Origin: Pseudogemmatithrix spongiicola
GTDB lineage: Bacteria > Gemmatimonadota > Gemmatimonadetes > Gemmatimonadales > Gemmatimonadaceae
Length of the DNA: 64,000 bases
Assembly (NCBI RefSeq): GCF_030623445.1
Contig: NZ_CP130613.1
Coordinates: 2,914,001-2,978,000 of the forward strand
Direction: 5' to 3'
The position numbers were made by a program, and so were the translations under genes. This document shows, piece by piece, positions 1-64,000 of this stretch. A model generated the notes under the pieces. The model saw only the letters and a list, made by a program, of their open reading frames with translations. It searched no databases and was not told the DNA's origin. Position 1 is the first letter of the stretch; each line of letters begins with the position of its first letter.

Positions 1-383
1 GTGTCGTCATTGCGGATCAGGCAGGGACCGGCCGAGCCGAGCGTCCCGCCGGGACCATCGATGGATTCCACGATGGCGTAGATGCGCAATCCGCGGATGG
101 GCTCGCGCCCGATGTCCGGATGCCCCGGCAAGCCACACTGGCTCAGGTTCGTGAACGACGCCGGCAGCGCCACGCTCGACAGCGGCCCGACGATGGTCGC
201 GCGAATCGTGTTGCCGGCGACATCGAAGGAATTGCGGACCTGGGCGCTCGGCTCCGTGCCAAGCCAGATCAGCTCGAGCTCGTACGCGGTCGACTGCTCA
301 GGGCGCGTCGAGGTACCGCAGGCCGTGATGATCGCCGCGAGGACCGCGAGTGCGAGGCGACGGGAAATCGAAGGGAAGGTCAC
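1..383 (-). CDS. Secreted lipoprotein, N-terminal part (possible leishmanolysin-like protease)
   Basis: This reading frame enters from the left edge, so its C-terminus is missing. Translation from a GTG at 383 gives a basic N-terminus, a hydrophobic stretch and a lipobox-like ITAC at about residues 18-21, so it is probably an outer-membrane or periplasmic lipoprotein. The mature part ends in a segment reading ESIDGPGGTLGSAGPCLIRN. From memory, a similar GPGG-LG-AGPC-IR pattern precedes the zinc-protease domain in leishmanolysin-related (M8) proteins of environmental bacteria; the protease domain itself would lie outside the window. It follows the penicillin-binding protein gene by 53 bases on the same strand. 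The coding call is firm, the family call tentative. Confidence 0.55.
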   Translation of the reverse strand, partial: MTFPSISRRLALAVLAAIITACGTSTRPEQSTAYELELIWLGTEPSAQVRNSFDVAGNTIRATIVGPLSSVALPASFTNLSQCGLPGHPDIGREPIRGLRIYAIVESIDGPGGTLGSAGPCLIRNDD

Positions 384-436
384 GCGGGAAATCTGGCGAG
401 GAGGAGGATGGCAGGCGAAGGACCTGTATCACAGGC

Positions 437-2461
437 TCACATGCCGGGTAACGGCCCGTAGGTCAGGAAGAATCGCCGGGCATCGACGCGGAGGGCACCT
501 GGTTCAGTACCCGCCACGAAGGTCTCGGTGTAACGACGCTCGGCCGGTGTGGTCGGCTCCGCGAGGTCACCCGTGTCGCGGTCCATCTCGGCCCGCACGA
601 TGTTCGACGGCTCGGGCCACGCGAGTGGCGACGCCGCGCCCCAGCGCGCAAGCATCGTCCCGAAGATCGGCGCGGCGAGTCCGCCGCCCGCCGCGCCCGG
701 CGTGATCGTGCGCGGGCGGTCGAAGCCCAGCCACACGCCGGCCACGAGGTTCGGCGTCATGCCGACAAACCAGACGTCGGTGTTGTCGTCAGTCGTCCCG
801 GTCTTCCCCGCCACCTGGACCTCGGGCGGCAGGAAGCGCCGCACGGCGTTGCCCGTTCCGCGGTCCACCGCATCGCGCATCATCTGCACGGCCACGAACG
901 CCACGGCGGAGTCCATGGCCGGCGCGCGCAGCTGCGTGCCCTGCCCCCACAGCGTACGGCCCACGGGATCCTGCACGCGCAGCACCACGCGCGGCTCCAC
1001 CGCGCGACCGTAGTTGGCGAAGGCGGTGAACGCCGCGACCAGTTCGACCGGGCGCACCACCGAGGCACCGATGGCGCTCGCCGGGAACGGCGCGATCGGC
1101 GACGCGATGCCCATGCGCTGTGCCAGCGCGATCACGGAGTCCGCGCCTTCCCGCTGCCAGAGCGTGACCGCCACCGGGTTCCGCGAGCGCGTCAACGCCG
1201 TGCGCAACGTGATCGGTCCGAGGAACTCCCCGTCCGCGTTCTTGGGCTGGTAGACCTGCGCGTCGTACGCGATGGTGATGGCCGTATCGGGCACGATGGC
1301 GGTCGGCGGCATCGAGTCCATCAGCGCCCGCGCATAGACGATCGGCTTGAACGTCGAGCCTGGCTGCCGCTGGCCGTTCGTCGCGCGGTTGAACGGCGCG
1401 GTCGCGTAGTCGCGGCCACCGATGAGCGCGCGCACGTCGCCCGTGGCCGGATCCATCGCCACCACCGCGCCTTGCAGCCAGTTGCTTGCGTCGCGCGGCG
1501 CCGTCCGCGGCGTGGAGTGGCGATAGCCGCGCTGCGCCTCGATGCCCCGGATGCCTTCGGTCAGCGCCGACTCCGCGGCGCGCTGCAGCACTGGGTCGAT
1601 TGTCGTCGTGATGCGCAGCCCGCCGGCGTCCACCGGCAGTCCGGCGCGCTCGAGCGTTTGCCGCACGGCATCGACGAAGTACGGTGCCGCCACGCTCATG
1701 CCCGCGTTCGGTGCCACGCGCACCGGCTCGCGGCGTGCCGCCTGCGCCTGCTCACGGGTGATGTAGCCCTGTTCGGCCATCAGGCCGAGGATTGCGTCAC
1801 GCCGGTTCTTGTTGCGGTCGGGATAGCGGATCGGATCGTAGATCGCCGGACCCTTCGGCAACGCGGCCAGCGATGCCGCCTCGGCGATGCTTAGGTCCGC
1901 CGCAGCCTTGCCGAAATAGTGCCGCGCCGCACTCTCGATGCCGTACCAGTTGCGCCCGAAGTGGATCTGGTTGAGGTAGGCCTCGAGGATCTGCTGCTTG
2001 GTGTAGCGCTTCTCCATCTCGCGGGCCGCCAGTTGCTCGCGCACCTTGCGGGAAATCGAGCGGTCCGACCGGTCGATGATCGTCGGATGCATGTTGCCGA
2101 CGAGCTGCTGCGTGATCGTACTGGCCCCGCGCGACGCCCCCAGCAGGTTGTCGCGGATTGCGGACGCGATGCCCACGACGTCCACGCCGTCATGCTGGTA
2201 GAAGCGCCTGTCCTCGACAGCCACGAAGGCCCCGTGCACATAGCGCGGCAGCGACGCGAGGGAAATTGAGGTACGCCACTCGCGCCCGATCTCTCCGATC
2301 AGCGACCCATCCCGCGCCAGCACCAGCGACGATTGCGGCGGCGGGATGATCTGCCACGGCTGCACCGCCGCGGAATCCTGCGCCCGCGCGACACCCGCCC
2401 CCGCGAGGAGCAGCAGCGAACCCGTGCAGAAGAATCGGCGCACCGAAAGCATGGCCTGCAT
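437..2461 (-). CDS. Class A penicillin-binding protein (PBP1A type)
   Basis: Bifunctional peptidoglycan synthase: glycosyltransferase plus DD-transpeptidase, acting at the periplasmic face of the inner membrane. With the ATG at 2461 it is 674 residues. The GT51 domain follows the N-terminus, with the catalytic Glu at residue 83 in AVEDRRFYQHDGVD. The transpeptidase domain carries the SxxK active site as STFK (Ser369) and the KTG box in GKTGTTDDNTDVWF. The N-terminal hydrophobic segment ends in VARAQ and looks more like a cleavable signal than the usual uncleaved anchor. The frame stays open upstream to 2686, but that part is low complexity and overlaps nadE. A second ATG at 2452 is possible. 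It is divergent from nadE across a C-rich spacer. Confidence 0.93.
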   Translation of the reverse strand: MQAMLSVRRFFCTGSLLLLAGAGVARAQDSAAVQPWQIIPPPQSSLVLARDGSLIGEIGREWRTSISLASLPRYVHGAFVAVEDRRFYQHDGVDVVGIASAIRDNLLGASRGASTITQQLVGNMHPTIIDRSDRSISRKVREQLAAREMEKRYTKQQILEAYLNQIHFGRNWYGIESAARHYFGKAAADLSIAEAASLAALPKGPAIYDPIRYPDRNKNRRDAILGLMAEQGYITREQAQAARREPVRVAPNAGMSVAAPYFVDAVRQTLERAGLPVDAGGLRITTTIDPVLQRAAESALTEGIRGIEAQRGYRHSTPRTAPRDASNWLQGAVVAMDPATGDVRALIGGRDYATAPFNRATNGQRQPGSTFKPIVYARALMDSMPPTAIVPDTAITIAYDAQVYQPKNADGEFLGPITLRTALTRSRNPVAVTLWQREGADSVIALAQRMGIASPIAPFPASAIGASVVRPVELVAAFTAFANYGRAVEPRVVLRVQDPVGRTLWGQGTQLRAPAMDSAVAFVAVQMMRDAVDRGTGNAVRRFLPPEVQVAGKTGTTDDNTDVWFVGMTPNLVAGVWLGFDRPRTITPGAAGGGLAAPIFGTMLARWGAASPLAWPEPSNIVRAEMDRDTGDLAEPTTPAERRYTETFVAGTEPGALRVDARRFFLTYGPLPGM

Positions 2462-2497
2462 TGTACCCCAAAGGACGCCCAGAGGCCCCCACCTGCC

Positions 2498-2570
2498 ACC
2501 TCTCCCCCCCACCTCCCCCATTCCCTTCTCCCCGCCTCCGCCCCTACCCCCGTCTCCCCTCTCCCACCGA
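2498..2570 (+). repeat. C-rich leader repeat, copy A
   Basis: An almost pure pyrimidine tract on the + strand, running to 16 bases before the nadE start codon and ending in CTCTCCCACCGA. The same order of blocks (CCTCTCCCC..., TCTCCCCCATT, CCGCCC.TACC, CGTCT.CCCTCTCCCAC.GA) recurs at 23080-23161 facing pdxH and, inverted, at 22988-23062 facing the sigma-factor gene. The complementary strand has many G-runs and could form G-quadruplexes. Confidence 0.75.
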
Positions 2571-2585
2571 ACGTAGATTTCCAGC

Positions 2586-4445
2586 GTGTCCACGCTCACC
2601 ATCGCTCTCCCCCAGTTCCGCCCCGCGAAGGCGAACCTCCCCGCCAACCTCGACCGCATCGCGGGCCTGATCGCCCAGTCCGTCACGCTCGAGCCGCGGC
2701 CGCAGCTGGTGGTCTTCGCCGAGACAGTGACGACCGGCTATTTCGTCGAGGGCGGCGTCCGCGAGCTGGCGCTCCCTTCCGAACGGCTGATGGCAGAACT
2801 CGCGTCGCGCCTGGCGAGCCTCGCGCCGAAGCTCCCGGCGATGGACGTGGTGCTCGGCTTCTACGAAGTCGCCCCCGACGGGACGCTGCACAACAGCGCC
2901 GCCTGCGTGTCCTTCGGTGGGGGTGAACCGGCGCGCCTGCTGCACCTGCACCGGAAGAACTTCCTGCCCACGTACGGGCTCTTCGACGAAGAGCGTTTCG
3001 TCGAACGCGGCTACGGCGTCGAGGCCTTCGACACGCGCTGGGGACGCGCGGCAATCCTCATCTGCGAAGATGCCTGGCATTCGTTGACCGGGACCATTGC
3101 GGCGCTCGATGGCGCGCAGGTCGTGTGTGTGGTGGCTGCCGCGCCCGCGCGCGGCATCGCGCCGCGCGACGAGGGTTCACAGCCGGGCAGCGTCGGGCGC
3201 TGGGAGCGCCTGATCCGCGACATCGCCGACGAGCACGGGGTGTATGCCGTGCTCGCCAACCTCGTCGGCAGCGAGGGGGGCCGCATGTTCCAGGGCGGTT
3301 CCATGGTGGTCGGCCCGCGCGGCGATGTGCGCGTGCGCGGACCCGTCTTCGAGGAAGCCCTGGTCACGGCGACCGTCGAGCTCGCCGACCTGGCGCGCGT
3401 GCGCGCCGAACTGCCGCTGTTGAGCGACCTCAAGTCGCAGCTGCCGTACCTGCGCACGGAGCTCGATCGCGTGCTCGGACTCGGCGAGCGTCGCGGTGGC
3501 GAGGAGCGCAAGGCGCCGCGTGGCGAATCGCTCGCATCGCCGAAGGCCGCGGCCGCTGCCACGGCGCCGCGGGACGTCCCGCTCGCCGCCGTCAACCATC
3601 TGCCGCTGGTGACCGGCTCCTCGCACGCAGCGCCGCCGTCGCTGGATATCGACGCGCGCCTAGTCGAGCAGTGGCTGGTCGCCTTCCTGCGCGACGAGTT
3701 CCAGCGGCGCGGATTCTCCAAGGCCGTCGTGGGCGTTTCGGGCGGCGTCGACTCGGCCGTGGTCGCTGCGCTCGCGGCGCGCGCCCTCGGCAAGGAGAAC
3801 GTGATCGGCGTGCGGCTGCCGTATCGCAGCTCGAGCGCAGACTCGTTGGCCCATGCCCAGCTCCTGATGGACCAGCTCGGCATCGAGCAGCGCACGCTCG
3901 ATATCACGGGCGCGGTGGACGGCTATCTCGCCCAGGAGCCCGACGCCGATGCGGCGCGCCGCGGCAACGTGATGGCCCGCGTCCGCATGATCTCGCTCTT
4001 CGACCTGAGCGCCAAGCACCGCGCGCTGCCGCTCGGCACGGGCAACAAGAGCGAGCGCCTGCTCGGCTACTTCACGTGGCACGCCGACGATTCGCCGCCG
4101 GTGAATCCGATCGGCGACCTGTTCAAGACGCAGGTCTGGCAACTGGCCGCCTACCTCGGCGTACCCAGCGAGATCGTGCAGAAGCCGGCGAGCGCGGATC
4201 TCATCGCCGGCCAGACGGACGAGGCGGATTTCGGGGTGAGCTACGCCGTCGCGGACGAGATCCTCAACTGGCTGCTGCACGGCTGGACGCGTGAGGAGTT
4301 GTTGGCGAAGGGCATCGACGGCGAGGCATTGCGGTTGGTGACCAAGCGGCTCGATTCCACGCATTGGAAGCGCAAGCTGCCGACGGTCGCGATGCTCAGT
4401 GCGGCGGCGATCGGCGAGAGCTACCTGCGGCCCGTCGATTACTGA
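2586..4445 (+). CDS. nadE: Glutamine-dependent NAD+ synthetase
   Basis: Catalyses the last step of NAD+ synthesis, amidating deamido-NAD+ with ammonia channelled from glutamine. The 619-residue protein has an N-terminal nitrilase-type glutaminase with the Glu-Lys-Cys triad visible as E46 (FAET), K124 (HRKNFLPTYG) and C160 (CEDAW). The C-terminal ATP-pyrophosphatase domain has the PP-loop SGGVDSAVV from residue 385, and further on PLGTGNKSERLLGYFT and the HWKRKLPT tail. An Ala-rich linker (about 300-345) joins the domains. The start is GTG, just after the C-rich repeat; no ATG precedes the nitrilase strand. It is transcribed divergently from the PBP gene, and the AraC-MGMT gene follows 90 bases downstream. 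Confidence 0.96.
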   Translation: MSTLTIALPQFRPAKANLPANLDRIAGLIAQSVTLEPRPQLVVFAETVTTGYFVEGGVRELALPSERLMAELASRLASLAPKLPAMDVVLGFYEVAPDGTLHNSAACVSFGGGEPARLLHLHRKNFLPTYGLFDEERFVERGYGVEAFDTRWGRAAILICEDAWHSLTGTIAALDGAQVVCVVAAAPARGIAPRDEGSQPGSVGRWERLIRDIADEHGVYAVLANLVGSEGGRMFQGGSMVVGPRGDVRVRGPVFEEALVTATVELADLARVRAELPLLSDLKSQLPYLRTELDRVLGLGERRGGEERKAPRGESLASPKAAAAATAPRDVPLAAVNHLPLVTGSSHAAPPSLDIDARLVEQWLVAFLRDEFQRRGFSKAVVGVSGGVDSAVVAALAARALGKENVIGVRLPYRSSSADSLAHAQLLMDQLGIEQRTLDITGAVDGYLAQEPDADAARRGNVMARVRMISLFDLSAKHRALPLGTGNKSERLLGYFTWHADDSPPVNPIGDLFKTQVWQLAAYLGVPSEIVQKPASADLIAGQTDEADFGVSYAVADEILNWLLHGWTREELLAKGIDGEALRLVTKRLDSTHWKRKLPTVAMLSAAAIGESYLRPVDY

Positions 4446-4535
4446 ACACGCCTGCGGCGCCCCGCAGCGCAAGAATCGGGTCGCCCGTCCGCGTCGCGTC
4501 GCGCATCGTTCCATCAGACCTGACCGGAGAGCTGG

Positions 4536-5378
4536 ATGGACGCCACGACTGACTACGCGCGGATCGAGCGAGCGATCCGCTACCTCGACCGCGAGCGCGC
4601 CGCGGCACCGTCCCTGGCGGACGTCGCTGCGCACGTGGGCCTCAGTGAATCGCACTTCCAGCGCATGTTCACGCGCTGGGCAGGCATCAGCCCGAAACGC
4701 TTCGTGCAGTACCGCACGGCGGAGATGGTGAAGCGCCTGCTGCGCGAGCGGCGTCCGGTGCTCGAGACCACGTACGAGGCGGGACTGTCGGGCCCAGGGC
4801 GCCTGCATGACTTGGTCGTGAACGCCGAGGCCGTCACGCCGGGCGAGCTGCAGCGCGGCGGCTTGGGCGTGACGGTCCGGTACGGATTCCATCCCACGCC
4901 GTTCGGCGACTGCCTGATCGCCGTGACGCCGCGCGGGGTCTGCCATCTCGCGTTCGTCGAGCCGCTCTCGCGCACGGAAGCGCTCGCGCGCCTCGAGCAT
5001 GACTGGCCCTTGGCGCAGCTCACGCCGGACCAAGCCGCCACGCGCGCAGCGGCGGCGAAGGCCTTCCCGCCGCCCGGCAGCAGCGCGGTGCCGTCGCTCG
5101 CGCTGCACGTGAAGGGGACGAACTTCCAGCTCAAGGTGTGGAAGGCGCTGCTGGAGATCCCCGTCGGCGACGTCACCACGTACGGGGCGATCGCCACGAA
5201 GCTGGGCGACCCCAAGGCCTCACGCGCCGTCGGCGCGGCGGTGGGCGCGAACCCCGTGAGCTACCTGATTCCCTGCCACCGCGTGATTCGCGCCAGTGGG
5301 GAGCTGGGAGGGTACGCGTGGGGGGTCGAGCGGAAGAAGGTGATGCTGCGGCGGGAAGCCATGCTCACCGAGCGATGA
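4536..5378 (+). CDS. AraC-type HTH fused to methylated-DNA-cysteine S-methyltransferase (Ada/Ogt-like)
   Basis: Suicide DNA-repair protein that moves the alkyl group from O6-alkylguanine to its own cysteine. Residues 8-85 form an AraC/XylS helix-turn-helix (SLADVAAHVGLSESHFQRMF). Residues 110-275 form the MGMT domain with the acceptor Cys247 in IPCHRVIRASGELGGYAWG. At 280 residues it lacks the N-terminal zinc/phosphotriester domain of E. coli Ada, so it cannot sense methylphosphotriesters in the classical way. The start ATG has GGAG about nine bases upstream. It is convergent with the HNH gene, with an inverted repeat between them that probably ends both transcripts. Confidence 0.93.
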   Translation: MDATTDYARIERAIRYLDRERAAAPSLADVAAHVGLSESHFQRMFTRWAGISPKRFVQYRTAEMVKRLLRERRPVLETTYEAGLSGPGRLHDLVVNAEAVTPGELQRGGLGVTVRYGFHPTPFGDCLIAVTPRGVCHLAFVEPLSRTEALARLEHDWPLAQLTPDQAATRAAAAKAFPPPGSSAVPSLALHVKGTNFQLKVWKALLEIPVGDVTTYGAIATKLGDPKASRAVGAAVGANPVSYLIPCHRVIRASGELGGYAWGVERKKVMLRREAMLTER

Positions 5379-5387
5379 ACTACAACC

Positions 5388-5473
5388 GCAGATCTGAGAT
5401 GTAAGATGTGAGATGTAAGTGGGAACTGCCGTTGCCCCAGTCTTACATCTCACATCTCATGTCTTACATCTGC
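5388..5473. repeat. Inverted repeat built from GATGTAAG/CTTACATC units (copy 1)
   Basis: Two 32-base arms, 5388-5419 and 5442-5473, match in 27 of 32 positions around a 22-base loop that contains GGGAACTGCCGTTGCCCC. Each arm is a string of GATGTAAGATGTGA-like units. The element sits between the converging ends of the AraC-MGMT and HNH genes, and the HNH stop codon (TAA) directly abuts its right edge. A related element lies at 29143-29195. It is likely a bidirectional transcription stop, but its sequence identity with another locus also makes it a dispersed repeat. Confidence 0.85.
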
Positions 5474-5475
5474 AG

Positions 5476-5880
5476 TTAGGCCGCTTGAGCAAAATGTAGA
5501 CTCACCGCCCTTCGTGCCCCTCTCTTGAGCTGCCGGTGCACCGCTCGTGCATACCGCATGAAGTTCTGCCCGGCCACCGGATACCGGGCGAAGAATTCTG
5601 TCGGTAGCAACGAGCCTTTGCGTTGGTTGCAGGCCTGGCAGGCCGAGACGAGGTTGCCGGGGTGATGCGATCCGCCGCGCGAGAGCGGGATTACATGATC
5701 CAGCGTGGCGTTTTCCAGTCCCAAGCCGGTTCCGCAGTACACACAGCGACGTCCACAATCCCGGAAGGTCGCACGCTTGACCTGGCGCTTGTGCTGCTGG
5801 TGCAGCACGCGGCGAGCGTTGCGGGAAAGCCCGCGCGGGGCGCGGGCGAGAGCGATGTGGTGGACGCCCCGATGTGACAT
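5476..5880 (-). CDS. HNH endonuclease family protein
   Basis: A 134-residue, very basic protein with one HNH nuclease domain. Visible are the zinc-knuckle pair CVYCG, the core LDHVIPLSRGG, GNLVSACQACNQRKG and an Arg-rich C-terminal tail. Such stand-alone HNH proteins nick or cut DNA; this one has no restriction or intein partner nearby, so its target is unknown. The start ATG at 5880 has AGGTGAGG just upstream. Its leader contains a strong 12-bp hairpin (5899-5941). The stop codon touches the repeat element at 5388-5473. The size suits the short McrA-like HNH proteins common in soil bacteria. Confidence 0.88.
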   Translation of the reverse strand: MSHRGVHHIALARAPRGLSRNARRVLHQQHKRQVKRATFRDCGRRCVYCGTGLGLENATLDHVIPLSRGGSHHPGNLVSACQACNQRKGSLLPTEFFARYPVAGQNFMRYARAVHRQLKRGARRAVSLHFAQAA

Positions 5881-5898
5881 CGAACCTCACCTGAAATG

Positions 5899-5989
5899 AC
5901 GACACCCCGCGGCAGGCCATTGGGCCCGGGCGGGGTGTCGTCGGAGAAGTAGGGGAGGCTCCAGCTCACGATCGCACTGAGCGATCGTG
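5899..5989. other. Two hairpins in the 284-base spacer upstream of the HNH gene
   Basis: The first hairpin has perfect 12-base arms, ACGACACCCCGC (5899-5910) and its complement (5930-5941), around a GC-rich loop. The second has 9-base arms, CACGATCGC (5967-5975) and GCGATCGTG (5981-5989). Neither is followed by a clear T-run on either strand. The rest of 5881-6164 shows no credible gene; a 125-codon frame that crosses it is antisense to or overlaps the HNH gene. The hairpins could be a structured leader, a terminator pair or a small RNA. I cannot match them to a known RNA family. Confidence 0.5.
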
Positions 5990-6141
5990 GCCACTGCGGC
6001 TGGAATGGCTGTCCGAACGTTTCGGTCACAGGCCTCCCGTCGCGGAACGTGCTGGCTCGTGAGTCCAAGCCACGTCCCTTGTGTGGGTAAGACGCGCCTA
6101 TGATTGCGAGGTCACGTGATTCCGCGCAAGGGATATCCGTG

Positions 6142-6166
6142 AAGTCGCATATTTGTGATGCGACTT
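6142..6166 (-). terminator. Hairpin at the end of the 6165-7031 gene
   Basis: Arms AAGTCGCAT (6142-6150) and ATGCGACTT (6158-6166) pair perfectly around a seven-base AT-rich loop. The right arm overlaps the TAA stop of the minus-strand gene that begins at 7031. There is no long T-run, so it may need Rho or serve to protect the 3' end. Confidence 0.5.
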
Positions 6167-7031
6167 ACTGCCGCCCGCCGCTCCAGATCGCCAGGATGCC
6201 GCACCACCCGTTGCCGGCGGCGCGCTGCAACTCGATCGGGGCCGACGCCGCCGTCGGGTACAGCTCCATGCCGGCCACCGACTGGGCAGAGAGCAGGTCG
6301 TCCACGGTAGTGCGCGACGAGAGGAAGCGCTGCGTACCCTGCTGCCCGCCGCCCAAGCGACGGACTTCGTCCTGGCCTTCGCGCGTATACAGCTCCTCGA
6401 CCATGCCCGTCATGCGCATGCCGTCGACGATGACTGCGAGCGCACAGCCCGGTGTCCGGCCCGTCAGGATCGGCCGGGTGCCGAAGCGCTCGATCTTCAC
6501 GTAGCTCTCGCCCGCGAGAATGGCGGACACGATGTTGACCTGGCGCGAGTCGAGTTCCTCGGGGGTGATGAACCGCGCCACGGTGGCGCCGCGACGGACA
6601 CGCTCCATGCGGTCGTAGAACCCGCGCCGCGCGAGCGGCGTGTCGCGGCGCTCGGTAATCGTGCGGGGGTTCAGCGCGCGCGGCAGCGGATCCATCTCGA
6701 CGATGAAGCGCCCGTCCTCCACGACCCGCACCCAGTCGCCGAACGGGCGATACCCGATGCGACGGACCACGAGCTCCACGGAGTCCGCGTCCACCGGCGC
6801 CGGGAGCTCGACGATGCCGTCCTCGTTGGCCACGCGGTTCACGCCGCTCTTCACCGTCAGCACGGCGTAGGGAATGCCCTGCCCGCCGCGGTCGCGCACG
6901 GCGACTTCGCGCACGACGCTGGACGACGCGCTCGCCGCCGGGTCCTGCGCGGCGGCGGTATTCGGAGTCATGGCGCCGGCCACGCAGAGGGAGGCCAGCA
7001 ACGACAGGCGGAAGGCGGAGGACTGAGTCAT
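6165..7031 (-). CDS. Secreted protein with carboxypeptidase-regulatory-like domain and TonB-plug-like tail
   Basis: This 288-residue exported protein has a signal peptide ending near NTAAAQD. Residues 40-110 look like a carboxypeptidase regulatory (CarboxypepD_reg/SusC-type) beta-sandwich: GIPYAVLTVKSGVNRVANED, then the VELVVRRIGYRPF strand. The second half (CALAVIVDGMRM, then DDLLSAQSVAGMELYPTAAS) resembles the plug domain of TonB receptors without a barrel. Such plug-only proteins are common in Gemmatimonadota and Bacteroidota and are usually left without function. It ends in a cysteine-containing NGWCGILAIWSG segment. It is monocistronic, with a small hairpin at its stop. The function is unknown; a role at the outer membrane is an inference. 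Confidence 0.8.
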   Translation of the reverse strand: MTQSSAFRLSLLASLCVAGAMTPNTAAAQDPAASASSSVVREVAVRDRGGQGIPYAVLTVKSGVNRVANEDGIVELPAPVDADSVELVVRRIGYRPFGDWVRVVEDGRFIVEMDPLPRALNPRTITERRDTPLARRGFYDRMERVRRGATVARFITPEELDSRQVNIVSAILAGESYVKIERFGTRPILTGRTPGCALAVIVDGMRMTGMVEELYTREGQDEVRRLGGGQQGTQRFLSSRTTVDDLLSAQSVAGMELYPTAASAPIELQRAAGNGWCGILAIWSGGRQ

Positions 7032-7078
7032 GCGCGGGCGTGGAAGAGGTTCGCCCGAATACTACCCCACCACCGGCC

Positions 7079-7759
7079 TCAGGGTCGAGGTGCGGGGAAC
7101 GGGGCGAGGCGTCGCGTGAGATCGAGGTTCGTGATGTGCAGGTTGGCGCCGCGTCCGATGCGGAAGCCGTACCCACCCTCGACGGCGAGCGCCGCGCGCG
7201 GCCACGCGCCGATGCGCGTCCCATTCACCAAGAACCGCACCGAGTCCGGCTCGGCGCGCACGCTCACGCGATGCCGCGCGAACCCCGTGGAATCGCGCCC
7301 GCTGACGCCCGGTACGCTCGTCCACTCGTACAGGGCCCGCGTCGACCCATGCTCGTGCCGCAGCACCGCTGCCTTGCCGTCGGGCCGCATCACGAAGGCC
7401 GTCCAGCTCGCGTGCAGACCATCGAGCCCCGCGCCCCCGACGAACACCCCGTACTCGGCCGCGTCGGCGCCGTCGTTGAAGTAGATCATCTCGCCCTCGA
7501 GCACGAAGCGACCCTCCGCGCGACCTGTCGTGGGGAACAGCACGCCGCCCGGGCCCATCGTGACATGCCAGCCGGGGGCCATGTGCGTGAACTCGAACTT
7601 CGCCGTGCCCACGTTGCCCGTGCCGCCGCGCTGGGGCTCGGCGGGAGCGTCGGTCTTCCAGGACCATCCCGGCGGCGTGACGGCTGTGGCCGTCGGAGCC
7701 ATCTGCGCGGCGAGGCCGAACGCAGGGAGGAGGACCAGGACCGCGAGCAACGCGCGCAT
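7079..7759 (-). CDS. Secreted LamG/DUF1080-like beta-sandwich protein
   Basis: Starting at the ATG at 7759 gives 226 residues with a clean signal peptide (MRALLAVLVLLPAFGLAAQ). The mature protein reads like a concanavalin-type jelly roll: GEMIYFNDGADAAEYGVFVG, RHRVSVRAEPDSVRFLVNGT and a final GGYGFRIGRGANLHITNLDL strand. This resembles the DUF1080 / 3-keto-disaccharide hydrolase fold family, which binds or cleaves sugars. No catalytic residues can be assigned by eye. The longer frame up to 7876 would swallow the promoter and destroy the signal peptide. It is divergent from the E1 dehydrogenase gene. Confidence 0.75.
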   Translation of the reverse strand: MRALLAVLVLLPAFGLAAQMAPTATAVTPPGWSWKTDAPAEPQRGGTGNVGTAKFEFTHMAPGWHVTMGPGGVLFPTTGRAEGRFVLEGEMIYFNDGADAAEYGVFVGGAGLDGLHASWTAFVMRPDGKAAVLRHEHGSTRALYEWTSVPGVSGRDSTGFARHRVSVRAEPDSVRFLVNGTRIGAWPRAALAVEGGYGFRIGRGANLHITNLDLTRRLAPFPAPRP

Positions 7760-7890
7760 CGAAACGCTCCGAGACAGGGGATGGGAGGAGGAGTATACGG
7801 ACAAAGTCCGCGGTCGGCATCCACCCCAAAGGTCCGCAGCGGTAGTAAATTGCGGAGTCCCAAAGGCTTCCCTCAAAACCCAGCCTCACC

Positions 7891-9999
7891 ATGGCCACCT
7901 CCGCCAAGGCCCGTCGCGCCACGCACGGCCTCACGAAGGACCAACTGCTCGCTGCCTACCGCACGATGCTCCTGTCGCGTCGCCTCGACGACAAGGAGAT
8001 CCAGCTCAAGCGGCAGAACAAGATCTTCTTCCAGATCTCCGGCGCCGGCCATGAGGCCGTGCTGACGGCTGCGGGCCTGGTCTTCAAGCCCGGCTACGAC
8101 TGGTTCTACATGTATTACCGCGACCGTGCCCTCTGCCTGCAGCTGGGCATGACGGGCGCCGAGATGCTGTACTCGGCGGTCGGCGCAGCCATCGATCCCA
8201 ACTCGGGCGGCCGTCAAATGCCGTCCCATTGGGGCCATAAGCGGCTCAACATCGTCTCCACCTCCTCGCCGACGGGGACACAGTTCCTGCAGGCCGTGGG
8301 CTCGGCCGAGGCGTCGGTGCGCGCCAAGGCGCTGGGCATCAGCGAAGGCTTCGAGAAGGACGAGGTCGTCTTCGTCTCCACGGGTGACGGCACCACGTCG
8401 CAGGGCGAGTTCTGGGAATCGCTGAACACGGCCTGCAACCTGAAGCTGCCCGTGGTCTACCTCGTCGAGGACAACGGCTACGCGATCTCCGTACCGGTCG
8501 AGGTCAACACGGCGGGCGGCTCGATCAGCAAGCTCGTCGCGAGCTTCCCGGACCTCTACATCCAGGAAGTGGACGGCTGCGACCTGCTCGCGTCGTACGA
8601 GGTGATGCAGAAGGCCGTCGACTACGCGCGTCAGCGGAAGGGCCCGGCCCTCGTGCACGCGAAGGTGATTCGTCCGTACTCGCACTCGCTGTCGGACGAC
8701 GAGGTGATGTACCGCCCGGACGCCGAGCGCGAGGCCGATGCGGCGCGCGATCCGATCACGAACTATCCGAAGTGGCTGGTGGACGAAGGCTACTGCACGG
8801 ACGCGGACATCAAGGCGATCCAGGAGTCCGTGGACGCCGAGGTGCTCGCCGCCACCGACGACGCGCTCGCGCAGCCGCAGCCGGATCCGAGCACCGTGCA
8901 CTTCGCCGTGTTCTCGCCGGACGTGGACCCGACCAGCGAGCAGTTCGACACCGAGGACGACCCGCAGTTCTCCGGCGATCCCACGACGATGGTGGACCTG
9001 CTCAACGCCTGCATGAAGGACGAGATGCGGCGTGACCCGAAGATCCTGATGTTCGGCGAGGACGTGGCCGACGTCTCGCGCGAGGAGTACCTCGGCAAGG
9101 TCAAGGGCAAGGGCGGCGTCTTCAAGGTCACGTGGGGATTGCAGAAGGAGTTCGGCGGCACGCGCGTGTACAACTCGCCGCTGGCCGAAGCGAACATCGT
9201 CGGCCGCGCGATCGGCCTGGCGCTGCGCGGCTTCAAGCCGGTGATCGAGGTCCAGTTCTTCGATTACATCTGGACCGCCTACATGCAGCTGCGCGACGAG
9301 CTCGCGACCATGCGCTGGCGTTCAAACAACATGTTCGCGGCGCCGATGGTCGTGCGCACGACCTACGGCGGCTACATCCGCGGCGCGATTTACCACTCGC
9401 AGACGGGCGCCTCGCTGTTCACGCACTGCCCGGGCCTGCGTGTGGTCTGCCCGAGCAACGCGCTCGACGCCAACGGCCTGCTGCGCACGGCGATCCGTTC
9501 GGACGATCCGGTGATCTTCCTCGAGCACAAGCATCTCTACCGCCAGACGTACAACAAGGCCGCGTATCCCGGCCCGAACTTCATGATCCCCTTCGGCAAG
9601 GCGAAGATCGTGAAGGAAGGCTCGGATGTGACGGTGGTGACCTACGGCGCGACGGTGCAGCGCGCGCTGGTGGCGGCCAAGCAGATCGAAGAGGAGAAGG
9701 GCATCAGCGTCGAGGTGATCGACCTGCGCACGCTCTCGCCCTGGGACAAGGAAGCGGTGTACGCGTCGGTCAAGAAGACCTCGCGCGTGATCGTCGCCTA
9801 CGAGGATTCCATCTCATGGGGCGTGGGTGCGGAGATCGCGGCGCGCATCGCGGATGATTGCTTCGCCTGGCTGGATGCGCCGGTGAAGCGCGTGGCGTCC
9901 ACGGACACGTTTGTCGGCTACGCGCCGAGCCTCGAGGATGCGATCCTGCCGCAGATTGCGGACTTCACGCGGGCGTATGAGGAGATCGTGGGATTCTAG
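7891..9999 (+). CDS. Fused alpha-beta E1 component of a 2-oxoacid (branched-chain type) dehydrogenase
   Basis: Thiamine-diphosphate-dependent decarboxylase that feeds acyl groups to a lipoyl E2, here with both E1 subunits in one 702-residue chain. The alpha part (1-350) has the ThDP motif starting [11 protein letters not shown] at residue 165 and closing with [12 protein letters not shown]. The beta part (about 370-702) has [34 protein letters not shown] and a C-terminal transketolase-like domain ([16 protein letters not shown]). An acidic linker (residues 325-365, many Asp/Glu/Pro) joins them. The family includes 2-oxoisovalerate dehydrogenase. No E2 or E3 gene lies in the window. A terminator-like hairpin follows at 10033. 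Confidence 0.93.
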
Positions 10000-10005
10000 A
10001 AGGGC

Positions 10006-10031
10006 AGCTGTAAGCTCTAAGCTGCAAGCTG
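10006..10031. repeat. Tandem TAAGCT-like units directly after the E1 stop codon
   Basis: The sequence AGCTGTAAGCTCTAAGCTGC followed by AAGCTG is a short run of about four AAGCT units with slight variation. Like the elements at 5388 and 29143, it begins within a few bases of a stop codon. It lies immediately before the intrinsic terminator. Confidence 0.6.
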
Positions 10032-10032
10032 A

Positions 10033-10065
10033 AAGGGGCGCTCCGGAGGGTTCGGGGCGCCCCTT
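10033..10065 (+). terminator. Intrinsic terminator of the E1 dehydrogenase gene
   Basis: Arms AAGGGGCGC (10033-10041) and GCGCCCCTT (10057-10065) pair perfectly around a 15-base loop and are followed by GTCTTCC, a weak T-tract. Confidence 0.75.
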
Positions 10066-10146
10066 GTCTTCCCCCTGGTCGAAGGGGCTCCCCGACAGGC
10101 CGCCAACGGGCGCGGAAGCCGGCCCGTAATCTTCGCAGATTCAGCT

Positions 10147-10189
10147 TTCGCTCTTCTGCATTCGCTCTTCCCCTTCGATCTTCGCTCTT
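10147..10189 (+). repeat. Three direct copies of TTCGCTCTT before the TonB-receptor gene
   Basis: TTCGCTCTT occurs at 10147-10155, 10161-10169 and 10181-10189, with a diverged TTCGATCTT between the last two. The third copy runs into the probable TTG start of the receptor gene. No Shine-Dalgarno sequence is visible in this pyrimidine-rich stretch. Confidence 0.7.
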
Positions 10190-12213
10190 TGCCGCGCGCA
10201 CTTCATCTCGCGACCGCGCTGACACTCGTTGCCGGCACATTGGGCGCACAAGTCGCGCCTGATTCCGCCGCGCGGCGCGACTCGATCGCGGCACTGCAAG
10301 CGCTACAGGTCCGCGCGGCCTACACGCCGCGGGTGGTGGGAAGCGCGGCATCGGCGACAATCATGCCCGACTCGCTGCCGCTGGCCGCGGCCGCGCCGTC
10401 GATGGGCGAGATGCTGCGTCGGCTGCCGTTCCTGTACGTGCGGCAGAACTCGCGCGGCGAGAATGAACTCTCGATCCGCGGCTCGGAGTCGCGCCAGGCG
10501 GCTGTCCTCTTCGAGGGCGTACCGCTCACGCTGACCTGGGATGCACGCGCCGACGTATCGGCGATTCCGTTGGCCGGCGTGCAGCAGCTGCACTATGTGC
10601 GCGGGTTGTCATCGCTGCTGTCGGGGCCCAATGCGATCGGCGGCGTGGTGTCGGCGACGCTCTGGACGGACCACGACGGCGAACGTGCGCCCGCGCGCCT
10701 CGCGCGGGCGGAGCTGCAGGCCGACCAGTTCGGCGGCACGCGCTCGACCGCGACGTTCGGTAGAGCGTTGCGACACTCTGCGACCAGTTCACTGCAGTAC
10801 CGCTTTGGCGCCGGTCTGCGCGACCTGCCCGGCCTCGCGCGCCCGCACGGCGTCACGGAGCCCGGGCGTGATGAGCCGTTGCGTCTCAACACAGACACCC
10901 GCGCCATCGACGCCTTTGCGGGCCTGCGCTACGAGCACGAGCAGGGGCGCTATCTCTCCGGCTTTGCCACCATCACCGATGGCGAGCGCGGAGTGGCGCC
11001 CGAGCTGCACATCGACACGCCGCGGCTCTGGCGGAACCCCGACGTGCGCCGCGTGATCGGCGGCCTCTCGGCGGGCACCGGCGCCCTGCGCAATGGACTC
11101 GGCATCGGCGACGCCGAAGTCTCCCTGGGGCTCAACGACGGCCGCACGCTGATTCACAGCTACGCGGACCGCAGCTACGCATCCGTGACCGGCACCGAAC
11201 TCGGCGAAGATCGCACGGCCACCCTGCGCGTCACCTTCGACCAGCAAGTCGGGCAACGGCTCGTGGTGCGCGGGGCGTTCACGGAGTCGTGGGTGCGCTA
11301 TCTCGAGACCATCAACGCGGCACCTGCGCTCGAGTATCGCCAGCGCCTCTCGAGTGCCGCCACGGAGCTCGATTTCCGCCCGTCAGCAGCGCTGACGCTA
11401 TCGGCAGGCGTCTCGCAAGATGCCGCGACGACGGACGAGGCCGGCGGACGCCCGCCGCTCGGCCGCAAAGATGGCGTGGGTTGGCGCGCCGGCGGTACCT
11501 GGGTGCTCGCCGAGCAGGGGCTGCGGGTGCATGCATCGGCGAGCCAACGCAAGCGATTCCCGGCCCTGCGCGAACTGTACTCGGGGGCCCTAGATCGATT
11601 CGAGCCGAATCCCGCGCTCCGTCCGGAGACGGCGCACAGCGCGGAGGTCGGCGCCGGCTTCATTCGCGCGCGCTTCGACGTGCAGACCGTGGTGTTCCGC
11701 CAACAGATTGACAACGCCGTCGTGCGCATCACGCTGCCGAGTGCACGCTTCCAGCGCGTCAACCGCGATCGCTTCACCAGCAGCGGCGTTGAGTTGACGG
11801 CCGGCACGATGCTCGGCCGTGCGGCACTGCGTGGCGATGTCACGCTGCAGCAGGCGCGCATCGCGGACGCGACGGTGTTCGATCCGGATCTGCGCCGCCC
11901 AGAGGATGTGCCGGAAGTGTTCGGTTCCCTGCAGGCCGTGATGCCCGTCGGCCGCGGCGTCGAAGCGCAGGCGCGCATGCGGGCACTCGGGGCGACGCGC
12001 TGCACCAACCCCGACTCGAACCGGCCCGAGCGGCAGGGCGGTGCGCGGGCGGTGGATCTCGGCATCGAACGGCGCTGGGGCAGTGCGGCGCGGATATTCG
12101 GGCGCATCACCGCGGCGCTGCAGCTCGAGAACGCCTTCGACGCGGCGATCTACGACAAGTGCGGCCTCCCGCAGGCCGGGCGCACGCTGCGCCTGAGTGT
12201 ACGCCTCGGATGA
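10189..12213 (+). CDS. TonB-dependent outer-membrane receptor
   Basis: A 674-residue outer-membrane transporter. The signal peptide ends near LGAQVAP. The plug domain (about 40-160) shows MGEMLRRLPFLYVRQNSRGE, ELSIRGSESRQAAVLFEGVPL and GPNAIGGVV. About 500 residues of alternating beta-strands follow, ending in an aromatic-poor strand, GRTLRLSVRLG. No CarboxypepD_reg domain precedes the plug. The ligand is unknown; nothing nearby points to a particular siderophore, vitamin or sugar. The start is odd: no ATG fits, and the TTG at 10189 is the only codon that gives an intact signal peptide. It is convergent with a small hypothetical gene. Confidence 0.9.
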   Translation: MPRALHLATALTLVAGTLGAQVAPDSAARRDSIAALQALQVRAAYTPRVVGSAASATIMPDSLPLAAAAPSMGEMLRRLPFLYVRQNSRGENELSIRGSESRQAAVLFEGVPLTLTWDARADVSAIPLAGVQQLHYVRGLSSLLSGPNAIGGVVSATLWTDHDGERAPARLARAELQADQFGGTRSTATFGRALRHSATSSLQYRFGAGLRDLPGLARPHGVTEPGRDEPLRLNTDTRAIDAFAGLRYEHEQGRYLSGFATITDGERGVAPELHIDTPRLWRNPDVRRVIGGLSAGTGALRNGLGIGDAEVSLGLNDGRTLIHSYADRSYASVTGTELGEDRTATLRVTFDQQVGQRLVVRGAFTESWVRYLETINAAPALEYRQRLSSAATELDFRPSAALTLSAGVSQDAATTDEAGGRPPLGRKDGVGWRAGGTWVLAEQGLRVHASASQRKRFPALRELYSGALDRFEPNPALRPETAHSAEVGAGFIRARFDVQTVVFRQQIDNAVVRITLPSARFQRVNRDRFTSSGVELTAGTMLGRAALRGDVTLQQARIADATVFDPDLRRPEDVPEVFGSLQAVMPVGRGVEAQARMRALGATRCTNPDSNRPERQGGARAVDLGIERRWGSAARIFGRITAALQLENAFDAAIYDKCGLPQAGRTLRLSVRLG

Positions 12214-12250
12214 GCGCGCGGGGTGGCCCGTCGCGCGTGGACGCGACGGT

Positions 12251-12571
12251 CTAGCGCCGCTCGACCGCGTCCCGGACGTCGAGCAGGATCTCGAAGTACA
12301 ACTGCTCGCGGCGGTAGGCGAAGTCCAGCGACGCCATCTGCGCCTCGTCGCCCGTCTCCTTCGCGCGGCGGAAGGCCTCGGTGTACATCTCCTCGAGGTT
12401 GGCGAGGATGCGGTCGCGGGAGCGGGACATCGGGATCTCCTTCAGGGCGCTGAACGTGAGGCGAGGCGGCACGAAGGGGGCCGGTTCCGGCACCGCCTTC
12501 TTGGGCGTCTCGAGCAAGTACTTGGAGGCGGCGTCGAGGAACTTCCGCCGCGCGTCGGGGTTGTTGGCCAT
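12251..12571 (-). CDS. Small hypothetical protein
   Basis: From the ATG at 12571 this is a 106-residue, charged, probably cytoplasmic protein (MANNPDARRKFLDAASKYLL...). The first half is Pro-rich (VPEPAPFVPPRLTF). The second half should be a long helix pair: RILANLEEMYTEAFRRAKET, then DEAQMASLDFAYRREQLYFE. There is no signal, metal motif or membrane segment. I do not recognise the family. It is convergent with the TonB receptor and divergent from htpX. Confidence 0.7.
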   Translation of the reverse strand: MANNPDARRKFLDAASKYLLETPKKAVPEPAPFVPPRLTFSALKEIPMSRSRDRILANLEEMYTEAFRRAKETGDEAQMASLDFAYRREQLYFEILLDVRDAVERR

Positions 12572-12641
12572 CGCGATGGAACCTAGCCGCGGGCGAACTG
12601 GCACGGCAGTTGCGTGATTAATCTACATGTGTCCCGGGAGT

Positions 12642-12660
12642 CCCTGCCGCCGTGGCAGGG
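12642..12660 (+). promoter_or_regulatory. Hairpin in the htpX leader
   Basis: CCCTGCC (12642-12648) pairs with GGCAGGG (12654-12660) around a five-base loop, 28 bases before the htpX start. A good ribosome-binding site (TAGGAG) follows at about 12677. This could be a leader structure or operator. No T-run follows, so it is not an obvious terminator. Confidence 0.45.
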
Positions 12661-12688
12661 TGCCTGTAACCCCTTGTAGGAGTATGAG

Positions 12689-13519
12689 ATGAACAACGTG
12701 AAGGTCTTCGCATTGATGGCAGCCATGACCGCCCTTCTCGGTGCGGTGGGTGGAGTCGTCGGAGGCCAGAGCGGGTTGGTGATGGCGCTGCTGTTCGCCG
12801 GCGTCATGAACGTCTTCATGTACTGGAACAGCTCGAAGATGGTGCTCAAGATGTACCGGGCGCAGGTCGTGGACCGCGCCCAGGCGCCCGAGCTGTATGA
12901 GATGACGGATCGGCTGCGCCAGCGCGCTGGCCTGCCGATGCCGACGCTGGCGATTGCGCCGCACGACCAGCCCAACGCGTTCGCGACGGGTCGCAACGAG
13001 GAGAACGCCGTCGTCTGCGTCACGGAAGGGCTGCTCAAGCTCGTGAACCGCGACGAACTGGAGGGCGTGATCGCGCACGAGCTGGCGCACATCAAGAACC
13101 GCGACATGCTGCTGCAGACGATCACGGCCACCATGGCGGGCGCAATCTCCTCGCTGGGCCAGATGGCGCTGTGGTTCGGCGGCCGCGACGAGGAGGGCAA
13201 CTCCAACATCGTCGGTGCGATGGTGATGTTCTTCGTGGCGCCGCTGGCGGCCGCGTTGATCCAGTCGGCGATCTCGCGTCAGCGTGAGTTCAAGGCCGAT
13301 GCGGTCGGCGCCGAAATCAGCGGCAAGCCGCTGGCGCTCGCCAGTTCGCTGCAGAAGCTGGAGGCCTACGCGAAGCGGATCCCGATGGACGTCGCACCGG
13401 CCGCAGCGGCCTTGGCGATCTCCAATCCGCTCTCGGCGCTTGGCGGCGGCATGATGTCGCTGTTCTCGACGCATCCGGCCACGGAGCTGCGCGTCGCGAA
13501 ACTGCAGGCGATGGCGTAA
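12689..13519 (+). CDS. htpX: HtpX-family membrane zinc metalloprotease
   Basis: Membrane quality-control protease of family M48. The 276-residue protein has two N-terminal membrane helices (about 4-50), then the zinc site HELAH at residues 130-134. Another hydrophobic pair (about 150-195) follows, and a third ligand Glu in REFKADAVGAE. NAFATGRNEENAVVCVTEGL is a typical HtpX strand before the active site, and the C-terminus has STHPATELRVAKL. Length and order match E. coli HtpX. A clear TAGGAG ribosome site precedes the ATG. It is a single gene between short hypotheticals; heat or envelope-stress control is known for the family but not visible here. Confidence 0.95.
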   Translation: MNNVKVFALMAAMTALLGAVGGVVGGQSGLVMALLFAGVMNVFMYWNSSKMVLKMYRAQVVDRAQAPELYEMTDRLRQRAGLPMPTLAIAPHDQPNAFATGRNEENAVVCVTEGLLKLVNRDELEGVIAHELAHIKNRDMLLQTITATMAGAISSLGQMALWFGGRDEEGNSNIVGAMVMFFVAPLAAALIQSAISRQREFKADAVGAEISGKPLALASSLQKLEAYAKRIPMDVAPAAAALAISNPLSALGGGMMSLFSTHPATELRVAKLQAMA

Positions 13520-13568
13520 GCCGTGCGCTCGTCGATCTAGCGGTCCGTCGAGACGCCGAGCGCGGCAG

Positions 13569-13847
13569 TCAGCGGAGGCCGCGCGCCGCCAACAGGCGCG
13601 CGACCGCCGAGTCATCCTCCGCAAACGGCATCAGCGACGCCACGACGGCTTCCTCACTTTCTCCTTCGACCGCCATCAATGCCGGCGGGACGCCGCCCTC
13701 GGCTTCGCGCGGCGTCCCGGCGCGCCGGTCCACTTCGATCACGGCCGCCACGGCGCCCGGCGTGGCCGCGGGCACGCGCCGGATGCGCACGACGGGACCC
13801 TGCTGCATGCGACGTTCGAACAGGACGCTGGTGAGGTCTTGGGTCAT
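13569..13847 (-). CDS. Small hypothetical protein
   Basis: A 92-residue protein (MTQDLTSVLFERRMQQGPVV...) with a central beta-rich segment (GAVAAVIEVDRRAG) and an acidic C-terminal helix region (EGESEEAVVASLMPFAEDDS). It has no signal peptide, membrane segment or known motif. It is convergent with htpX. The codon pattern looks like real coding sequence, but I cannot name a family. Confidence 0.6.
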   Translation of the reverse strand: MTQDLTSVLFERRMQQGPVVRIRRVPAATPGAVAAVIEVDRRAGTPREAEGGVPPALMAVEGESEEAVVASLMPFAEDDSAVARLLAARGLR

Positions 13848-13913
13848 CGTCCGATAATGTCGCGCCGGTCACGGCGTTCGTCCACCAAAGGCCTAGGCCC
13901 ACTACCGCAGCGC

Positions 13914-14267
13914 TCAGGGCGCAGGAGGCTCCGCGAGCCGATGGAACACGGCCTCGCGGACCTCTTGTCCGCCCTTCAGATGCTCGACGACGATGCGTTC
14001 GAGCAGCTCCGGCGTGACGCCGGCATACCACGTGCCCTCAGGGTACACGACGACAATCGGACCTCCGGTACACACACCGAGACAGGGCGCCTCGCTGCGC
14101 TTCACCCGCGTGGGGCCGAAGAGCAGGCCTTCGCGTTCCAGCAAGCGCGCGAGTTGGGAATAGATGGCGCGCCCTCCGCGATCGCGCGCGCAATAGCCGC
14201 CGACGCACACGAGCACGTGGCGCGTGTACGGCTCCATCAATCCCTGCAGGGGATGCCGCTCAGACAT
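13914..14267 (-). CDS. Thioredoxin-like [2Fe-2S] ferredoxin, second copy
   Basis: A 117-residue (2Fe-2S) ferredoxin of the thioredoxin-fold type. Cys ligands are visible in VLVCVGGYCARDRGGR and SEAPCLGVCTGGPIVVVYPE. These small electron carriers resemble the NuoE-like domain. Its ATG overlaps the stop of the preceding paralogue as TGATG, so the two are translationally coupled. It shares the VVVYPE-TWY-GVT stretch with that paralogue, so the pair arose by duplication, but its ligand spacing and N-terminus differ. The frame runs open to 14495; the ATG at 14267 is chosen for the overlap and for domain length. Confidence 0.88.
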   Translation of the reverse strand: MSERHPLQGLMEPYTRHVLVCVGGYCARDRGGRAIYSQLARLLEREGLLFGPTRVKRSEAPCLGVCTGGPIVVVYPEGTWYAGVTPELLERIVVEHLKGGQEVREAVFHRLAEPPAP

Positions 14268-14590
14268 CAGGTGCCTGGCAGCTTGTTGTCGCCCGGCGGC
14301 GCGACGTACCGGAATTGCTCGACGACGGCGCCGCCGATGAGATGTTCGCTGAAGATCCGCTGCGCCTTCTCGACCGTGACGCCGTGGTACCAGGTGTTCT
14401 CGGGGTACACCACGACCATCGGTCCGTGTCCGCATTGCGCGAAGCAGCCGGCATGGTTCACGCGGACCTGCTGCGCGATGCCCGCATCGCGGCAAGCATG
14501 CTTGAGCGCCTCGAAGGTGAGCTGCGAATCGGCGGCCTTGCAGGTCTTGCCAGAGGTGCAGACGAAGGCGTGTTTCTGGTATTGGGACAT
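14267..14590 (-). CDS. Thioredoxin-like [2Fe-2S] ferredoxin, first copy
   Basis: A 107-residue thioredoxin-like ferredoxin. It begins MSQYQKHAFVCTSGKTCKAA (first two Cys ligands), and VNHAGCFAQCGHGPMVVVYPE gives the second pair, followed by NTWYHGVTVEKAQRIFSEHL. It is probably a soluble electron carrier; the redox partner is not in the neighbourhood. The gene starts only 17 bases from the divergent csaA-like gene, so both promoters are squeezed into or beyond the coding starts. A weak AAGG lies nine bases before the ATG. It is coupled to a second paralogue downstream. Confidence 0.9.
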   Translation of the reverse strand: MSQYQKHAFVCTSGKTCKAADSQLTFEALKHACRDAGIAQQVRVNHAGCFAQCGHGPMVVVYPENTWYHGVTVEKAQRIFSEHLIGGAVVEQFRYVAPPGDNKLPGT

Positions 14591-14607
14591 GTTGTGTACC
14601 TTAACGC
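14591..14607. promoter_or_regulatory. 17-base divergent spacer between ferredoxin and csaA-like genes
   Basis: Only GTTGTGTACCTTAACGC separates the two start codons. Read on the + strand, TACCTT (14597-14602) lies five bases before the ATG of the csaA-like gene, roughly where a -10 box of a leaderless transcript would be. Read on the - strand, AAGG could be a ribosome site for the ferredoxin. Promoter elements must overlap the opposing coding regions. Confidence 0.45.
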
Positions 14608-14940
14608 ATGGCCACCCCCGAAGAGTTCTTTGCCATCGACATGCGGGTCGGGACGGTGCTCGCCGCCGAGCCGTTTCCGGAGGCTCGGAAGCCGTCCATC
14701 AAGCTGGAAATCGACTTCGGCCCGGAGCTGGGGGTGAAGCGGTCTTCGGCCCAGCTCACGAAGCGCTACACGCCGGAAGCCTTGGTCGGACGGCAGGTCG
14801 TCGCGGCCGTGAACCTCGGCGAGCGCCGCATCGCCGGCTTCAAGAGCGAGGTGCTGGTCCTCGGCGCGATGCCGGACCCCACGGACGTCGTGCTGCTGCA
14901 GGTCAACGTTCCCGTCGAGAACGGGACCAGAATCGGATGA
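14608..14940 (+). CDS. csaA: CsaA-like tRNA-binding domain protein
   Basis: A 110-residue stand-alone tRNA-binding OB-fold (CsaA / TRBP111 type). The diagnostic stretches are FFAIDMRVGTVLAAEPFPEA, SIKLEIDFGPELGVKRSSAQ, LVGRQVVAAVNLGERRIAGF and the closing VENGTRIG. B. subtilis CsaA is described as an export-related chaperone that binds tRNA; the role here is inferred from the fold. It is the whole protein, not a fragment of a tRNA synthetase, because both ends match family ends. Its stop overlaps the amidohydrolase start (ATGA). It is divergent from the ferredoxin pair at only 17 bases. Confidence 0.92.
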   Translation: MATPEEFFAIDMRVGTVLAAEPFPEARKPSIKLEIDFGPELGVKRSSAQLTKRYTPEALVGRQVVAAVNLGERRIAGFKSEVLVLGAMPDPTDVVLLQVNVPVENGTRIG

Positions 14941-16187
14941 CATCCATGCTGAGATTCGTGCGTCGTGCCTTCGCGGTTGCCGCTGCGTCGGCGCTTTTCG
15001 CCAATGCGGGCGCCGCCCAGCTGCCGCAGGAGGTACTGGCCATCACACGTGCCAACGTGGTGGACGGCGTCAGTGACACGCGCCTGCGCAATGCGACCAT
15101 CGTGATCCGCGCCGGGAAGATCGAAAGCATTCGCGAGAACGGTGCGGTGCCGGCAGGGGCACGCGTGCTCGACGCCGCCGGCCGCTGGGTGGCTCCCGGA
15201 CTGATCGACGCGCACACGCACATCCGCACGGTCGCTGACGCGCGCCGCGCCCTGCTCAGCGGCGTCACGACGGTACGCTCGGCGTCCGTGCCGAACTACC
15301 AAGACGTCGCCCTGCGGGACATCGGGAAGTCGGGCTGGATGATCCTGCCGGACGTGCTCGCCACCGGCGTCTTCGTCTCACCCGACCTCGGCGAAACGAT
15401 CACGGCCGACGCACGACTCGCGCCGCTGGCCGGTGGCGTGCGCACGCCGGAGCAGCTGCGGCTCCTCGTGCAGGTGAACGCCGCGCGCGGCGTGAACTGG
15501 ATCAAGACGCGCGGCACCGAGCGTGCCGGCCTGCCCGACACGGACCCGCGGCAGCAGACCTACACCGAAGCGCAGTTGCGCGTGGTCGTGGAAGAGGCCG
15601 CGAAGGCCAACATCCCCGTCATGGCGCATGCGCACGGTGACGAAGGGGCATACGCGGCGGTGCGCGCCGGCGTGAAGAGCATCGAGCACGGCACGTACCT
15701 CTCCGATTCCACGCTGCGCCTCATGAAGGAGCGCAACGTCTGGCTGGTGCCCACGTTGTCGACGATCGTCGACCTCACGACGCCGGGCGGCGACTACAGC
15801 GACCCGGTGCTCGAACTGCGCGGCCAGCACATGCAGCCGCGCATCGAGGACGTGATTCGTCGGGCACACGCGATGGGCGTACGCATCGCCGCGGGCGCGG
15901 ACACGGACTACCATCGCGAAAGCACGACGCGCATCAGCCACGAGGTGATGCGCTTTGTCGGGCTCGGCCTGACCCCCGTGCAGGCGCTGGCAACCGCGAC
16001 CAGCGGCGCGGCGGAGCTGCTCGGCGTCGGGAATGCCACGGGGCAGCTGCGGGTTGGTTACGAAGCGGATTTGATCGTGCTCGAGCATGATCCCCTCGCC
16101 AATCCGGGGACGCTGCGCGATCCCCTACTGGTCATCACCAACGGGCGCGTCGCGCTCGACCGGCTCCGCATGGGGCTGGGCAACTGA
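14937..16187 (+). CDS. Secreted metal-dependent amidohydrolase
   Basis: A 416-residue amidohydrolase of the imidazolonepropionase/prolidase-like group. A signal peptide (FAVAAASALFANAGAAQ) directs it to the periplasm. Metal-site motifs are VAPGLIDAHTHI, MAHAHGDEGAYAAVRAGVKS followed by IEHGTYL, and AAGADTDYHR near the end of the barrel. These families hydrolyse cyclic amides or Xaa-Pro-like dipeptides; the substrate cannot be told from sequence. The ATG at 14937 overlaps the csaA-like stop; ATG 14946 is an alternative that keeps the signal peptide. The frame is open far upstream but non-coding there. Confidence 0.9.
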   Translation: MTSMLRFVRRAFAVAAASALFANAGAAQLPQEVLAITRANVVDGVSDTRLRNATIVIRAGKIESIRENGAVPAGARVLDAAGRWVAPGLIDAHTHIRTVADARRALLSGVTTVRSASVPNYQDVALRDIGKSGWMILPDVLATGVFVSPDLGETITADARLAPLAGGVRTPEQLRLLVQVNAARGVNWIKTRGTERAGLPDTDPRQQTYTEAQLRVVVEEAAKANIPVMAHAHGDEGAYAAVRAGVKSIEHGTYLSDSTLRLMKERNVWLVPTLSTIVDLTTPGGDYSDPVLELRGQHMQPRIEDVIRRAHAMGVRIAAGADTDYHRESTTRISHEVMRFVGLGLTPVQALATATSGAAELLGVGNATGQLRVGYEADLIVLEHDPLANPGTLRDPLLVITNGRVALDRLRMGLGN

Positions 16188-16205
16188 ATCGGAGTCGTAG
16201 GCATC

Positions 16206-16637
16206 ATGGCTGAAGGCACGCAGGGCAAGCCGCCCTCCAAGACCGTCGTCACGTGGGCGGGTGACCAACAGTTCGACGGCGGGCGCGCGAGCGGTGGTCC
16301 GACGATTCGCCTCGATGGCCGCGGCGCGACGGGACCGAGCCCGGTCGATGCGCTGGGCATCGCCATCGCCGGCTGCACAGGCGTCGACATCGTCGACATT
16401 CTCGCGAAGCGCCGCACGCCGGTGGAATCGCTGAGCATGGAAGTGCACGCGGAACGGGCGAACGCCGTACCGGCGCGGGTCGTCGCGGTCGACATCACCT
16501 ACCACATCAGGGGCGCGGGCATCGAACGCGCCCACGCCGAGCGCGCCATCGAGCTGGCGGTGACGAAGTACTGCTCCGTGGGCAGCTCGATCGATCCAGC
16601 GACACCGATTCGGTGGACGCTGGTGCTCGAGGACTGA
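16206..16637 (+). CDS. OsmC-family peroxide-detoxifying protein
   Basis: A 143-residue OsmC/Ohr-fold protein, probably a thiol peroxidase acting on organic hydroperoxides in the cytoplasm. The two conserved redox cysteines are in IAGCTGVDIVDILAKRR and VTKYCSVGSSI. The family dimerises to build the site. It follows the amidohydrolase by 18 bases on the same strand and may be cotranscribed with it and csaA. The fairly basic middle region (RRTPVESLSMEVHAERA) is typical of the YhfA-like OsmC branch rather than Ohr. It is convergent with the Kelch lipoprotein gene. Confidence 0.9.
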   Translation: MAEGTQGKPPSKTVVTWAGDQQFDGGRASGGPTIRLDGRGATGPSPVDALGIAIAGCTGVDIVDILAKRRTPVESLSMEVHAERANAVPARVVAVDITYHIRGAGIERAHAERAIELAVTKYCSVGSSIDPATPIRWTLVLED

Positions 16638-16661
16638 TCGGGCCGCGTTGCCGGCGCGGGG

Positions 16662-18653
16662 TCACGGCGGCGTGAACGCCTCCACCGTGCCCAGCGCCGT
16701 GTTCACCCCGTTGTAGCCACCGATCACGTAGAGCTTGCCGTTCACCACGGCGCCGCGCGCCGCGATGCGCGCCGTGGGCATCACCGCCAGCGTCCGCCAA
16801 GTGTTCGTCGTGGGATTGTACTCCTCGACGACGCCGAGCGGCGTGCCGTTGTTGCCTCCGATGGCGTACAGCCTGCCGTTGTGAGCCAAGAGCACGAGGT
16901 CCGCGCGCGCGGTTGGCATCGCCGTGCGCGCGGTCCATGCATTCGTCGCGGGATCGTACACCTCCACGTGGTTGGCGAACGCGCCACCGACAAGCTGGCC
17001 ACCGACCACATAGAACTTGCCATCCAGCGCCGCACCGGCGGGCGCCGTGCGCGCCGTGGGCATCGAGGCACGGATGGTCCACACGCCGTTCGTGGCCGCG
17101 GTCGGATCGAAGGACTCGTGGGTCGCGACGGTCGTGGATCCATTCCGGCCGCCGGCGACGTACAGCACGTTGCCGATGACCGCGGCCGCAGGGTCGGCGC
17201 GGGGACCGACGGTGAGGCCTGCCAACGACGTCCACAGCTGCGTGCTTGGATCGTAGGCGCGCACTTGGGTCGAGACGACGCAGCAGTCCGTACCGCCTGC
17301 CGCATACAACTTCCCGCCGATGACGCCTGCCCCGGCCCCCGTCTGGATGAATCCGCTGCCGCTGCGTATTGACCACGTGTTTGACGTGGCGTCGTAGGCC
17401 TCGACGTCCGAACGATGACCGCCGACGCGGAACCCGCCGACCGCGACGATCGTGCCCGAGACGGCACCCATGCTGAACGCCCATCGCGCGTTCGGCATCG
17501 CCGCCCGCGACTCCCAGAAGCCGCTAGTCGACACGGCAACGACGGTGGCGTCGGCGTTCACCCCTTCACTCGTCGCGCGCACAGTCGTGCTGCCGGGACC
17601 GACCGCCGTCACGAGACCGGCCGCGCTCACCGTTGCGACTGCCGTGTTCAGGGACTGCCACGTCACCCCGCGGCCCGTGAGCTCCGAACCCCCTGAGGCA
17701 AACGTACGCGCCGCAAGTTGCAGAGTCTCGCCGACCTCTAGGGTATCGAGGGCCGGCGTGACGGTCACAGTCGCGACTGGTATCGCAGAGACACTCACCG
17801 CCATGCTGCCACTGACCCCCTCGGCGCTGGCGCTGATCGTCGCGGTCCCTGCTGCCACGCCCGTCACGATCCCTGCGGACGAAACGGTGGCCACGGCCGC
17901 ATCACTGGTCGCCCAGACAAAGCTGCGGCCCGACAATGCTTGCCCGCTCGACGAGCGCGCCGTCGCCGTCAGGTTCAGCGATTGGCCGACGACAACCGAC
18001 GACCCGGGACCGCTGACCGTGATGCTTGCGATAGGCGCGAGACTGACCGTAAGCGTCATCTGCCCGACGATGGCTTCCACGACGGCGGTGATCGTCACCG
18101 TACCCGCGCCGACTCCGGTGACCACGCCTTGGTCTGACACCGACGCGACCGAGGGATTACTGGAGGTCCACGTGACGATGCGTCCAGCCAGCGGTTGATT
18201 CGATGCTGAACGAGGCGTCGCGGTGAGATTCAGCGAGTGGTCGACGAACAGCGTGGACGCGGGCCCGGTCACCGCGACACTGGCGACCACGGGTTCGCGC
18301 GCGGTCAGCACGCGCGACGCGACCTTGCCGCCGGCCGATGCCGTCACCGCCGCGCTTCCCGGCGCCAGCGCGGTCACCAGCCCTTGGGGGTCCACGCTCA
18401 GCGGGCCCGCCGGGGAGACGCTCCACGTCACGGGCCGATCCGTCAGTTCCACGCTGAAGGCCGAGAGGGCGCGGGCGGTGAGCTGGCGAGTCGCGCCGAT
18501 CTCGAGCACGGTGTCGGCGACGAGGATCTCGACCCGATCCACCGGCTCGGGCGGCAACACGGGATCGGCTGCGCATGCGCCGAGCCCGGCGGCACATATC
18601 AGCCGCGCAGTAGTGGATGTCGATCGCCACACCTGAGCCAGAGTCATTCGCAT
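16662..18653 (-). CDS. Big2 / Kelch-repeat surface lipoprotein
   Basis: A 663-residue secreted protein with a lipobox (GLGAC, Cys about residue 27). Four bacterial Ig-like (Big2) units of about 82 residues follow (roughly 38-375), each ending in a pattern such as GVVTGVGAGTVTITA. About six Kelch blades come next (385-663), with repeated NVLYVAGGRNGS, GKLYVIGGYNGV and AYDATSNTWS signatures. Stalk-plus-propeller proteins of this kind usually bind sugars or proteins at the cell surface. The start ATG at 18653 is 118 bases from the divergent BTAD-Kelch regulator, so the two may share regulation. The ligand is unknown. A Cys pair in TDCCVV lies in the first blades. Confidence 0.88.
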   Translation of the reverse strand: MRMTLAQVWRSTSTTARLICAAGLGACAADPVLPPEPVDRVEILVADTVLEIGATRQLTARALSAFSVELTDRPVTWSVSPAGPLSVDPQGLVTALAPGSAAVTASAGGKVASRVLTAREPVVASVAVTGPASTLFVDHSLNLTATPRSASNQPLAGRIVTWTSSNPSVASVSDQGVVTGVGAGTVTITAVVEAIVGQMTLTVSLAPIASITVSGPGSSVVVGQSLNLTATARSSSGQALSGRSFVWATSDAAVATVSSAGIVTGVAAGTATISASAEGVSGSMAVSVSAIPVATVTVTPALDTLEVGETLQLAARTFASGGSELTGRGVTWQSLNTAVATVSAAGLVTAVGPGSTTVRATSEGVNADATVVAVSTSGFWESRAAMPNARWAFSMGAVSGTIVAVGGFRVGGHRSDVEAYDATSNTWSIRSGSGFIQTGAGAGVIGGKLYAAGGTDCCVVSTQVRAYDPSTQLWTSLAGLTVGPRADPAAAVIGNVLYVAGGRNGSTTVATHESFDPTAATNGVWTIRASMPTARTAPAGAALDGKFYVVGGQLVGGAFANHVEVYDPATNAWTARTAMPTARADLVLLAHNGRLYAIGGNNGTPLGVVEEYNPTTNTWRTLAVMPTARIAARGAVVNGKLYVIGGYNGVNTALGTVEAFTPP

Positions 18654-18771
18654 GGTCCCCGCGCCTCACAGGTTTTTGTGCGTGCTTCGCTTCGAGCCGC
18701 ACTAAGTAGCCGCCTCCCGTTGCCGCCACGTCCGGTTTGGCGTTTCTTAGGCGTTACAGGGGGTCTCGCGC

Positions 18772-20715
18772 ATGCTCCGGCTTCGGGTCTTGGGAGGGAT
18801 GGAGGCGATCGCGGCCGATGACAGGCCGCTCGATGACCTCAGCCGACACACCAAGCGACTGGCGTTGGTGGTGTACCTGGCCTGCGCGCGACCGCGCGGC
18901 TTCCACCGCCGCGACAAGCTGGCGGCCCTCTTCTGGCCCGAACTGCCCGACGAGCGCGCGCGTGCCGCGCTGCGCACGACTCTCTCACGACTGCGCGACG
19001 ACCTCGGCGCCGATCTCGTCGTGACGCGCAGCGCCGAGGAAGTCGCGCTCGACATGTCAGGCCTGTCGTGTGACGCGCTTGCGGTCGAGGCGGCGTTGGC
19101 GGCCGGTGATGCGTTGGGCGCGGCGGAACGGCTTGTCGGTCCGTTCCTCGATGGCGTACACGTCGATGGCGTCGCGGAAGCGTTCGAAAGCTGGGTCGAC
19201 GAGGAGCGGACGCGCCTGCATCGTGAGGTCGTACAGGCGCTGGTACAGGCGGCGCATCGCGAGCGCGATGCGGGGCGACTGGACGCTGCCATCGTGCGCG
19301 CCGAACGGGCGACCGCGCTGGCTCCGCTCGACGAGGCGGTCGCGCGCTTGGCCATCCAACTCCATGTCGCCGTCGGCGACCGTGGATCGGCCTCGCGCAT
19401 CTACGACCGCCTGCGCGACAAGCTGGCACGCGAATTCGGAATCGCACCGTCGGCGGAAACGGCAAGCGTGGTGGAAGCGCTCGAGCGGTCGGTGCCTCGC
19501 GGCGTTCCCACGGCGGCGGGACGGTCGGAGCGCGCGCTGCGCGATTCTCGGCCCACCAGCGTCGTGACAGATGCGATGCCGGAGGGACCGGCCCGTCTAT
19601 CCCTCGCGGTCCTCGTTGGCGGCGCCGCGATCGCAACCATGCTTGCGACGGCGTTGACGATGACCGCCCTCCGCCGGCGTGAGGGGCTCGCTGCGTCGCC
19701 GCTCGCGTGGCAACCTGTGGCGAGCCATCACGGTACACCGCTGCACCTGATCGGACCATCGGTGGTGCTCGACTCGGCGGAGGACGCGCTGCTGGTCATG
19801 TTCGGCACCGAGACGATGCATCCGCAGCGATTGAATGGGCGCGTGATGCGCCTCGTTGGCCTCCGCGGGGAGTCGATGACATGGACAACCGTCGAGACGG
19901 AGGGTGACCGCTTCCCGGCGCCGCGCTGGCTCGCAGCGGCCACGCTCGACCCGACTCGCGACCGAGTGTTCCTGCACGGCGGCGCCTTCGGCAGCACGTC
20001 ACCCTGCTCGAGCGACCTGTGGATGCTCGGTGGCGCCGGGCCGTCGCAGGCGCGGCGATGGCATCAGGTGGCGCAGCGCGGCCCGCGTCCCTCAGCACGG
20101 GCATCGCATCGGCTGGCGTTCGATGCTGCCACCAACCGGCTCTTGCTGCACGGCGGCAATGACTGCTTCACGGTGCACATGCACGACACGTGGATTTTCG
20201 CCTTCGACGATTCCACACAGCGCTCCGGGGAGTGGCGGCTGGTCGCCGTGGATTCCACGGACGGAGCTCCGCCGCAGTCGGCCGGTGCTGCGGTGGCCTT
20301 CGATCCCGCCCGTGCGCGACTCATCCGCATCGTCCCCGGCGCAGGGCTACGCGCCACGCTGTGGACCCTTCGCGACCTCAATGCTGCCGCTGCCAAGTGG
20401 CAGCGCGTCGACTGCCTAGACGCACCGACCAGTCACTTCGGACTGGCGGTTGCCGTGGAACCGAGCGGCGAGGTACTCTGGGCCTTTGGCGGCTACGATG
20501 ACGACTCGCGATACAGCCGCGACGTCTGGCGAATCGATCTCGGACGCGACGAGCGAGCGGGATGCCGGTGGACACGCCTCCTCACGGATGACTACGGTCC
20601 TCCGGCTCGGAGCGATGCCACCCTCGCATGGAGCGGGAGTACGCGCGCGCTGGTGCTGTTCGGGGGCGCCTTCCAGACCAACTCCCTCAACGACGTGTGG
20701 CGCCTCACGCCCTGA
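18772..20715 (+). CDS. Membrane-anchored BTAD (SARP-like) transcriptional regulator with periplasmic Kelch domain
   Basis: A 647-residue one-component regulator. Residues 1-95 form an OmpR-like winged helix (MLRLRVLGGMEA, then HRRDKLAALFWPELPDERAR). Residues 95-245 form the bacterial transcriptional activator domain (TPR-like; VSYLAVEAALAAGD-type helices, FGIAPSAETASVVEAL at its end). One membrane helix spans about 275-298 (LSLAVLVGGAAIATMLATAL). The exported C-terminus (300-647) carries Kelch-like blades such as RDVWRIDLGRDE and LVLFGGAFQTNSLNDVWRL. A DNA-binding head on a membrane tether recalls the CadC/ToxR arrangement. It is divergent from the Big2-Kelch lipoprotein and probably controls it; this is inference. 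Confidence 0.88.
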   Translation: MLRLRVLGGMEAIAADDRPLDDLSRHTKRLALVVYLACARPRGFHRRDKLAALFWPELPDERARAALRTTLSRLRDDLGADLVVTRSAEEVALDMSGLSCDALAVEAALAAGDALGAAERLVGPFLDGVHVDGVAEAFESWVDEERTRLHREVVQALVQAAHRERDAGRLDAAIVRAERATALAPLDEAVARLAIQLHVAVGDRGSASRIYDRLRDKLAREFGIAPSAETASVVEALERSVPRGVPTAAGRSERALRDSRPTSVVTDAMPEGPARLSLAVLVGGAAIATMLATALTMTALRRREGLAASPLAWQPVASHHGTPLHLIGPSVVLDSAEDALLVMFGTETMHPQRLNGRVMRLVGLRGESMTWTTVETEGDRFPAPRWLAAATLDPTRDRVFLHGGAFGSTSPCSSDLWMLGGAGPSQARRWHQVAQRGPRPSARASHRLAFDAATNRLLLHGGNDCFTVHMHDTWIFAFDDSTQRSGEWRLVAVDSTDGAPPQSAGAAVAFDPARARLIRIVPGAGLRATLWTLRDLNAAAAKWQRVDCLDAPTSHFGLAVAVEPSGEVLWAFGGYDDDSRYSRDVWRIDLGRDERAGCRWTRLLTDDYGPPARSDATLAWSGSTRALVLFGGAFQTNSLNDVWRLTP

Positions 20716-20730
20716 GGGCGCCATGGTCGG

Positions 20731-21528
20731 CTATCGCGCCAGCGTAATGCTCACCGGACAGTGATCGCTGCCCATCACATCCGTGTGGATCCGCGCCGCC
20801 TTCACCTGCTTGGCCAGCGCCTTCGACACCAACACGTAGTCGATTCTCCAGCCGATGTTCCGCGCGCGGCAGTTGGCCCGCTGGCTCCACCAGGAATAGT
20901 GGCCATTGCCCTGCGTGAACAACCGGAACGTGTCGACGAAGCCCGCGTCGAGGAATGCCTGGAAGCCGGCGCGCTCCTCGTCGGTGAAGCCCTTGTTCCC
21001 GACGTTCGGCTTGGGGTTCGCGAGGTCGAGCTCGGTGTGGGCCACATTCAGGTCCCCGCAGAACACCACCGGCTTCTTCTTCTCCAGCGCCTTGCAGTGC
21101 GCGAGGAAGGCCGGGTCCCAGGCCTTCTCGCGCAGCGGCAGGCGGCTCAAGTCGTCCTTGGCGTTCGGCGTGTACACGCTCACCACGAAGCACTTGGCGA
21201 ATTCGGCCGTCACCACACGGCCCTCATCGTTGCTGTCGCGCCCCTCGCTGTCGACGAGGGCGTACTTCTTGCGGATGGCCGCCGAGAACCCGGTGGTCAC
21301 CTTGAGCGGCTTCACGCGCGAGAAGATCGCCGTGCCGGAGTAGCCCTTGGTGGACGCGGAGTTCCAGTACTCCTCGTAGTCGGGCAGGTCGATCTCGGCC
21401 TGCCCCTGCTCGGCCTTGGTCTCCTGCAGGCAGAGGACATCCGGCTTGTGCTTGGCGATGAACTTCTGGAAGTCGCCCTTGCGGATGACGGCGCGCAGGC
21501 CGTTCACGTTCCACGAATAGATCTTCAC
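20731..21528 (-). CDS. xthA: Exodeoxyribonuclease III (AP endonuclease)
   Basis: Base-excision-repair nuclease: cuts 5' to abasic sites and has 3'-5' exonuclease activity. The 265-residue protein matches the ExoIII family end to end: MKIYSWNVNGLRAVIRKG, CLQETKAEQ (metal Glu), FCGDLNVAHTELDLANPK, and the C-terminal GWRIDYVLVSKAL and GSDHCPVSITL. Its start overlaps the moaB stop (ATGA), so it is the last gene of the sigma/anti-sigma/moaB/xthA run. It is convergent with the BTAD-Kelch gene, 15 bases apart. Confidence 0.96.
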   Translation of the reverse strand: MKIYSWNVNGLRAVIRKGDFQKFIAKHKPDVLCLQETKAEQGQAEIDLPDYEEYWNSASTKGYSGTAIFSRVKPLKVTTGFSAAIRKKYALVDSEGRDSNDEGRVVTAEFAKCFVVSVYTPNAKDDLSRLPLREKAWDPAFLAHCKALEKKKPVVFCGDLNVAHTELDLANPKPNVGNKGFTDEERAGFQAFLDAGFVDTFRLFTQGNGHYSWWSQRANCRARNIGWRIDYVLVSKALAKQVKAARIHTDVMGSDHCPVSITLAR

Positions 21529-22052
21529 TTGCGAATCTCACGCAGCAGGTGGCGCAGCTCCGGAATCAGCACGCGCGTCAACGCGAGCTCGACCGCTGCC
21601 TTCGAACCCGGCAGCGACACGATGACGGCGCCCTTCGCGCTGCCCGCCACCGCGCGGCTGAGGATCGCCGTCGTGCCGATCTGCTCCTGGTAGCTCAAGA
21701 GCCGGAAGAGTTCGCCGAACCCCGGAATCTCCTTCTCGAACAGCGGTGTCACGGCTTCGACGGTGCGGTCCTTGCTGCCGAGTCCGGTGCCGCCAGTGAT
21801 GACGATGGCGTGGAGGTCTCCAGTCGCCAGCCACTCGGCGACGAGCGCGCGCACACGGGCTTCGTCGTTGGGGAGCAGCGCGTGGCGGGCGATCTCGTGG
21901 CCCGCAGCCTCGAGCAGCCGTCGCGCCAACGGCCCGGATTCGTCCGTGGCCTCCGTGCGGGAGTCCGTCACGGTCAGGACGGCGATGCGCAGCGCCCCGA
22001 GCGCCTGCGCTTCCCGGCGATGGCTCGCCGTCCCTTCAGGTGTCGAACTCAC
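21525..22052 (-). CDS. moaB: Molybdopterin-cofactor biosynthesis protein MoaB/Mog type
   Basis: A 175-residue MPT-binding protein that adenylylates or binds molybdopterin during molybdenum-cofactor assembly. Recognisable are LRIAVLTVTDSRTEATDESG at the start, and VITGGTGLGSKDRTVEAVTPLFEKEIPGFGELFR, which is the MoCF-binding core (part of one strand-helix unit). GSAKGAVIVSLPGSKAAVEL closes the domain. The window also contains a molybdoenzyme that would need this cofactor (55690-57936), though far away. The gene sits 18 bases after the anti-sigma gene and overlaps xthA by four bases. The position in a sigma-factor operon is unusual for moaB. Confidence 0.93.
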   Translation of the reverse strand: MSSTPEGTASHRREAQALGALRIAVLTVTDSRTEATDESGPLARRLLEAAGHEIARHALLPNDEARVRALVAEWLATGDLHAIVITGGTGLGSKDRTVEAVTPLFEKEIPGFGELFRLLSYQEQIGTTAILSRAVAGSAKGAVIVSLPGSKAAVELALTRVLIPELRHLLREIRK

Positions 22053-22070
22053 CGATCTGCCACTCCGCGA

Positions 22071-22343
22071 TCAGCGGGTGAGGCCTTCGGCGCGCAGTGC
22101 GCTCATCAGCCGGTCGCGAAGCTTCTCGGAGGCGCAGACCGACTTCTTGGCCGCCTGCAGGGCCTTGAGGAAGCGCTCCTCGAAATCGTGGTGGCTGAAG
22201 CAGTCCGGACAGGACGTGATGTGCGAGCGCACTTCGCGTTCGCGATCCGGCGTCAGCTCGCCATCCAACAGATCGAAGAGCTTGTTCATCGCGCCGCGGC
22301 AATCCTTGATCGGCGCTCCATCGTCATGCGTGTGCTGCATCAT
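22071..22343 (-). CDS. Zinc-binding anti-sigma factor
   Basis: A 90-residue protein of the ZAS / zf-HC2 type, the usual partner of an ECF sigma factor. The zinc motif HITSCPDC (H-x3-C-x2-C) is clear, preceded by DCRGAMNKLFDLLDGELT, and a basic helix follows. There is no membrane helix, so this is a soluble, probably redox- or zinc-responsive anti-sigma. Its start overlaps the sigma gene stop (ATGA), which ensures near-equal synthesis. In known pairs such as RsrA/ChrR, oxidation of the cysteines releases the sigma factor. The downstream exonuclease III would fit an oxidative-damage response. Confidence 0.9.
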   Translation of the reverse strand: MMQHTHDDGAPIKDCRGAMNKLFDLLDGELTPDREREVRSHITSCPDCFSHHDFEERFLKALQAAKKSVCASEKLRDRLMSALRAEGLTR

Positions 22344-22939
22344 GCATCGCTCCGGTCGGGGCCGGGAGGTGGAATGAGTCCAAGGTCCTGCGCATGCAGG
22401 GCCAACTTCTCCTGCAACAGCTTCCGGCCACGGAACAAGCGGGAACGCACCGTGCCGACGGGAATGCCGAGGACCTGTGCGGCGTCCTCGTACGATTGGT
22501 CTTCGAGATCCACGAGCACCACCGCCGAGCGGAACGTGTCGGGGATGTCCTCCAACGCCTGCTGGATGGCCGGGGCGAGATCGGTCCGCGCGAGCAGCGG
22601 ATCGAGTCCACGCCGTACCCAGCCTTCCTTCGACTGCGCGGCATCCACGGCCTCCGCGCCATCGTCGTCCAAGGTGACCTCCCGCTGCCCCCGTTCGCGA
22701 GAGCGCAGGAACACGTTCCGCGCGATGGTGAAGAGCCAGCGCCGCACATCCGTGCCCGGCTGGAAGGTCTTCCAGCTCCGGAACGCGCGCAGGTAGGTCT
22801 CCTGCACCACGTCCTCGGCGTCTGCCTCGTCGCGCGTGAGCGAGCGGGCAAACCGATACACGTCGTCCAGCGCCGTCAGCGTGAGAGCACTGAACTCGGC
22901 GTGTTCGTCTGTCGCGGGGGCGAGCTCTTCGGTCATCAC
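22340..22939 (-). CDS. ECF-family RNA polymerase sigma factor
   Basis: A 199-residue extracytoplasmic-function sigma factor. Region 2 reads LDDVYRFARSLTRDEADAED then VVQETYLRAFRSWKTFQPGT, with the DVRRWLFTIARNVFLRSRER core-binding end. Region 4 reads IPDTFRSAVVLVDLEDQSYE then DAAQVLGIPVGTVRSRLFRG. It lies first in an operon with its probable anti-sigma (four-base overlap), moaB and xthA. An inverted C-rich repeat copy (22988-23062) lies upstream, about 50 bases from the ATG. The target promoters cannot be read from this window. Confidence 0.95.
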   Translation of the reverse strand: MMTEELAPATDEHAEFSALTLTALDDVYRFARSLTRDEADAEDVVQETYLRAFRSWKTFQPGTDVRRWLFTIARNVFLRSRERGQREVTLDDDGAEAVDAAQSKEGWVRRGLDPLLARTDLAPAIQQALEDIPDTFRSAVVLVDLEDQSYEDAAQVLGIPVGTVRSRLFRGRKLLQEKLALHAQDLGLIPPPGPDRSDA

Positions 22940-22987
22940 TGGAACATCGCAGTTATCCGGCGTTGGGGCTACGGGTTCCCTCTTTCC

Positions 22988-23062
22988 GTGGGAGACGGGA
23001 GAGGGGGGTACGGGCGGGGATGGAGAGAGGGGAATGGGGGAGACGGGGGGGAGGGGGGAGAG
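22988..23062 (-). repeat. C-rich leader repeat, copy C (facing the sigma-factor gene)
   Basis: On the minus strand this is the same pyrimidine block order as copies A and B, ending in TCTCCCAC. On the + strand it appears as G-rich sequence with runs such as GGGGGGGAGGGGGGAGAGG. With copy B (23080-23161) it forms a large imperfect inverted repeat between the divergent sigma and pdxH genes. Confidence 0.75.
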
Positions 23063-23079
23063 GTCGCATCCGTGTGGCG

Positions 23080-23161
23080 CCCCTCTCTCGTGATTCCCCC
23101 GTCTCCCCCATTATCGTATCCCTACCCACCGCCCGTACCGCCGTCTTCCCTCTCCCACTGA
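23080..23161 (+). repeat. C-rich leader repeat, copy B (facing pdxH)
   Basis: CCCCCGTCTCCCCCATT, then CCGCCCGTACCGCCGTCT, then CCCTCTCCCACTGA: the blocks of copy A in the same order, here ending seven bases before the pdxH start codon. No purine-rich ribosome site other than GAAGGG remains between the repeat and the ATG. Confidence 0.75.
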
Positions 23162-23168
23162 AGGGCCC

Positions 23169-23804
23169 ATGGATCTATCCCACCTCCGAGAGGACTACCG
23201 CCGCGCGACGCTCGACGCGGGAGACGTGGAGGCGGATCCGCTCGATCAGTTCCGCCGCTGGTTCCATGAGGCGCAGGAGGCGCGCGTGTACGAGCCGAAT
23301 GCGATGGCCTTGGCGACGGCGGACGGCGATGGCTTTCCCAACGTCCGCATGGTGCTCCTCAAGGAGGCCACCGAGCGAGGCTTCGTGTTCTTCACCGACT
23401 ATCGCTCGGTGAAGGGCCTTGAACTGGACGCGAATGCGCGTGGCGCGCTCTGCTTCTGGTGGGGCCCTCTAGAGCGTCAGGTGCGGCTGCGCGGCGCGAT
23501 CACGCGGATTCCCTCCGAGGATTCGGCGGCGTACTTCGTGCAGCGGCCGCGCGGCAGCCGGCTCGGCGCGTGGGCCTCCGCCCAGAGCTCGGTGATCGCC
23601 AGCCGCGATGAGCTCGAGCGCAAGCATGCGGAGCTCGACGTGCAATACCCGGGCGAAGACGTGCCGCTGCCCCCGCACTGGGGCGGGTTCCAGCTACAGC
23701 CTGAGTCGTATGAGTTCTGGCAGGGGCGTGCGAGCCGCCTGCACGACCGCATCCGGTATCGGCGCGATGCGGCCTCATGGGTCGTGGAGCGCCTGAGCCC
23801 GTAA
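23169..23804 (+). CDS. pdxH: Pyridoxamine/pyridoxine 5'-phosphate oxidase
   Basis: FMN enzyme that makes pyridoxal 5'-phosphate. The 211-residue protein matches the family over its length: NAMALATADGDGFPNVRMVL, FVFFTDYRSVKGLELDANAR, ALCFWWGPLERQVRLRGAIT, RGSRLGAWASAQSSVI, and the C-terminal dimerisation region WGGFQLQPESYEFWQGRASR. FMN- and substrate-binding Arg and Lys positions in KGLE, RQVR and the final RLHDR are present. The ATG at 23169 has GAAGGG before it. It is divergent from the sigma operon and convergent with the TPR gene, whose stop is eight bases away. Confidence 0.96.
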   Translation: MDLSHLREDYRRATLDAGDVEADPLDQFRRWFHEAQEARVYEPNAMALATADGDGFPNVRMVLLKEATERGFVFFTDYRSVKGLELDANARGALCFWWGPLERQVRLRGAITRIPSEDSAAYFVQRPRGSRLGAWASAQSSVIASRDELERKHAELDVQYPGEDVPLPPHWGGFQLQPESYEFWQGRASRLHDRIRYRRDAASWVVERLSP

Positions 23805-23811
23805 CGCGGGC

Positions 23812-24717
23812 TCAGTTCGTACTGCCTAGGGCCCGCCGTCCGTCCTTGGCGATCTGCAGATTGGGGTCGAGCGCCAACGCGCGGTCGTAGGCGGCGCGGG
23901 CGTCGTCGCGCTTGCCCTGTTGCCGGAGCACGTCGCCGAGTCGCGCGTGCGCGGCAGCCTTGCCGGGCGCCCAGTTGTCCTCGGGCCAAGTCTCGATCGC
24001 GAGGATCGCCCGCAGATGGCGCTCACCGTCCAGCAGTCGCTGGCCGGTAATCGCGGCGAGTCGACCGACCTGATACCGCCCGGGAACGCTCGCCGGCTGG
24101 CGCGCCAAGAACGCGTCCCACAGCGCGAACGCGTCGGGAACACGGCGCCACTGGACGAGCCGCGCCGAGAGATTGGCTGTCGCGGCGAGCGAGTCCGGCT
24201 GCAGCGCGATGGCCGCCCGCAGCTCCCGCTCCGTCGTTGCCGTGTCGCGGCCCGACCACGCGATATTCGCCGCCGCGACATGTCCGCGCGCCGGATTCCG
24301 TCGCGCGATCTCGCGCTGCTGGCGCTGCGCCTCGGCCTTGTCGCCACCCATGACACCGGGCGCGAGCAGGTGGAACTGGATGAGCCCTTCGCGTGCATCG
24401 AGCAGTTCCGGGTCGTAACGCACCGCCTGCTCGAAGGCGCTCTTCACGCGACGCGCGAGGAACGGCTGGCGCACCACGTTCGCCGTGGCTGCCTGCTGCC
24501 CTACGGCGTTGCCGAGCCAGAGATGATAGGTGCCGTTGCGAGGCTCACGTTCGATCGCGCGTTCGAAACTGCGCTCGGCGCGGTCCGGCTGGTTGGCGCG
24601 GAGATAGTTGCGTCCCGCTTCGTAGTCGCGCGCCCCTGGTCCGGTCTGCGCGGCGAGATGCAGTGACGACGCGCTCAGCGCGGCGAGGAATGCAAGAGAC
24701 AGGTGAACGAGGCGCAT
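23812..24717 (-). CDS. Secreted tetratricopeptide-repeat protein
   Basis: From the ATG at 24717 this is a 301-residue exported protein (signal MRLVHLSLAFLAALSASSLH, mature from LAAQTG). The mature part is made of TPR-like helix pairs, for example EAGRNYLRANQPDRAERSFE, QPDSLAATANLSARLVQWRR and the C-terminal LGDVLRQQGKRDDARAAYDR then ALALDPNLQIAKDG. TPR arrays mediate protein contacts; the partner is unknown. The frame is open to 24825, but that extension has no start that keeps the signal peptide. It is convergent with pdxH. Confidence 0.85.
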   Translation of the reverse strand: MRLVHLSLAFLAALSASSLHLAAQTGPGARDYEAGRNYLRANQPDRAERSFERAIEREPRNGTYHLWLGNAVGQQAATANVVRQPFLARRVKSAFEQAVRYDPELLDAREGLIQFHLLAPGVMGGDKAEAQRQQREIARRNPARGHVAAANIAWSGRDTATTERELRAAIALQPDSLAATANLSARLVQWRRVPDAFALWDAFLARQPASVPGRYQVGRLAAITGQRLLDGERHLRAILAIETWPEDNWAPGKAAAHARLGDVLRQQGKRDDARAAYDRALALDPNLQIAKDGRRALGSTN

Positions 24718-24788
24718 GAAAGTTGAACGGGTGGACGAGCTTACACGTTTCGACCACGCGGGTTCCCCGAGGGTTTGAGCGCCCCGGC

Positions 24789-25286
24789 TCAGAGCAGCCG
24801 GTGCCAATACCCGACGTCGAGCCAACGGCCGAACTTGAAGCCGACCTCGGGCAGGTGGGCGACCTTCGTCATGCCCATCGCCTCGTGCAGCGCGATGCTG
24901 GCGTCATTCGGCAGCGTGATGCCGCCGAGGACGGCGTGGAGGCCCTGAGCCCGCAGCCGCTCGAACAACGCGGCGTAGAGTGCGCGGCCATGGCCGCGGC
25001 CCCGCGCCGCATCGGCGACATACACGGTGGCTTCGACAGAGAAGCGATACGCCGAGCGCGGCTTCCACGGGGTCGCATAGGCGTAGCCGACAACGGCTCC
25101 TGCGGCCTCGGCCACCAGCCACGGCAGCCCCGCAGCCGTGACCGCCTCCGCGCGACGCTGCATCTCGTCCGCCGAGACCGGTTGCTCCTCGAACGTGACT
25201 GTCGTGTGCGTGATGTAGTGCGAGTAGATCGCCGCGATGGCCGGCGCATCGCCGGGCAGCATGTCGCGGATCACGGCGGACGTCAC
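24789..25286 (-). CDS. GNAT N-acetyltransferase (phosphinothricin / methionine-sulfoximine type)
   Basis: A 165-residue acetyl-CoA-dependent acetyltransferase. The coenzyme-binding loop reads ARGRGHGRALYAALFERLRA. Flanking motifs are AIAAIYSHYITHTTVTFEEQ near the start and ITLPNDASIALHEAMGMTKV, then VGFKFGRWLDVGYWHRLL. This order is typical of Pat/YncA-like enzymes that acetylate methionine sulfoximine and related amino-acid analogues. The start is GTG at 25286, overlapping the rsgA stop as GTGA, so it is translationally coupled. Natural substrate unproven; a detoxification role is inferred. Confidence 0.9.
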   Translation of the reverse strand: MTSAVIRDMLPGDAPAIAAIYSHYITHTTVTFEEQPVSADEMQRRAEAVTAAGLPWLVAEAAGAVVGYAYATPWKPRSAYRFSVEATVYVADAARGRGHGRALYAALFERLRAQGLHAVLGGITLPNDASIALHEAMGMTKVAHLPEVGFKFGRWLDVGYWHRLL

Positions 25287-26218
25287 CGCGGGCGCTCCGA
25301 AGCGCGGAGCTCCGCGTACAGCTTGAGGTAGCTCTCGTAGCGTCCGCGATCGACCTTGCCCGACTCGACGGCCTGCTGCACTGCACATTGCGGCTCGACT
25401 TCGTGGTGACAGTCCTGGAACCGGCACTCGCCCAGGTACGGGCGGAACTCGCGGAAGCACTGGTCCAGCGACTCGGCCGGCAGGCCCCACATCGCGATCT
25501 CGCGAAGACCCGGCGTGTCGACCAGGTAGCCTTCATCGCCATCAGGCAGCGGGATCAGCTTCGCGCCGACGGTCGTGTGGCGGCCCTTGTTGACGCTCTG
25601 CGAGATCTCCGCCGTCCGCAGCGCGACGCCCGGGTGCAGGGTGTTGAGCAGCGACGACTTGCCGGCGCCCGACGGGCCGGCGACCGCCGTCACCTTGCCA
25701 TGCAAGACGGCGCGGAGCTCGTCGAGGCCGATGCCGCGCTTCACGCTGGTCCGATGCACCGGGTAGCCCGCCTTTTCGTACGGCGCCGCGAGCGCGTCGA
25801 TCATCGCGGCGTCCGCCACGAGATCGACCTTGTTCAGCACCACGTGCGGTTCGAGGTCGTTCGCCTCGCACACGACGAGAAACCGGTCGATCATGCGCAC
25901 GTGCGGCTCCGGGTTCGCCACCGCGAACACGACGCAGACCTGATCGACATTGGCGGCGAGGACGCGCTCGCCGTAGCGGCCACCCGGTTCGCGTCGCGCG
26001 AGGACCGACTTGCGCGGTGCGATCGCCGTGATGCGCCAGCCTTGGCCGCGCTCCTCGGGCTCGACCGTGACATGATCGCCGACCGCCAGCTTCACGAAGT
26101 CGCGCTCTTCCTGCTTGAGCCGCCCCGCCAATGCCGATGGCAGCATGGTGCCATCGGGCGTGCGCACCTGCCAGACGCCGCCCGTACCCTCGATGACGAT
26201 GCCCTGCATGGCGCTCAT
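25283..26218 (-). CDS. rsgA: Ribosome small-subunit-dependent GTPase A
   Basis: Circularly permuted GTPase that acts late in 30S subunit maturation. The 311-residue protein has an N-terminal OB domain (AVGDHVTVEPEERGQGWRIT). The permuted GTPase order is G4 (VVLNKVDLV), then G1 (AGPSGAGKSSLLNTL), then G3 (YLVDTPGLREIAMWG). A C-terminal zinc finger reads CRFQDCHHEVEPQCAV. The ATG at 26218 overlaps the stop of the preceding small gene, and its own stop overlaps the acetyltransferase start, forming a tight four-gene chain with proline dehydrogenase. Confidence 0.95.
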   Translation of the reverse strand: MSAMQGIVIEGTGGVWQVRTPDGTMLPSALAGRLKQEERDFVKLAVGDHVTVEPEERGQGWRITAIAPRKSVLARREPGGRYGERVLAANVDQVCVVFAVANPEPHVRMIDRFLVVCEANDLEPHVVLNKVDLVADAAMIDALAAPYEKAGYPVHRTSVKRGIGLDELRAVLHGKVTAVAGPSGAGKSSLLNTLHPGVALRTAEISQSVNKGRHTTVGAKLIPLPDGDEGYLVDTPGLREIAMWGLPAESLDQCFREFRPYLGECRFQDCHHEVEPQCAVQQAVESGKVDRGRYESYLKLYAELRASERPR

Positions 26219-26550
26219 CGCAGCAGCGCGTTCAGGGCGTCCTGCGCACGCGCCAGCGGCCACGCACCGAGGGCCTCGAGCACCGCCGCGCGCGTCGGGC
26301 CGAACTCGAGGTATGCCGTCTCGACATGCCCCTCCACGCCTTCCTCGCCGATGCGACGCCAGCGCAGGAACATCAGATACGCTCCCCACGCGCCGCGGGG
26401 ATCGTCGGCGAGCGGATCGGCCATGCGGGCGATGCTGTACGGAAACCCGTCCGGCGCATCCAGGGCGGCCGGCCGCGCATGCACGGCCTCGTAGCCACCG
26501 ACGGTGGTCTCGTCACCCTTGGTGTGGTCCGCCGGCAGGAAACGGCTCAA
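26215..26550 (-). CDS. Small hypothetical protein between proline dehydrogenase and rsgA
   Basis: A 111-residue frame whose only suitable start is a TTG at 26550 that overlaps the proline-dehydrogenase stop (TTGA), with GAAGG five bases upstream; its stop overlaps the rsgA ATG. It begins MSRFLPADHTKGDETTVGGY, and the second half (GAWGAYLMFLRWRRIGEEGV, then HVETAYLEFGPTRAAVLEAL) looks like a compact helical-beta domain. There is no signal peptide or known motif. The conserved-looking aromatic residues and the two four-base overlaps argue that it is real. Function unknown. Confidence 0.65.
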   Translation of the reverse strand: MSRFLPADHTKGDETTVGGYEAVHARPAALDAPDGFPYSIARMADPLADDPRGAWGAYLMFLRWRRIGEEGVEGHVETAYLEFGPTRAAVLEALGAWPLARAQDALNALLR

Positions 26551-27479
26551 CGGCCCTTCACCATTTCCTTCATCACGTTGCCCGTGATGAACGCCAGGTT
26601 GGCCGGACGCTCGGCGAGCCGGCGCATCAGGTACGGATACCATTGCGTGCCGAAGGGCACATAGACGCGCATGCGCCAGCCTTCCCTCACGATCCGCTCC
26701 TGCAAGTCGCGACGCACGCCGTAGAGCATCTGGAACTCGAAGCGATCCGGCGCGATGCCATTGGCCTTCGCGAAGCGGATGGCTTCGTCGATGATGCGCT
26801 CGTCGTGGGTGGCGAGGCCGGGGTAGCGGCCCTTCTGCATCAGCCGCTGCATGGCCTCGACGTAATTGGCGTCGACGTCCCGCTTGTCGGGAAAGGCCAC
26901 CGTCGCCGGCTCGAGATACGCGCCTTTGCAAATGCGCACGCGGCACTGCTTCTGCACGCTCCAATCGACGTCGGCCAGCGTGCGGCGCAGCGCGCTCTGC
27001 AGCACGACACCCACCGTCTCCGGATAGTCGGGGAACAGCCGCCGCTCGAAGAAGTCGATGGTCCGCTGCGTGTACGCCGAGCTCTCCATGTCGAGGCGCA
27101 CGAAGCCGCCATAGCCCTTCACCTTGGCGAGGATGGCGCGGATGTTCTCTTCGCAGAGCGCAGCGCTGATGTCCTGACCGAGCGCGGTGAGCTTGACGCT
27201 CACGTTCACTTCGAGGCCGCGGCGCTGCATCTCATCGACGAGGGCCAGGTACTGCCGCGCCGTTTCGCGCGCCTCGGCTTCGTTGGTGACGGATTCGCCA
27301 AGCAGGTCCAGCGAGGCCGTGATGCCCTTCGCCTTGAGCTCGGCGACGGCATCGCAGGCAGTAGCGATGGTTTCACCCGCGACGAATCGCGACGCGAACT
27401 TCTTGGCGAGTCCGTTGTTGCGGACGAATCGGAAGATCTGCGGCTGGTGCGACAGGTACAGCAGGGTCTTGCGGAGCAT
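26547..27479 (-). CDS. Proline dehydrogenase
   Basis: FAD enzyme that oxidises proline to 1-pyrroline-5-carboxylate and passes electrons to quinones. At 310 residues it is the monofunctional form (not the long PutA). Barrel motifs include SLDLLGESVTNEAEARETAR, FVRLDMESSAYTQRTIDFFE, RICKGAYLEP and the substrate-site ending GWRMRVYVPFGTQWYPYLMR followed by RLAERPAN. The ATG at 27479 begins MLRKTLLYLSHQPQIF, typical of Gram-positive and Gemmatimonadota forms; the frame extends to 27581 without a better start. No P5C dehydrogenase is in the window. It heads the coupled chain with the small gene, rsgA and the acetyltransferase. Confidence 0.93.
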   Translation of the reverse strand: MLRKTLLYLSHQPQIFRFVRNNGLAKKFASRFVAGETIATACDAVAELKAKGITASLDLLGESVTNEAEARETARQYLALVDEMQRRGLEVNVSVKLTALGQDISAALCEENIRAILAKVKGYGGFVRLDMESSAYTQRTIDFFERRLFPDYPETVGVVLQSALRRTLADVDWSVQKQCRVRICKGAYLEPATVAFPDKRDVDANYVEAMQRLMQKGRYPGLATHDERIIDEAIRFAKANGIAPDRFEFQMLYGVRRDLQERIVREGWRMRVYVPFGTQWYPYLMRRLAERPANLAFITGNVMKEMVKGR

Positions 27480-27507
27480 CGGTGGGGAGATTCGTGGAGA
27501 GAAGCGA

Positions 27508-29169
27508 TCAGCGGAAGGCGCGCGGCAGCGGTCCCGTGATCCGGACCACCGGGTGCGGGGCGCCGACGCGCAGCGCGGCATCGAGGAAGTTCCAGGTCGT
27601 CAGGCCGTCGTCGCTCTCGGGTTCGAGCAGGATCGAAGCCAGCAGTGCCTGCCGCGGCGACGCGGGGACCAACATGACGCGGCCCCGGAGCTCCATGCGC
27701 TCCGTCACCCACCGCCCCACGAGCCGTACTTCCTGATGGCCCTGGAACGGACGCGGGGCGCGCGCAATCGAGTCGATGACGAAGCGTTCGACCGTCACCG
27801 TCCCGAGTGAACCGCTGCTCGTCGCGATCTGCCGAAACTCGATGCCGTGGTGCGCGAGGCGCGCGACGAAGGCGCTGTCGTCCACCGGCACGATCCACGC
27901 GGTCGGCAGCGGGCGGCGCAGCGTGGGCTCGAAGCGGTCGTAGACGGGCATCTCGACTGCCGTGAACACGTTCGAGCGCCGGAAGCCGCGGCGCAGGCCA
28001 GGCTCGTAGCGAACCGAGTCGCCCGTCGGGATCAGCGGCTCCACCAGGATGGGCGCGGTGAACGGCGTGGTCGTCATCTGCGAGCGCAGGGCGACGGTAG
28101 CCGAGGCCGGCAGCGTGCTGCGCGCGCCCGTCCGCGCGAGGATTGTCGCACGATGCTCCGCCACCGCGTGCAGGGTCTCGTGCACGTAGTGGTACGTCGC
28201 GAGGACGCGCCGCTCGAAGGGATCGTGCGAGTAGGCCTCGCTGAGGATGGAGACGCGGTTCCGCAGGCCGTAGTAGTTCGTACCGAAGCGCGGCACGTGC
28301 TCGTACGTCTCCCACGCGGCCTTCTGCGTGGACGTCACGTCGTCGCGGCCACGGAAGTTGCCGTAGTCGAAGGTCTCGAGCCTGTGGCGGCTGCGCATCC
28401 GCTCGCGGATGAGCGGCAGCAGCGTGTCGCGCGTGAACGGGCCCGCGGGCGCCAACGCCGGATCCATCGCCGCCGGGTGCAGCGACGGCGAGTAGGTGAG
28501 CGCATAGCCGTGGTACGATCCGTTCGTCGTGTGCAGGTCCATGAACACGTGTGGATCGAACATCGCAAACATGCGCATCGACGCCGCGGTCTCAGGCGCC
28601 TCGACCTTGATGTAGTCGCGGTTCAGGTCGAGGTTCTGCGCATTGGGGCGGTTGCCGACGAGCTGCGGCCCGTTCTGCGCCCCGCGAAGCCGCTCTTGCG
28701 GCCCGAACGCGTCGTTGCCGTCCGCGTTGTAGATCGGCACCGCCACGAGCACGATCGAGTCGAGCACATTCGGGCGCGCGTCGCGGAGCAAGTCGCGGAC
28801 GAGCGCGAGCAGCGCCTCTTTCCCCTCGACCTCGCCGCCGTGGATGTTGCCCTGCACGTAGACGATCGGCTTGCCGCTGCGCCGCGCCTCCCCCGCATCG
28901 CGCACCAGCGGCCGCGAGATGAGCAGGTACGGCAGCACCTTCCCCTGCCCCGACCGCCCGATCTCCCCGCGCACGAACGCGGTGGGATACGCCCGCTCGA
29001 GCGAGTCGATGAACGCGATCACATCGGCATGCGTCGACGTCTCGGTGTACGCCGAGCGCTCAGCCCGCGTCTGCTGCGCGCCGAGCACAGGAGCAGTCGA
29101 AGCCGACAGCCCAAGCACAAGCACAAGCCCGAAGGAGACGATGGCAGTTGCCGTTCCCTTACATCTCAT
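27508..29169 (-). CDS. Secreted M14-family zinc carboxypeptidase
   Basis: A 553-residue exported metallocarboxypeptidase. Zinc motif NIHGGEVEGKEALL (H-x2-E) and the third ligand His in FMDLHTTNGSYHGY are visible; substrate-side NLDLNRDYIK precedes them. About 200 further residues form a C-terminal beta-rich extension seen in bacterial M14 proteins. The signal peptide (AIVSFGLVLVLGLSASTAPV) is preceded by MRCKGTAT, which is encoded inside the dispersed repeat at 29143-29195: the start ATG at 29169 is part of that repeat. No other start retains basic residues before the hydrophobic core. It follows the fadJ-like gene by 22 bases. Confidence 0.88.
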   Translation of the reverse strand: MRCKGTATAIVSFGLVLVLGLSASTAPVLGAQQTRAERSAYTETSTHADVIAFIDSLERAYPTAFVRGEIGRSGQGKVLPYLLISRPLVRDAGEARRSGKPIVYVQGNIHGGEVEGKEALLALVRDLLRDARPNVLDSIVLVAVPIYNADGNDAFGPQERLRGAQNGPQLVGNRPNAQNLDLNRDYIKVEAPETAASMRMFAMFDPHVFMDLHTTNGSYHGYALTYSPSLHPAAMDPALAPAGPFTRDTLLPLIRERMRSRHRLETFDYGNFRGRDDVTSTQKAAWETYEHVPRFGTNYYGLRNRVSILSEAYSHDPFERRVLATYHYVHETLHAVAEHRATILARTGARSTLPASATVALRSQMTTTPFTAPILVEPLIPTGDSVRYEPGLRRGFRRSNVFTAVEMPVYDRFEPTLRRPLPTAWIVPVDDSAFVARLAHHGIEFRQIATSSGSLGTVTVERFVIDSIARAPRPFQGHQEVRLVGRWVTERMELRGRVMLVPASPRQALLASILLEPESDDGLTTWNFLDAALRVGAPHPVVRITGPLPRAFR

Positions 29170-29195
29170 AGCTCACATCTCACATCTGCAGTTAG
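29143..29195 (-). repeat. ACATCT-unit repeat (copy 2) between fadJ-like and M14 genes
   Basis: On the minus strand it reads TAACTGCAGATGTGAGATGT, then GAGCTATGAGATGTAAGG, then GAACGGCAACTGCC. Copy 1 (5388-5478) has the same start, TAACTGCAGATGT, and the same GATGTGAGATGTAAG and GGCAACGGCAGTTCCC blocks. In both places the first three bases are the TAA stop of the gene upstream. Here the element also supplies the ATG of the next gene. It lacks the second arm, so it cannot fold like copy 1. Confidence 0.75.
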
Positions 29196-31345
29196 ACCGG
29201 CTTCCCTTCACGCGGATAAAACGTCCTCCCATCCCGTGCCATCTCCACCAACAGCTTCGCCGGCGTGAACCGCCCCGGGTACCGTGCATCCAGCGCCTCG
29301 AGCTGCTTCACCGCCTCGGCCACGCCGACGGCATCGATGTGCCGGAACGGCCCGCCGCGGAACGGCGGGAATCCGATGCCGAACACCGCACCGATGTCGC
29401 CGTCGCGCGCCGAGCGGATGATGCCTTCCTCCAGGCAACGCGCCGCTTCATTCACCATCGCCAACGAGAGGCGACGCTGGATCTCGCCCTTCTCGACCGT
29501 CACGCGCTTCGTGCCACCGGGATACAGCTGGTAGACGCTCTCGTCCACGTCCCCGCGCTTGCCCTTTTCGTCGTACACATAGAAGCCGCTCTTGCCCTTG
29601 CGGCCCAGCCGGCCGGCGCCGAGCACCTTCTGCAGCGCCGTGCTCGGCGACATGCGTCCGCCGAAGGCCTCCGCCATGATCGCGCCGCTCTTGCCGGCGA
29701 TGTCGAGACCGACCTCGTCGATGAGGTTGATCGGCCCCACGGGGAAGCCGAACTGCGCCATCGCCTTGTCGATCGCATCGATGGCGACGCCTTCGTCGAG
29801 CAGAATGCCCGCTTCGTTGACGTACGGTGCCAGGATGCGGTTCACATAGAACCCCGGCGCGTCGTTGACGATGATGACCGTCTTGCCGATGCGGCGGCCG
29901 AACTCGACCACCGTCGCCGTCACTTCCGACGCGGTCCGCGGCGTCACGATGACCTCGAGCAGCGGCATCTTGTGCACCGGCGAGAAGAAGTGCATGCCGA
30001 TGACCTGCTCCGGCCGCTTGCTCCCCGCCGCGATCTTCGCGATCGGGATCGTGCTCGTGTTCGTCGCGAAGATCGCATCGGGCGGCAGCACCGATTCCGC
30101 CTCGGCGATCACCTTGTGCTTGACGGCGAGGTCCTCGAAGACCGCCTCGATCACCAACGGCAGCCGACCGAAGCCTGAGTACTCCGTCGTGCCGGAGACC
30201 AAGGACATCTGGTCATCGAACTGCTGCTTCGTGACCTGCCGCTTGGTGAGCCGGTCCTTCAGCACGTCCTTCACCGCGGCGACTCCCTTGGCGACCTGCG
30301 CGGCGGCGGTGTCCTTGAAGCGCACCGGGACGCCTTGCTGGACGCTGATGCTCGCGATGCCCGCGCCCATGAAGCCCGTGCCCAGCACGCCGATGCGATC
30401 CACGGCGCGTGCCTTCACGTCGGCCGGCACGCCCGCGTCCTTCTTGAGCGACGTCGTCGCGTAGAACAGGAACATCAGCTGCTTGCAGACCGGCGTCATC
30501 GCCATCTCGCCGAAGAGTCGCGCTTCCTCCGCAAAGCCCTGCGCCTCCGAACCCGAGTAGCTGGCCTGCACGGCATCGATGGCCGCGAACAGCGCCGGGT
30601 AGTGGCCCTTCGACTTCTTCTGCGTCATCTCCCGCGCCTGGCGGAACACGACGCTGCGCCCGATCGGGTTGTCATCGAGCAGGATCTCCTTGGCGCCATG
30701 CTTGCGCACATCGCGATTGCGCTCGAGCGTGCCGGCCGCGAGTTCCTTCGCGCGCTGCACGGCGACCTGCCGCAGGATGCTCGGATGCACCAGCTCGTCG
30801 ATCAGGTTCGTCTGCAGGGCCTTCTTCGCGCGGACGTTCTTGCCCGTGAGGATCATGTCGAGCGCCACCTGCAGCCCGACGCGGCGCGGCAGGCGCTGCG
30901 TGCCGCCGGCGCCGGGAATCAGTCCGAGTTGCACCTCGGGCAGCGCGAGGACCGTCTTGGGCGTGTCCGCCGCGATGCGATACGCGCAGGCCAGCGCGAA
31001 CTCCAAGCCGCCGCCGAGGCAGGCGCCCTCGATGGCGGCGACGACCGGCACGCGGCCCTTCTCGATGCGCGACATCATCGTGTGCCCGAAGGCACTGGCC
31101 TTCTGCGCATCGGCGGCCGTCTTGAACTCGAGGAACTGATCGATGTCGGCGCCGGCGATGAACGTGCCGGGCTTGCCCGAGATCAGCACGGCGGCCTTCA
31201 CGGACGGATCCTTGTCGAGCCGCTCGATCATCGCCGTGAACTCGTCGATCACGGCCGGGGAGAACTTGTTGATGCTCTCGCCCTTGAGGTCGAAGGTGAG
31301 CACGGCGACGCCGTCCACCATCTCCAGCATGAGTGCGGTGGTCAT
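29192..31345 (-). CDS. fadJ: Fatty-acid oxidation alpha subunit (enoyl-CoA hydratase / 3-hydroxyacyl-CoA dehydrogenase)
   Basis: Multifunctional beta-oxidation enzyme of 717 residues. The N-terminal crotonase domain shows AAIEGACLGGGLEFALACAY and ALPEVQLGLIPGAGGTQRLP. The central NAD-binding domain begins IGVLGTGFMGAGIASISVQQ, and the 3HCDH domain has HFFSPVHKMPLLEVI and DAPGFYVNRILAPYVNEAGI. The ATG at 31345 overlaps the thiolase stop as TGATG; the open frame continues to 31570 only as antisense noise. Whether it is FadB or FadJ cannot be settled by eye; the gene order thiolase first, alpha subunit second matches fadIJ. It acts in the cytoplasm with the adjacent thiolase. Confidence 0.94.
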   Translation of the reverse strand: MTTALMLEMVDGVAVLTFDLKGESINKFSPAVIDEFTAMIERLDKDPSVKAAVLISGKPGTFIAGADIDQFLEFKTAADAQKASAFGHTMMSRIEKGRVPVVAAIEGACLGGGLEFALACAYRIAADTPKTVLALPEVQLGLIPGAGGTQRLPRRVGLQVALDMILTGKNVRAKKALQTNLIDELVHPSILRQVAVQRAKELAAGTLERNRDVRKHGAKEILLDDNPIGRSVVFRQAREMTQKKSKGHYPALFAAIDAVQASYSGSEAQGFAEEARLFGEMAMTPVCKQLMFLFYATTSLKKDAGVPADVKARAVDRIGVLGTGFMGAGIASISVQQGVPVRFKDTAAAQVAKGVAAVKDVLKDRLTKRQVTKQQFDDQMSLVSGTTEYSGFGRLPLVIEAVFEDLAVKHKVIAEAESVLPPDAIFATNTSTIPIAKIAAGSKRPEQVIGMHFFSPVHKMPLLEVIVTPRTASEVTATVVEFGRRIGKTVIIVNDAPGFYVNRILAPYVNEAGILLDEGVAIDAIDKAMAQFGFPVGPINLIDEVGLDIAGKSGAIMAEAFGGRMSPSTALQKVLGAGRLGRKGKSGFYVYDEKGKRGDVDESVYQLYPGGTKRVTVEKGEIQRRLSLAMVNEAARCLEEGIIRSARDGDIGAVFGIGFPPFRGGPFRHIDAVGVAEAVKQLEALDARYPGRFTPAKLLVEMARDGRTFYPREGKPV

Positions 31346-32637
31346 CAGGCGCGCTCCACCACCATCGCGTGGCCGAGTCCGCCGGCCGCGCAGACAGTCA
31401 TGAGCCCGAACTGCCCGCCGCGGCGGGCGAGTTCGTTGGTCAGCGTCGTGAGGATGCGCGCACCCGTCGCGCCGAACGGGTGGCCGATGCTCACCGAGCC
31501 GCCCATCACGTTCAGCTTGCTGCGGTCCACCGTTCCGGTCGGCTCGCTGAAGCCGGCGCGCTGCGCCCACTCCCTGCTCTCCAGGCCCTTGATGTTGCTG
31601 AGCACCTGCGCGGCGAAGGCCTCGTGCATCTCGATCAGGTCCATGTCCTTGAGCGTGAGGCCGGCCCGCTTGAGCGCCTTCGGCGCCGCGAGCACTGGGG
31701 CCTGCAGGAGCTGTTCACCGGGATCCACCGCGGCGTACGCATACGCCCGGATGAACGCCTTCGGCGTGTGCCCCAACGCCTTCGCCACGTCCTCGCGCAT
31801 CAGCAGCACGGCGGCCGCGCCGTCGGTGAGCGGCGAGGCATTGCCCGCTGTGATCGTGCCGTAGCGCTTGTCGAACACGGGCTTGAGGCCCGCCAAGGCC
31901 TCGAGCGTCGTGTCGGCACGCACGATGTTGTCGTCGGTCACGGCCTCGTACTTGGGTCCGGCGATCACCGGCGCGACCTCCGCGCGGAGACGCCCGTCCT
32001 TGATGCCCGCCGCCGCGTTCAGGTGCGAGGCCAGCGCGAGCTGGTCCTGCTCCTCGCGTGTGATGCCGTTGAGCTTCGCCATCTTCTCGGCGCTCTGGCC
32101 CATCGTCTCGCCCGTCGTGGGCTCGGCAATGGCCGGCGTGATCGGGATGAAGTCCTTGCCGCGGATCTTCGAGAAGGCCTGGACGCGCTGCCCCAGCGTC
32201 TTCGCCTTGCTCGCTGCGACCAGTGCATCCGAGAAGCCGCGCGAGTGCAGGATCGGCACGTTCGACAGGCTCTCCGCACCGCCGGCAATCGCGACGTCGG
32301 CATGGCCCAGCGCGAGCTGGTCCGCGGCGTCGGTGATCGCCTGGTTCGCCGAGGCGCAGGCGCGCGAGACGCTGTACGCGTCCACGCCCTTGGGCAGCAG
32401 CGGCATCAGCGCGACTTCGCGCGCGATGTTCGGAGCGGTGACGTTGGGGACGACCGTGCCGAACACCAGCAGGTCGAGGGTCTTGGGGTCCAGATCGGTC
32501 CGATGCACCAGTTCGCTGACGGCGATCTTGCCAAGCTCGATCGCGCTGAGCGCCCGGAGGGTGGTGCCGGCCTTGGCGAATGGGGTCCGCACGCCCGCGA
32601 TGATCGCGATGCGCCGCCCCGGCTCGTAGATAGGCAT
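31345..32637 (-). CDS. fadI: Acetyl-CoA acyltransferase (3-ketoacyl-CoA thiolase)
   Basis: Thiolase that splits 3-ketoacyl-CoA in the last beta-oxidation step. The 430-residue protein has the nucleophile Cys in SRACASANQAITDAADQLAL, the His motif GGSVSIGHPFGATGARI, and the second catalytic Cys in MTVCAAGGLGHAMVVERA at the C-terminus. NPWTAG-type early motif is IAIIAGVRTPFAKAG. It is the first gene of a two-gene unit, coupled (TGATG) to the fadJ-like gene. Length fits FadI more than FadA. It is divergent from glpD with a 94-base spacer. Confidence 0.95.
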   Translation of the reverse strand: MPIYEPGRRIAIIAGVRTPFAKAGTTLRALSAIELGKIAVSELVHRTDLDPKTLDLLVFGTVVPNVTAPNIAREVALMPLLPKGVDAYSVSRACASANQAITDAADQLALGHADVAIAGGAESLSNVPILHSRGFSDALVAASKAKTLGQRVQAFSKIRGKDFIPITPAIAEPTTGETMGQSAEKMAKLNGITREEQDQLALASHLNAAAGIKDGRLRAEVAPVIAGPKYEAVTDDNIVRADTTLEALAGLKPVFDKRYGTITAGNASPLTDGAAAVLLMREDVAKALGHTPKAFIRAYAYAAVDPGEQLLQAPVLAAPKALKRAGLTLKDMDLIEMHEAFAAQVLSNIKGLESREWAQRAGFSEPTGTVDRSKLNVMGGSVSIGHPFGATGARILTTLTNELARRGGQFGLMTVCAAGGLGHAMVVERA

Positions 32638-32731
32638 CCTATAAAGGTAGGGGACGCGGGCCCGTGGCGCAGACCGGCGACGCGGGGCACGCGGCTATCA
32701 TCGGCGCCGCGGACGGGGTATCGTCCTAGCG

Positions 32732-34258
32732 ATGTCCACCCCCCATGCCCCGCGGCGCAGCGAGCGCCTCCAGGCTCTCGCCGGCGACCGATTCGACCTC
32801 GCGGTCATCGGGGGCGGCATCACGGGTGCGGGAGTCGCCCGCGACGCCGCGCGGCGTGGACTGCGCGTCGCGCTGCTCGAAGCGGAGGATTTCGCGGCCG
32901 GCACCTCCAGCCGCTCGTCGCGACTCGTCCACGGCGGCGTGCGCTACCTCGAGCACGGCTACCTGCATCTCGTGTGGGAGTCCAGCCGGGAACGCCGACG
33001 CCTGCTGCAGCAAGCCCCGCATCTCGTCCGGCCGCTGCAGTTCACGTGGCCGGTGTACCGCGGCGCGCGGGTGAAGCGTTGGCAGCTCGCCGCCGCGCTG
33101 ACGATGTACGACGCCCTCGCGATGTTCCGGAACGTCGGACGCCACCGGCGGCTCGACACCAGCGGCGTGCTGAGCGCCGAGCCGCTGCTCGCCCGCGACG
33201 GACTGCTCGGCGGCGCCACCTACTGGGATGCCGCCACTGACGACTCGCGCCTCACCCTCGCGAACGTGCTCGACGCCGCGGCGCATGGCGCCGTGGTCCT
33301 GAACCACGCGCCAGTGCGACGCCTGACCTTCAATGGCGAGCACGGCCCCGCCGACGGCGTCGAGGTGCACGACGCACTCGGCGGCGCGACCATCCATGTG
33401 CGGGCCAAGCTCGTCGTGAGCTGCGTCGGCCCCTGGACGGACGAGATCGCGCGTCTCGAAGATCCGCACGCCGGACCGGCCGTCCGCGGCACCAAGGGCG
33501 TGCATATCGCCGTGCCGGCATCGCGCGTCGGAAACGTGGCGGCCGTGACCATGCTCTCGCCCGACGACGGACGCGTGATGTTCACGCTGCCAGCGAGCGG
33601 TGGCATGACGATCGTCGGCACCACGGACACACCGACGACGGAGCATCCCGCCGACGTGCGGGCCGCACGCGCCGATGTACGCTACCTGCTGAATGCCGCA
33701 AACCGCTTCTTTCCCGAGGCGCGGCTGACGGAGGATGACGTCGTCTCGGCGTGGGCCGGCATCCGACCGCTGGTGGCGAGTGGCAACACGGGCGACCCCT
33801 CCAGTGCGTCGCGCGAGCATGCGACGCAACTCTCGCGGCGCGGCGTGCTGACGGCCACGGGCGGCAAGCTGACGACCTATCGCGCGCAGGCACAGCAGAT
33901 CGTCGACGCGGCCGTGCAGCGCCTTGGCGTCACCACCAAAGCCTGCGACACCGCCGACGCGCCCCTCCCGGGCGCGCGTCCTGCGGCGACGGGCGGCGAC
34001 GTGCGGATCGTGCCCGAGCTCACGTGGCGCGAATCCGACGTTGACCAAGCCGTGCGCCAGGAGTTCGCCGAATCGCTCGCCGACGTCATGATCCGACGTA
34101 CCTTTCTCGCATTCGAATTGCCGGACCAGGGGCGGAGCATCGCGCCGCGCATCGCGCGACGGATGGCACCGCGGCTCGGCTGGACCGACGCCGGCATCGC
34201 GAACGCCGTCCGGGAATACACGCAGGCCCTCGACCGCATCTTCACCATCACGCCCTGA
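32732..34258 (+). CDS. glpD: Aerobic glycerol-3-phosphate dehydrogenase
   Basis: Membrane-associated FAD enzyme that oxidises sn-glycerol-3-phosphate to DHAP and feeds quinones. The 508-residue protein has the FAD-binding DLAVIGGGITGAGVARDAAR at about residues 22-41, then SSRLVHGGVRYLEHGYLHLV, CVGPWTDEIA, SGGMTIVGTTDTPT and TATGGKLTTYRAQAQQIVDA. A C-terminal DAO_C helical domain follows (VMIRRTFLAFELPDQGRSIA). No glpK or glpF is near, so the substrate probably comes from lipid turnover, consistent with the adjacent fatty-acid oxidation genes. It is followed at one base by the BNR-repeat lipoprotein gene. Confidence 0.95.
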   Translation: MSTPHAPRRSERLQALAGDRFDLAVIGGGITGAGVARDAARRGLRVALLEAEDFAAGTSSRSSRLVHGGVRYLEHGYLHLVWESSRERRRLLQQAPHLVRPLQFTWPVYRGARVKRWQLAAALTMYDALAMFRNVGRHRRLDTSGVLSAEPLLARDGLLGGATYWDAATDDSRLTLANVLDAAAHGAVVLNHAPVRRLTFNGEHGPADGVEVHDALGGATIHVRAKLVVSCVGPWTDEIARLEDPHAGPAVRGTKGVHIAVPASRVGNVAAVTMLSPDDGRVMFTLPASGGMTIVGTTDTPTTEHPADVRAARADVRYLLNAANRFFPEARLTEDDVVSAWAGIRPLVASGNTGDPSSASREHATQLSRRGVLTATGGKLTTYRAQAQQIVDAAVQRLGVTTKACDTADAPLPGARPAATGGDVRIVPELTWRESDVDQAVRQEFAESLADVMIRRTFLAFELPDQGRSIAPRIARRMAPRLGWTDAGIANAVREYTQALDRIFTITP

Positions 34259-34259
34259 C

Positions 34260-35501
34260 ATGCGCGCCTCCCTCCCCCTCGCGCTCCTCCTCGCCGCGTC
34301 CGTCGCCTGTGCCGGCGATGATGCGCCGCACTCCTACGCCCTCACCGAGACCCCGCTGCCGGTGGGCGCGGATGCCACGGAGCCGAACTTCTACACGGCC
34401 ACGGACGGCCGCGTGGTCATGAGCTGGATCGAACGCGTGGACAGCAGCACGCACGCGTTGCGGATCGCGATTCGCTCGACCGACGGCAGCTGGGGCGAGC
34501 CGCGGGACGTCACGCGGCGCAGCGACTTCTGGCTCAACTGGGCCGACTTCCCCTCGGTGGCGATGCTCGCCGACGGACGCCTGCTCGCCCATTGGCCGCA
34601 GCGCAACGGCAGCGGACGCTACGCGTACGAAGTGCGCATGGCCGAGTCGCGGGACGAGGGCCGCACCTGGAGCGAGAGCGTCACCCCGCATCAGCCGGGC
34701 ATCGAGGCCGAGCACGGCTTCGTGTCGATCCTGCCCTTCGATAGCGGCGCGCTCGTGGTCTTCCTCGATGGTGGCAACAACATCACGTCGGCGCCGGCAC
34801 ATGCCCACGGCGACGCGGAGCACAGCACGCCGATGACGCTCGCCGCAAACCGCTGGGGCAACGCGCCGCTCTCGCCGGCGACCAAGACCGTCGTCGATGC
34901 GCGCGTCTGCGATTGCTGCCAGACGAGCGCTGCGCTCTCCGCCAGCGGTCCGGTGGTCGTGTACCGCGACCGCAGCGACACCAAGCCCGAGATCCGCGAC
35001 ATCGTCATCTCGCGCCTCGTGAATGGCGCGTGGACGCCCGCCGTGCCCGTGCACGCCGACAACTGGGAGGTGGACTTCTGCCCGGTGAACGGCCCGATGG
35101 TGCAGGCCTACGGCGACACGGTCGTGGTGGCCTGGTTCACGGCGGCGCGCGACACTGCGAAGGTGCAGGTGGCGTTCTCGTATGATGCCGGCGCGACGTT
35201 CGGTGCCCCGGTGCGTGTGGACGAGGGCAATCCCGCCGGACGCGTCGGCCTGCAGCTCTTCGACGGCGCGGCCTACGTGAGCTGGCTCGAGCGCGGTGCG
35301 GGCGATTCCGCCTTCGTGAAGCTGCGCCGCGTCGAGCGCGATGGACGCGCCGACACGAGCATCGTCGTCAGTCCGTCGAGTGGTGCGCGGTCGAGCGGGT
35401 TCCCGCGGATGGCGCGGCTCCGGGATGGCCTGCTCTTCGCATGGACGGTGCCTGGGCGCCCGAGCGTGATTCGCGGCGCGACGTATCGGCGGGTCGAGTG
35501 A
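34260..35501 (+). CDS. Sialidase-like (BNR-repeat) lipoprotein with a CDCC motif
   Basis: A 413-residue exported protein with a lipoprotein signal (LLAASVACAGDD). The mature part is a predicted beta-propeller with Asp-box/BNR signatures (MAESRDEGRTWSESVT; AFSYDAGATFGAPVRV) as in the sialidase fold. A cysteine cluster DARVCDCCQTSAALS lies in the middle, and a further Cys in VDFCPVNGP. The sialidase Arg triad cannot be assigned, so enzyme activity is not claimed. Its stop overlaps the start of a TlpA-type thioredoxin gene (TGATG), which suggests the cysteines may be redox or metal ligands serviced by that protein. Confidence 0.8.
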   Translation: MRASLPLALLLAASVACAGDDAPHSYALTETPLPVGADATEPNFYTATDGRVVMSWIERVDSSTHALRIAIRSTDGSWGEPRDVTRRSDFWLNWADFPSVAMLADGRLLAHWPQRNGSGRYAYEVRMAESRDEGRTWSESVTPHQPGIEAEHGFVSILPFDSGALVVFLDGGNNITSAPAHAHGDAEHSTPMTLAANRWGNAPLSPATKTVVDARVCDCCQTSAALSASGPVVVYRDRSDTKPEIRDIVISRLVNGAWTPAVPVHADNWEVDFCPVNGPMVQAYGDTVVVAWFTAARDTAKVQVAFSYDAGATFGAPVRVDEGNPAGRVGLQLFDGAAYVSWLERGAGDSAFVKLRRVERDGRADTSIVVSPSSGARSSGFPRMARLRDGLLFAWTVPGRPSVIRGATYRRVE

Positions 35502-36034
35502 TGCGGGTTCGTCGCGAGCGCGCAGCGCGATTGACCATGACCGTCGCGCTCGGCCTCGTGCTCAGCGCTTGCGGCGGTGCGGAGCGCGCACCCGCCGCGA
35601 CACTCGCCATCGGTGCGCCCGCGCCGGCGTACGCCGCGCAGCGCATGGACGGCACTCCCGTCGCCCTCGCCGACCACAAAGGCGAGGCGGTGATGCTCAA
35701 TGTGTGGGCGACCTGGTGCAAGCCCTGCCGCGAGGAGATTCCGGCGCTCGACTCGCTGCATCGCGAGTTCGGCCCGCGGGGATTCCGCGTCGTCGGCGTG
35801 AGTATCGACGTCGCGGGCGACACCGCGGAGATCGCGGGCTTCGCGCGTCAGCTCGGGGCGAGCTACGACCTCTGGCTCGACCCCGACGACAAGGTCTCGA
35901 CGACGTTCCGGGCGATTGGGGTGCCGAGCACGGCACTCATTGACCGCGACGGCGTACTGCGCTGGCGGCATATGGGCCCGGTGCGCGCGAACGATCCGGC
36001 GCTCCGGGCCCTGCTGGACTCCGTGCTGAACTAG
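35501..36034 (+). CDS. TlpA/ResA-family thiol-disulfide oxidoreductase (lipoprotein)
   Basis: A 177-residue periplasmic thioredoxin-fold protein. After a basic start and a lipobox (LVLSAC) comes the redoxin domain, with active site WATWCKPCREE, then GFRVVGVSIDVAGDTAEIAG and the cis-Pro loop IGVPSTALIDRDG. The family reduces periplasmic disulfides, often in cytochrome c or copper-site assembly. No cytochrome-maturation gene is close; the coupled upstream partner is the CDCC sialidase-like lipoprotein. The ATG at 35501 overlaps that gene's stop. It is convergent with greA, with only five bases between stops. Confidence 0.93.
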   Translation: MRVRRERAARLTMTVALGLVLSACGGAERAPAATLAIGAPAPAYAAQRMDGTPVALADHKGEAVMLNVWATWCKPCREEIPALDSLHREFGPRGFRVVGVSIDVAGDTAEIAGFARQLGASYDLWLDPDDKVSTTFRAIGVPSTALIDRDGVLRWRHMGPVRANDPALRALLDSVLN

Positions 36035-36039
36035 CGGTC

Positions 36040-36510
36040 TTACGCGTCTTCGTGGATCGTGACGAGTTTCACGATCTTCAGCTTGCGCGTGCGGCCGGGC
36101 AGCTTGAGCATGGCCACTTCGCCGACCTTCTTGTGCAACAGGGCGCGGCCGATCGGCGACGACATCGTCACCTGGCCGTCCTCGAAGTCCTCGGCGTCGC
36201 CGAAGATCAGGTAGTAGTCCTCGCGATCCTTGGTGTCCTGGTCCTCGACCGTGACCTTCGAGCCCATGCCGACGGCGTCGGTCGCGATCTGCGACTCGTC
36301 GATCTGCGAGAGCTTCGACAGCCGCTGCGTCAGGTGCCCCAACCGCGCCTGCACGAACTGCTGGCGTTCGAGCGCGGCCTTGTACTCCGAGTTCTCGCGC
36401 AGGTCGCCGAGTTCGACGGCTTTGCGGATCTCGTTGGGGAGCGTGACGTTGAGTTCGAAGCGGAGCTTCTCGGCTTCGTCGGTGAGCTTCTGCTTGAGCG
36501 CCTCGATCAC
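36040..36510 (-). CDS. greA: Transcription elongation factor GreA
   Basis: Secondary-channel factor that makes backtracked RNA polymerase cleave its transcript. The 156-residue protein has the N-terminal coiled coil with the tip acidic residues in LGDLRENSEYKAALERQQFV (the conserved Asp/Glu pair), and the C-terminal FKBP-like domain ending SSPIGRALLHKKVGEVAMLK. The start is GTG at 36510. An intrinsic terminator faces the same way just upstream (36548-36598), leaving a leader that could be prematurely terminated. It is convergent with the TlpA-like gene. Confidence 0.95.
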   Translation of the reverse strand: MIEALKQKLTDEAEKLRFELNVTLPNEIRKAVELGDLRENSEYKAALERQQFVQARLGHLTQRLSKLSQIDESQIATDAVGMGSKVTVEDQDTKDREDYYLIFGDAEDFEDGQVTMSSPIGRALLHKKVGEVAMLKLPGRTRKLKIVKLVTIHEDA

Positions 36511-36547
36511 GGCGCAGCCCTCGGATATAAGGATGAAGCGGGGGTGG

Positions 36548-36598
36548 AAAAAAGACCCGACGCCCGACCTAGAGGGGCCGGGCGCCGGAGGGGTCTTT
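36548..36598 (-). terminator. Intrinsic terminator in the greA leader
   Basis: On the minus strand: AAAGACCC, then GGCGCCCG, loop, CGGGCGTC, GGGTC and a run of six T. The two nested stems (AAAGACCC/GGGTCTTT and GCGCCCG/CGGGCGT) plus the T-run are a textbook Rho-independent stop. The only gene downstream on that strand is greA, 38 bases further, and no minus-strand gene lies upstream before the divergent MBL gene. It must therefore end a short leader or small RNA. Confidence 0.85.
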
Positions 36599-36724
36599 CC
36601 GCTTCGAGAAAGCTAGCCCCGCGCAGGCGCCGGGGCAATCATCTCTCGGGCGAACGGCCTAGCACGATTCAGCGGTGCGCGTCCATCCGCTTGGCACGTG
36701 GAACGGCGGCATACCTTTCCCTGG

Positions 36725-37522
36725 ATGCTGCAAGTCATTGAACACGGCGATGTCCGCGAACTCCGGCTCTCCACGTGGAAGAGTCGTCTCGCCGGATACG
36801 GCGTGAGCGCGTTCGTCGCGCGCCACACGCTGATCGACGCGGGATTTCCTGACGCCGCGCCGGAGCTGGCCGCCTACGTCGATGCCCATCCGGTCGACGG
36901 TGCCGTCCTCACGCACGGGCACGAGGACCACAGCGGTGGTGTCGCCGCGCTGCTCGCGCGCGGCGTCGGCGTGCACTGCGCGGCCGAGACCGAAGCGGAG
37001 ATGCGCCGCGTGGAACGCGTCGGGATGTATCGGCGGCTGACGTGGGGGAGTCGGGTGAGACTTACGCTTCCGCTGCACGTGTTTTCGCCATCCCCGGCCT
37101 TGCAGCTCAAGCCGACCCCCGGCCACTCGGCGGACCACCACATCGTGTGGGATGCGGAACGCGGCACGGTGTTTGGCGGTGACCTGTTCATCGGCGTGAA
37201 GCTGCGCCTCGCGCATCACGACGAGCAGATGCGGCCGCAGGTCGTCGCGCTCCGGGAGGTGGCCTCGTGGCAACCCGAGCGTTTCTTCGACGCGCACCGG
37301 GGGCTGCTGCCCGATCCCGTCGGTCAGTTGCGGGCCAAGGCTGACTGGATCGAGGAGACGATTGGGCGCATCGAAACGCTCGTTGGCCGGGGCTGGCCCG
37401 ATGCGAGGATCCGCGACGAGGTGTTGGGCGCCGAGGATCCGACCGGCACGTGGAGTTTCGGGGCCTATTCGAAGGCGAATTTCGTACGGAACGTCCGCGA
37501 GACGATGCCACAGGCATCCTAG
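36725..37522 (+). CDS. MBL-fold metallo-hydrolase
   Basis: A 265-residue cytoplasmic metallo-beta-lactamase-fold hydrolase. Metal motif THGHEDHSGG (H-x-H-x-D-H) is intact, followed by the second-site residues in PTPGHSADHHIVWDAERGTVFGGDLF and a late His in FFDAHRGLLPDP. A C-terminal helical part follows (ADWIEETIGRIETLVGRGWP), as in the glyoxalase-II/LACTB2-like branch. The substrate is unknown. The ATG at 36725 gives a normal N-terminus (MLQVIEHGDVRELRLST); a GTG at 36698 would add nine residues of little value. The DUF2911 gene follows 37 bases downstream. Confidence 0.88.
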   Translation: MLQVIEHGDVRELRLSTWKSRLAGYGVSAFVARHTLIDAGFPDAAPELAAYVDAHPVDGAVLTHGHEDHSGGVAALLARGVGVHCAAETEAEMRRVERVGMYRRLTWGSRVRLTLPLHVFSPSPALQLKPTPGHSADHHIVWDAERGTVFGGDLFIGVKLRLAHHDEQMRPQVVALREVASWQPERFFDAHRGLLPDPVGQLRAKADWIEETIGRIETLVGRGWPDARIRDEVLGAEDPTGTWSFGAYSKANFVRNVRETMPQAS

Positions 37523-37559
37523 GCAACGTTCGGGGGCGTTTCGGCGTAGAATTCCCGGT

Positions 37560-38693
37560 ATGCGCCTCCTTCCGATCGCCCTCATCGCCGTCCTGCCAGC
37601 GACCCTGGTCGCGCAGGCTCCCGCGACGCTGACCGCGCGCCTCGGCGTCGACACGATTTCCGTCGAGAAGGTCGTCCGCACCGGCAACACGCTGGTCGCG
37701 GAAGTCGTGACGCGCTCGCCGCGAACCACCTTCCAGCGCCACCGTGCCCAGTTCGACGAGGCCGGCAACCTGACCTCGCTGACGGTGCGCGACTTCAATC
37801 CCGCCAACGGATTCGAGGAGCGCATCACCACGTACACGCGGCGCGGCGATTCACTCGACATCGCGGTCCGTGGCAATCAGCAGAGCGCGCGTACGGTCGC
37901 GGCGCCGGCCGAGTGGCTGCCGTTCATCGACCTCGTGCATTGGCCGTTTGACGTTGCCCTGCAACGGATGCGGCGCAGCAACCAGACGCAGTACGCCGCC
38001 CCGATGCTCAGCGGCCAGCGCATCTCGAACTTCCCGCTGGCGTTCATGGGCCGTGACTCCGCGACGGTCACGCATCCGACGCGCGGCACGATGCGCCTCA
38101 CGGTGCTTCCGGATGGGGCCATCCGCACGCTCGACGCGGGCGCGACCACGCGGGCGTTGATCGTGTCGCGCAGCGGCGACAGCGATCCGGCCGCGTTGGC
38201 CCGCGACTTCGCGACCCGCGACGCCGCCGGACGCGGCATCGGCGAGCTGTCGGGCCGCGGCGGCGGCGAGACGAGCGTGCTCGGCGCGACCATCACCCTC
38301 GACTACGGCGTGCCGATGAAGCGCGGCCGCGACATCTGGGGCGCGCTGGTGCGCTACGGCCAGCTCTGGCGCACCGGTGCGAACCGCGCGACGCACTTCA
38401 AGACTGACCGCGAGCTGCGCTTCGGAGACCTCGTGGTTCCGGCCGGCGAGTATACGCTGTTCTCGATTCCCGAGGCCGCCGGCGGCCTGCTGATCATCAA
38501 TCGCCAGACCGGCCAGAACGGCCAGCAGTACGACCCGGCCCGCGACCTTGGCCGCGTGCCGCTGCGTGCGCGCGCCCTCGATCGCGAGGTCGAGGCCTTC
38601 ACGATCCAGGTGCGCGAGGAGAACGGCCGTGGCGTCCTCGCGCTGCAGTGGGACCGCACGGAACTCGTCGCCGAGTTCACGGTCGTTCGCTGA
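37560..38693 (+). CDS. Secreted DUF2911 protein
   Basis: A 377-residue exported protein (signal MRLLPIALIAVLPATLVAQA). The C-terminal third is a DUF2911 domain: ITLDYGVPMKRGRDIWGALV, RYGQLWRTGANRATHFKTDR and VPAGEYTLFSIPEAAGGLLI are its usual signatures. The N-terminal two thirds are a beta-rich region without a family I recognise. DUF2911 proteins are periplasmic, common in Bacteroidota and Gemmatimonadota, and of unknown function. It stands 23 bases ahead of the DUF3299-ABC genes, on the same strand, and may share their transcript. Confidence 0.85.
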   Translation: MRLLPIALIAVLPATLVAQAPATLTARLGVDTISVEKVVRTGNTLVAEVVTRSPRTTFQRHRAQFDEAGNLTSLTVRDFNPANGFEERITTYTRRGDSLDIAVRGNQQSARTVAAPAEWLPFIDLVHWPFDVALQRMRRSNQTQYAAPMLSGQRISNFPLAFMGRDSATVTHPTRGTMRLTVLPDGAIRTLDAGATTRALIVSRSGDSDPAALARDFATRDAAGRGIGELSGRGGGETSVLGATITLDYGVPMKRGRDIWGALVRYGQLWRTGANRATHFKTDRELRFGDLVVPAGEYTLFSIPEAAGGLLIINRQTGQNGQQYDPARDLGRVPLRARALDREVEAFTIQVREENGRGVLALQWDRTELVAEFTVVR

Positions 38694-38716
38694 ACATCAC
38701 TTCCATTCGCCCTTCC

Positions 38717-39193
38717 ATGCGTTCGCTCGCTCGCATCAGCCTTACCGTCGCACTCTCCGGCGCAGCGCTGGTCGCCCCGCGCCTCGAGGCGCAACAGCGC
38801 CCGGGAACCGCGGCCCAGTCCGCGGCGGTGTCCATCGACTGGCGCCTCCTGGGCCAGATGAATCCCGACACCCGCGTCGCGCCGGACTCGCTGAAGCGTC
38901 TCGATGGCCGGCGGGTGCGCATTCCGGGCTTCGTGGTTCCACTCGATGACGCGCAGGATGAAGGCGCGGAGTTCCTGCTCGTGCCGTACTACGGTGCCTG
39001 CGTGCATACGCCGCCACCGCCACCGAACCAGATGGCGTTCGTCACGATGCAGGGCGGACGGCCGATCAAGCTGGCGCTCTTCGACGCGGTGTGGATGGAA
39101 GGCACGTTGCGCATCGTGAACTACGACTCGCCGTACGGATCGGTCGGCTTCACGATCGAAGGGTTGTCCATGGCGCCGTACACCGGGCGGTGA
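38717..39193 (+). CDS. Secreted DUF3299 protein, partner of the following ABC transporter
   Basis: A 158-residue exported protein (signal ending LEAQQR). It contains the DUF3299 pattern: RVRIPGFVVPLDDAQ, EGAEFLLVPYYGACVHTPPP and the C-terminal SVGFTIEGLSMAPY. The lone Cys next to His in GACVH suggests metal binding. From memory, DUF3299 proteins accompany a MacB/FtsX-type transporter in zinc-regulated Zrg-like clusters of Vibrio; here the same order DUF3299-ATPase-permease is kept with GTGA and TGATG-type overlaps. A metal-transport role is therefore plausible but inferred. Confidence 0.85.
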   Translation: MRSLARISLTVALSGAALVAPRLEAQQRPGTAAQSAAVSIDWRLLGQMNPDTRVAPDSLKRLDGRRVRIPGFVVPLDDAQDEGAEFLLVPYYGACVHTPPPPPNQMAFVTMQGGRPIKLALFDAVWMEGTLRIVNYDSPYGSVGFTIEGLSMAPYTGR

Positions 39194-39888
39194 CCGAGCC
39201 CGCCGTCGCCCTCCACGAGGTCCGGTTCGCGTATCGCGGCGGTACCGCGGTCCTCGACATCCCGAGCCTGCATGTGGCGCGCGGCGAGCGCCTGTTCCTG
39301 CACGGCCCCAGCGGCAGCGGCAAGACGACGCTGCTCGGATTGATCGCGGGCGTGCTGAGCGCGACGTCCGGCCGCGTCCAGGTCCTGGGCAGCGACTTGG
39401 GCGCCATGGGATCCGCCGAACGCGATCGTTTTCGCGCCGCACACGTCGGCTACGTGTTCCAGATGTTCAACCTCATCCCGTATCTCTCGGTGCGGGAGAA
39501 CATCATGTTGCCCGCGCGACTGTCGAAGCTTCGCCGTGCACGGCTCGGCGACGCCGAACCGAACGCCGAGGCCACCCGCCTCGCCGCAGGGCTCGAGATC
39601 GACACGCTCCTCGACGCCCGCATCGGGGAGCTGTCCGTCGGCCAGCAGCAACGCGTCGCCGTGGCGCGTGCGCTGATCGGGGCGCCCGAGCTCATCGTCT
39701 GCGACGAGCCGACGTCAGCGCTCGACGCCGACCGCCGGGACCGCTTCCTTGAACTTCTGTTTGCCTCGGTTGCCGCTGTTGGCAGCACGCTGGTGTTCGT
39801 CAGCCATGACCTCGCGCTCGCGGAACGCTTTGGCCGCACGGTCGCCCTCGGGCAACTGAATCGCGCGAGCCAGGTGGCGGCGGCCTGA
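39190..39888 (+). CDS. ABC transporter ATP-binding protein (MacB/LolD type)
   Basis: A 232-residue ATPase. Walker A GPSGSGKTT, the Q-loop in FQMFNLIPYLSVREN, the signature LSVGQQQRVAVARAL, Walker B LIVCDEPTSALD and the switch His in FVSHDLALAER are all present. The start is GTG, overlapping the DUF3299 stop (GTGA), and its stop overlaps the permease ATG. It belongs to the MacB-like group, whose transporters usually work by mechanotransmission, not by moving substrate through a membrane pore. The paired permease has four membrane spans and a large extracytoplasmic domain, as expected. Confidence 0.95.
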   Translation: MTEPAVALHEVRFAYRGGTAVLDIPSLHVARGERLFLHGPSGSGKTTLLGLIAGVLSATSGRVQVLGSDLGAMGSAERDRFRAAHVGYVFQMFNLIPYLSVRENIMLPARLSKLRRARLGDAEPNAEATRLAAGLEIDTLLDARIGELSVGQQQRVAVARALIGAPELIVCDEPTSALDADRRDRFLELLFASVAAVGSTLVFVSHDLALAERFGRTVALGQLNRASQVAAA

Positions 39889-41132
39889 TGTATCTCGTCT
39901 CGCTCGCGTGGCGCTCCCTCCGCGCCCGCCTCACGATCTCGCTGCTCACCGTCGCGAGCATCGCGCTGTCCGTCGCGCTGCTTATCGGCATCGAGCACCT
40001 GCGCGTCGGCGTGCGCGAATCGTTCGCCGGCACGATCAAGGGGACCGATCTCATCGTCGGCGCGCGCGGCGGCACCACGCAGGTGCTGCTGAGCACCGTC
40101 TTCGGCATGGCCACGCCCTCCGGCAGCGTCAGTTGGGAGACCTACGAACGCTGGAAGGCGCATCCCGCGGTCGCGTGGACGATCCCCTACTCCCTCGGCG
40201 ACTCGCATCGCGGCTTCCGCGTCATCGGTACCACCGAGGAGTTCTTCACGCGGTATCGCTTCCGCGACCAGTCGGTCACCTTCGCCAGCGGACGGGCGCC
40301 GTCCACGGACCGCGAGGTCGCCATCGGCCATGAGGTCGCGCAGCGCCTCGGCTACGCCCTGGGAGCGGAGATCGTGCTGGCGCACGGCATCGCCGAGGTC
40401 AGCTTCGCCGAGCACGAGGTGCATCCGTTCACGGTGGTCGGGATCATCGCACGCACGTCGACGCCGATCGACCGCGCGCTGTACGTGACGCTCGACGGCC
40501 TCACCGAGATGCACGCCGCGGAGCAGGAGCGCGGCGGCGGCCTGATGCTGGGGCCGCCGCAGGAGCACGCGCACGGCGAGGCGCCGATCACTGCCTTCCT
40601 GCTCGGCACGAAGAACCGGTTCGAGACGCTGCAGTTGCAGCGTGAGATGAACGAAGATCGCACGGAGCCGCTGACGGCCATCATTCCCGGCGTCGCGCTG
40701 GCGCAGCTCTGGGACGTGGTGGGCAACGCGGAGCAGGCGTTGCGGCTGGTGAGCCTGTTCACGCTGCTCGTGGGCCTGCTGGGCATGTGCGTGGCGCTGT
40801 ACGCGTCGCTCGAGAGCCGGCGGCGCGAGATGGCCGTGCTTCGCGCGATCGGTGCGGGGCCGCGCAGCATCGTCGCGCTGCTCGTGAGCGAGTCGGCGCT
40901 GCTGGCACTGAGCGGCGCGGTACTGGGCGTGTTGCTGGTGTACGCCGGGTTGGCGGCCGCCGCCGGTCCGGTCGAGGCGCGATACGGATTCGCGCTGGGC
41001 ATGTCCGGGCTCGCGCGTACCGAGTGGATCTTCCTCGGCATGGTCGTAGTCGCAGGGACGCTGGTCGGCCTCGTGCCCGCGTGGAAGGCATATCGCAGTT
41101 CGCTGGCCGATGGGCTCAGCGTGAAGGTGTAA
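39888..41132 (+). CDS. ABC transporter permease (FtsX/MacB type)
   Basis: A 414-residue permease with one N-terminal membrane helix (ISLLTVASIALSVALLIGIE), a large extracytoplasmic MacB_PCD domain, and three C-terminal helices from about residue 285 (LVSLFTLLVGLLGMCVALYA onward). In the extracytoplasmic domain lies GPPQEHAHGEAPITAF, a His/Glu-rich stretch that could bind metal. The topology matches MacB, LolC/E and the Zrg-type zinc systems. It is coupled to the ATPase gene by a one-base overlap. Together with the DUF3299 protein it forms the transporter unit; the cargo is unproven. Confidence 0.93.
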   Translation: MYLVSLAWRSLRARLTISLLTVASIALSVALLIGIEHLRVGVRESFAGTIKGTDLIVGARGGTTQVLLSTVFGMATPSGSVSWETYERWKAHPAVAWTIPYSLGDSHRGFRVIGTTEEFFTRYRFRDQSVTFASGRAPSTDREVAIGHEVAQRLGYALGAEIVLAHGIAEVSFAEHEVHPFTVVGIIARTSTPIDRALYVTLDGLTEMHAAEQERGGGLMLGPPQEHAHGEAPITAFLLGTKNRFETLQLQREMNEDRTEPLTAIIPGVALAQLWDVVGNAEQALRLVSLFTLLVGLLGMCVALYASLESRRREMAVLRAIGAGPRSIVALLVSESALLALSGAVLGVLLVYAGLAAAAGPVEARYGFALGMSGLARTEWIFLGMVVVAGTLVGLVPAWKAYRSSLADGLSVKV

Positions 41133-41168
41133 GCGCAGGTCGTGATTCTCACACGCAAGGAGACGTTC

Positions 41169-42815
41169 GTGTTCGCTCGTGCACTCATGCTCGTGGCGCT
41201 TGCCGCGCCGCTGCTGTCGGCCCAAACGCCGGCGGGACAGGCCCGGCCGCCGATGGGCAGCCGCAATCCGATGGCCGACCCGATCAACGTCGAGGCCGTG
41301 CCTGCCTACATCCGTCGCACGCCGCCGAGCGATGCGACCATCCAGCGCATCTGGGACGAAGGCATGAACCGCTCGCAAGCGATGTCGCTGGCGCAGCAGT
41401 TCCTCGATCCGATCGGGCAGCGACTCACGGGCTCGCCGGAGAGCGAGCGCGCGCAGGACTGGCTGGTGAAGACGTATCAGGGCTGGGGCGTGACGGCGCG
41501 CAAGGAGCGCTACGGCACTTGGCTCGGATGGAAGCGCGGTGTGACGCACGTGGACTTGATCTCGCCGCGTATCCGTTCGCTGGAGGCGCACGCGCTGGCG
41601 TACAGCCCGGGCATGCGTCGGCCGGCGGAGGGCGAGGTGATCGCGTGGCCGGAAGGCATCTCGACGCCGGCGGAGTTCGATGCGTGGCTTCCGAACGTGC
41701 GCGGCAAGTTCTTCCTGCGCAGCGTTCCGCGCCTCAGCTGCCGCTCGCCGGGCCAGTGGGCCGAGTTCGGCACGCCCGAGGAACGCGCCCGCGTCGACTC
41801 GATGCAGAACCAGATGCAGCTCGCTTGGAATCAGCTGAACGTCGCGATGAGCGGCGGACGCAGCATCTGGGAGAAGCTCAAGGCGGCAGGCGCGCTCGGC
41901 GTGTTCGAGTCGCAGTGGTCGAACTACCCCGGCATCCAGAAGATCTTCGGCTCGCCGCTGCAGAGCGTCCCGTCGTTCGCGATCGGCTGCGAGGATTACG
42001 GCCTGCTCTTCCGCATGGCACGCGCCGGTCAGGGCCCGCGCGTGCGCGCCTTCACCGACAGTGAGTTGCTCGGAGAGCGTCCGGTGTTCAACGTCGTCGC
42101 AGAGATCCGCGGCAGCGAGAAGCCCGAGGAGTACGTGCTGCTGTCGGCCCACTTCGACTCGCACTCGTCGGCCTCCGGCGCCACGGACAACGGCACGGGC
42201 ACCGTGACGATGCTCGAAGCGCTGCGCATCCTGCGCCAGGTGTATCCGAATCCCAAGCGGACGATCCTCGTCGGCCACTGGAATGGCGAAGAGCAGGGCC
42301 TCAACGGCTCGCGCGCGTTCAGCGAGGATCATCCGGAGGTCGTGAACGGCCTGCAGGCGCTGTGGAACCAGGACAACGGCACCGGCCGCGTCGTGAACCT
42401 GAGCGCCGGTCCCTTCCCGGGCGCCGCGGGCCGCATCGAGCAGTACCTCGGCCAGCTCCCGAGCGAGATCACCCAGTGGATTCGCTTCCAGCCCACGGGC
42501 GGCCAGGCGACGGGCGGTACGGACCACGCCAGCTTCGTGTGCCACAAGGCGCCGGCGTTCAACCTCGGCGCGTTGCCGTGGGACTATTCGTTCACGACGT
42601 GGCATACCGACCGCGACACGTACGACAAGATCGTGGAGTACGATCTCAAGAACAACGCGACGCTTGTCGCGATGTTGGCGTACCTCGCGAGCGAGGATCC
42701 GCAGCGCATGCCGCGGGATGTGATGGATCCGCTGCCGGGTGGGCCGAACGGGCAGCCGCGTGCGTGGCAGGCGTGCAATCCGGCGCGGCGGTCGTCGGAG
42801 GGTGCGACGCGGTAA
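41169..42815 (+). CDS. Secreted M28-family zinc peptidase
   Basis: A 548-residue exported aminopeptidase-like enzyme. The start is GTG at 41169 with a perfect AAGGAG seven bases upstream, giving the signal FARALMLVALAAPLLSAQ; the longer frame from 41142 would bury it. The M28 zinc ligands appear in SAHFDSHSSASGATDNGTGT, GHWNGEEQGLNGSRAF and the late His in YSFTTWHTDRDTYDK. A PA-like insert (residues 130-300) separates the N-terminus from the catalytic part. It ends before a strong intrinsic terminator and the IS element. Confidence 0.92.
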   Translation: MFARALMLVALAAPLLSAQTPAGQARPPMGSRNPMADPINVEAVPAYIRRTPPSDATIQRIWDEGMNRSQAMSLAQQFLDPIGQRLTGSPESERAQDWLVKTYQGWGVTARKERYGTWLGWKRGVTHVDLISPRIRSLEAHALAYSPGMRRPAEGEVIAWPEGISTPAEFDAWLPNVRGKFFLRSVPRLSCRSPGQWAEFGTPEERARVDSMQNQMQLAWNQLNVAMSGGRSIWEKLKAAGALGVFESQWSNYPGIQKIFGSPLQSVPSFAIGCEDYGLLFRMARAGQGPRVRAFTDSELLGERPVFNVVAEIRGSEKPEEYVLLSAHFDSHSSASGATDNGTGTVTMLEALRILRQVYPNPKRTILVGHWNGEEQGLNGSRAFSEDHPEVVNGLQALWNQDNGTGRVVNLSAGPFPGAAGRIEQYLGQLPSEITQWIRFQPTGGQATGGTDHASFVCHKAPAFNLGALPWDYSFTTWHTDRDTYDKIVEYDLKNNATLVAMLAYLASEDPQRMPRDVMDPLPGGPNGQPRAWQACNPARRSSEGATR

Positions 42816-42834
42816 GGGACGCTCACGCAGTGGG

Positions 42835-42874
42835 ACGGCCTCTCCGGCACACGCCGGGGAGGCCGTTTTCTTTC
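42835..42874 (+). terminator. Intrinsic terminator after the M28 peptidase gene
   Basis: Stem ACGGCCTC-CCGG / CCGG-GAGGCCGT with a four-base loop region (ACAC), followed by TTTTCTTT. It is a canonical Rho-independent terminator, 20 bases after the stop. Confidence 0.9.
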
Positions 42875-42902
42875 ATATTATGTACACGGTGAGGGGGCCG
42901 AT

Positions 42903-43941
42903 TGTACCCTAGGTGTAATGACCTAGCACGTTGTTGACAGGTAGAGGGCGAGTCGCTGGGCCGGGGTGCGATCGCCGAGCGCGCTGTGGCGGCGCTCGGT
43001 GTTGTAGAAGGAGAGATAGTGCGGGAGCGCGCGGGTCCGCCAGCCGGAGCGGCCGTACGGGCGTTCATAGGCCCACTCCGCGAGCAGCGTGCGGATGAAG
43101 CGCTCCGCCTTGCCGTTCGTCTGCGGCCGATACGGGCGCGTGAAGCGCTGGCCGACGCCGAGCGTGAGCGCCTGCTCCGCGAAGGGGAGCGCGCGGTAGC
43201 AGCTGCCGTTGTCGGTGAGGATGCGCTCGACGACGATGCCGAGCGCCGCGTACCAGGCGACCGCGCGCGCGAGGAAGGCCGCCGCGGTCGGTGCCGTCTC
43301 GTCAGGCAAGACCTCGACGTACGCGATGCGCGTGTGGTCGTCGATGGCGACGTGCACGAACTCCCAGCCGCGTCCGCGCGTGCGGCGGGTGCGGTCCCCG
43401 TGGATGCGGTGCCCGACGACGCCGATGCGCCCGAGCTTCTTGACGTCGAGGTGCACGAGCTCGCCGGGCCGCGCCCGTTCGTAGCGCACGAGGCGCCGCG
43501 GGGGCTCGACACGCGGCAGGCGCCCGAGCCCCAGGCGGCGCAGCTCGCGGCCGACGCTCGAGAGTGGCAGGCCCGTGTGCTGCGCGATGCGGCGGCTCGA
43601 CCACCGCTGCCGCCGCCGCTTGAGGATCTGCCGGCGGTAGCGGCGCTTCAGGCGCGTCGGCGAGTGATGCGGCCGCGACGAGCGCGTCTCGACCTCCGCG
43701 CGGCGGCGCAGCCACTTGTAGATGGTCTGCCGCGACACACCGAAGGCGCGGGCGACCTGGGCGACGGGCGTACCGGCCCACACGCGGCGGCAGGCCTCCC
43801 GTCGCGCGTACGGGGTGAGTCGTGCATTCTTGTGGGTGTTCACAGGGCCTCTGGCGTTGCCGGTTGCGTGTCTCGACAACCCCAGCTTGGTGAGGCTACG
43901 CCCTGTGAACAACCTCCTGAGCAATAAGACCTAGGCCACTA
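42903..43941 (-). mobile_element. IS481-family insertion sequence, intact, about 1.04 kb
   Basis: One DDE transposase gene flanked by imperfect inverted ends. Read inward, the left end is CCTAGGTGTAATGACC...GTTGTTGACAGG and the right end is CCTAGGTCTTATTGCT...GTTGTTCACAGG; they agree in about 22 of 32 positions in the inner part, plus the CCTAGGT block. The outer limits (42903 and 43941) are estimates from where the similarity fades. I could not find a convincing target duplication. The element lies between the M28 terminator and a PAS gene, so it breaks no obvious gene. Confidence 0.85.
42923..43843 (-). CDS. IS481-family transposase
   Basis: A 306-residue transposase. The GTG at 43843 gives the family-typical start MNTHKNARLTPYARREACRR; the frame also runs upstream into the right end of the element. 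An N-terminal HTH (VAQVARAFGVSRQTIYKWLR) precedes a basic linker. The RNase-H-like DDE core has D in LVHLDVKKLGRIGVVGHR, D in ERILTDNGSCYRAL and E in PQTNGKAERFIRTLLAEWAY. It is full length with no frameshift, so the element may still be mobile. The codon use is as GC-rich as the chromosome. Confidence 0.94.
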   Translation of the reverse strand: MNTHKNARLTPYARREACRRVWAGTPVAQVARAFGVSRQTIYKWLRRRAEVETRSSRPHHSPTRLKRRYRRQILKRRRQRWSSRRIAQHTGLPLSSVGRELRRLGLGRLPRVEPPRRLVRYERARPGELVHLDVKKLGRIGVVGHRIHGDRTRRTRGRGWEFVHVAIDDHTRIAYVEVLPDETAPTAAAFLARAVAWYAALGIVVERILTDNGSCYRALPFAEQALTLGVGQRFTRPYRPQTNGKAERFIRTLLAEWAYERPYGRSGWRTRALPHYLSFYNTERRHSALGDRTPAQRLALYLSTTC

Positions 43942-43974
43942 TCTATTCGCCGTACTTGCCTACACTGTCTCCAT

Positions 43975-44544
43975 ATGACTAATGACACGATCGTCTACCG
44001 GGTTGATGCAGACGATCGCATTGTCTCTGTCAGTTCCGCGTGGGACCCGTTCGCCATCGCGAACAACGGGCGCGAGGTCACGGCCTCATCGGTCTTGGGA
44101 AAGAATCTCTTCGAGTTCATCGGGGACAGGACCACGCGGCACATCTACCGGCAGATGCTGGCCCGCATCAGGGCCGGCGGAAATCTCCGCTATCGGTACC
44201 GCTGCGACTCGCCGGATTGCCGGCGACTCATGGAGATGCAGATCGTCGCCACGGCCGAGAAGGGCGGGGTCGAGTTCCGCTCGGTGACCGTGGAAGAGCA
44301 TCCGCGCACCCCGATGGTGGTGCCGCAGGCCGACGGCGCCTTGGATCCGGACCCAGAGGAGCTCCAGCGCGCCTGCGGATGGTGCAATCGCCTTGATGTC
44401 GATGGCACCTGGATGGAGATCGAAGACGCGCTGCCGCGACTGCGGTTGCTCGAACGCGCATCTCCCCCGACGGTGACCCACGGCATCTGCGAGGACTGCC
44501 TTGCGCGGATGACGGAAGAGCTAGAGTTCGCGACGGGGGCATGA
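43975..44544 (+). CDS. Small PAS-domain protein with a C-terminal cysteine-rich zinc-ribbon-like motif
   Basis: A 189-residue cytoplasmic protein without an output domain. Residues 5-110 resemble a PAS sensor (YRVDADDRIVSVSSAWDPFA; GKNLFEFIGDRTTRHIYRQM). The tail carries CGWCNRLDVDGTWMEIEDAL and VTHGICEDCLARM, a two-CxxC module often found after PAS domains in signalling proteins. Further Cys (CDSPDC) lie in the PAS domain. It may be a redox- or metal-sensing adaptor; no kinase is next to it. The ATG at 43975 is 34 bases from the end of the IS element, so its native promoter may have been displaced. Confidence 0.78.
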   Translation: MTNDTIVYRVDADDRIVSVSSAWDPFAIANNGREVTASSVLGKNLFEFIGDRTTRHIYRQMLARIRAGGNLRYRYRCDSPDCRRLMEMQIVATAEKGGVEFRSVTVEEHPRTPMVVPQADGALDPDPEELQRACGWCNRLDVDGTWMEIEDALPRLRLLERASPPTVTHGICEDCLARMTEELEFATGA

Positions 44545-44594
44545 CCCCGCGGCCGCATTAACGCGGCTCGCCCGTCTGGCGTATCTTCCATAGG

Positions 44595-45056
44595 ATGCGC
44601 CCCCCCTTCGCGACCGCACGCCTCGCCCGCCGAGCGCTCTTCGCCATCCTGCTGCTCGGGGTAGCTGGCACGCTCGCGGAGCTCCTGCTCCTCAAGCACT
44701 TCGAGGACATCTGGCAGTTCGTGCCCGTCACCTTGCTGGGCGGCGCCCTCGCGCTGCTCATCCTGAATGCACTGACCGACGTTAGGCCGGCACGTCTCGC
44801 CCTTGATGGCGTCATGGCCCTGTGCATCGCCGCCGGCGTCGTCGGCCTCGCGATGCACCTCTCGGGCAATATCGAATGGGAGCTCGAGCGCGCCCCCGAG
44901 CTCACCGGCTGGCCGCTCCTCCGCGACGCCCTCATGGGCGCCACCCCGTCGCTCGCTCCGGGCGCCATGATCCAGCTCGGCCTCATCGGCCTGCTGCACG
45001 GCTACCTGCGCCACCGCGAGCTTCAGCCGACCTCACCATCCTCACCGGAGTCCTGA
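44595..45056 (+). CDS. Small membrane protein of unknown function
   Basis: A 153-residue protein with four predicted membrane helices: ALFAILLLGVAGTLAELLLL, FVPVTLLGGALALLILNAL, LALDGVMALCIAAGVVGLAM, and a last one near PGAMIQLGLIGLLHGYL. The N-terminus is basic and the tail is Ser/Pro-rich. No family recognised. It is one base from the HhH-repeat gene downstream, so the two are probably cotranslated; this suggests that the secreted HhH protein and this membrane protein belong together. Confidence 0.75.
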   Translation: MRPPFATARLARRALFAILLLGVAGTLAELLLLKHFEDIWQFVPVTLLGGALALLILNALTDVRPARLALDGVMALCIAAGVVGLAMHLSGNIEWELERAPELTGWPLLRDALMGATPSLAPGAMIQLGLIGLLHGYLRHRELQPTSPSSPES

Positions 45057-45057
45057 T

Positions 45058-45714
45058 ATGTCGCGGTTCATCGTTGCTGCCGCTGCCCTGCTGCTCACCG
45101 TCGTCTCGACCGCCGAGGCCCAGTTGGGCCGGCAGCGCGACCGGCTCGTCGAGCCGAACATCGCCGCGGACAGCACGATGCTGGCGCTGCCGTACCTCAC
45201 GCCGACGATCGTCGAGGCCATCAAGGCCGCGCGGCCGATCCTGAGCATCGTGACCCTCGATAGCATCCTGACCGCGCAGCGCCTCACCAAGCCGCAGCGC
45301 GACTCACTGTACCGCCGGATGTTCGTGCACGTGGACTTGAACCGCGGCACCGACGCCGAGTTCCTGCTGATCCCCGGTGCCGGGCCGCGCATGCTGCGAG
45401 AATTCAAGGAGTACCGGCCGTGGACCTCGTACGCGCAGTTCGAGCGCGAGATTGGCAAGTACGTGCGCAATGTGCCCGGCGAAGTCGAGCGCCTCGAGCA
45501 GTACACGTTCATCGCCTTCGATCTGAACACAGCGACTGACGAGATCATGGCGACCTTCGCGCCGATTGCCGTCGGGACGCCGCGCTGGATCCGCGAATTC
45601 AAGGAATACCGGCCGTGGACCTCGCAGGCGCAGTTCGAACGGGAGATCGGGAAGTACGTCCGGCGCAATCCGACGGAAGTCGCGCGGCTCTGGCGGTATG
45701 CGATCATCCGCTGA
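45058..45714 (+). CDS. Secreted protein with duplicated helix-hairpin-helix-like segment
   Basis: A 218-residue exported protein (signal ending STAEAQLG). Two copies of a segment, REFKEYRPWTSYAQFEREIG (residues 114-133) and REFKEYRPWTSQAQFEREIG (179-198), are each preceded by a nucleotide-fold-like loop (FLLIPGAGPRML in the first). The order Gly-hairpin, helix, short PWTS turn resembles ComEA-type helix-hairpin-helix DNA-binding units. The two copies are about 85-90 percent identical even at the DNA level, a recent duplication. DNA or polyanion binding outside the cytoplasm is a guess. A hairpin terminator follows. Confidence 0.8.
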   Translation: MSRFIVAAAALLLTVVSTAEAQLGRQRDRLVEPNIAADSTMLALPYLTPTIVEAIKAARPILSIVTLDSILTAQRLTKPQRDSLYRRMFVHVDLNRGTDAEFLLIPGAGPRMLREFKEYRPWTSYAQFEREIGKYVRNVPGEVERLEQYTFIAFDLNTATDEIMATFAPIAVGTPRWIREFKEYRPWTSQAQFEREIGKYVRRNPTEVARLWRYAIIR

Positions 45715-45745
45715 CCGGCGCTAGCCGCGCGCACCGCGGGACGGG

Positions 45746-45774
45746 GGCCGCACGCTTGCAGGCGTGCGGCCTTT
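45746..45774 (+). terminator. Intrinsic terminator after the HhH-repeat gene
   Basis: GGCCGCACGC (45746-45755) and GCGTGCGGCC (45762-45771) pair perfectly around six bases, followed by TTTGTC. It closes the unit 44595-45714; the next gene starts 12 bases beyond. Confidence 0.8.
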
Positions 45775-45785
45775 GTCGTCTCTTT

Positions 45786-46187
45786 ATGCGCATGAGCCAG
45801 CTTGCCGAGTTCCGTAGGTCTCCCCTGGGAAGGGCCGTGGCGTCTGCCGCCATCTTCGCGGCCTTCGGCGTCACGGTGCGGTACGTCTGGGGCGCCTTCG
45901 ATCCAGAGATGCAATCGTGGTCGATGGTCGCCGCCGCGCCGCTGCTGGGACTGGTCACGTACCTGCAGGCCGTGGGCAAGCCCCGCCAGCTCGGGCGCTT
46001 CTTCGTCGGATTCGGAATCCTCGGGATCCTCTTCTGGACGGTCGCGATCGCCATCGGCACGCTGCCGGTCGAAGCGCGCATCGATTGGTTCTGGGTTGCG
46101 ATCATCTCTGCCTTCCCCGCGGCGTGCCTCGTCCTCGGATTCCGCGAGTTGAGGAAGTCCTCGACGAACACCGCGCCCACCCAGTGA
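45786..46187 (+). CDS. Small membrane protein of unknown function
   Basis: A 133-residue protein with about four hydrophobic segments: VASAAIFAAFGVTVRYVWGA, WSMVAAAPLLGLVTYLQAVG, FFVGFGILGILFWTVAIAIG and WFWVAIISAFPAACLVLGFR. Two in-frame ATG codons (45786 and 45792) lie close together. No conserved motif or family recognised. It lies just past a terminator and 28 bases before the DUF1304 gene, which also encodes a small membrane protein, so the two may be cotranscribed. Confidence 0.7.
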   Translation: MRMSQLAEFRRSPLGRAVASAAIFAAFGVTVRYVWGAFDPEMQSWSMVAAAPLLGLVTYLQAVGKPRQLGRFFVGFGILGILFWTVAIAIGTLPVEARIDWFWVAIISAFPAACLVLGFRELRKSSTNTAPTQ

Positions 46188-46215
46188 GCCTGCGGCCTCG
46201 TTTACGGCTAGAGCG

Positions 46216-46572
46216 ATGCTCGCGATAGCGCGCCTCTCGGCCCTGCTGGTGGCCCTACTCCACGTCTACATCCTCGTCCTTGAGATGTTCTGGTGGGAGA
46301 CCCCGCGCGGACGCCGCGCGTTCGGCACGACACCGGAGTTCGCGGCGCAGACCCGCGTGCTCGCCGCCAACCAAGGGTTCTACAACGGCATCCTGGCCGC
46401 AGGCCTCCTCTGGGGCCTGTGGCTCGGCGCCGCGGGTGAATCCGTCGTCGTGTTCTTCCTGGTCGCGGTAATCGCCGCCGGCATCTTCGGCGCCGCGACA
46501 GCCAATCGACGCATCCTGTTCATCCAGGCGCTCCCCGCCGCCATCGCCCTCGCCCTCACGCTGCTCTCATGA
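46216..46572 (+). CDS. DUF1304 membrane protein
   Basis: A 118-residue integral membrane protein of the DUF1304 family. Its hallmark WWETPRGRRAFGTTPEF and ANQGFYNGILAAGLLWG are present, with four membrane helices and no soluble domain. The family is widespread and uncharacterised. Its stop overlaps the start of the M20 peptidase gene (ATGA), so both are made from one transcript. The short length (about 120 residues) is normal for the family. Function unknown. Confidence 0.9.
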   Translation: MLAIARLSALLVALLHVYILVLEMFWWETPRGRRAFGTTPEFAAQTRVLAANQGFYNGILAAGLLWGLWLGAAGESVVVFFLVAVIAAGIFGAATANRRILFIQALPAAIALALTLLS

Positions 46573-48041
46573 AGCGCATCCTCATCGCCATCGTCGTGCT
46601 CGGTCTCGCGCTGTTCGGTGTGCTCGCGGCCAATGCCCTGCGTGTCCCGGCGCCCGCTGCCGCGTCGGGGGCGTCCGACGCCATCGCCATTGACGTCGCG
46701 GCAGCCGCCGAGCGCTTGGCTGTCGCGGTGCGCTTCCCCACCGTGAGCGTGCAAAGCGGCGCGCCGATCGACACCGCAGAGTTCCGCGCGCTCTACGCGC
46801 ACTTCGAGCGCGCGTATCCCGCGGCGCACGCCGCCATGCGCCGCGAGACGATCGGGGAGCTCTCCCTCCTCTACACCTGGCCCGGCAGCGACTCCACCGC
46901 AGCTCCCGTCGTGCTGATGGGCCACGTTGACGTCGTTCCAGTCACGGACGAGAATCGCGCCGAGTGGCTGCACGGCCCCTTCGACGGCACCATTGCAGAC
47001 GGGTTCGTGTGGGGTCGCGGGACGCTCGACGACAAGGTCACAGTCGTGTCGATCCTTGAAGCGGTAGAGCAAATGGCGGCGGCTGGCCTGCGACCGGCGC
47101 GGACCGTGTATCTCGCCTTCGGCCACGACGAGGAAGTCGGTGGTCTCCACGGCGCACGGCGCATCGTCGATACGCTGGTCGCACGAGGCGTTCGTCCTGC
47201 GCTGGTGTTGGACGAGGGCGGGTTCATGACCTCCGGCGCGATTCCCGGCGTTGAAGGCGTGGCGGCAATCGTCGGCATCGCCGAGAAGGGCTATCTCTCG
47301 CTCACGCTGACGTCGCGGGCCAGCGGTGGACACTCGTCCATGCCGCCGACGCGCACGGCGGTCGGGGCGCTCAGCGCCGCCATCGATCGGCTGATGGCGA
47401 ACCCGTTCCCCGCGTCGCTCGACGGCCCGACGGCGCAGATGATGACGGCGATGGCGCCGTACGTGCCGTTTGGCCAGCGCCTCGTGCTGGCCAACCTCTG
47501 GCTCACGGAGCCGTTGGTCATCCGGTCGTTGCAAGGCACGCCACTGGGCGGCGCCCTCACGCGTACGACAACGGCGCCGACGATGCTGAACGCCGGGGTC
47601 AAGGACAACGTGCTGCCACCTGAAGCGACGGCGGTGGTCAACTTCCGCATCCGACCCGGCGAGACCCGCGAGACCGTCATCGCGCGCGTGCGCGAGATCG
47701 TGAACGACACCATGATCGCCATCGCGCCGCGCGACTCCGCAACCGCCGATCCCTCAGCGGTCTCGCGCACCGACGTGCCGGCATACCAGCTGATCGAGCG
47801 CACCATTCGTGCAATGGTGCCGGATCGCAGCGTTCCGGTCCTGCCCTACCTCGTCATGGGCGGCACGGATGCCAAGTTCTGGAGTGCGCACTCCGACCGT
47901 GTCTACCGATTCCTTGCCGTGCCTCTCGGGGAGAGCGACGTCGCCCGCGTGCATGGCGTCAACGAGCGCATCGGCATCGAGGCGTTCGGGACGGCGATCG
48001 GCTTCTACGCACGGCTGCTCAGGAACCTCGACGGGCTCTAG
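46569..48041 (+). CDS. M20-family dipeptidase / N-acyl amino-acid hydrolase
   Basis: A 490-residue metallopeptidase with an N-terminal signal anchor (IAIVVLGLALFGVLAANALR). Metal ligands are in VVLMGHVDVVPV, WGRGTLDDKVTVVS and FGHDEEVGGLHGAR, and the last His ligand in DRVYRFLAVPLGESDVARVH. The dimerisation domain (SLTLTSRASGGHSSMPPT) is typical of M20. The overall size and the N-terminal anchor are like mammalian PM20D1-type enzymes. It overlaps the DUF1304 gene upstream. Its TAG stop sits in a CTAG that is also the stop of the converging M1 aminopeptidase. Confidence 0.92.
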   Translation: MKRILIAIVVLGLALFGVLAANALRVPAPAAASGASDAIAIDVAAAAERLAVAVRFPTVSVQSGAPIDTAEFRALYAHFERAYPAAHAAMRRETIGELSLLYTWPGSDSTAAPVVLMGHVDVVPVTDENRAEWLHGPFDGTIADGFVWGRGTLDDKVTVVSILEAVEQMAAAGLRPARTVYLAFGHDEEVGGLHGARRIVDTLVARGVRPALVLDEGGFMTSGAIPGVEGVAAIVGIAEKGYLSLTLTSRASGGHSSMPPTRTAVGALSAAIDRLMANPFPASLDGPTAQMMTAMAPYVPFGQRLVLANLWLTEPLVIRSLQGTPLGGALTRTTTAPTMLNAGVKDNVLPPEATAVVNFRIRPGETRETVIARVREIVNDTMIAIAPRDSATADPSAVSRTDVPAYQLIERTIRAMVPDRSVPVLPYLVMGGTDAKFWSAHSDRVYRFLAVPLGESDVARVHGVNERIGIEAFGTAIGFYARLLRNLDGL

Positions 48042-50599
48042 CGGACCGTAGCGTCGCGGCCGCGACGCAGCAGGAGATCCCCGGCCTGCAGCATCTTCCC
48101 GCGCAGGCGAGGCGGATAGCCGGGGTGCTCCTCGAGGAAGCGCCGCAGCGTGTCCGCGGCCGCCGCCGACCGGTGCCCGTCGAGCACCGCGTTCATCCAC
48201 CGCAGCGGGAAGAAGATGTCACCCGTCTGCTGGATCTCGAGCACGAGGTCGAGACTCGGACGCAACAGCGGCAGCGATGCCTCCGCACGCAACGGATGGT
48301 TCAGGTGCCCGACTGCATCGAGTACCCACGACTCCTGCCGCCGGTTCTCAACCACCTTCAGAGTCTCGAAGAACGCGGTGCGCACCGCCGGGTCCGCGTT
48401 CAGTGCCGGCCGCACGAAGGCGAGACGCGCGCGCCGATCCGCATTGGTGATGCGCGAAGCCTCCTCGTCGAGAATCTGCTCCGCATTCGGCAGCCCCCGC
48501 AGCGCCAGCGCCTCGGCGAGCGCCGTATACTGCTGTTCGGAGAGCGGCAGGCCCGCCGGCGGCTTCCGCGTGCGCCAGATCTCCTCTAGCCGGGCGACTC
48601 CATCCGGAGTCAGCGTGGCGGACGCGATCGTGCTGAAGAAGGCGCCCTTCCGGCCTGGGGTCGGCGCACGCTCGAGCGCCCGCCACAGCCGCCGCTCGAC
48701 TTCCGGCGCCACGCGCTGCCGCAGGCTGTCATCGAGGAACGACCAGTACGTGAAGCGCAGGAGGCCCAGTACCTGTGAGGCAACGAGCTCCTCGCGTTCC
48801 GTATCGATGGCGACGAGTGTCGCGTCCAGCAACGCCGCGGGCTCGAGGACGCCGGCGATCAACTCTTCCTGCAGCGTTTGCCACGCGACGGCGCGATGCA
48901 ACGCCTCGGGGAGCGTATGCACGCGGTCGAGCAGTGCGCGTCGCGACGCGGAGTCCAGGGCAAAGCGTCCGTACGCAACGCCGTCGGCGCCACCAAGCAG
49001 GATGCGCGGCGACTGGATCGGCTCGGGTAACCGCAGGGTCAGGATGTCACCGGCGAAGTTGCCGCGCAGCAGCGCGACCTTCTCGTCCGTGATCAGCGCA
49101 TAGCTGAGCTGCTGCGGCCACCGGAGGCGGCGATCCGGCCAGGTATCGTTCTGCGTGATATGCAGCGTGCCGTCCTCCACCCACGCCGTCAGCGTCGGGC
49201 GCCCGGGCTCTTCCACCCACACGCGGCTCCACGTCGTCACGTCCATCGGGCTGAGCGAGTCGAGCACGGACACCAGGTCCGGCCACGTCGCGTTCCCGAA
49301 CCGATGCCGGTCGAGATAGATGCGCAGTGCGTCGCGGAAGGTCGTGTCGCCGACCATCGTCTCGAGCTGCTGCATAACGATGGGCGCCTTCTGGTAAATG
49401 ATGGCGCCGTACAGCGACCCAGCCTCGCGCAGGTTCTCCAGCGGCTGGCGGATCGGATTCGCACCCTGCGTGCGATCCACGCCGTACGCGGCGGGATGGT
49501 GTGCCTGGAAGAAGCGCAGACGCTGGTCGACATCCGGGAACGAGGGTCCGACGATCTTCGCCGCCATGAAGTTCGCGAAGACCTCCTTCATCCACACGTC
49601 GTTGAACCATTCCATCGTGACGAGGTCGCCGAACCACATGTGCGCCGTCTCGTGCGCGATGAGACTCGCACGGCCCAGCTCCTGCGTGCGGCCGGCGGAC
49701 TCGTCGAGGAAAAGACTGCCCGCCCGGTACCACACCGCCCCCGGATGCTCCATGCCACCAAACTGGAACGCCGGCACGGCAAAGAAGTCGAACTTGGCGA
49801 ACGGATAGGGGATTCCCGTGTACTCCTCGAGCCACGCCAGCGCCGCCGCGTGCAGATCGAAGACGGCAGCGGCGTTGCGGCGGACGCGCGCGCTGTCCGT
49901 CTCGCGGTGATACATCGTGAAGCGCCGGCCGTCGCGCTCCGCCGTCTCCTCCTGCAGCACGCCGGCGGCGAAGGTCATCAGGTAGGTGCTGATCGGCTCG
50001 GTCTCCGCGAAGCGCAGCACTTGCCGTGATGCGTCGCTGCTGTCGCGCGAGACCAATGGCCCATTGCTGACGGCCTTCCATGCCGCCGGCACGGTCAGCG
50101 TCAGGGCGAGCGTCGCCTTCAGGTCCGGCTGCTCGAACACCGGGAACGCCGTCGACGCGCGGTCGGGCACGAAGAGCGCGTAGAGGAAGTCCGCGTTGCG
50201 GTTGAGGGCGGCATCCGTGCTCCGGAAGCGCACGCTGACGACGTGCTTGCCGGTCTCCAGCAACCGCGGCGGCAATACGATGTGATCCTGCACGAACCGC
50301 GGTTCGATGCTCGCGCCGTCGAGCCGGACCTCCTCCACGTGGTCGGCGGGCGCGCGGAAGTCGAGCACGAGGGGCTTGCGCGCCTCGCTCAGCGTGAACG
50401 CGATGTCAACGACACCCGTGACCGCCGAGTCTTTCTCGGCCGGAATGTCGAAGTGCGCGTCGTAGCGGAGGTCGGAGATGGTGCGTGCACGGTACTGGGC
50501 GAGCTCTCGGGCGACGCCTGGCTCGACTGCGTCACCGCAGCCGAGGACGAGACTCCCGAGCGCGAGCGCGAGTGGCAGGCGCAGAAGGCGGTTCAGCAT
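48038..50599 (-). CDS. M1-family zinc aminopeptidase (lipoprotein)
   Basis: A 853-residue aminopeptidase with a lipobox (LVLGCGDA), so it is anchored in the envelope. The exopeptidase motif is GGMEHPGAVWY (GAMEN variant). The zinc site is LIAHETAHMWFGDLVTMEWF with the third ligand in FNDVWMKEVFANFMA. An N-terminal beta domain and a C-terminal HEAT-like half (residues 500-853) complete the family layout. It removes N-terminal residues from peptides. Its stop codon shares the palindrome CTAG with the M20 gene. It lies 72 bases downstream of the hydrolase/RuBisCO-like unit. Confidence 0.94.
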   Translation of the reverse strand: MLNRLLRLPLALALGSLVLGCGDAVEPGVARELAQYRARTISDLRYDAHFDIPAEKDSAVTGVVDIAFTLSEARKPLVLDFRAPADHVEEVRLDGASIEPRFVQDHIVLPPRLLETGKHVVSVRFRSTDAALNRNADFLYALFVPDRASTAFPVFEQPDLKATLALTLTVPAAWKAVSNGPLVSRDSSDASRQVLRFAETEPISTYLMTFAAGVLQEETAERDGRRFTMYHRETDSARVRRNAAAVFDLHAAALAWLEEYTGIPYPFAKFDFFAVPAFQFGGMEHPGAVWYRAGSLFLDESAGRTQELGRASLIAHETAHMWFGDLVTMEWFNDVWMKEVFANFMAAKIVGPSFPDVDQRLRFFQAHHPAAYGVDRTQGANPIRQPLENLREAGSLYGAIIYQKAPIVMQQLETMVGDTTFRDALRIYLDRHRFGNATWPDLVSVLDSLSPMDVTTWSRVWVEEPGRPTLTAWVEDGTLHITQNDTWPDRRLRWPQQLSYALITDEKVALLRGNFAGDILTLRLPEPIQSPRILLGGADGVAYGRFALDSASRRALLDRVHTLPEALHRAVAWQTLQEELIAGVLEPAALLDATLVAIDTEREELVASQVLGLLRFTYWSFLDDSLRQRVAPEVERRLWRALERAPTPGRKGAFFSTIASATLTPDGVARLEEIWRTRKPPAGLPLSEQQYTALAEALALRGLPNAEQILDEEASRITNADRRARLAFVRPALNADPAVRTAFFETLKVVENRRQESWVLDAVGHLNHPLRAEASLPLLRPSLDLVLEIQQTGDIFFPLRWMNAVLDGHRSAAAADTLRRFLEEHPGYPPRLRGKMLQAGDLLLRRGRDATVR

Positions 50600-50671
50600 G
50601 CGCGGAAGTTGCGCCGCGCATCGGGCGCCGGCAACGGGACGTGTCCCGATGATTGCTTCCGGCGAGGGGGC

Positions 50672-51805
50672 TTAGCAGCGCCCTGCGGCACTCGGCGCGG
50701 GCACCGCGGTGGGCTGCAGCCGCCAGCTTCCGTTCGCCGCCCGCTCCGCCGTCCCAAGCGTCAGCCGGCACTCTGCCGGACGTTGCGCCCCTACTATATG
50801 AACGAGGTCGAACAGCGCGGCGCTTTTCCGGCGCAGCGCATGCCGCGTCCCGAACGTGTGCACCAGCCAGGAGTTGGCGTACTGCCCATCGGTCATGTCC
50901 ACGGACTCGACCCCCGGAAACGCGGGGACCTCCCGTCGACCACCGGCCATGCGACCGGCCCGCTCCGAGTCGTTCACCATCTCCGAGAAGAACAGCACGC
51001 GATCATCGGCCGAGGCGTAGAGCAGCAGTCGCTGCGCGAGCGGTCGCACGGCCGGCACGATCGAATCGCCGAACCGCTCCAGCGCGATATCGGGTGAGAC
51101 AAACGCCACCGCACGCAACGGATCCTGCGTCAGCGCGGCGCGCAACGCGCTGTCTTCGCGGAAGGTCTCCCCGACGAGTTGCCCGCCGAGGCTGTGGGCG
51201 ACGAGCATGAGTCGCGCTCCGCCGGTGGCCGCGTGCGCGGTGCCAAGGGCCTCGGCGAACGCCGCATGGCTCGCGGCGGCGGCGGTCGAGTCCTGGCGAT
51301 ACGCTGCCGTGAGAACCTCGCCAACGCGCGGCCACGCGACGCCTGAACCGATGGACGGCCATGCGAAGACGAGCCACGGCTGGGTGCCGCGCGCCCGGAC
51401 GCGCGCCAACGCCGCATGCTCCCAGAGATCGCGGAGCGAGGTGCCGTACCCGTGCGTGTACATCACCGCAAACCGATGCGGTTCGTCCGGTCGCGCGGCA
51501 CAGCCGCCGAGGGCGCCGAGGAACGCCTCGCGGCTCAACACGAGGGAATCGAGGATCTGGATGCGCGCGCCGTCCGTGACCGGGTCATCGAGTACGGGGC
51601 GCCGCGTGAAGACCATGCCATACTCGAGATGGTCCGACAACCGTGCCGCGTCGCGGCCGTTCTCGCGTGCACGCGCCGAGATGTAGAACAACGTGTCCAC
51701 GAGCACCGGCGCGTCGGCACGCCCAAGGATCGGACGGCACGCGCTTGTCGACACGGTTAGCGCCGCACCCGCAAGCACGAGCAGCAGCGAAGCCCGGCCC
51801 TTCAT
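50672..51805 (-). CDS. Alpha/beta-hydrolase lipoprotein (DUF900-like)
   Basis: A 377-residue exported protein with a lipobox (VSTSACRP). It has the DUF900-type hydrolase layout: FAVMYTHGYGTSLRDLWEHA, an LVFAWPSIGS strand, the nucleophile elbow LMLVAHSLGGQLVGETF (G-x-S-x-G-like HSLGG) and a late TDGQYANSWLVHTFGT with the probable His. It is an esterase or lipase of unknown substrate. The ATG at 51805 overlaps the stop of the RuBisCO-like gene (ATGA), so it is translationally coupled. The frame extends to 51889 without a good start. Confidence 0.88.
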   Translation of the reverse strand: MKGRASLLLVLAGAALTVSTSACRPILGRADAPVLVDTLFYISARARENGRDAARLSDHLEYGMVFTRRPVLDDPVTDGARIQILDSLVLSREAFLGALGGCAARPDEPHRFAVMYTHGYGTSLRDLWEHAALARVRARGTQPWLVFAWPSIGSGVAWPRVGEVLTAAYRQDSTAAAASHAAFAEALGTAHAATGGARLMLVAHSLGGQLVGETFREDSALRAALTQDPLRAVAFVSPDIALERFGDSIVPAVRPLAQRLLLYASADDRVLFFSEMVNDSERAGRMAGGRREVPAFPGVESVDMTDGQYANSWLVHTFGTRHALRRKSAALFDLVHIVGAQRPAECRLTLGTAERAANGSWRLQPTAVPAPSAAGRC

Positions 51806-53025
51806 GTCGCGAGCTGCGTCCACGCCGCGCGCACGCTCGCCGCGCCACCGCGCGGCCCATCCGCATGGCCGAAGATCCCGCGCCCGCACACGAAGCCGAA
51901 GTCGCGTGTACCGATCGTCGCATACACGCGCGGCAGCGTCTCCGCAGAATCACTGCCGCCCGGCACGGGAAGCGCCGGTTGGATCGGGCCCATCGGCTCG
52001 AGACAGGCGCGCACGTTCGCCATCACCTCGTCCTCTGGCACCATCATGCGATCGCCAAAGCCGGGCATGATCACGGCATCCGCGCCGCAGAGACGCTGCA
52101 GCTTCGTGAGCACCCGAGCATGCACCCCATACCCGGGCACGCGCGTCAGCGCCGCGACCATCGGGAAGTGCGCGAACAGCGGCACCCGCGCGTGCTCGCG
52201 AAGCATACGCAGGCCGCTCAAGCCCACGGGCAGCGCATTCACCAGCAGCGCCCCCGCACCGCGCGACACCGCGACGTCATGCAGCTCACGGATCCGCGAG
52301 ACCTCGTCCGTGACGTTCGCCATGTACAGCTTGCGTGCTCCCGTTGCGCGCTCCGCGCGTGCCCGGGCCTCCCCCATGCGCTGCGCCCGCTCGGCGAGCG
52401 GCGACCAGTCGATGTCCGCGAGCATCTCGTCGTCCTTGGCGATGTCGAGCCCGCCAAGCCACGCCTCTTCCGCGATGGCCGCGAACGCCGCCGGCGTGAG
52501 GCCGATGTTCGGCTTCACCACGCCGAGGAAGATCGGGCGGTCGTGGGCATCGAGCAGCTGGCGCAGTCCCGCCACGCCGAATTGCGGCCCCGGGAACTGC
52601 GCGAGATATGCGTCGGGAAACCGGATGTCATCGAGTCGGATGACGGGTACGCCGGGCACGTGGTACACGCCTTCGCCGAGCACGGCCGAGAGCAGGTTCG
52701 GGATGCGCGGCCCGAAGTTGCCGTGCGGATGCGCGACGGTCACGCGTACACGGTGCAGCGGTCCAGCGGGTGCACCCGGCACAGGAAGGCTCAGCGCCGC
52801 GATGGGCTCGGCTTCAAGGGCGATCACCTTGGCGGCATGGCGCGGACGGTAGTCCTCGTCCACGCCGACGCGCTGCCATTGCGCGGTGGACTGCTCGGCG
52901 CACAGGTGTGCCGCCGCCGCCCGCGGGTCGCCGCCGCACTCGAAGGTGTAGTCGAGCTCGAGGTATTGTGCGGCGTCGAGCGTGTGGCGGTCGGCGAAGA
53001 AGGCGTCGATGTCGGTCGGCCGCAT
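51802..53025 (-). CDS. RuBisCO-like protein (form IV)
   Basis: A 407-residue homologue of the RuBisCO large subunit. The carbamylation motif GGLDIAKDDE (Lys, Asp, Glu) and the first catalytic Lys in GVVKPNIGL are kept. By eye alignment, other active-site positions differ: the second Lys of KPKLG is Asn, the His-Arg pair is His-Phe (PLFAHFPMVAA), the loop-6 Lys region reads PGFGDRM, and the SGG phosphate loop reads PGGSD. It should not fix CO2; an enolase or isomerase reaction on another sugar phosphate or thio-sugar is likely. It lies six bases after a secreted esterase gene and overlaps a hydrolase gene downstream; no methionine-salvage gene is near. Confidence 0.9.
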   Translation of the reverse strand: MRPTDIDAFFADRHTLDAAQYLELDYTFECGGDPRAAAAHLCAEQSTAQWQRVGVDEDYRPRHAAKVIALEAEPIAALSLPVPGAPAGPLHRVRVTVAHPHGNFGPRIPNLLSAVLGEGVYHVPGVPVIRLDDIRFPDAYLAQFPGPQFGVAGLRQLLDAHDRPIFLGVVKPNIGLTPAAFAAIAEEAWLGGLDIAKDDEMLADIDWSPLAERAQRMGEARARAERATGARKLYMANVTDEVSRIRELHDVAVSRGAGALLVNALPVGLSGLRMLREHARVPLFAHFPMVAALTRVPGYGVHARVLTKLQRLCGADAVIMPGFGDRMMVPEDEVMANVRACLEPMGPIQPALPVPGGSDSAETLPRVYATIGTRDFGFVCGRGIFGHADGPRGGAASVRAAWTQLAT

Positions 53026-53031
53026 CGTGCC

Positions 53032-54744
53032 TCAGTAGCGCCAGCTACGCAGATCTGATCCTGGCGGCGCCGTAAGCAGGATGCGCTCGAGGGCCCAGGG
53101 GAACACCATCTGCGGATACCGCAAGCGCGAGTACGCATTGCTGCGCGTATGGTCGCCGTTCCAGCAGTGCTCATCGCGATCGCCGTAGTCCACGACCGCG
53201 TCGGCGGGCGGGCTGGCGCTGCGCAGGAACTTCTCCACCTCGTACACGGCGTTGTTCAGGTAGTAGTTGTCCATGTCGCCGACATAGATGCGCAGCTTGC
53301 CGCGCAGCTTCGGCCCCAAGGTCGCCCAGTCTCGCTGCAGAATGTGCGAGAGGTCCCAGTTGTCGCGCCAATGCCGCGCCACGGCGGTATCGATCACGCC
53401 GCTGCGCTTGTCCCAGATGCGCGCCGGATAGCCGTCGGGCCCGACCGGCGAATACACGCTCTCCCACACGTCGAACTGGTCACCCGAGCGCGTGTTGCTG
53501 CCGAGGGCGAGCTCGCGACGGTTCATGTCTTCGACCGTGGCGGTGATGTGACCGAGGTAGTTGCGTTGCGCGGGTCGCCGCGTGCGGCGGAACGGGCCTT
53601 CCGTGTAGTACGCGTTGCGATCGGCATAGATGTTGACGGTCGTGTAGTGCCGGAAGTCGATCGGGTCCGGACAGGCGATCCACGCACCGTTGAAGAAGTC
53701 GGGATAGAACATCTGCACGGCCATCGCTTCCCAGCCGCCGGTCGAGCCGCCGTACGTGAACCGCGCCCAACCCTGCCCGATGCCGCGGAAGCGCCGTTCG
53801 ATCTCCGGGATCAGTTCATGGTTGATGGCATCGCCGTACGGGCCGTTGTTCGCCGAGTTCACGGCGTAGGAATCATCGTAGAACGGCGTCGCGTGCTGGA
53901 TCTCGACCAGCAGCATGCGCGGGAAGCCGGGACCGGTCCAATCCCTGTAGAGCTGGTAGGCGAGCTCCTGCTGGATGCGATTGTAGCCCCGCAGGTTAAA
54001 GCGCGTGGAGAAATCCGGGGCCAGTGTGGAATCCGGCGGCGTTTCCCGCCAGCCGCTCACGCTCGACGGGAAGTGCCCGTGGTTGATGACCAGCGGATAT
54101 CGCGCATCGGGATGCGTGTCGAAGCCCTCGGGCAACAGCACCCAAGCGGCGAGGTACATGTCCGTGCCCCAGAACTGCGAGAGCCGTTCGGAGCGGATGC
54201 GGACGTACTTCACGTACTTGGTCTCTTGCGCAGCGAAGTCCGCGACCGGCGGAATCTCCTCCGTCAGCTCCAACGCGATGCGGCTGTTGGCGGCGATGGT
54301 CACGTTCACGGGTCGCGAGTACAGATTGCCCGGCTTCCGCGTCAGCTGCTGTCCTTCCCAGCGGTCGGGTGGGAGCTTCACCACATGTCCGTCCGCGCGT
54401 CGGAAGGTCTGGTAGCGGTTCACCAGCGCCTGTACGCGATACCGGCCCGGCGGCAAGTCGCGCAGCGACTCGATCGGATACCCGAACGCGGCCGCATCCA
54501 CCATGACCGGGGTGCCGGGCCGCCAACCGTCCACGTCCGTGCCGGTCACCTGCGCCGTCGTGACGGCGTCGCTGGCGCGGAAGCGGGGTTCACCCGTCGT
54601 GTCGGCGCTGATGTACAGGAGCACGCGTCCGTCGATCGGCGCGTCGGAGCGCTCGGCCGGGAACGTCACGGTGAAGCGCGGCCCTTGGGCGTCGACGATC
54701 GTCGGCGCGAGGAGCAGTGCAGCGGCAAGCAGGACTGGACGCAC
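53032..54744 (-). CDS. Secreted esterase-like alpha/beta hydrolase
   Basis: A 570-residue exported hydrolase. The GTG at 54744 (GAGG seven bases upstream) gives a proper signal (RPVLLAAALLLAPTIVDAQG); the longer frame to 54987 is antisense to yjbQ. The mature protein starts with a beta-sandwich (VNVTIAANSRIALELTEEIP) and has an esterase-D-like core: YPLVINHGHFPSSVSGW, the nucleophile ARFTYGGSTGGWEAMAVQMF, and DYGDRDEHCWNGDH with a candidate catalytic His. The substrate is unknown. The RuBisCO-like gene follows six bases downstream and yjbQ lies 20 bases upstream, all on one strand. Confidence 0.85.
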   Translation of the reverse strand: MRPVLLAAALLLAPTIVDAQGPRFTVTFPAERSDAPIDGRVLLYISADTTGEPRFRASDAVTTAQVTGTDVDGWRPGTPVMVDAAAFGYPIESLRDLPPGRYRVQALVNRYQTFRRADGHVVKLPPDRWEGQQLTRKPGNLYSRPVNVTIAANSRIALELTEEIPPVADFAAQETKYVKYVRIRSERLSQFWGTDMYLAAWVLLPEGFDTHPDARYPLVINHGHFPSSVSGWRETPPDSTLAPDFSTRFNLRGYNRIQQELAYQLYRDWTGPGFPRMLLVEIQHATPFYDDSYAVNSANNGPYGDAINHELIPEIERRFRGIGQGWARFTYGGSTGGWEAMAVQMFYPDFFNGAWIACPDPIDFRHYTTVNIYADRNAYYTEGPFRRTRRPAQRNYLGHITATVEDMNRRELALGSNTRSGDQFDVWESVYSPVGPDGYPARIWDKRSGVIDTAVARHWRDNWDLSHILQRDWATLGPKLRGKLRIYVGDMDNYYLNNAVYEVEKFLRSASPPADAVVDYGDRDEHCWNGDHTRSNAYSRLRYPQMVFPWALERILLTAPPGSDLRSWRY

Positions 54745-54764
54745 GAGAACCTCGCTGAAGATGC

Positions 54765-55190
54765 CTACTCCCCCAACAACTGCACATGTATCTCGCGCCG
54801 TTCGCGCGGCCCGTCGAGTTCCACGAAGAACAGCGCTTGCCACTCTCCGAGCTGGATCGTCCCATGGACGACCTGCACGTTCTCGCTCGCCGGCATGAAC
54901 AGCGCCGCGAGATGTGCGTGCGCGTTGTTGCGACCGTCCACGGTGTGCTGGTTGTGCTCGTACGCGGCGTCGGTGGGCGCGAACCACTGGAGGTGCCGGA
55001 TCATGTCGCGTTGCAGTGCAGCGTCGCGCTCATTGATGACGATGCGCGCCGTCGTATGCGGCGTGCTCACGGTGAGCAGGCCGTTCGCCATCCCCTGCGC
55101 CTCGACCCAACTGCGCACCGTCTCCGTGACGTCCACGAAGGCGATCGCGGACTCGGTCCGGATATCAAATGAATGGCGACGCAGCTGCAT
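54765..55190 (-). CDS. yjbQ: YjbQ-family protein (secondary thiamine-phosphate synthase type)
   Basis: A 141-residue small beta-barrel protein of the UPF0047/YjbQ family. The signature is MANGLLTVSTPHTTARIVIN (with the conserved Thr-Pro-His-Thr-Thr), DAAYEHNQHTVDGRNNAHAH and LGEWQALFFVELDGPRERR. YjbQ is reported to have weak thiamine-phosphate synthase activity; its real role is unsettled. It is first in a run of yjbQ, esterase, RuBisCO-like and hydrolase genes, all within 20 bases of each other. The ATG at 55190 lies 36 bases from the divergent iorA-like gene. Confidence 0.92.
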   Translation of the reverse strand: MQLRRHSFDIRTESAIAFVDVTETVRSWVEAQGMANGLLTVSTPHTTARIVINERDAALQRDMIRHLQWFAPTDAAYEHNQHTVDGRNNAHAHLAALFMPASENVQVVHGTIQLGEWQALFFVELDGPRERREIHVQLLGE

Positions 55191-55226
55191 CGGTGAAATA
55201 TTCAGGGAACCCCTGCCCCTTCGCCA
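55191..55226. promoter_or_regulatory. 36-base divergent spacer between yjbQ and iorA-like genes
   Basis: The spacer contains one AT-rich core, TGAAATATTCA (55194-55204), near-palindromic and readable as a -10-like element on either strand. The remainder is GC-rich. With such a short gap, promoters for the two units must overlap, and a regulator bound here would affect both. Confidence 0.45.
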
Positions 55227-55688
55227 ATGCGCCTGACCGTCAACGGCACCCCGCACGAGCTCGACGTCGAACCCGAGATGCCTCTCTTGTGGGCCCTCCG
55301 CGACGAACTCGGCATCACCGGGCCCAAGTACGGCTGTGGCATCGGCGTCTGCGGCGCCTGCACCGTCCACGTGGACGGCAAGCCCGTGCGGAGCTGCTCG
55401 ACGCCCGTGGGTACCGTAACGAAGCCGGTTACGACCATCGAAGGCTTGGGCAGCCCCGAGGCGCTGCATGCCGTGCAACGCGCGTGGATCGAGGTCCAAG
55501 TCGCGCAGTGCGGCTACTGCCAGTCCGGCCAGATCATGACCGCGGCCGCGCTGCTGGCGCAGAATCGCAACCCAAGCGCCGCCCAGATCGACGACGCCAT
55601 GCAGGCGCACCTCTGCCGCTGCGGCACGTATCCGCGCATCCGCCAGGGTGTGTTGCGCGCCGCCGAGCTCCTGCGCGAGGGCCGCTGA
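55227..55688 (+). CDS. [2Fe-2S] subunit of a xanthine-dehydrogenase-family enzyme (IorA type)
   Basis: A 153-residue iron-sulfur subunit. The plant-type [2Fe-2S] site reads [20 protein letters not shown] with a fourth Cys in VRSCSTPVG. The second cluster is bound by [20 protein letters not shown] and [15 protein letters not shown]. The family transfers electrons from the molybdenum centre. The layout (short Fe-S protein followed by a large Mo-binding subunit with no FAD subunit) matches isoquinoline 1-oxidoreductase and aldehyde oxidoreductases that use cytochrome c as acceptor. The gene is one base from its partner. Confidence 0.93.
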
Positions 55689-55689
55689 C

Positions 55690-57936
55690 ATGGGCAAGGT
55701 GAAGACCATCGCGCGCCGCACGTTCCTCATCGGCTCGGCGGCCGTGGCCGGCGGACTCGTCGTCGGCTGGGCGCTCGTGAAGTGGCCGCTCCGCAATCCG
55801 CTGCTCGACGTCCTCGATGACGACGACGCGACGCTGAACCCCTATGTGAAGATCGACCCGAACGGCATCACCATCATCACGCCGCGTGCCGACGTGGGCC
55901 AAGGCGCCTACTCCGTGCAGGCGATGCTGGTCGCCGAGGAGCTCGACCTGGAGTGGGGCAGCTTTGCAGTCGAGCCGGGGCCGCCGAGCAAGGCCTACTT
56001 TAACGAGGCGGTGCTGCCCGAGGGCATGCCGTTCGCGAGCATCAACGACGGCTTCGTGGCGCGGCAGGGCCGGGCCTTGGGCGGTGCGATTTCGAAGCTC
56101 ATCGGCCTGCAGATCACCGGCGGCTCGTCCACCGTGCCCGACGCCTACGAGAAGTTGCGCGCGGCGGGTGCCGTGGCGCGCCTGATGCTCCTCGAGGCGG
56201 CGTCACGCCGCACGGGCGTTCCCGTAGATCAACTGAAGACCGAGAACGGCCACGTCGTCACGCCGACCGGCGAGCGCATCCCCTACACGTTGCTGGCCGC
56301 CGAGGCCGCACAGATCGATCCGCCGTCCTCCGTGCAACTGCGCGATCCAGCGCAGTGGAAGTTCCTCGGCAAGCCGATGCAGCGGCTCGACATCGTCGCG
56401 AAGAGCACCGGCACGGCGCAGTACGGCATCGACCTGCGGATGCCGGGCATGGTCTACGCCACGGTGCGGACCAATCCGCGCCTCGGCGGCAGCATGATCT
56501 CGGTGGATGACAGCGCCGCCAAGTCCGCGCGTGGCGTGATCAAGGTCGTCCCGATCACGAATGGCGTCGGCATCATCGCCGACAATACATGGCGTGCCTT
56601 CCGCGCGGCGGCGCTGCTGCAGCCGCAGTGGGGCGACGCCCCATACCCGAAGACCAGCGCCGAGATGTTCCGCATCGTCGGCGAGTCGTTTACGGACGAT
56701 CGGCGCGATTCGCGGTTCCGCAACGACGGCGACATCGAGGAGGCACTCGCCGCCGGCGGCGCCTCCGTACATAGCGCCGAATACAAACTGCCGTACTTGG
56801 CGCACGCGCCGCTCGAACCGATGACTGCCGTCGTGAAGTTCACCGGCGGCAAGCTCGAGATCTGGACGGCCACGCAGATCCCGCGCTTCCTCGTGCAGTG
56901 GGCGGCCAAGACCGCGGACATCGACGAAGACAACGTGACGCTCCACGCGCTCATCGCGGGCGGCAGCTTCGGTCGCCGCCTCGAGGATGATTACGTGCGG
57001 CAAGCCGTGCAGTTGGCGATGGCGCATCCCGACGTCCCGATCAAGCTCACCTGGACGCGCGAGGAGGATTTCACGCACGACTTCCCGCGCCCGCTGGCGA
57101 TGGGCCGCGGCCGCGGCGTCGTGCAGGATGGCAGGGTCGACGCCTTCGACCTCGGCATCGCGGCACCCGCGACCACGGCGTCGCAGATGTCACGCATCGG
57201 CCTCTCCACACCCGGACCGGACATCTCCATCGTCGCCGGCGCCTGGGATCAGCCGTACGCGATTCCCCACTACCGCGTCACGGGATACCGCGTGCCGGAA
57301 CTGGTGCCCGTGAGCTCGTGGCGTTCGGTCGGCGCGAGCATCAATGGCTTCCTGCACGAGAGCTTCCTCGACGAACTCATCCACGCGGCCGGCGCAGACC
57401 CGCTGCGCGAGCGCATCCGGCTCTGCATGCATGAGCCCTCGCGGCGCGTGCTCGAAGCCGTGGCGGAGATGTCCGGGTGGGGCAGCCCGATGGGCACCGG
57501 TCGCGGACGCGGTGTGGCGCTCACGGTCTCGTTCGGCGTGCCGGTCGCCGAGGTCGTCGAAGTCACCGATACCCCGGACGGCATCCGCATCGACCGCGTC
57601 TTCGTCGCGGCGGAAGTCGGGCGCGTGCTCGATCCAGTGAACTTCGAGAACCAGGTGCAGGGCGCGGTGATCTGGGGGCTCGGGCATGCGATGCATGCGG
57701 AGATCACGTATGCCGACGGCGTCGCCGAGCAGACGAACTTCCACCTCTTCGAGACGATGCGCCTGAAGCAGGTCCCGGAGATCGTCGTGCGCGCGCTCGA
57801 GGCGGGTCCCGCCGTCCGGGGCATCGGCGAGCCACCGGTCCCGCCCGCTGCGCCGGCGCTCGCCAACGCGATCTTCGCGGCCACCGGTGCCCGCGTGCGC
57901 GAACTGCCGATGCGGAAGTCCGTGCGCTTCGCGTAA
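55690..57936 (+). CDS. Molybdopterin-binding subunit of a xanthine-dehydrogenase-family enzyme (IorB type)
   Basis: A 748-residue large subunit. The twin-arginine signal IARRTFLIGSAAVAGGLVVG sends the folded cofactor-loaded enzyme to the periplasm. Molybdopterin-site stretches are DVGQGAYSVQAMLVAEELDL, LIAGGSFGRRLEDDYVRQAV and the Glu-containing PAVRGIGEPPVPPAAPALAN at the end. It oxidises N-heterocycles or aldehydes; the substrate cannot be deduced. The [2Fe-2S] partner lies upstream. Cofactor maturation would need MoaB-like and XdhC-like proteins; the first is in this window, the second is not. Confidence 0.93.
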   Translation: MGKVKTIARRTFLIGSAAVAGGLVVGWALVKWPLRNPLLDVLDDDDATLNPYVKIDPNGITIITPRADVGQGAYSVQAMLVAEELDLEWGSFAVEPGPPSKAYFNEAVLPEGMPFASINDGFVARQGRALGGAISKLIGLQITGGSSTVPDAYEKLRAAGAVARLMLLEAASRRTGVPVDQLKTENGHVVTPTGERIPYTLLAAEAAQIDPPSSVQLRDPAQWKFLGKPMQRLDIVAKSTGTAQYGIDLRMPGMVYATVRTNPRLGGSMISVDDSAAKSARGVIKVVPITNGVGIIADNTWRAFRAAALLQPQWGDAPYPKTSAEMFRIVGESFTDDRRDSRFRNDGDIEEALAAGGASVHSAEYKLPYLAHAPLEPMTAVVKFTGGKLEIWTATQIPRFLVQWAAKTADIDEDNVTLHALIAGGSFGRRLEDDYVRQAVQLAMAHPDVPIKLTWTREEDFTHDFPRPLAMGRGRGVVQDGRVDAFDLGIAAPATTASQMSRIGLSTPGPDISIVAGAWDQPYAIPHYRVTGYRVPELVPVSSWRSVGASINGFLHESFLDELIHAAGADPLRERIRLCMHEPSRRVLEAVAEMSGWGSPMGTGRGRGVALTVSFGVPVAEVVEVTDTPDGIRIDRVFVAAEVGRVLDPVNFENQVQGAVIWGLGHAMHAEITYADGVAEQTNFHLFETMRLKQVPEIVVRALEAGPAVRGIGEPPVPPAAPALANAIFAATGARVRELPMRKSVRFA

Positions 57937-57966
57937 CCCAGCGGCCGCGACCTTCGTAGGGAAAGC

Positions 57967-58401
57967 ATGCCCTACACCGTCCATTACGACCCCAGCTGCG
58001 GTACGCTCTACACGGCGCTCAACGGCGTGGTGGACTTCACGACGGTCGCCGCATGGGAGGCGGAGCTGTACGGTGCCGCGCGGTCGCTGCCCGAAGGCAG
58101 CCGCTTTCAGGTGATCGAGGACCTGCGTGGGTACGAGGTGGGCGAGCAGGAACTCGCGGTCCACAAGGAGATGCGCGAGGTCACGCCGCGCTTCTTGGCG
58201 GCCCACGGCTTCGTCGTCGGCTTCTTCCGGTTGTATGAACGGGTTCCGCCGGAGCCCACGGAACCCCGGACCTGCACGCGCGTCGTCCACCTGCACCATG
58301 ACGCGCACAAGATGGACCGCTATCGCGAGCTGTTGGCGAGCCCCGAAGAGAGCTTCTTCTCCGACGTCGACGCGGCACGGGACTGGTTGGCGCGCCGCTG
58401 A
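57967..58401 (+). CDS. STAS-like hypothetical protein
   Basis: A 144-residue cytoplasmic protein with a pattern similar to SpoIIAA/STAS-like domains: MPYTVHYDPSCGTLYTALNG, then FTTVAAWEAELYGAARSLPE and FQVIEDLRGYEVGEQELAVH. Late in the chain comes TRVVHLHHDAHKMDRYRELL. It has no signal peptide or membrane helix. The family match is only to the fold. It follows iorB by 30 bases and precedes the diguanylate cyclase by 35, on the same strand, and could be in either transcript. Confidence 0.7.
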   Translation: MPYTVHYDPSCGTLYTALNGVVDFTTVAAWEAELYGAARSLPEGSRFQVIEDLRGYEVGEQELAVHKEMREVTPRFLAAHGFVVGFFRLYERVPPEPTEPRTCTRVVHLHHDAHKMDRYRELLASPEESFFSDVDAARDWLARR

Positions 58402-58436
58402 GTCGCTCGCCGCGCGAGGCGACGGTACCTTTTGGT

Positions 58437-59648
58437 ATGCAGCCTGACGCTCCTGGCGACGCTCCAGCCGAAGCCCCCGTTCGTGCCCCCCGCCGCTGGT
58501 CGGACTCCTTCAGCAAGGGCGCGCCGAAGGCCCCGATCTGGTCCGCGCCCGATCCGGCACTCGCCGCTGCCGGTATCGAAGGTGAGTACGTCGTGGCCCG
58601 CGTCCGCCTGGTCGCGATGCTGCTGCTGCTCATCTCGCCGACCTACAGCCTCCTGGCGTCGCGCGGTGAAGACCCCATGCATGTGGCCGGCTTCGTCGTC
58701 ACGCTGCTCGCTGCCGGCGTCTCGCTCGCCATCTTCTTCCGCCTCCGCAATGGCGCGTGGCGCCCGTGGATCGGCTTCGCATCAAGCGCCTTCGACGTCA
58801 CGATGGTCTCGGTGGCGCTCACCAGCTTCTTCATCGTCGCGTCGCCGCTGAACGCCATCAACTCGACGGTCACGTTCGAGATGTACTTCTTGGCGCTCGT
58901 GGCGACATCGCTCCGCTACGACGCGCGCATCTGCATGGTGGTCGGCGGCTTGGCCATCACGCAGTACGGCGCGCTGTGGGCCGCGGCGGTGGCGAGCGGG
59001 AATCTCACGGCCGTCGAGATGACGATGCGGGCCGGTCCCTACATCCCCGTCGATCTCTTCACGCGGTTGATCCTGCTCGGCATTGCGACGCTGCTCGCCG
59101 TGAGCATCGTGCGCCGTGCCCAGCGCCTCCTCTACCTCGCGTCCCGCGACCGCCTCACCGGTCTCTTCAACCGCGGCCACTTCGACCGCGCCCTGGTCTC
59201 GGCCATGGACCAGGCCACGCGCGACAAGACGCCGCTCGCGCTCGCCTTGATCGACGTCGACCACTTCAAGCAGGTGAACGACGGGCACGGCCACGCCGTC
59301 GGCGACCGCGTGCTCGAGCAGGTCGCGGACCTGATGGGGCGCTCGATGCGCCGCACTGACATCGTGGCGCGCTACGGCGGTGAGGAGTTCGTGATCCTGT
59401 TGCCGAACACCACACGCGAAGCGGCCTTCCATCGCATCGAGGCCCTGCGCCGCGAGATCAGCGATTTTCCCCTGCGCATGGACGACGGACGCGTGCTCCG
59501 CATCGACTTCAGCGCCGGCGTGGCCGCGACGCAGGCCGACGGGCCGATCATCGACCCCAAGGTGCTCGTCGATGTCGCCGACCGGCGGCTGCTCGCCGCC
59601 AAGCGCGCCGGACGCGGGCGCTGCTTCGGTAGCGACAACGTCGCGTGA
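58437..59648 (+). CDS. Membrane-bound diguanylate cyclase
   Basis: A 403-residue cyclic-di-GMP synthase. After a Pro/Ala-rich cytoplasmic start come about five or six membrane helices (60-230; for example FVVTLLAAGVSLAIFFRL and LILLGIATLLAVSIVRRAQR). The GGDEF domain follows (235-403). Its active site is RYGGEEF, with the earlier DRLTGLFNRGHFDRAL and LALIDVDHFKQVNDGHGHAV. Residues for an RxxD inhibitory site are not obvious. No EAL domain. The sensor part is the membrane region, so the signal is unknown. Its stop abuts the stop of the converging M24 gene. Confidence 0.95.
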   Translation: MQPDAPGDAPAEAPVRAPRRWSDSFSKGAPKAPIWSAPDPALAAAGIEGEYVVARVRLVAMLLLLISPTYSLLASRGEDPMHVAGFVVTLLAAGVSLAIFFRLRNGAWRPWIGFASSAFDVTMVSVALTSFFIVASPLNAINSTVTFEMYFLALVATSLRYDARICMVVGGLAITQYGALWAAAVASGNLTAVEMTMRAGPYIPVDLFTRLILLGIATLLAVSIVRRAQRLLYLASRDRLTGLFNRGHFDRALVSAMDQATRDKTPLALALIDVDHFKQVNDGHGHAVGDRVLEQVADLMGRSMRRTDIVARYGGEEFVILLPNTTREAAFHRIEALRREISDFPLRMDDGRVLRIDFSAGVAATQADGPIIDPKVLVDVADRRLLAAKRAGRGRCFGSDNVA

Positions 59649-60953
59649 TCAGCGCCGCGGGCGGATCAGGATCAGGCTGTCCTGCGGCGGCACGAGCCAC
59701 TCGGCGCCCGTCGCCGTGATGACCACCATCTCCTCGGGCGACAATGTCTTCGTGCCTTCGCCCCACGTCGTGCTGCCACCGGGCAAGGCCCAGGCGTAGA
59801 ACCCGTCGAAGGCAAAGGTCATGCCTTCGCGCAGGGCACGCGTCTCGCGGCGGTTGAGGTTCGGCCCCGCGTCATGTGCCCAGTAGCCGACACTGTGGCC
59901 CGTGCCCCACGGCACGCTCGCCGAGCCCGCGCGGTTCATGACCACGCGCTGCGCGGAGTCCACCTGCGCGCCCGTGACCCCGGGCCGCATCGCCGCGAAC
60001 GCCGCGCGACTGCCGGCCCGTGCATGCTCCCAACGCCGTAGGTCCTCCGCCGGCACCGCTGACTCCCCGGGTCGCAGCACATAGGCGAAGCGCTGGATGT
60101 CCGTGACCCACACGTCCCACACCTTGATGCCGAAGTCGGTCTGGATGAAGTCGCCGTGCTGGATGACGCGATCCGAGGCGTGTGAGTGGCCGCGGTCTGG
60201 CCCGGAGTTCACGCTCGGGTTTTGCGCGGGCGACCACCCATCCTCCACGCCCAATTCGCGCATGCGCCGCTTGAGGAAGCGCGCGACATCGGAATCCTTC
60301 GTGACGCCCGGCACGACGGTCGCATACGCTTCCGCCTCCAACTGCGCCGTAAGCGCGGCAGCACGCTGCATGATCGCCACCTCGGCCGGCAACTTCACCT
60401 GTAGCCAGAGCTCGACCAACTCCTCGCTTGGGACCAGCCGTGCCGTCCACTCGGATCCGAGCGCTCGCTCGAGCGCGATCCGCTGCGTGTGGGAGAGGCC
60501 GTCGGTGACGTTCTCGCTGCCGCCGCTGTTGATGGCGATGCGGCGGGCACCGCTCGCGCGCAGGCGGCTCGCCACGGCATCCATCAGTGCGGTGGACGAG
60601 TTCCGGTCGTAGACGACCACGGAGTCGTGCAAGCCGAGTTCACGCAGGGCGATGGCTTCGCCGAAGCCGGAGATCATCACGGACCGCACACGGTCGCCGT
60701 TCCGGACGAACACGACGGCGGCGGGCGACCCGGCGTTCTCGCCGCCCACGTGCAGCGCCAGCGGGTCGTTGGCATTCTCGCGGAGAAAGGTCACCCATGC
60801 GTCGACGTTTGCTTCGCGCATCGCCTGCGGCAGCAGGCGCGTGATGCGCTCGCGGCGGATCTCGGGCCACGGACTGGGGCCGGTGAAATCAGAGGGCGCC
60901 TGGGCCACGAGGGGCGCGGTGGCGAGAACGGATGCCAGGAACAGTCGACGCAT
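59649..60953 (-). CDS. Secreted M24-family Xaa-Pro dipeptidase-like protein
   Basis: A 434-residue exported protein of the pita-bread fold. The signal peptide ends PLVAQAPS. The catalytic half has the two Asp ligands in FIQTDFGIKVWDVWVTDIQR, the His in WGTGHSVGYWAHDAGP, and the two late acidic positions in GMTFAFDGFYAW and WGEGTKTLSPEEMVVI. In most members the first late acidic residue is Glu (as EPG); here it is Asp, which could alter metal binding. The N-terminal creatinase-like half is present. The frame extends to 61028 without a credible signal peptide. It is convergent with the cyclase gene. Confidence 0.88.
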   Translation of the reverse strand: MRRLFLASVLATAPLVAQAPSDFTGPSPWPEIRRERITRLLPQAMREANVDAWVTFLRENANDPLALHVGGENAGSPAAVVFVRNGDRVRSVMISGFGEAIALRELGLHDSVVVYDRNSSTALMDAVASRLRASGARRIAINSGGSENVTDGLSHTQRIALERALGSEWTARLVPSEELVELWLQVKLPAEVAIMQRAAALTAQLEAEAYATVVPGVTKDSDVARFLKRRMRELGVEDGWSPAQNPSVNSGPDRGHSHASDRVIQHGDFIQTDFGIKVWDVWVTDIQRFAYVLRPGESAVPAEDLRRWEHARAGSRAAFAAMRPGVTGAQVDSAQRVVMNRAGSASVPWGTGHSVGYWAHDAGPNLNRRETRALREGMTFAFDGFYAWALPGGSTTWGEGTKTLSPEEMVVITATGAEWLVPPQDSLILIRPRR

Positions 60954-61026
60954 GTCAGGGAGACGGCTCGGGTCTTCCGAAGTATGCCCGGCGGCGCGGC
61001 GCGAGGGAACTCGGCAGATTTCCCGC

Positions 61027-61470
61027 ATGCCTGAACGTCCCGCCGTCAGCCTCGATTGGTCCGAAGGGCGCTACTTCGACCGATGGATGCTCGTTCACTT
61101 CATCAGCGGGGTGGCAGGCGGCTTCAGCAATCGCTGGTTCGACCTGACGACCCCCATGGTCTTCGCGGTCGCTTGCATCGTGATGGGCATCTGGGAGCTC
61201 GCGGAGTGGGTGTCCGGCGTCACGGAGAGTTGGACGAATATCCTCCTCGATATCGCGGTCGGCTGCGCCGGTGTGGCGGTTGCGCTGGCGATTGCCGCAC
61301 GGCTCACCCCGCGGGGCGAGGTCGTCGCGTTCACGACGACCTTCGCCCTCGCCGCCGCAGGCAGTGCGCTCGGCTGGTTGGCCTATCGCCGCCGGCGCGA
61401 TCGGCGTGATGGTTGGGCTGGGCGAGGACGACGCGCATCGGCAGGGGTCCGCGGGGTCAGGGGACGTTGA
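61027..61470 (+). CDS. Small membrane protein with Arg-rich tail
   Basis: A 147-residue protein with three or four membrane segments: WMLVHFISGVAGGFSNRWF, MVFAVACIVMGIWELAEWVS, ILLDIAVGCAGVAVALAIAA and FTTTFALAAAGSALGWLAYR. Its tail is very basic (YRRRRDRRDGWAGRGRRASA). I do not recognise the family; the WELAEWVSG and SWTNILLDIAVG stretches recall small membrane proteins of unknown function. The gene starts 73 bases from the divergent M24 gene. The C-terminal Arg run may be partly a consequence of GC-rich sequence. Confidence 0.7.
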   Translation: MPERPAVSLDWSEGRYFDRWMLVHFISGVAGGFSNRWFDLTTPMVFAVACIVMGIWELAEWVSGVTESWTNILLDIAVGCAGVAVALAIAARLTPRGEVVAFTTTFALAAAGSALGWLAYRRRRDRRDGWAGRGRRASAGVRGVRGR

Positions 61471-61530
61471 CGGTCCGGCTGGCGGGACAAGTTGCCCTTG
61501 AGCCGCCAAGGCCCGTCAGAAGCGAAGCGC

Positions 61531-61553
61531 GGATTCTCCCTGAGGGAGATTCC
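61531..61553. other. Near-palindrome in the 199-base spacer before the nucleoside-transporter gene
   Basis: GGATTCTCCC-TGA-GGGAGATTCC forms a 10-base stem with one mismatch around three bases. No T-run follows on either strand. It may be a weak terminator for the gene upstream or a repressor site for the transporter. I see no other gene in 61471-61669 and no purine-riboswitch pattern. Confidence 0.45.
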
Positions 61554-61669
61554 GGACAACCGCGAAGGCCTTCGACATGCCGCCCTGCTCGGCGTAGCTT
61601 TGTGGCGTTGTCCGCCCTCTTGGTCGGCCTGAACCGAATCGTTGGCGCCCCCCGTCCTTCGGAGCCCTG

Positions 61670-63115
61670 ATGTCGCTCGCCTTGCCGTGGCTGTATCCGC
61701 TCGCCCAAACCGCTGCTGAACGCCTCGCGTCCGCGCGCGACGGACTCGACATCCCCTTGGGCCAGCGCCTGATCGGCCTGCTCGGCATCGCCGTGATGCT
61801 GGGCATCGCCGTGCTGCTCTCCAGCGACCGCAAGAAGATCGACTGGCGACTCGTCGGCGCCGGCGTCGGCCTCCAGACGCTGTTCGGCGTGCTCGTGCTC
61901 AAGACCGAGATCGGGCGCCAAGTCTTCGCCAAGGTCGGCGACTTGATCACCTCGCTCCTCGGCTTCCAGGAGCAGGGCGCCCGCTTCGTCTTCGGTAACC
62001 TCGTGCAGTCGAGCGTGCCCGTCACCAACGCCGACGGCAGCACGATCGAAGGCGCCACGCAGGTCGCCCAGACCGGCGCCTACTTCGCCTTCAACGTCCT
62101 GCCGACGATCATCTTCTTCTCCGCGCTGATGTCGGTGATGTACTACCTCGGCGTGATGCAGATGATCGTGAAGTCGCTGGCCTTCGTCATGCAGAAGACG
62201 CTCAAGACGTCCGGCCCCGAAACGCTCAGTGCGAGCGGCAACATCTTCCTCGGCCAGACGGAAGCGCCGCTGCTCATCAAGCCTTTCGTCGGCACGATGT
62301 CACGCAGTGAACTCAACACCGTGATGGTCGGTGGCTTCGCGACCGTCGCTGGCGGCGTGCTCGCCGCATACGTCGGCATGCTCTCCGGATGGTTTCCGGG
62401 CATCGCGGCGCACCTGCTCGCCGCCAGCGTGATGAATGCGCCCGCCGGCCTCGCCATCTCCAAGATCCTGCTCCCCGAAACCGAGGAATCACGCGCAAAG
62501 GCCGCCTCACTCCGTGAAGCGGAAGCCGCGATGAAGTCCGCGGAACCCGTGCCGCCGCGCAAGCGCATCTTCCAAATCGGCGGCCACAGCGGAGAGAGCG
62601 GCATGATCGAAGCCGCCGCCAACGGCGCCGCGCAGGGCGTGCAACTCGCCATCAACGTCGCCGCGATGCTCATGGCCTTCGTCGCGCTCGTCGCCCTCAT
62701 CAACGCCATCCTCGGCTGGGGCGGCGCGCTTGTCGGCATCGACGGCCTCTCGCTCCAGAGCATCCTCGGCACCCTGCTCCGTCCGCTCGCGTGGGTGATG
62801 GGCGTGCCGTGGCAGGACACGCCCTACGTCGGCTCGCTGATCGGCCTCAAGGCTACGCTCAACGAGTTCGTCGCCTACGCGCAGTTCGGCGCAGACCTCG
62901 GCGCGGGCCAAGTGCTCGAGCCGCGCTCGGCGATCATCCTCACGTACGCGCTGCTTGGCTTCGCGAACTTCAGTTCGATTGCGATCCAGATCGGTGGCAT
63001 CGGTGGGCTGGCACCGGAGCGGCGCGGGGAGATCGCGCAGCTGGGGTTGAAGGCGATGATCGGTGGCAACCTTGCGGCGTTTACGTCGGCATGCCTCGCC
63101 GGGATGCTCGTGTGA
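61670..63115 (+). CDS. Concentrative nucleoside transporter (CNT / NupC family)
   Basis: A 481-residue inner-membrane symporter that takes up nucleosides with Na+ or H+. Family signatures are GQTEAPLLIKPFVGTMSRSE, VMVGGFATVAGGVLAAYVGM, LGLKATLNEFVAYAQFG-like LIGLKATLNEFVAYAQFGAD and YALLGFANFSSIAIQIGGIG at the C-terminus. About nine or ten membrane helices are visible. It is longer than NupC (about 400) because of an N-terminal extra helix and a hydrophilic loop, SSVPVTNADGSTIEGATQVA, and a charged insert ESRAKAASLREAEAAMKSAE. No nucleoside hydrolase or kinase is adjacent. Confidence 0.94.
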   Translation: MSLALPWLYPLAQTAAERLASARDGLDIPLGQRLIGLLGIAVMLGIAVLLSSDRKKIDWRLVGAGVGLQTLFGVLVLKTEIGRQVFAKVGDLITSLLGFQEQGARFVFGNLVQSSVPVTNADGSTIEGATQVAQTGAYFAFNVLPTIIFFSALMSVMYYLGVMQMIVKSLAFVMQKTLKTSGPETLSASGNIFLGQTEAPLLIKPFVGTMSRSELNTVMVGGFATVAGGVLAAYVGMLSGWFPGIAAHLLAASVMNAPAGLAISKILLPETEESRAKAASLREAEAAMKSAEPVPPRKRIFQIGGHSGESGMIEAAANGAAQGVQLAINVAAMLMAFVALVALINAILGWGGALVGIDGLSLQSILGTLLRPLAWVMGVPWQDTPYVGSLIGLKATLNEFVAYAQFGADLGAGQVLEPRSAIILTYALLGFANFSSIAIQIGGIGGLAPERRGEIAQLGLKAMIGGNLAAFTSACLAGMLV

Positions 63116-63143
63116 CCTGACGGGGCGGTCACCCGCCCTGCGA

Positions 63144-63773
63144 TCAGGCCGGCAGCGGCACTTCGAAGCCGCAGCGTGGCCGCGCGGCGTGGTCGCAGAC
63201 GGAGGTCACGCGAGTCCCCGCGACTTCGCCGAGCAGGGACTCGACGGCACGGCAGAGTCCCGGATGCTGCGACACGGCGTCGCCGAGCGGACAGGCACCG
63301 CAGCCGCGGATGATGACGCGATCTGCGTCCGTCTCCGCGCGCGCCTCGCCGCCGAGGATGGTGAGCGCGTCGATCGCCGCTTGCACTCCCGCCGTCGGCG
63401 CGGCGTGCGCGGGATAGCCCAGCGCCCGCGCGAGCCGTTGGCCGACCGCGTGCATCACATCCGGCCCGAGGTCGGCCGGCGCGCGCGTCGCCAGTTCGTC
63501 CAAGACGGCGAGCAGCACCGGGGCGTATGCCCGGGAGAAACCCACCTCGGCATCCGGATGGATCTCGTACACGGTGGCTGGCTTCCCCGCCCCCGCGCCA
63601 CGTCGAACCCCCTGCTGACGCACGAGTGCGTCGCGCTCAAGCGTCGAGAGGTGCGAGCGCACGGCGTTGTCCGAGAGCCCCAGGGCGCTGGCGAGCTCCT
63701 CGACGGTACTCGCCCCCCGGCGCAGCAGGGTCACGATTCGTCCCCGAGTCGTCTCGAAAAAGCGTCCATCCAT
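63144..63773 (-). CDS. HTH regulator with SufR-like cysteine-rich C-terminus
   Basis: A 209-residue regulator. The N-terminal winged helix (ELASALGLSDNAVRSHLSTL) resembles the ArsR/DeoR-like SufR group. The C-terminal part has IRGCGACPLGDAVSQHPGLC and later CDHAARPRCGF, similar to the cysteines that hold an Fe-S cluster in SufR-type repressors. The ATG at 63773 gives MDGRFFETTRGRIVTLLRRG; a GTG at 63818 would add 15 unrelated residues. It is divergent from a secreted protein gene whose AT-rich promoter lies between them, and it probably controls that promoter. Fe-S sensing is inferred from the Cys pattern. Confidence 0.85.
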   Translation of the reverse strand: MDGRFFETTRGRIVTLLRRGASTVEELASALGLSDNAVRSHLSTLERDALVRQQGVRRGAGAGKPATVYEIHPDAEVGFSRAYAPVLLAVLDELATRAPADLGPDVMHAVGQRLARALGYPAHAAPTAGVQAAIDALTILGGEARAETDADRVIIRGCGACPLGDAVSQHPGLCRAVESLLGEVAGTRVTSVCDHAARPRCGFEVPLPA

Positions 63774-63865
63774 CGCCGTTGCCGCCACGCGAGAGCCTCC
63801 ATCCGGTGATAACTGCACAAAAACTAGTCAAAATCCGCCAATTCCACAATAATCACCATTTCATA

Positions 63866-63894
63866 TTGACTTATTTGTTTTAATGGGGTATCGT
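63866..63894 (+). promoter_or_regulatory. Sigma-70-like promoter for the last gene
   Basis: TTGACT (63866-63871), 17 bases, then TATCGT (63889-63894), preceded by AT-rich sequence from about 63826. This stretch is strikingly AT-rich for the window and sits between the divergent regulator and the secreted-protein gene, so it likely also contains the operator of the regulator. Confidence 0.65.
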
Positions 63895-63940
63895 CACTGC
63901 GCAGGCCATTTCACCCCCCCATTCCTCGGAGATGCATCAT

Positions 63941-64000
63941 ATGAAGCGCTCACTGATTGCCGTCGCGGCCACCGGCCTCGCCATCACCCTCGTCGCCGCT
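63941..64000 (+). CDS. Secreted protein, N-terminal 20 residues only
   Basis: The window ends in this gene. The visible part MKRSLIAVAATGLAITLVAA is a typical signal peptide. CGGAG lies about 10 bases before the ATG; an in-frame ATG at 63932 could also be used. The product is unknown. It is divergent from the SufR-like regulator and is preceded by a clear promoter. Confidence 0.7.
   Translation, partial: MKRSLIAVAATGLAITLVAA

Follow-up and report, generated by a model that had tools for sequence, protein, structure and literature searches.

Introduction

The general transcription factor GreA competes for the secondary channel of RNA polymerase, and to our knowledge the regulation of its own gene is poorly understood. 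The greA leader of Escherichia coli, together with the GraL RNAs, was reportedly described by Potrykus et al. in 2010. According to Dylewski et al. 2019 (PMC6829880), our source for the comparison with GraL, the E. coli transcript reaches a terminator about 19 nt from its start, about one third of transcripts read through, and the RNAs that stop there, 37 to 59 nt long, are GraL. GreA represses its own expression through this leader terminator, which requires catalytically active GreA and for which the evidence is in vivo only (PMC6829880). In a survey of leader terminators by Naville and Gautheret 2010 (PMC2965389), greA/rnk takes seventh place among the gene families that carry them; the available part of that survey names Proteobacteria, bacilli, and Clostridia for these leaders and does not name Gemmatimonadota.

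Because that part of the survey already reports other examples, the leader from the Gemmatimonadaceae described here is not the first of its kind beyond E. coli. Attenuated greA leaders are themselves known, and what is new is their occurrence in another phylum, together with an unusually high conservation within one family. The leader lies in a 64-kb stretch of Pseudogemmatithrix spongiicola DNA, called the window below. We put the probability at roughly 80% that it holds a leaky, promoter-proximal intrinsic terminator that lowers greA expression.

Results

Hairpin and U-tract upstream of greA

The genes and terminator parts at the locus are as follows.

36510-36040, minus strand: greA, GTG start, with Pfam domains PF01272 and PF03449 (GreA_GreB and GreA_GreB_N); the start aligns with the starts of relatives
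36553-36548, minus strand: U-tract of six T (T6), read from the sequence; predicted 3' ends of the leader RNA
36589-36556, minus strand: core terminator hairpin of 14 pairs, TCCGGCGCCCGGCC-CCTCTA-GGTCGGGCGTCGGG, with covariation in 84 relatives
36725-37522, plus strand: divergent gene with a metallo-beta-lactamase fold (PF00753), bounding the intergenic region

The first-pass annotation had placed a strong Rho-independent terminator pointing toward greA at 36548-36598, with a T6 on the minus strand 38 nt before the GTG. Its coordinates and counts are correct, with the T6 at 36553-36548 and the GTG at 36510. The hairpin core has 11 G-C among its 14 pairs and a loop of 6 nt, and the stem is lengthened by outer pairs, AAAGACC/GGTCTTT, to 36598-36551. 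On the minus strand, TCTTTTTTCC comes directly after the 36589-36556 stem, so that the window has the U-tract of an intrinsic terminator directly 3' of the stem (TCTTTTTT). It also has the stable, G+C-rich hairpin of this class, a 14-bp stem in a segment (36540-36610, minus strand) with a minimum free energy of -35.7 kcal/mol and a z score of -3.6, which was equalled by none of 200 shuffles. The predicted 56-nt transcript folds at -34.8 kcal/mol (z, -3.9).

The same annotation had held that there is no minus-strand gene upstream to terminate, and this was borne out, the neighbor that begins at 36725 being divergent. The idea that the hairpin is the 3' terminator of an upstream gene was rejected for the window, where the neighbor is divergent and a predicted promoter lies in between; by the same two features, the hairpin is a same-strand terminator that does not belong to the upstream gene, as in other greA leader terminators. 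Among relatives, the hairpin is present with the upstream gene divergent (48) or co-directional (35). A miscalled greA start, with the hairpin actually lying in coding sequence, was rejected too, since no start codon precedes the GTG in its frame and the GTG is aligned with the starts of all relatives.

When a simple scanner was run over 28 to 46 kb, the greA-leader hairpin was among three strong terminator-like sites. By count alone, the scanner found 6 sites against 6.0 expected by chance, and it is therefore stem length and conservation, not the number of sites, that set the greA hairpin apart from chance. With our own scanner, a score of at least 26 was reached by only four sites in the window. 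The greA hairpin is the only strong one in the leader of the gene at which it points, the placement of the site at 45740-45777 being uncertain (mechanical gene calls). That site, on the plus strand, is a 17-pair terminator-like hairpin with a T-rich tail, and it is not clearly behind any called gene.

Conservation across Gemmatimonadaceae and beyond

Comparison of related greA leaders for conserved terminators, the check that the first-pass annotation had proposed, came out in its favor. The leaders came from genome contigs and from genomes that share the genus, family, order, class, or phylum of the window, giving 165 distinct sequences, and the 107 with a GreA identity of at least 64% to the window protein form the Gemmatimonadaceae-level set. 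A terminator was called at a score of at least 25 within 150 nt of the start codon. A strong terminator by this definition was found in 100 of the 107 leaders, versus about 1% in controls (0.9% for random windows from these loci, 1.8% for Markov shuffles), and in the family leaders the stem ends a median of 32 nt before the greA start codon. Leaders of other genes at the same loci gave a terminator of that score in 5 of 101 cases; with strand identity checked, three of the five are the greA hairpin seen from the opposite strand, and one sits just behind a same-strand gene. The E. coli greA leader, which served as the positive control in the same scan, scored 30.4.

About seven family leaders have no such terminator. 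In sister families, outside the 107, 21 of 58 leaders have a strong one, and some of these are terminators of tRNA or other upstream genes. Since about seven family leaders and many from sister families do without it, a leader terminator is no general requirement for greA control in the phylum. Several leaders from outside the 107 (L124, L138, L168, L169, L184, L185, and L188) have a -10 box, hairpin, T-tract, and greA in the same order, with a different stem.

Other upstream regions look different. The leader hairpin is absent from L119, L123, L126, L127, and L129 of sister family f3 and from L131 and L193 of f2, and these hairpin-free relatives have a -10-like TAGGATT or TAGCTT 5 to 20 nt ahead of the greA start; their greA mRNA may thus be leaderless or have a very short leader. 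L103 and L112 carry tandem repeats of the type TGATTAGTGATTAG upstream of greA in place of the hairpin.

A conserved promoter close to the hairpin

A stock promoter scan found no greA promoter. The scan missed it because the promoter departs from TTGACA/TATAAT, and only the alignment of relatives recovered it, through a two-block EM search on 100 family leaders. The resulting elements in the window are as follows.

36638-36633, minus strand: -35 element of the predicted greA promoter, TTGCCC (two-block EM)
36615-36610, minus strand: -10 element, TAGCTT, after a 17-nt spacer (two-block EM)
36604-36602, minus strand: predicted transcription start, near 36603, about 7 nt downstream of the -10 element

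Across the family, the -35 block has the consensus TTGCC and 5.4 bits (1.8 in shuffles), the -10 block reads TAnnTT with 7.3 bits (0.9 in shuffles), and the spacer is 17 nt in 84% of leaders. The window site, with a score of 11.7, is among the best, and 91% of the promoters in the family score above the 95% null level. Judged by these elements, the conserved promoter upstream of the greA hairpin is of the sigma-70 type. The end of the -10 element is a median of 12 nt from the stem in the family, so near that the predicted transcript starts almost at the hairpin. With the start site so predicted, a terminated leader RNA would measure about 45 to 55 nt, and about 50 to 56 nt in the window. A literature search found no published start-site study of Gemmatimonas.

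This geometry bears on the possibility of a switching attenuator or riboswitch, in which a ligand, a ribosome, or a protein would favor an antiterminator that competes with the terminator. Naville and Gautheret, in the available part of their work, report that the leaders of greA and rnk have antiterminators in the species they modeled (PMC2965389). In Gemmatimonadaceae, we consider such a switch very unlikely. With the -10 element ending so close to the stem, about 5 nt of leader lie between the inferred start site and the stem in most species, and the antiterminator seen in other members of the greA leader class has no counterpart here. In the window, the segment that runs through the 5' arm folds weakly (-5.9 kcal/mol; z, +1.0), and there is neither an Rfam match nor a conserved leader open reading frame. 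A search of the whole window with Rfam 15 gave nothing above the gathering score, and a relaxed threshold gave chance-level matches only. A leader peptide was rejected as well, since start codons that fall between the predicted transcription start and the stem occur in 30 leaders against 21.5 expected, little more than chance, and are mostly out of frame.

Covariation of the stem and its use elsewhere

An alignment of 84 leaders gave a 13-pair helix in which 87.8% of cells are paired. Eight of the 13 pairs have changed on both sides with pairing kept, and double-change cells number 70, whereas shuffles gave 31 and sliding the partner gave no more than 27. Within the family, the inner arms, CGCCCGGCC/GGCCGGGCG, hardly change, and the loop varies in sequence and in length (3 to about 15 nt). 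Two positions of the stem often hold G-U pairs.

Nearly invariant arms would also suit an operator, an inverted repeat bound as DNA by a protein just downstream of the promoter. That is extremely improbable given the spacing of the arms, whose range would not be tolerable for a dimeric DNA-binding protein, and given the frequent G-U pairs, which keep the RNA paired and break the symmetry of the DNA; the T-tract, moreover, is conserved.

The pattern of constancy likewise weighs on the idea of a trans-acting small RNA, with control of greA secondary. The predicted termination would indeed give rise to a short, stable RNA, and in E. coli, nudE is a trans target of GraL (PMC6829880). Here, however, the sole invariant sequence is buried in the stem, and the loop and 5' tail vary in length and sequence, so that no conserved seed is exposed. 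In addition, a search of the whole genome from which the window comes gave no match to Hfq (PF17209), and the same search finds Hfq in control genomes. We therefore hold a principal role in trans to be unlikely.

A covariance model of the element had its best genome match in the greA leader in 40 of the 44 family genomes with a located greA, and the element is absent from the other four (genus g7 and one genome of g5). About 13 of the 16 secondary matches inspected sit 16 to 55 nt after a same-strand stop codon, like ordinary 3' terminators. A pattern search found the inner-arm sequence once in each of five genomes. The stem as a sequence signal specific to greA was rejected, the similar stems found elsewhere by the covariance model being mostly ordinary 3' terminators. 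On this comparative evidence, the conservation of the stem is in part that of a preferred terminator stem of Gemmatimonadaceae and not that of a special recognition site. Because the stem serves as a 3' terminator in the same genomes, it presumably serves termination in the greA leader also; its reuse thus makes a special role in recognition less likely and a genuine terminator more so. The preferred stem, GCGCCCGGC/GCCGGGCGC (L197-L212), occurs in many 3' terminators and could help to annotate transcript ends in Gemmatimonadaceae.

A run of at least four T near the stem was found in 89 of 100 relatives. Family T-tracts are mostly T4, often 3 nt off the stem, and the T6 of the window is stronger; the prevalence of such modest tracts fits leaky termination. 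It would also fit an insulating or stabilizing 5' stem-loop of the greA mRNA, in which the T-rich stretch is an unstructured ribosome-docking spacer and termination does not occur. Known mRNA-stabilizing stems sit where this hairpin lies, almost at the predicted 5' end of the transcript, and many relatives have only a T4 after a 3-nt gap. Yet a T-run right behind the stem has been retained despite G+C-rich genomes, and the same combination of stem and T-tract works as a 3' terminator elsewhere in these genomes, which makes a purely stabilizing stem-loop improbable.

Discussion

We thus favor a leaky intrinsic terminator as the function of the hairpin. Comparison of the leaders establishes a fixed order of promoter, hairpin, U-tract, and start codon, along with the covariation and family-wide conservation; from it we infer the start site, partial termination, and a limiting effect on GreA. 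Transcription would begin near 36603 on the minus strand, and the first RNA made would fold into the G+C-rich hairpin. At the U-tract (36553-36548), part of the RNA polymerase would stop, releasing an RNA of about 50 to 56 nt, and the remainder would read through to greA, whose start codon lies 38 nt further on. A terminator so placed may both lower and buffer the amount of GreA. The window terminator looks strong (T6, -35 kcal/mol), and therefore, if greA is expressed, read-through must be substantial or regulated.

Feedback of GreA on its own synthesis via the leader terminator is plausible by analogy with E. coli, and it is speculative that catalytically active GreA raises termination here as reported there. 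A more specific proposal is that a promoter-proximal terminator by which GreA limits its own synthesis arose in Gemmatimonadota separately from that of Enterobacteria, with active GreA raising termination by clearing or changing complexes paused at the first hairpin. We regard this as doubtful, although, if true, early termination would have arisen convergently as a feedback sensor for backtracking of RNA polymerase. Promoter, hairpin, and U-tract fit within about 90 bp, which makes the leader a compact test bed for GreA-dependent termination in vitro.

Comparison with known leaders and terminators

Ordinary 3' terminators of Gemmatimonadaceae share the preferred stem and a T-tract with the greA leader; they lie behind stop codons, whereas the greA hairpin lies between promoter and start codon. 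The greA/rnk leaders of Naville and Gautheret resemble those described here in that terminators occur upstream of greA in several groups, with sequence clusters that differ by lineage, to go by the available part of the survey (PMC2965389). In that same part, their leaders have predicted antiterminators, for which the start predicted here leaves no room (PMC2965389).

The likeness to E. coli GraL drawn by the first-pass annotation held for layout and failed for sequence. In both cases, an intrinsic terminator lies in the greA 5' untranslated region close behind the promoter, with no long antiterminator region. The E. coli leader has a T7 terminator and a divergent upstream gene, dacB, and the locus here likewise has a divergent neighbor and a predicted short RNA of about 40 to 60 nt, so that the GraL layout, with an RNA of about 37 to 59 nt, is matched by prediction. 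The hairpin lies a median of 32 nt before the start codon in the family and 102 nt before it in E. coli, one conserved sigma-70-type promoter stands in place of two overlapping promoters, and Hfq was not found in this genome. The stems GCTGACCTGGG/CCCGGGTCGGT and CCGGCGCCCGGCC/GGTCGGGCGTCGG show no correspondence. Since layout and size agree and sequence differs, the leader is a parallel to GraL and not a demonstrated homologue. Such a parallel suggests that damping of greA by early termination may have been favored repeatedly in evolution. That a distant phylum has a terminator at the same place, unrelated in sequence and kept in more than 90% of the species of one family, argues for a recurring way of setting GreA levels and not for a quirk of E. 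coli.
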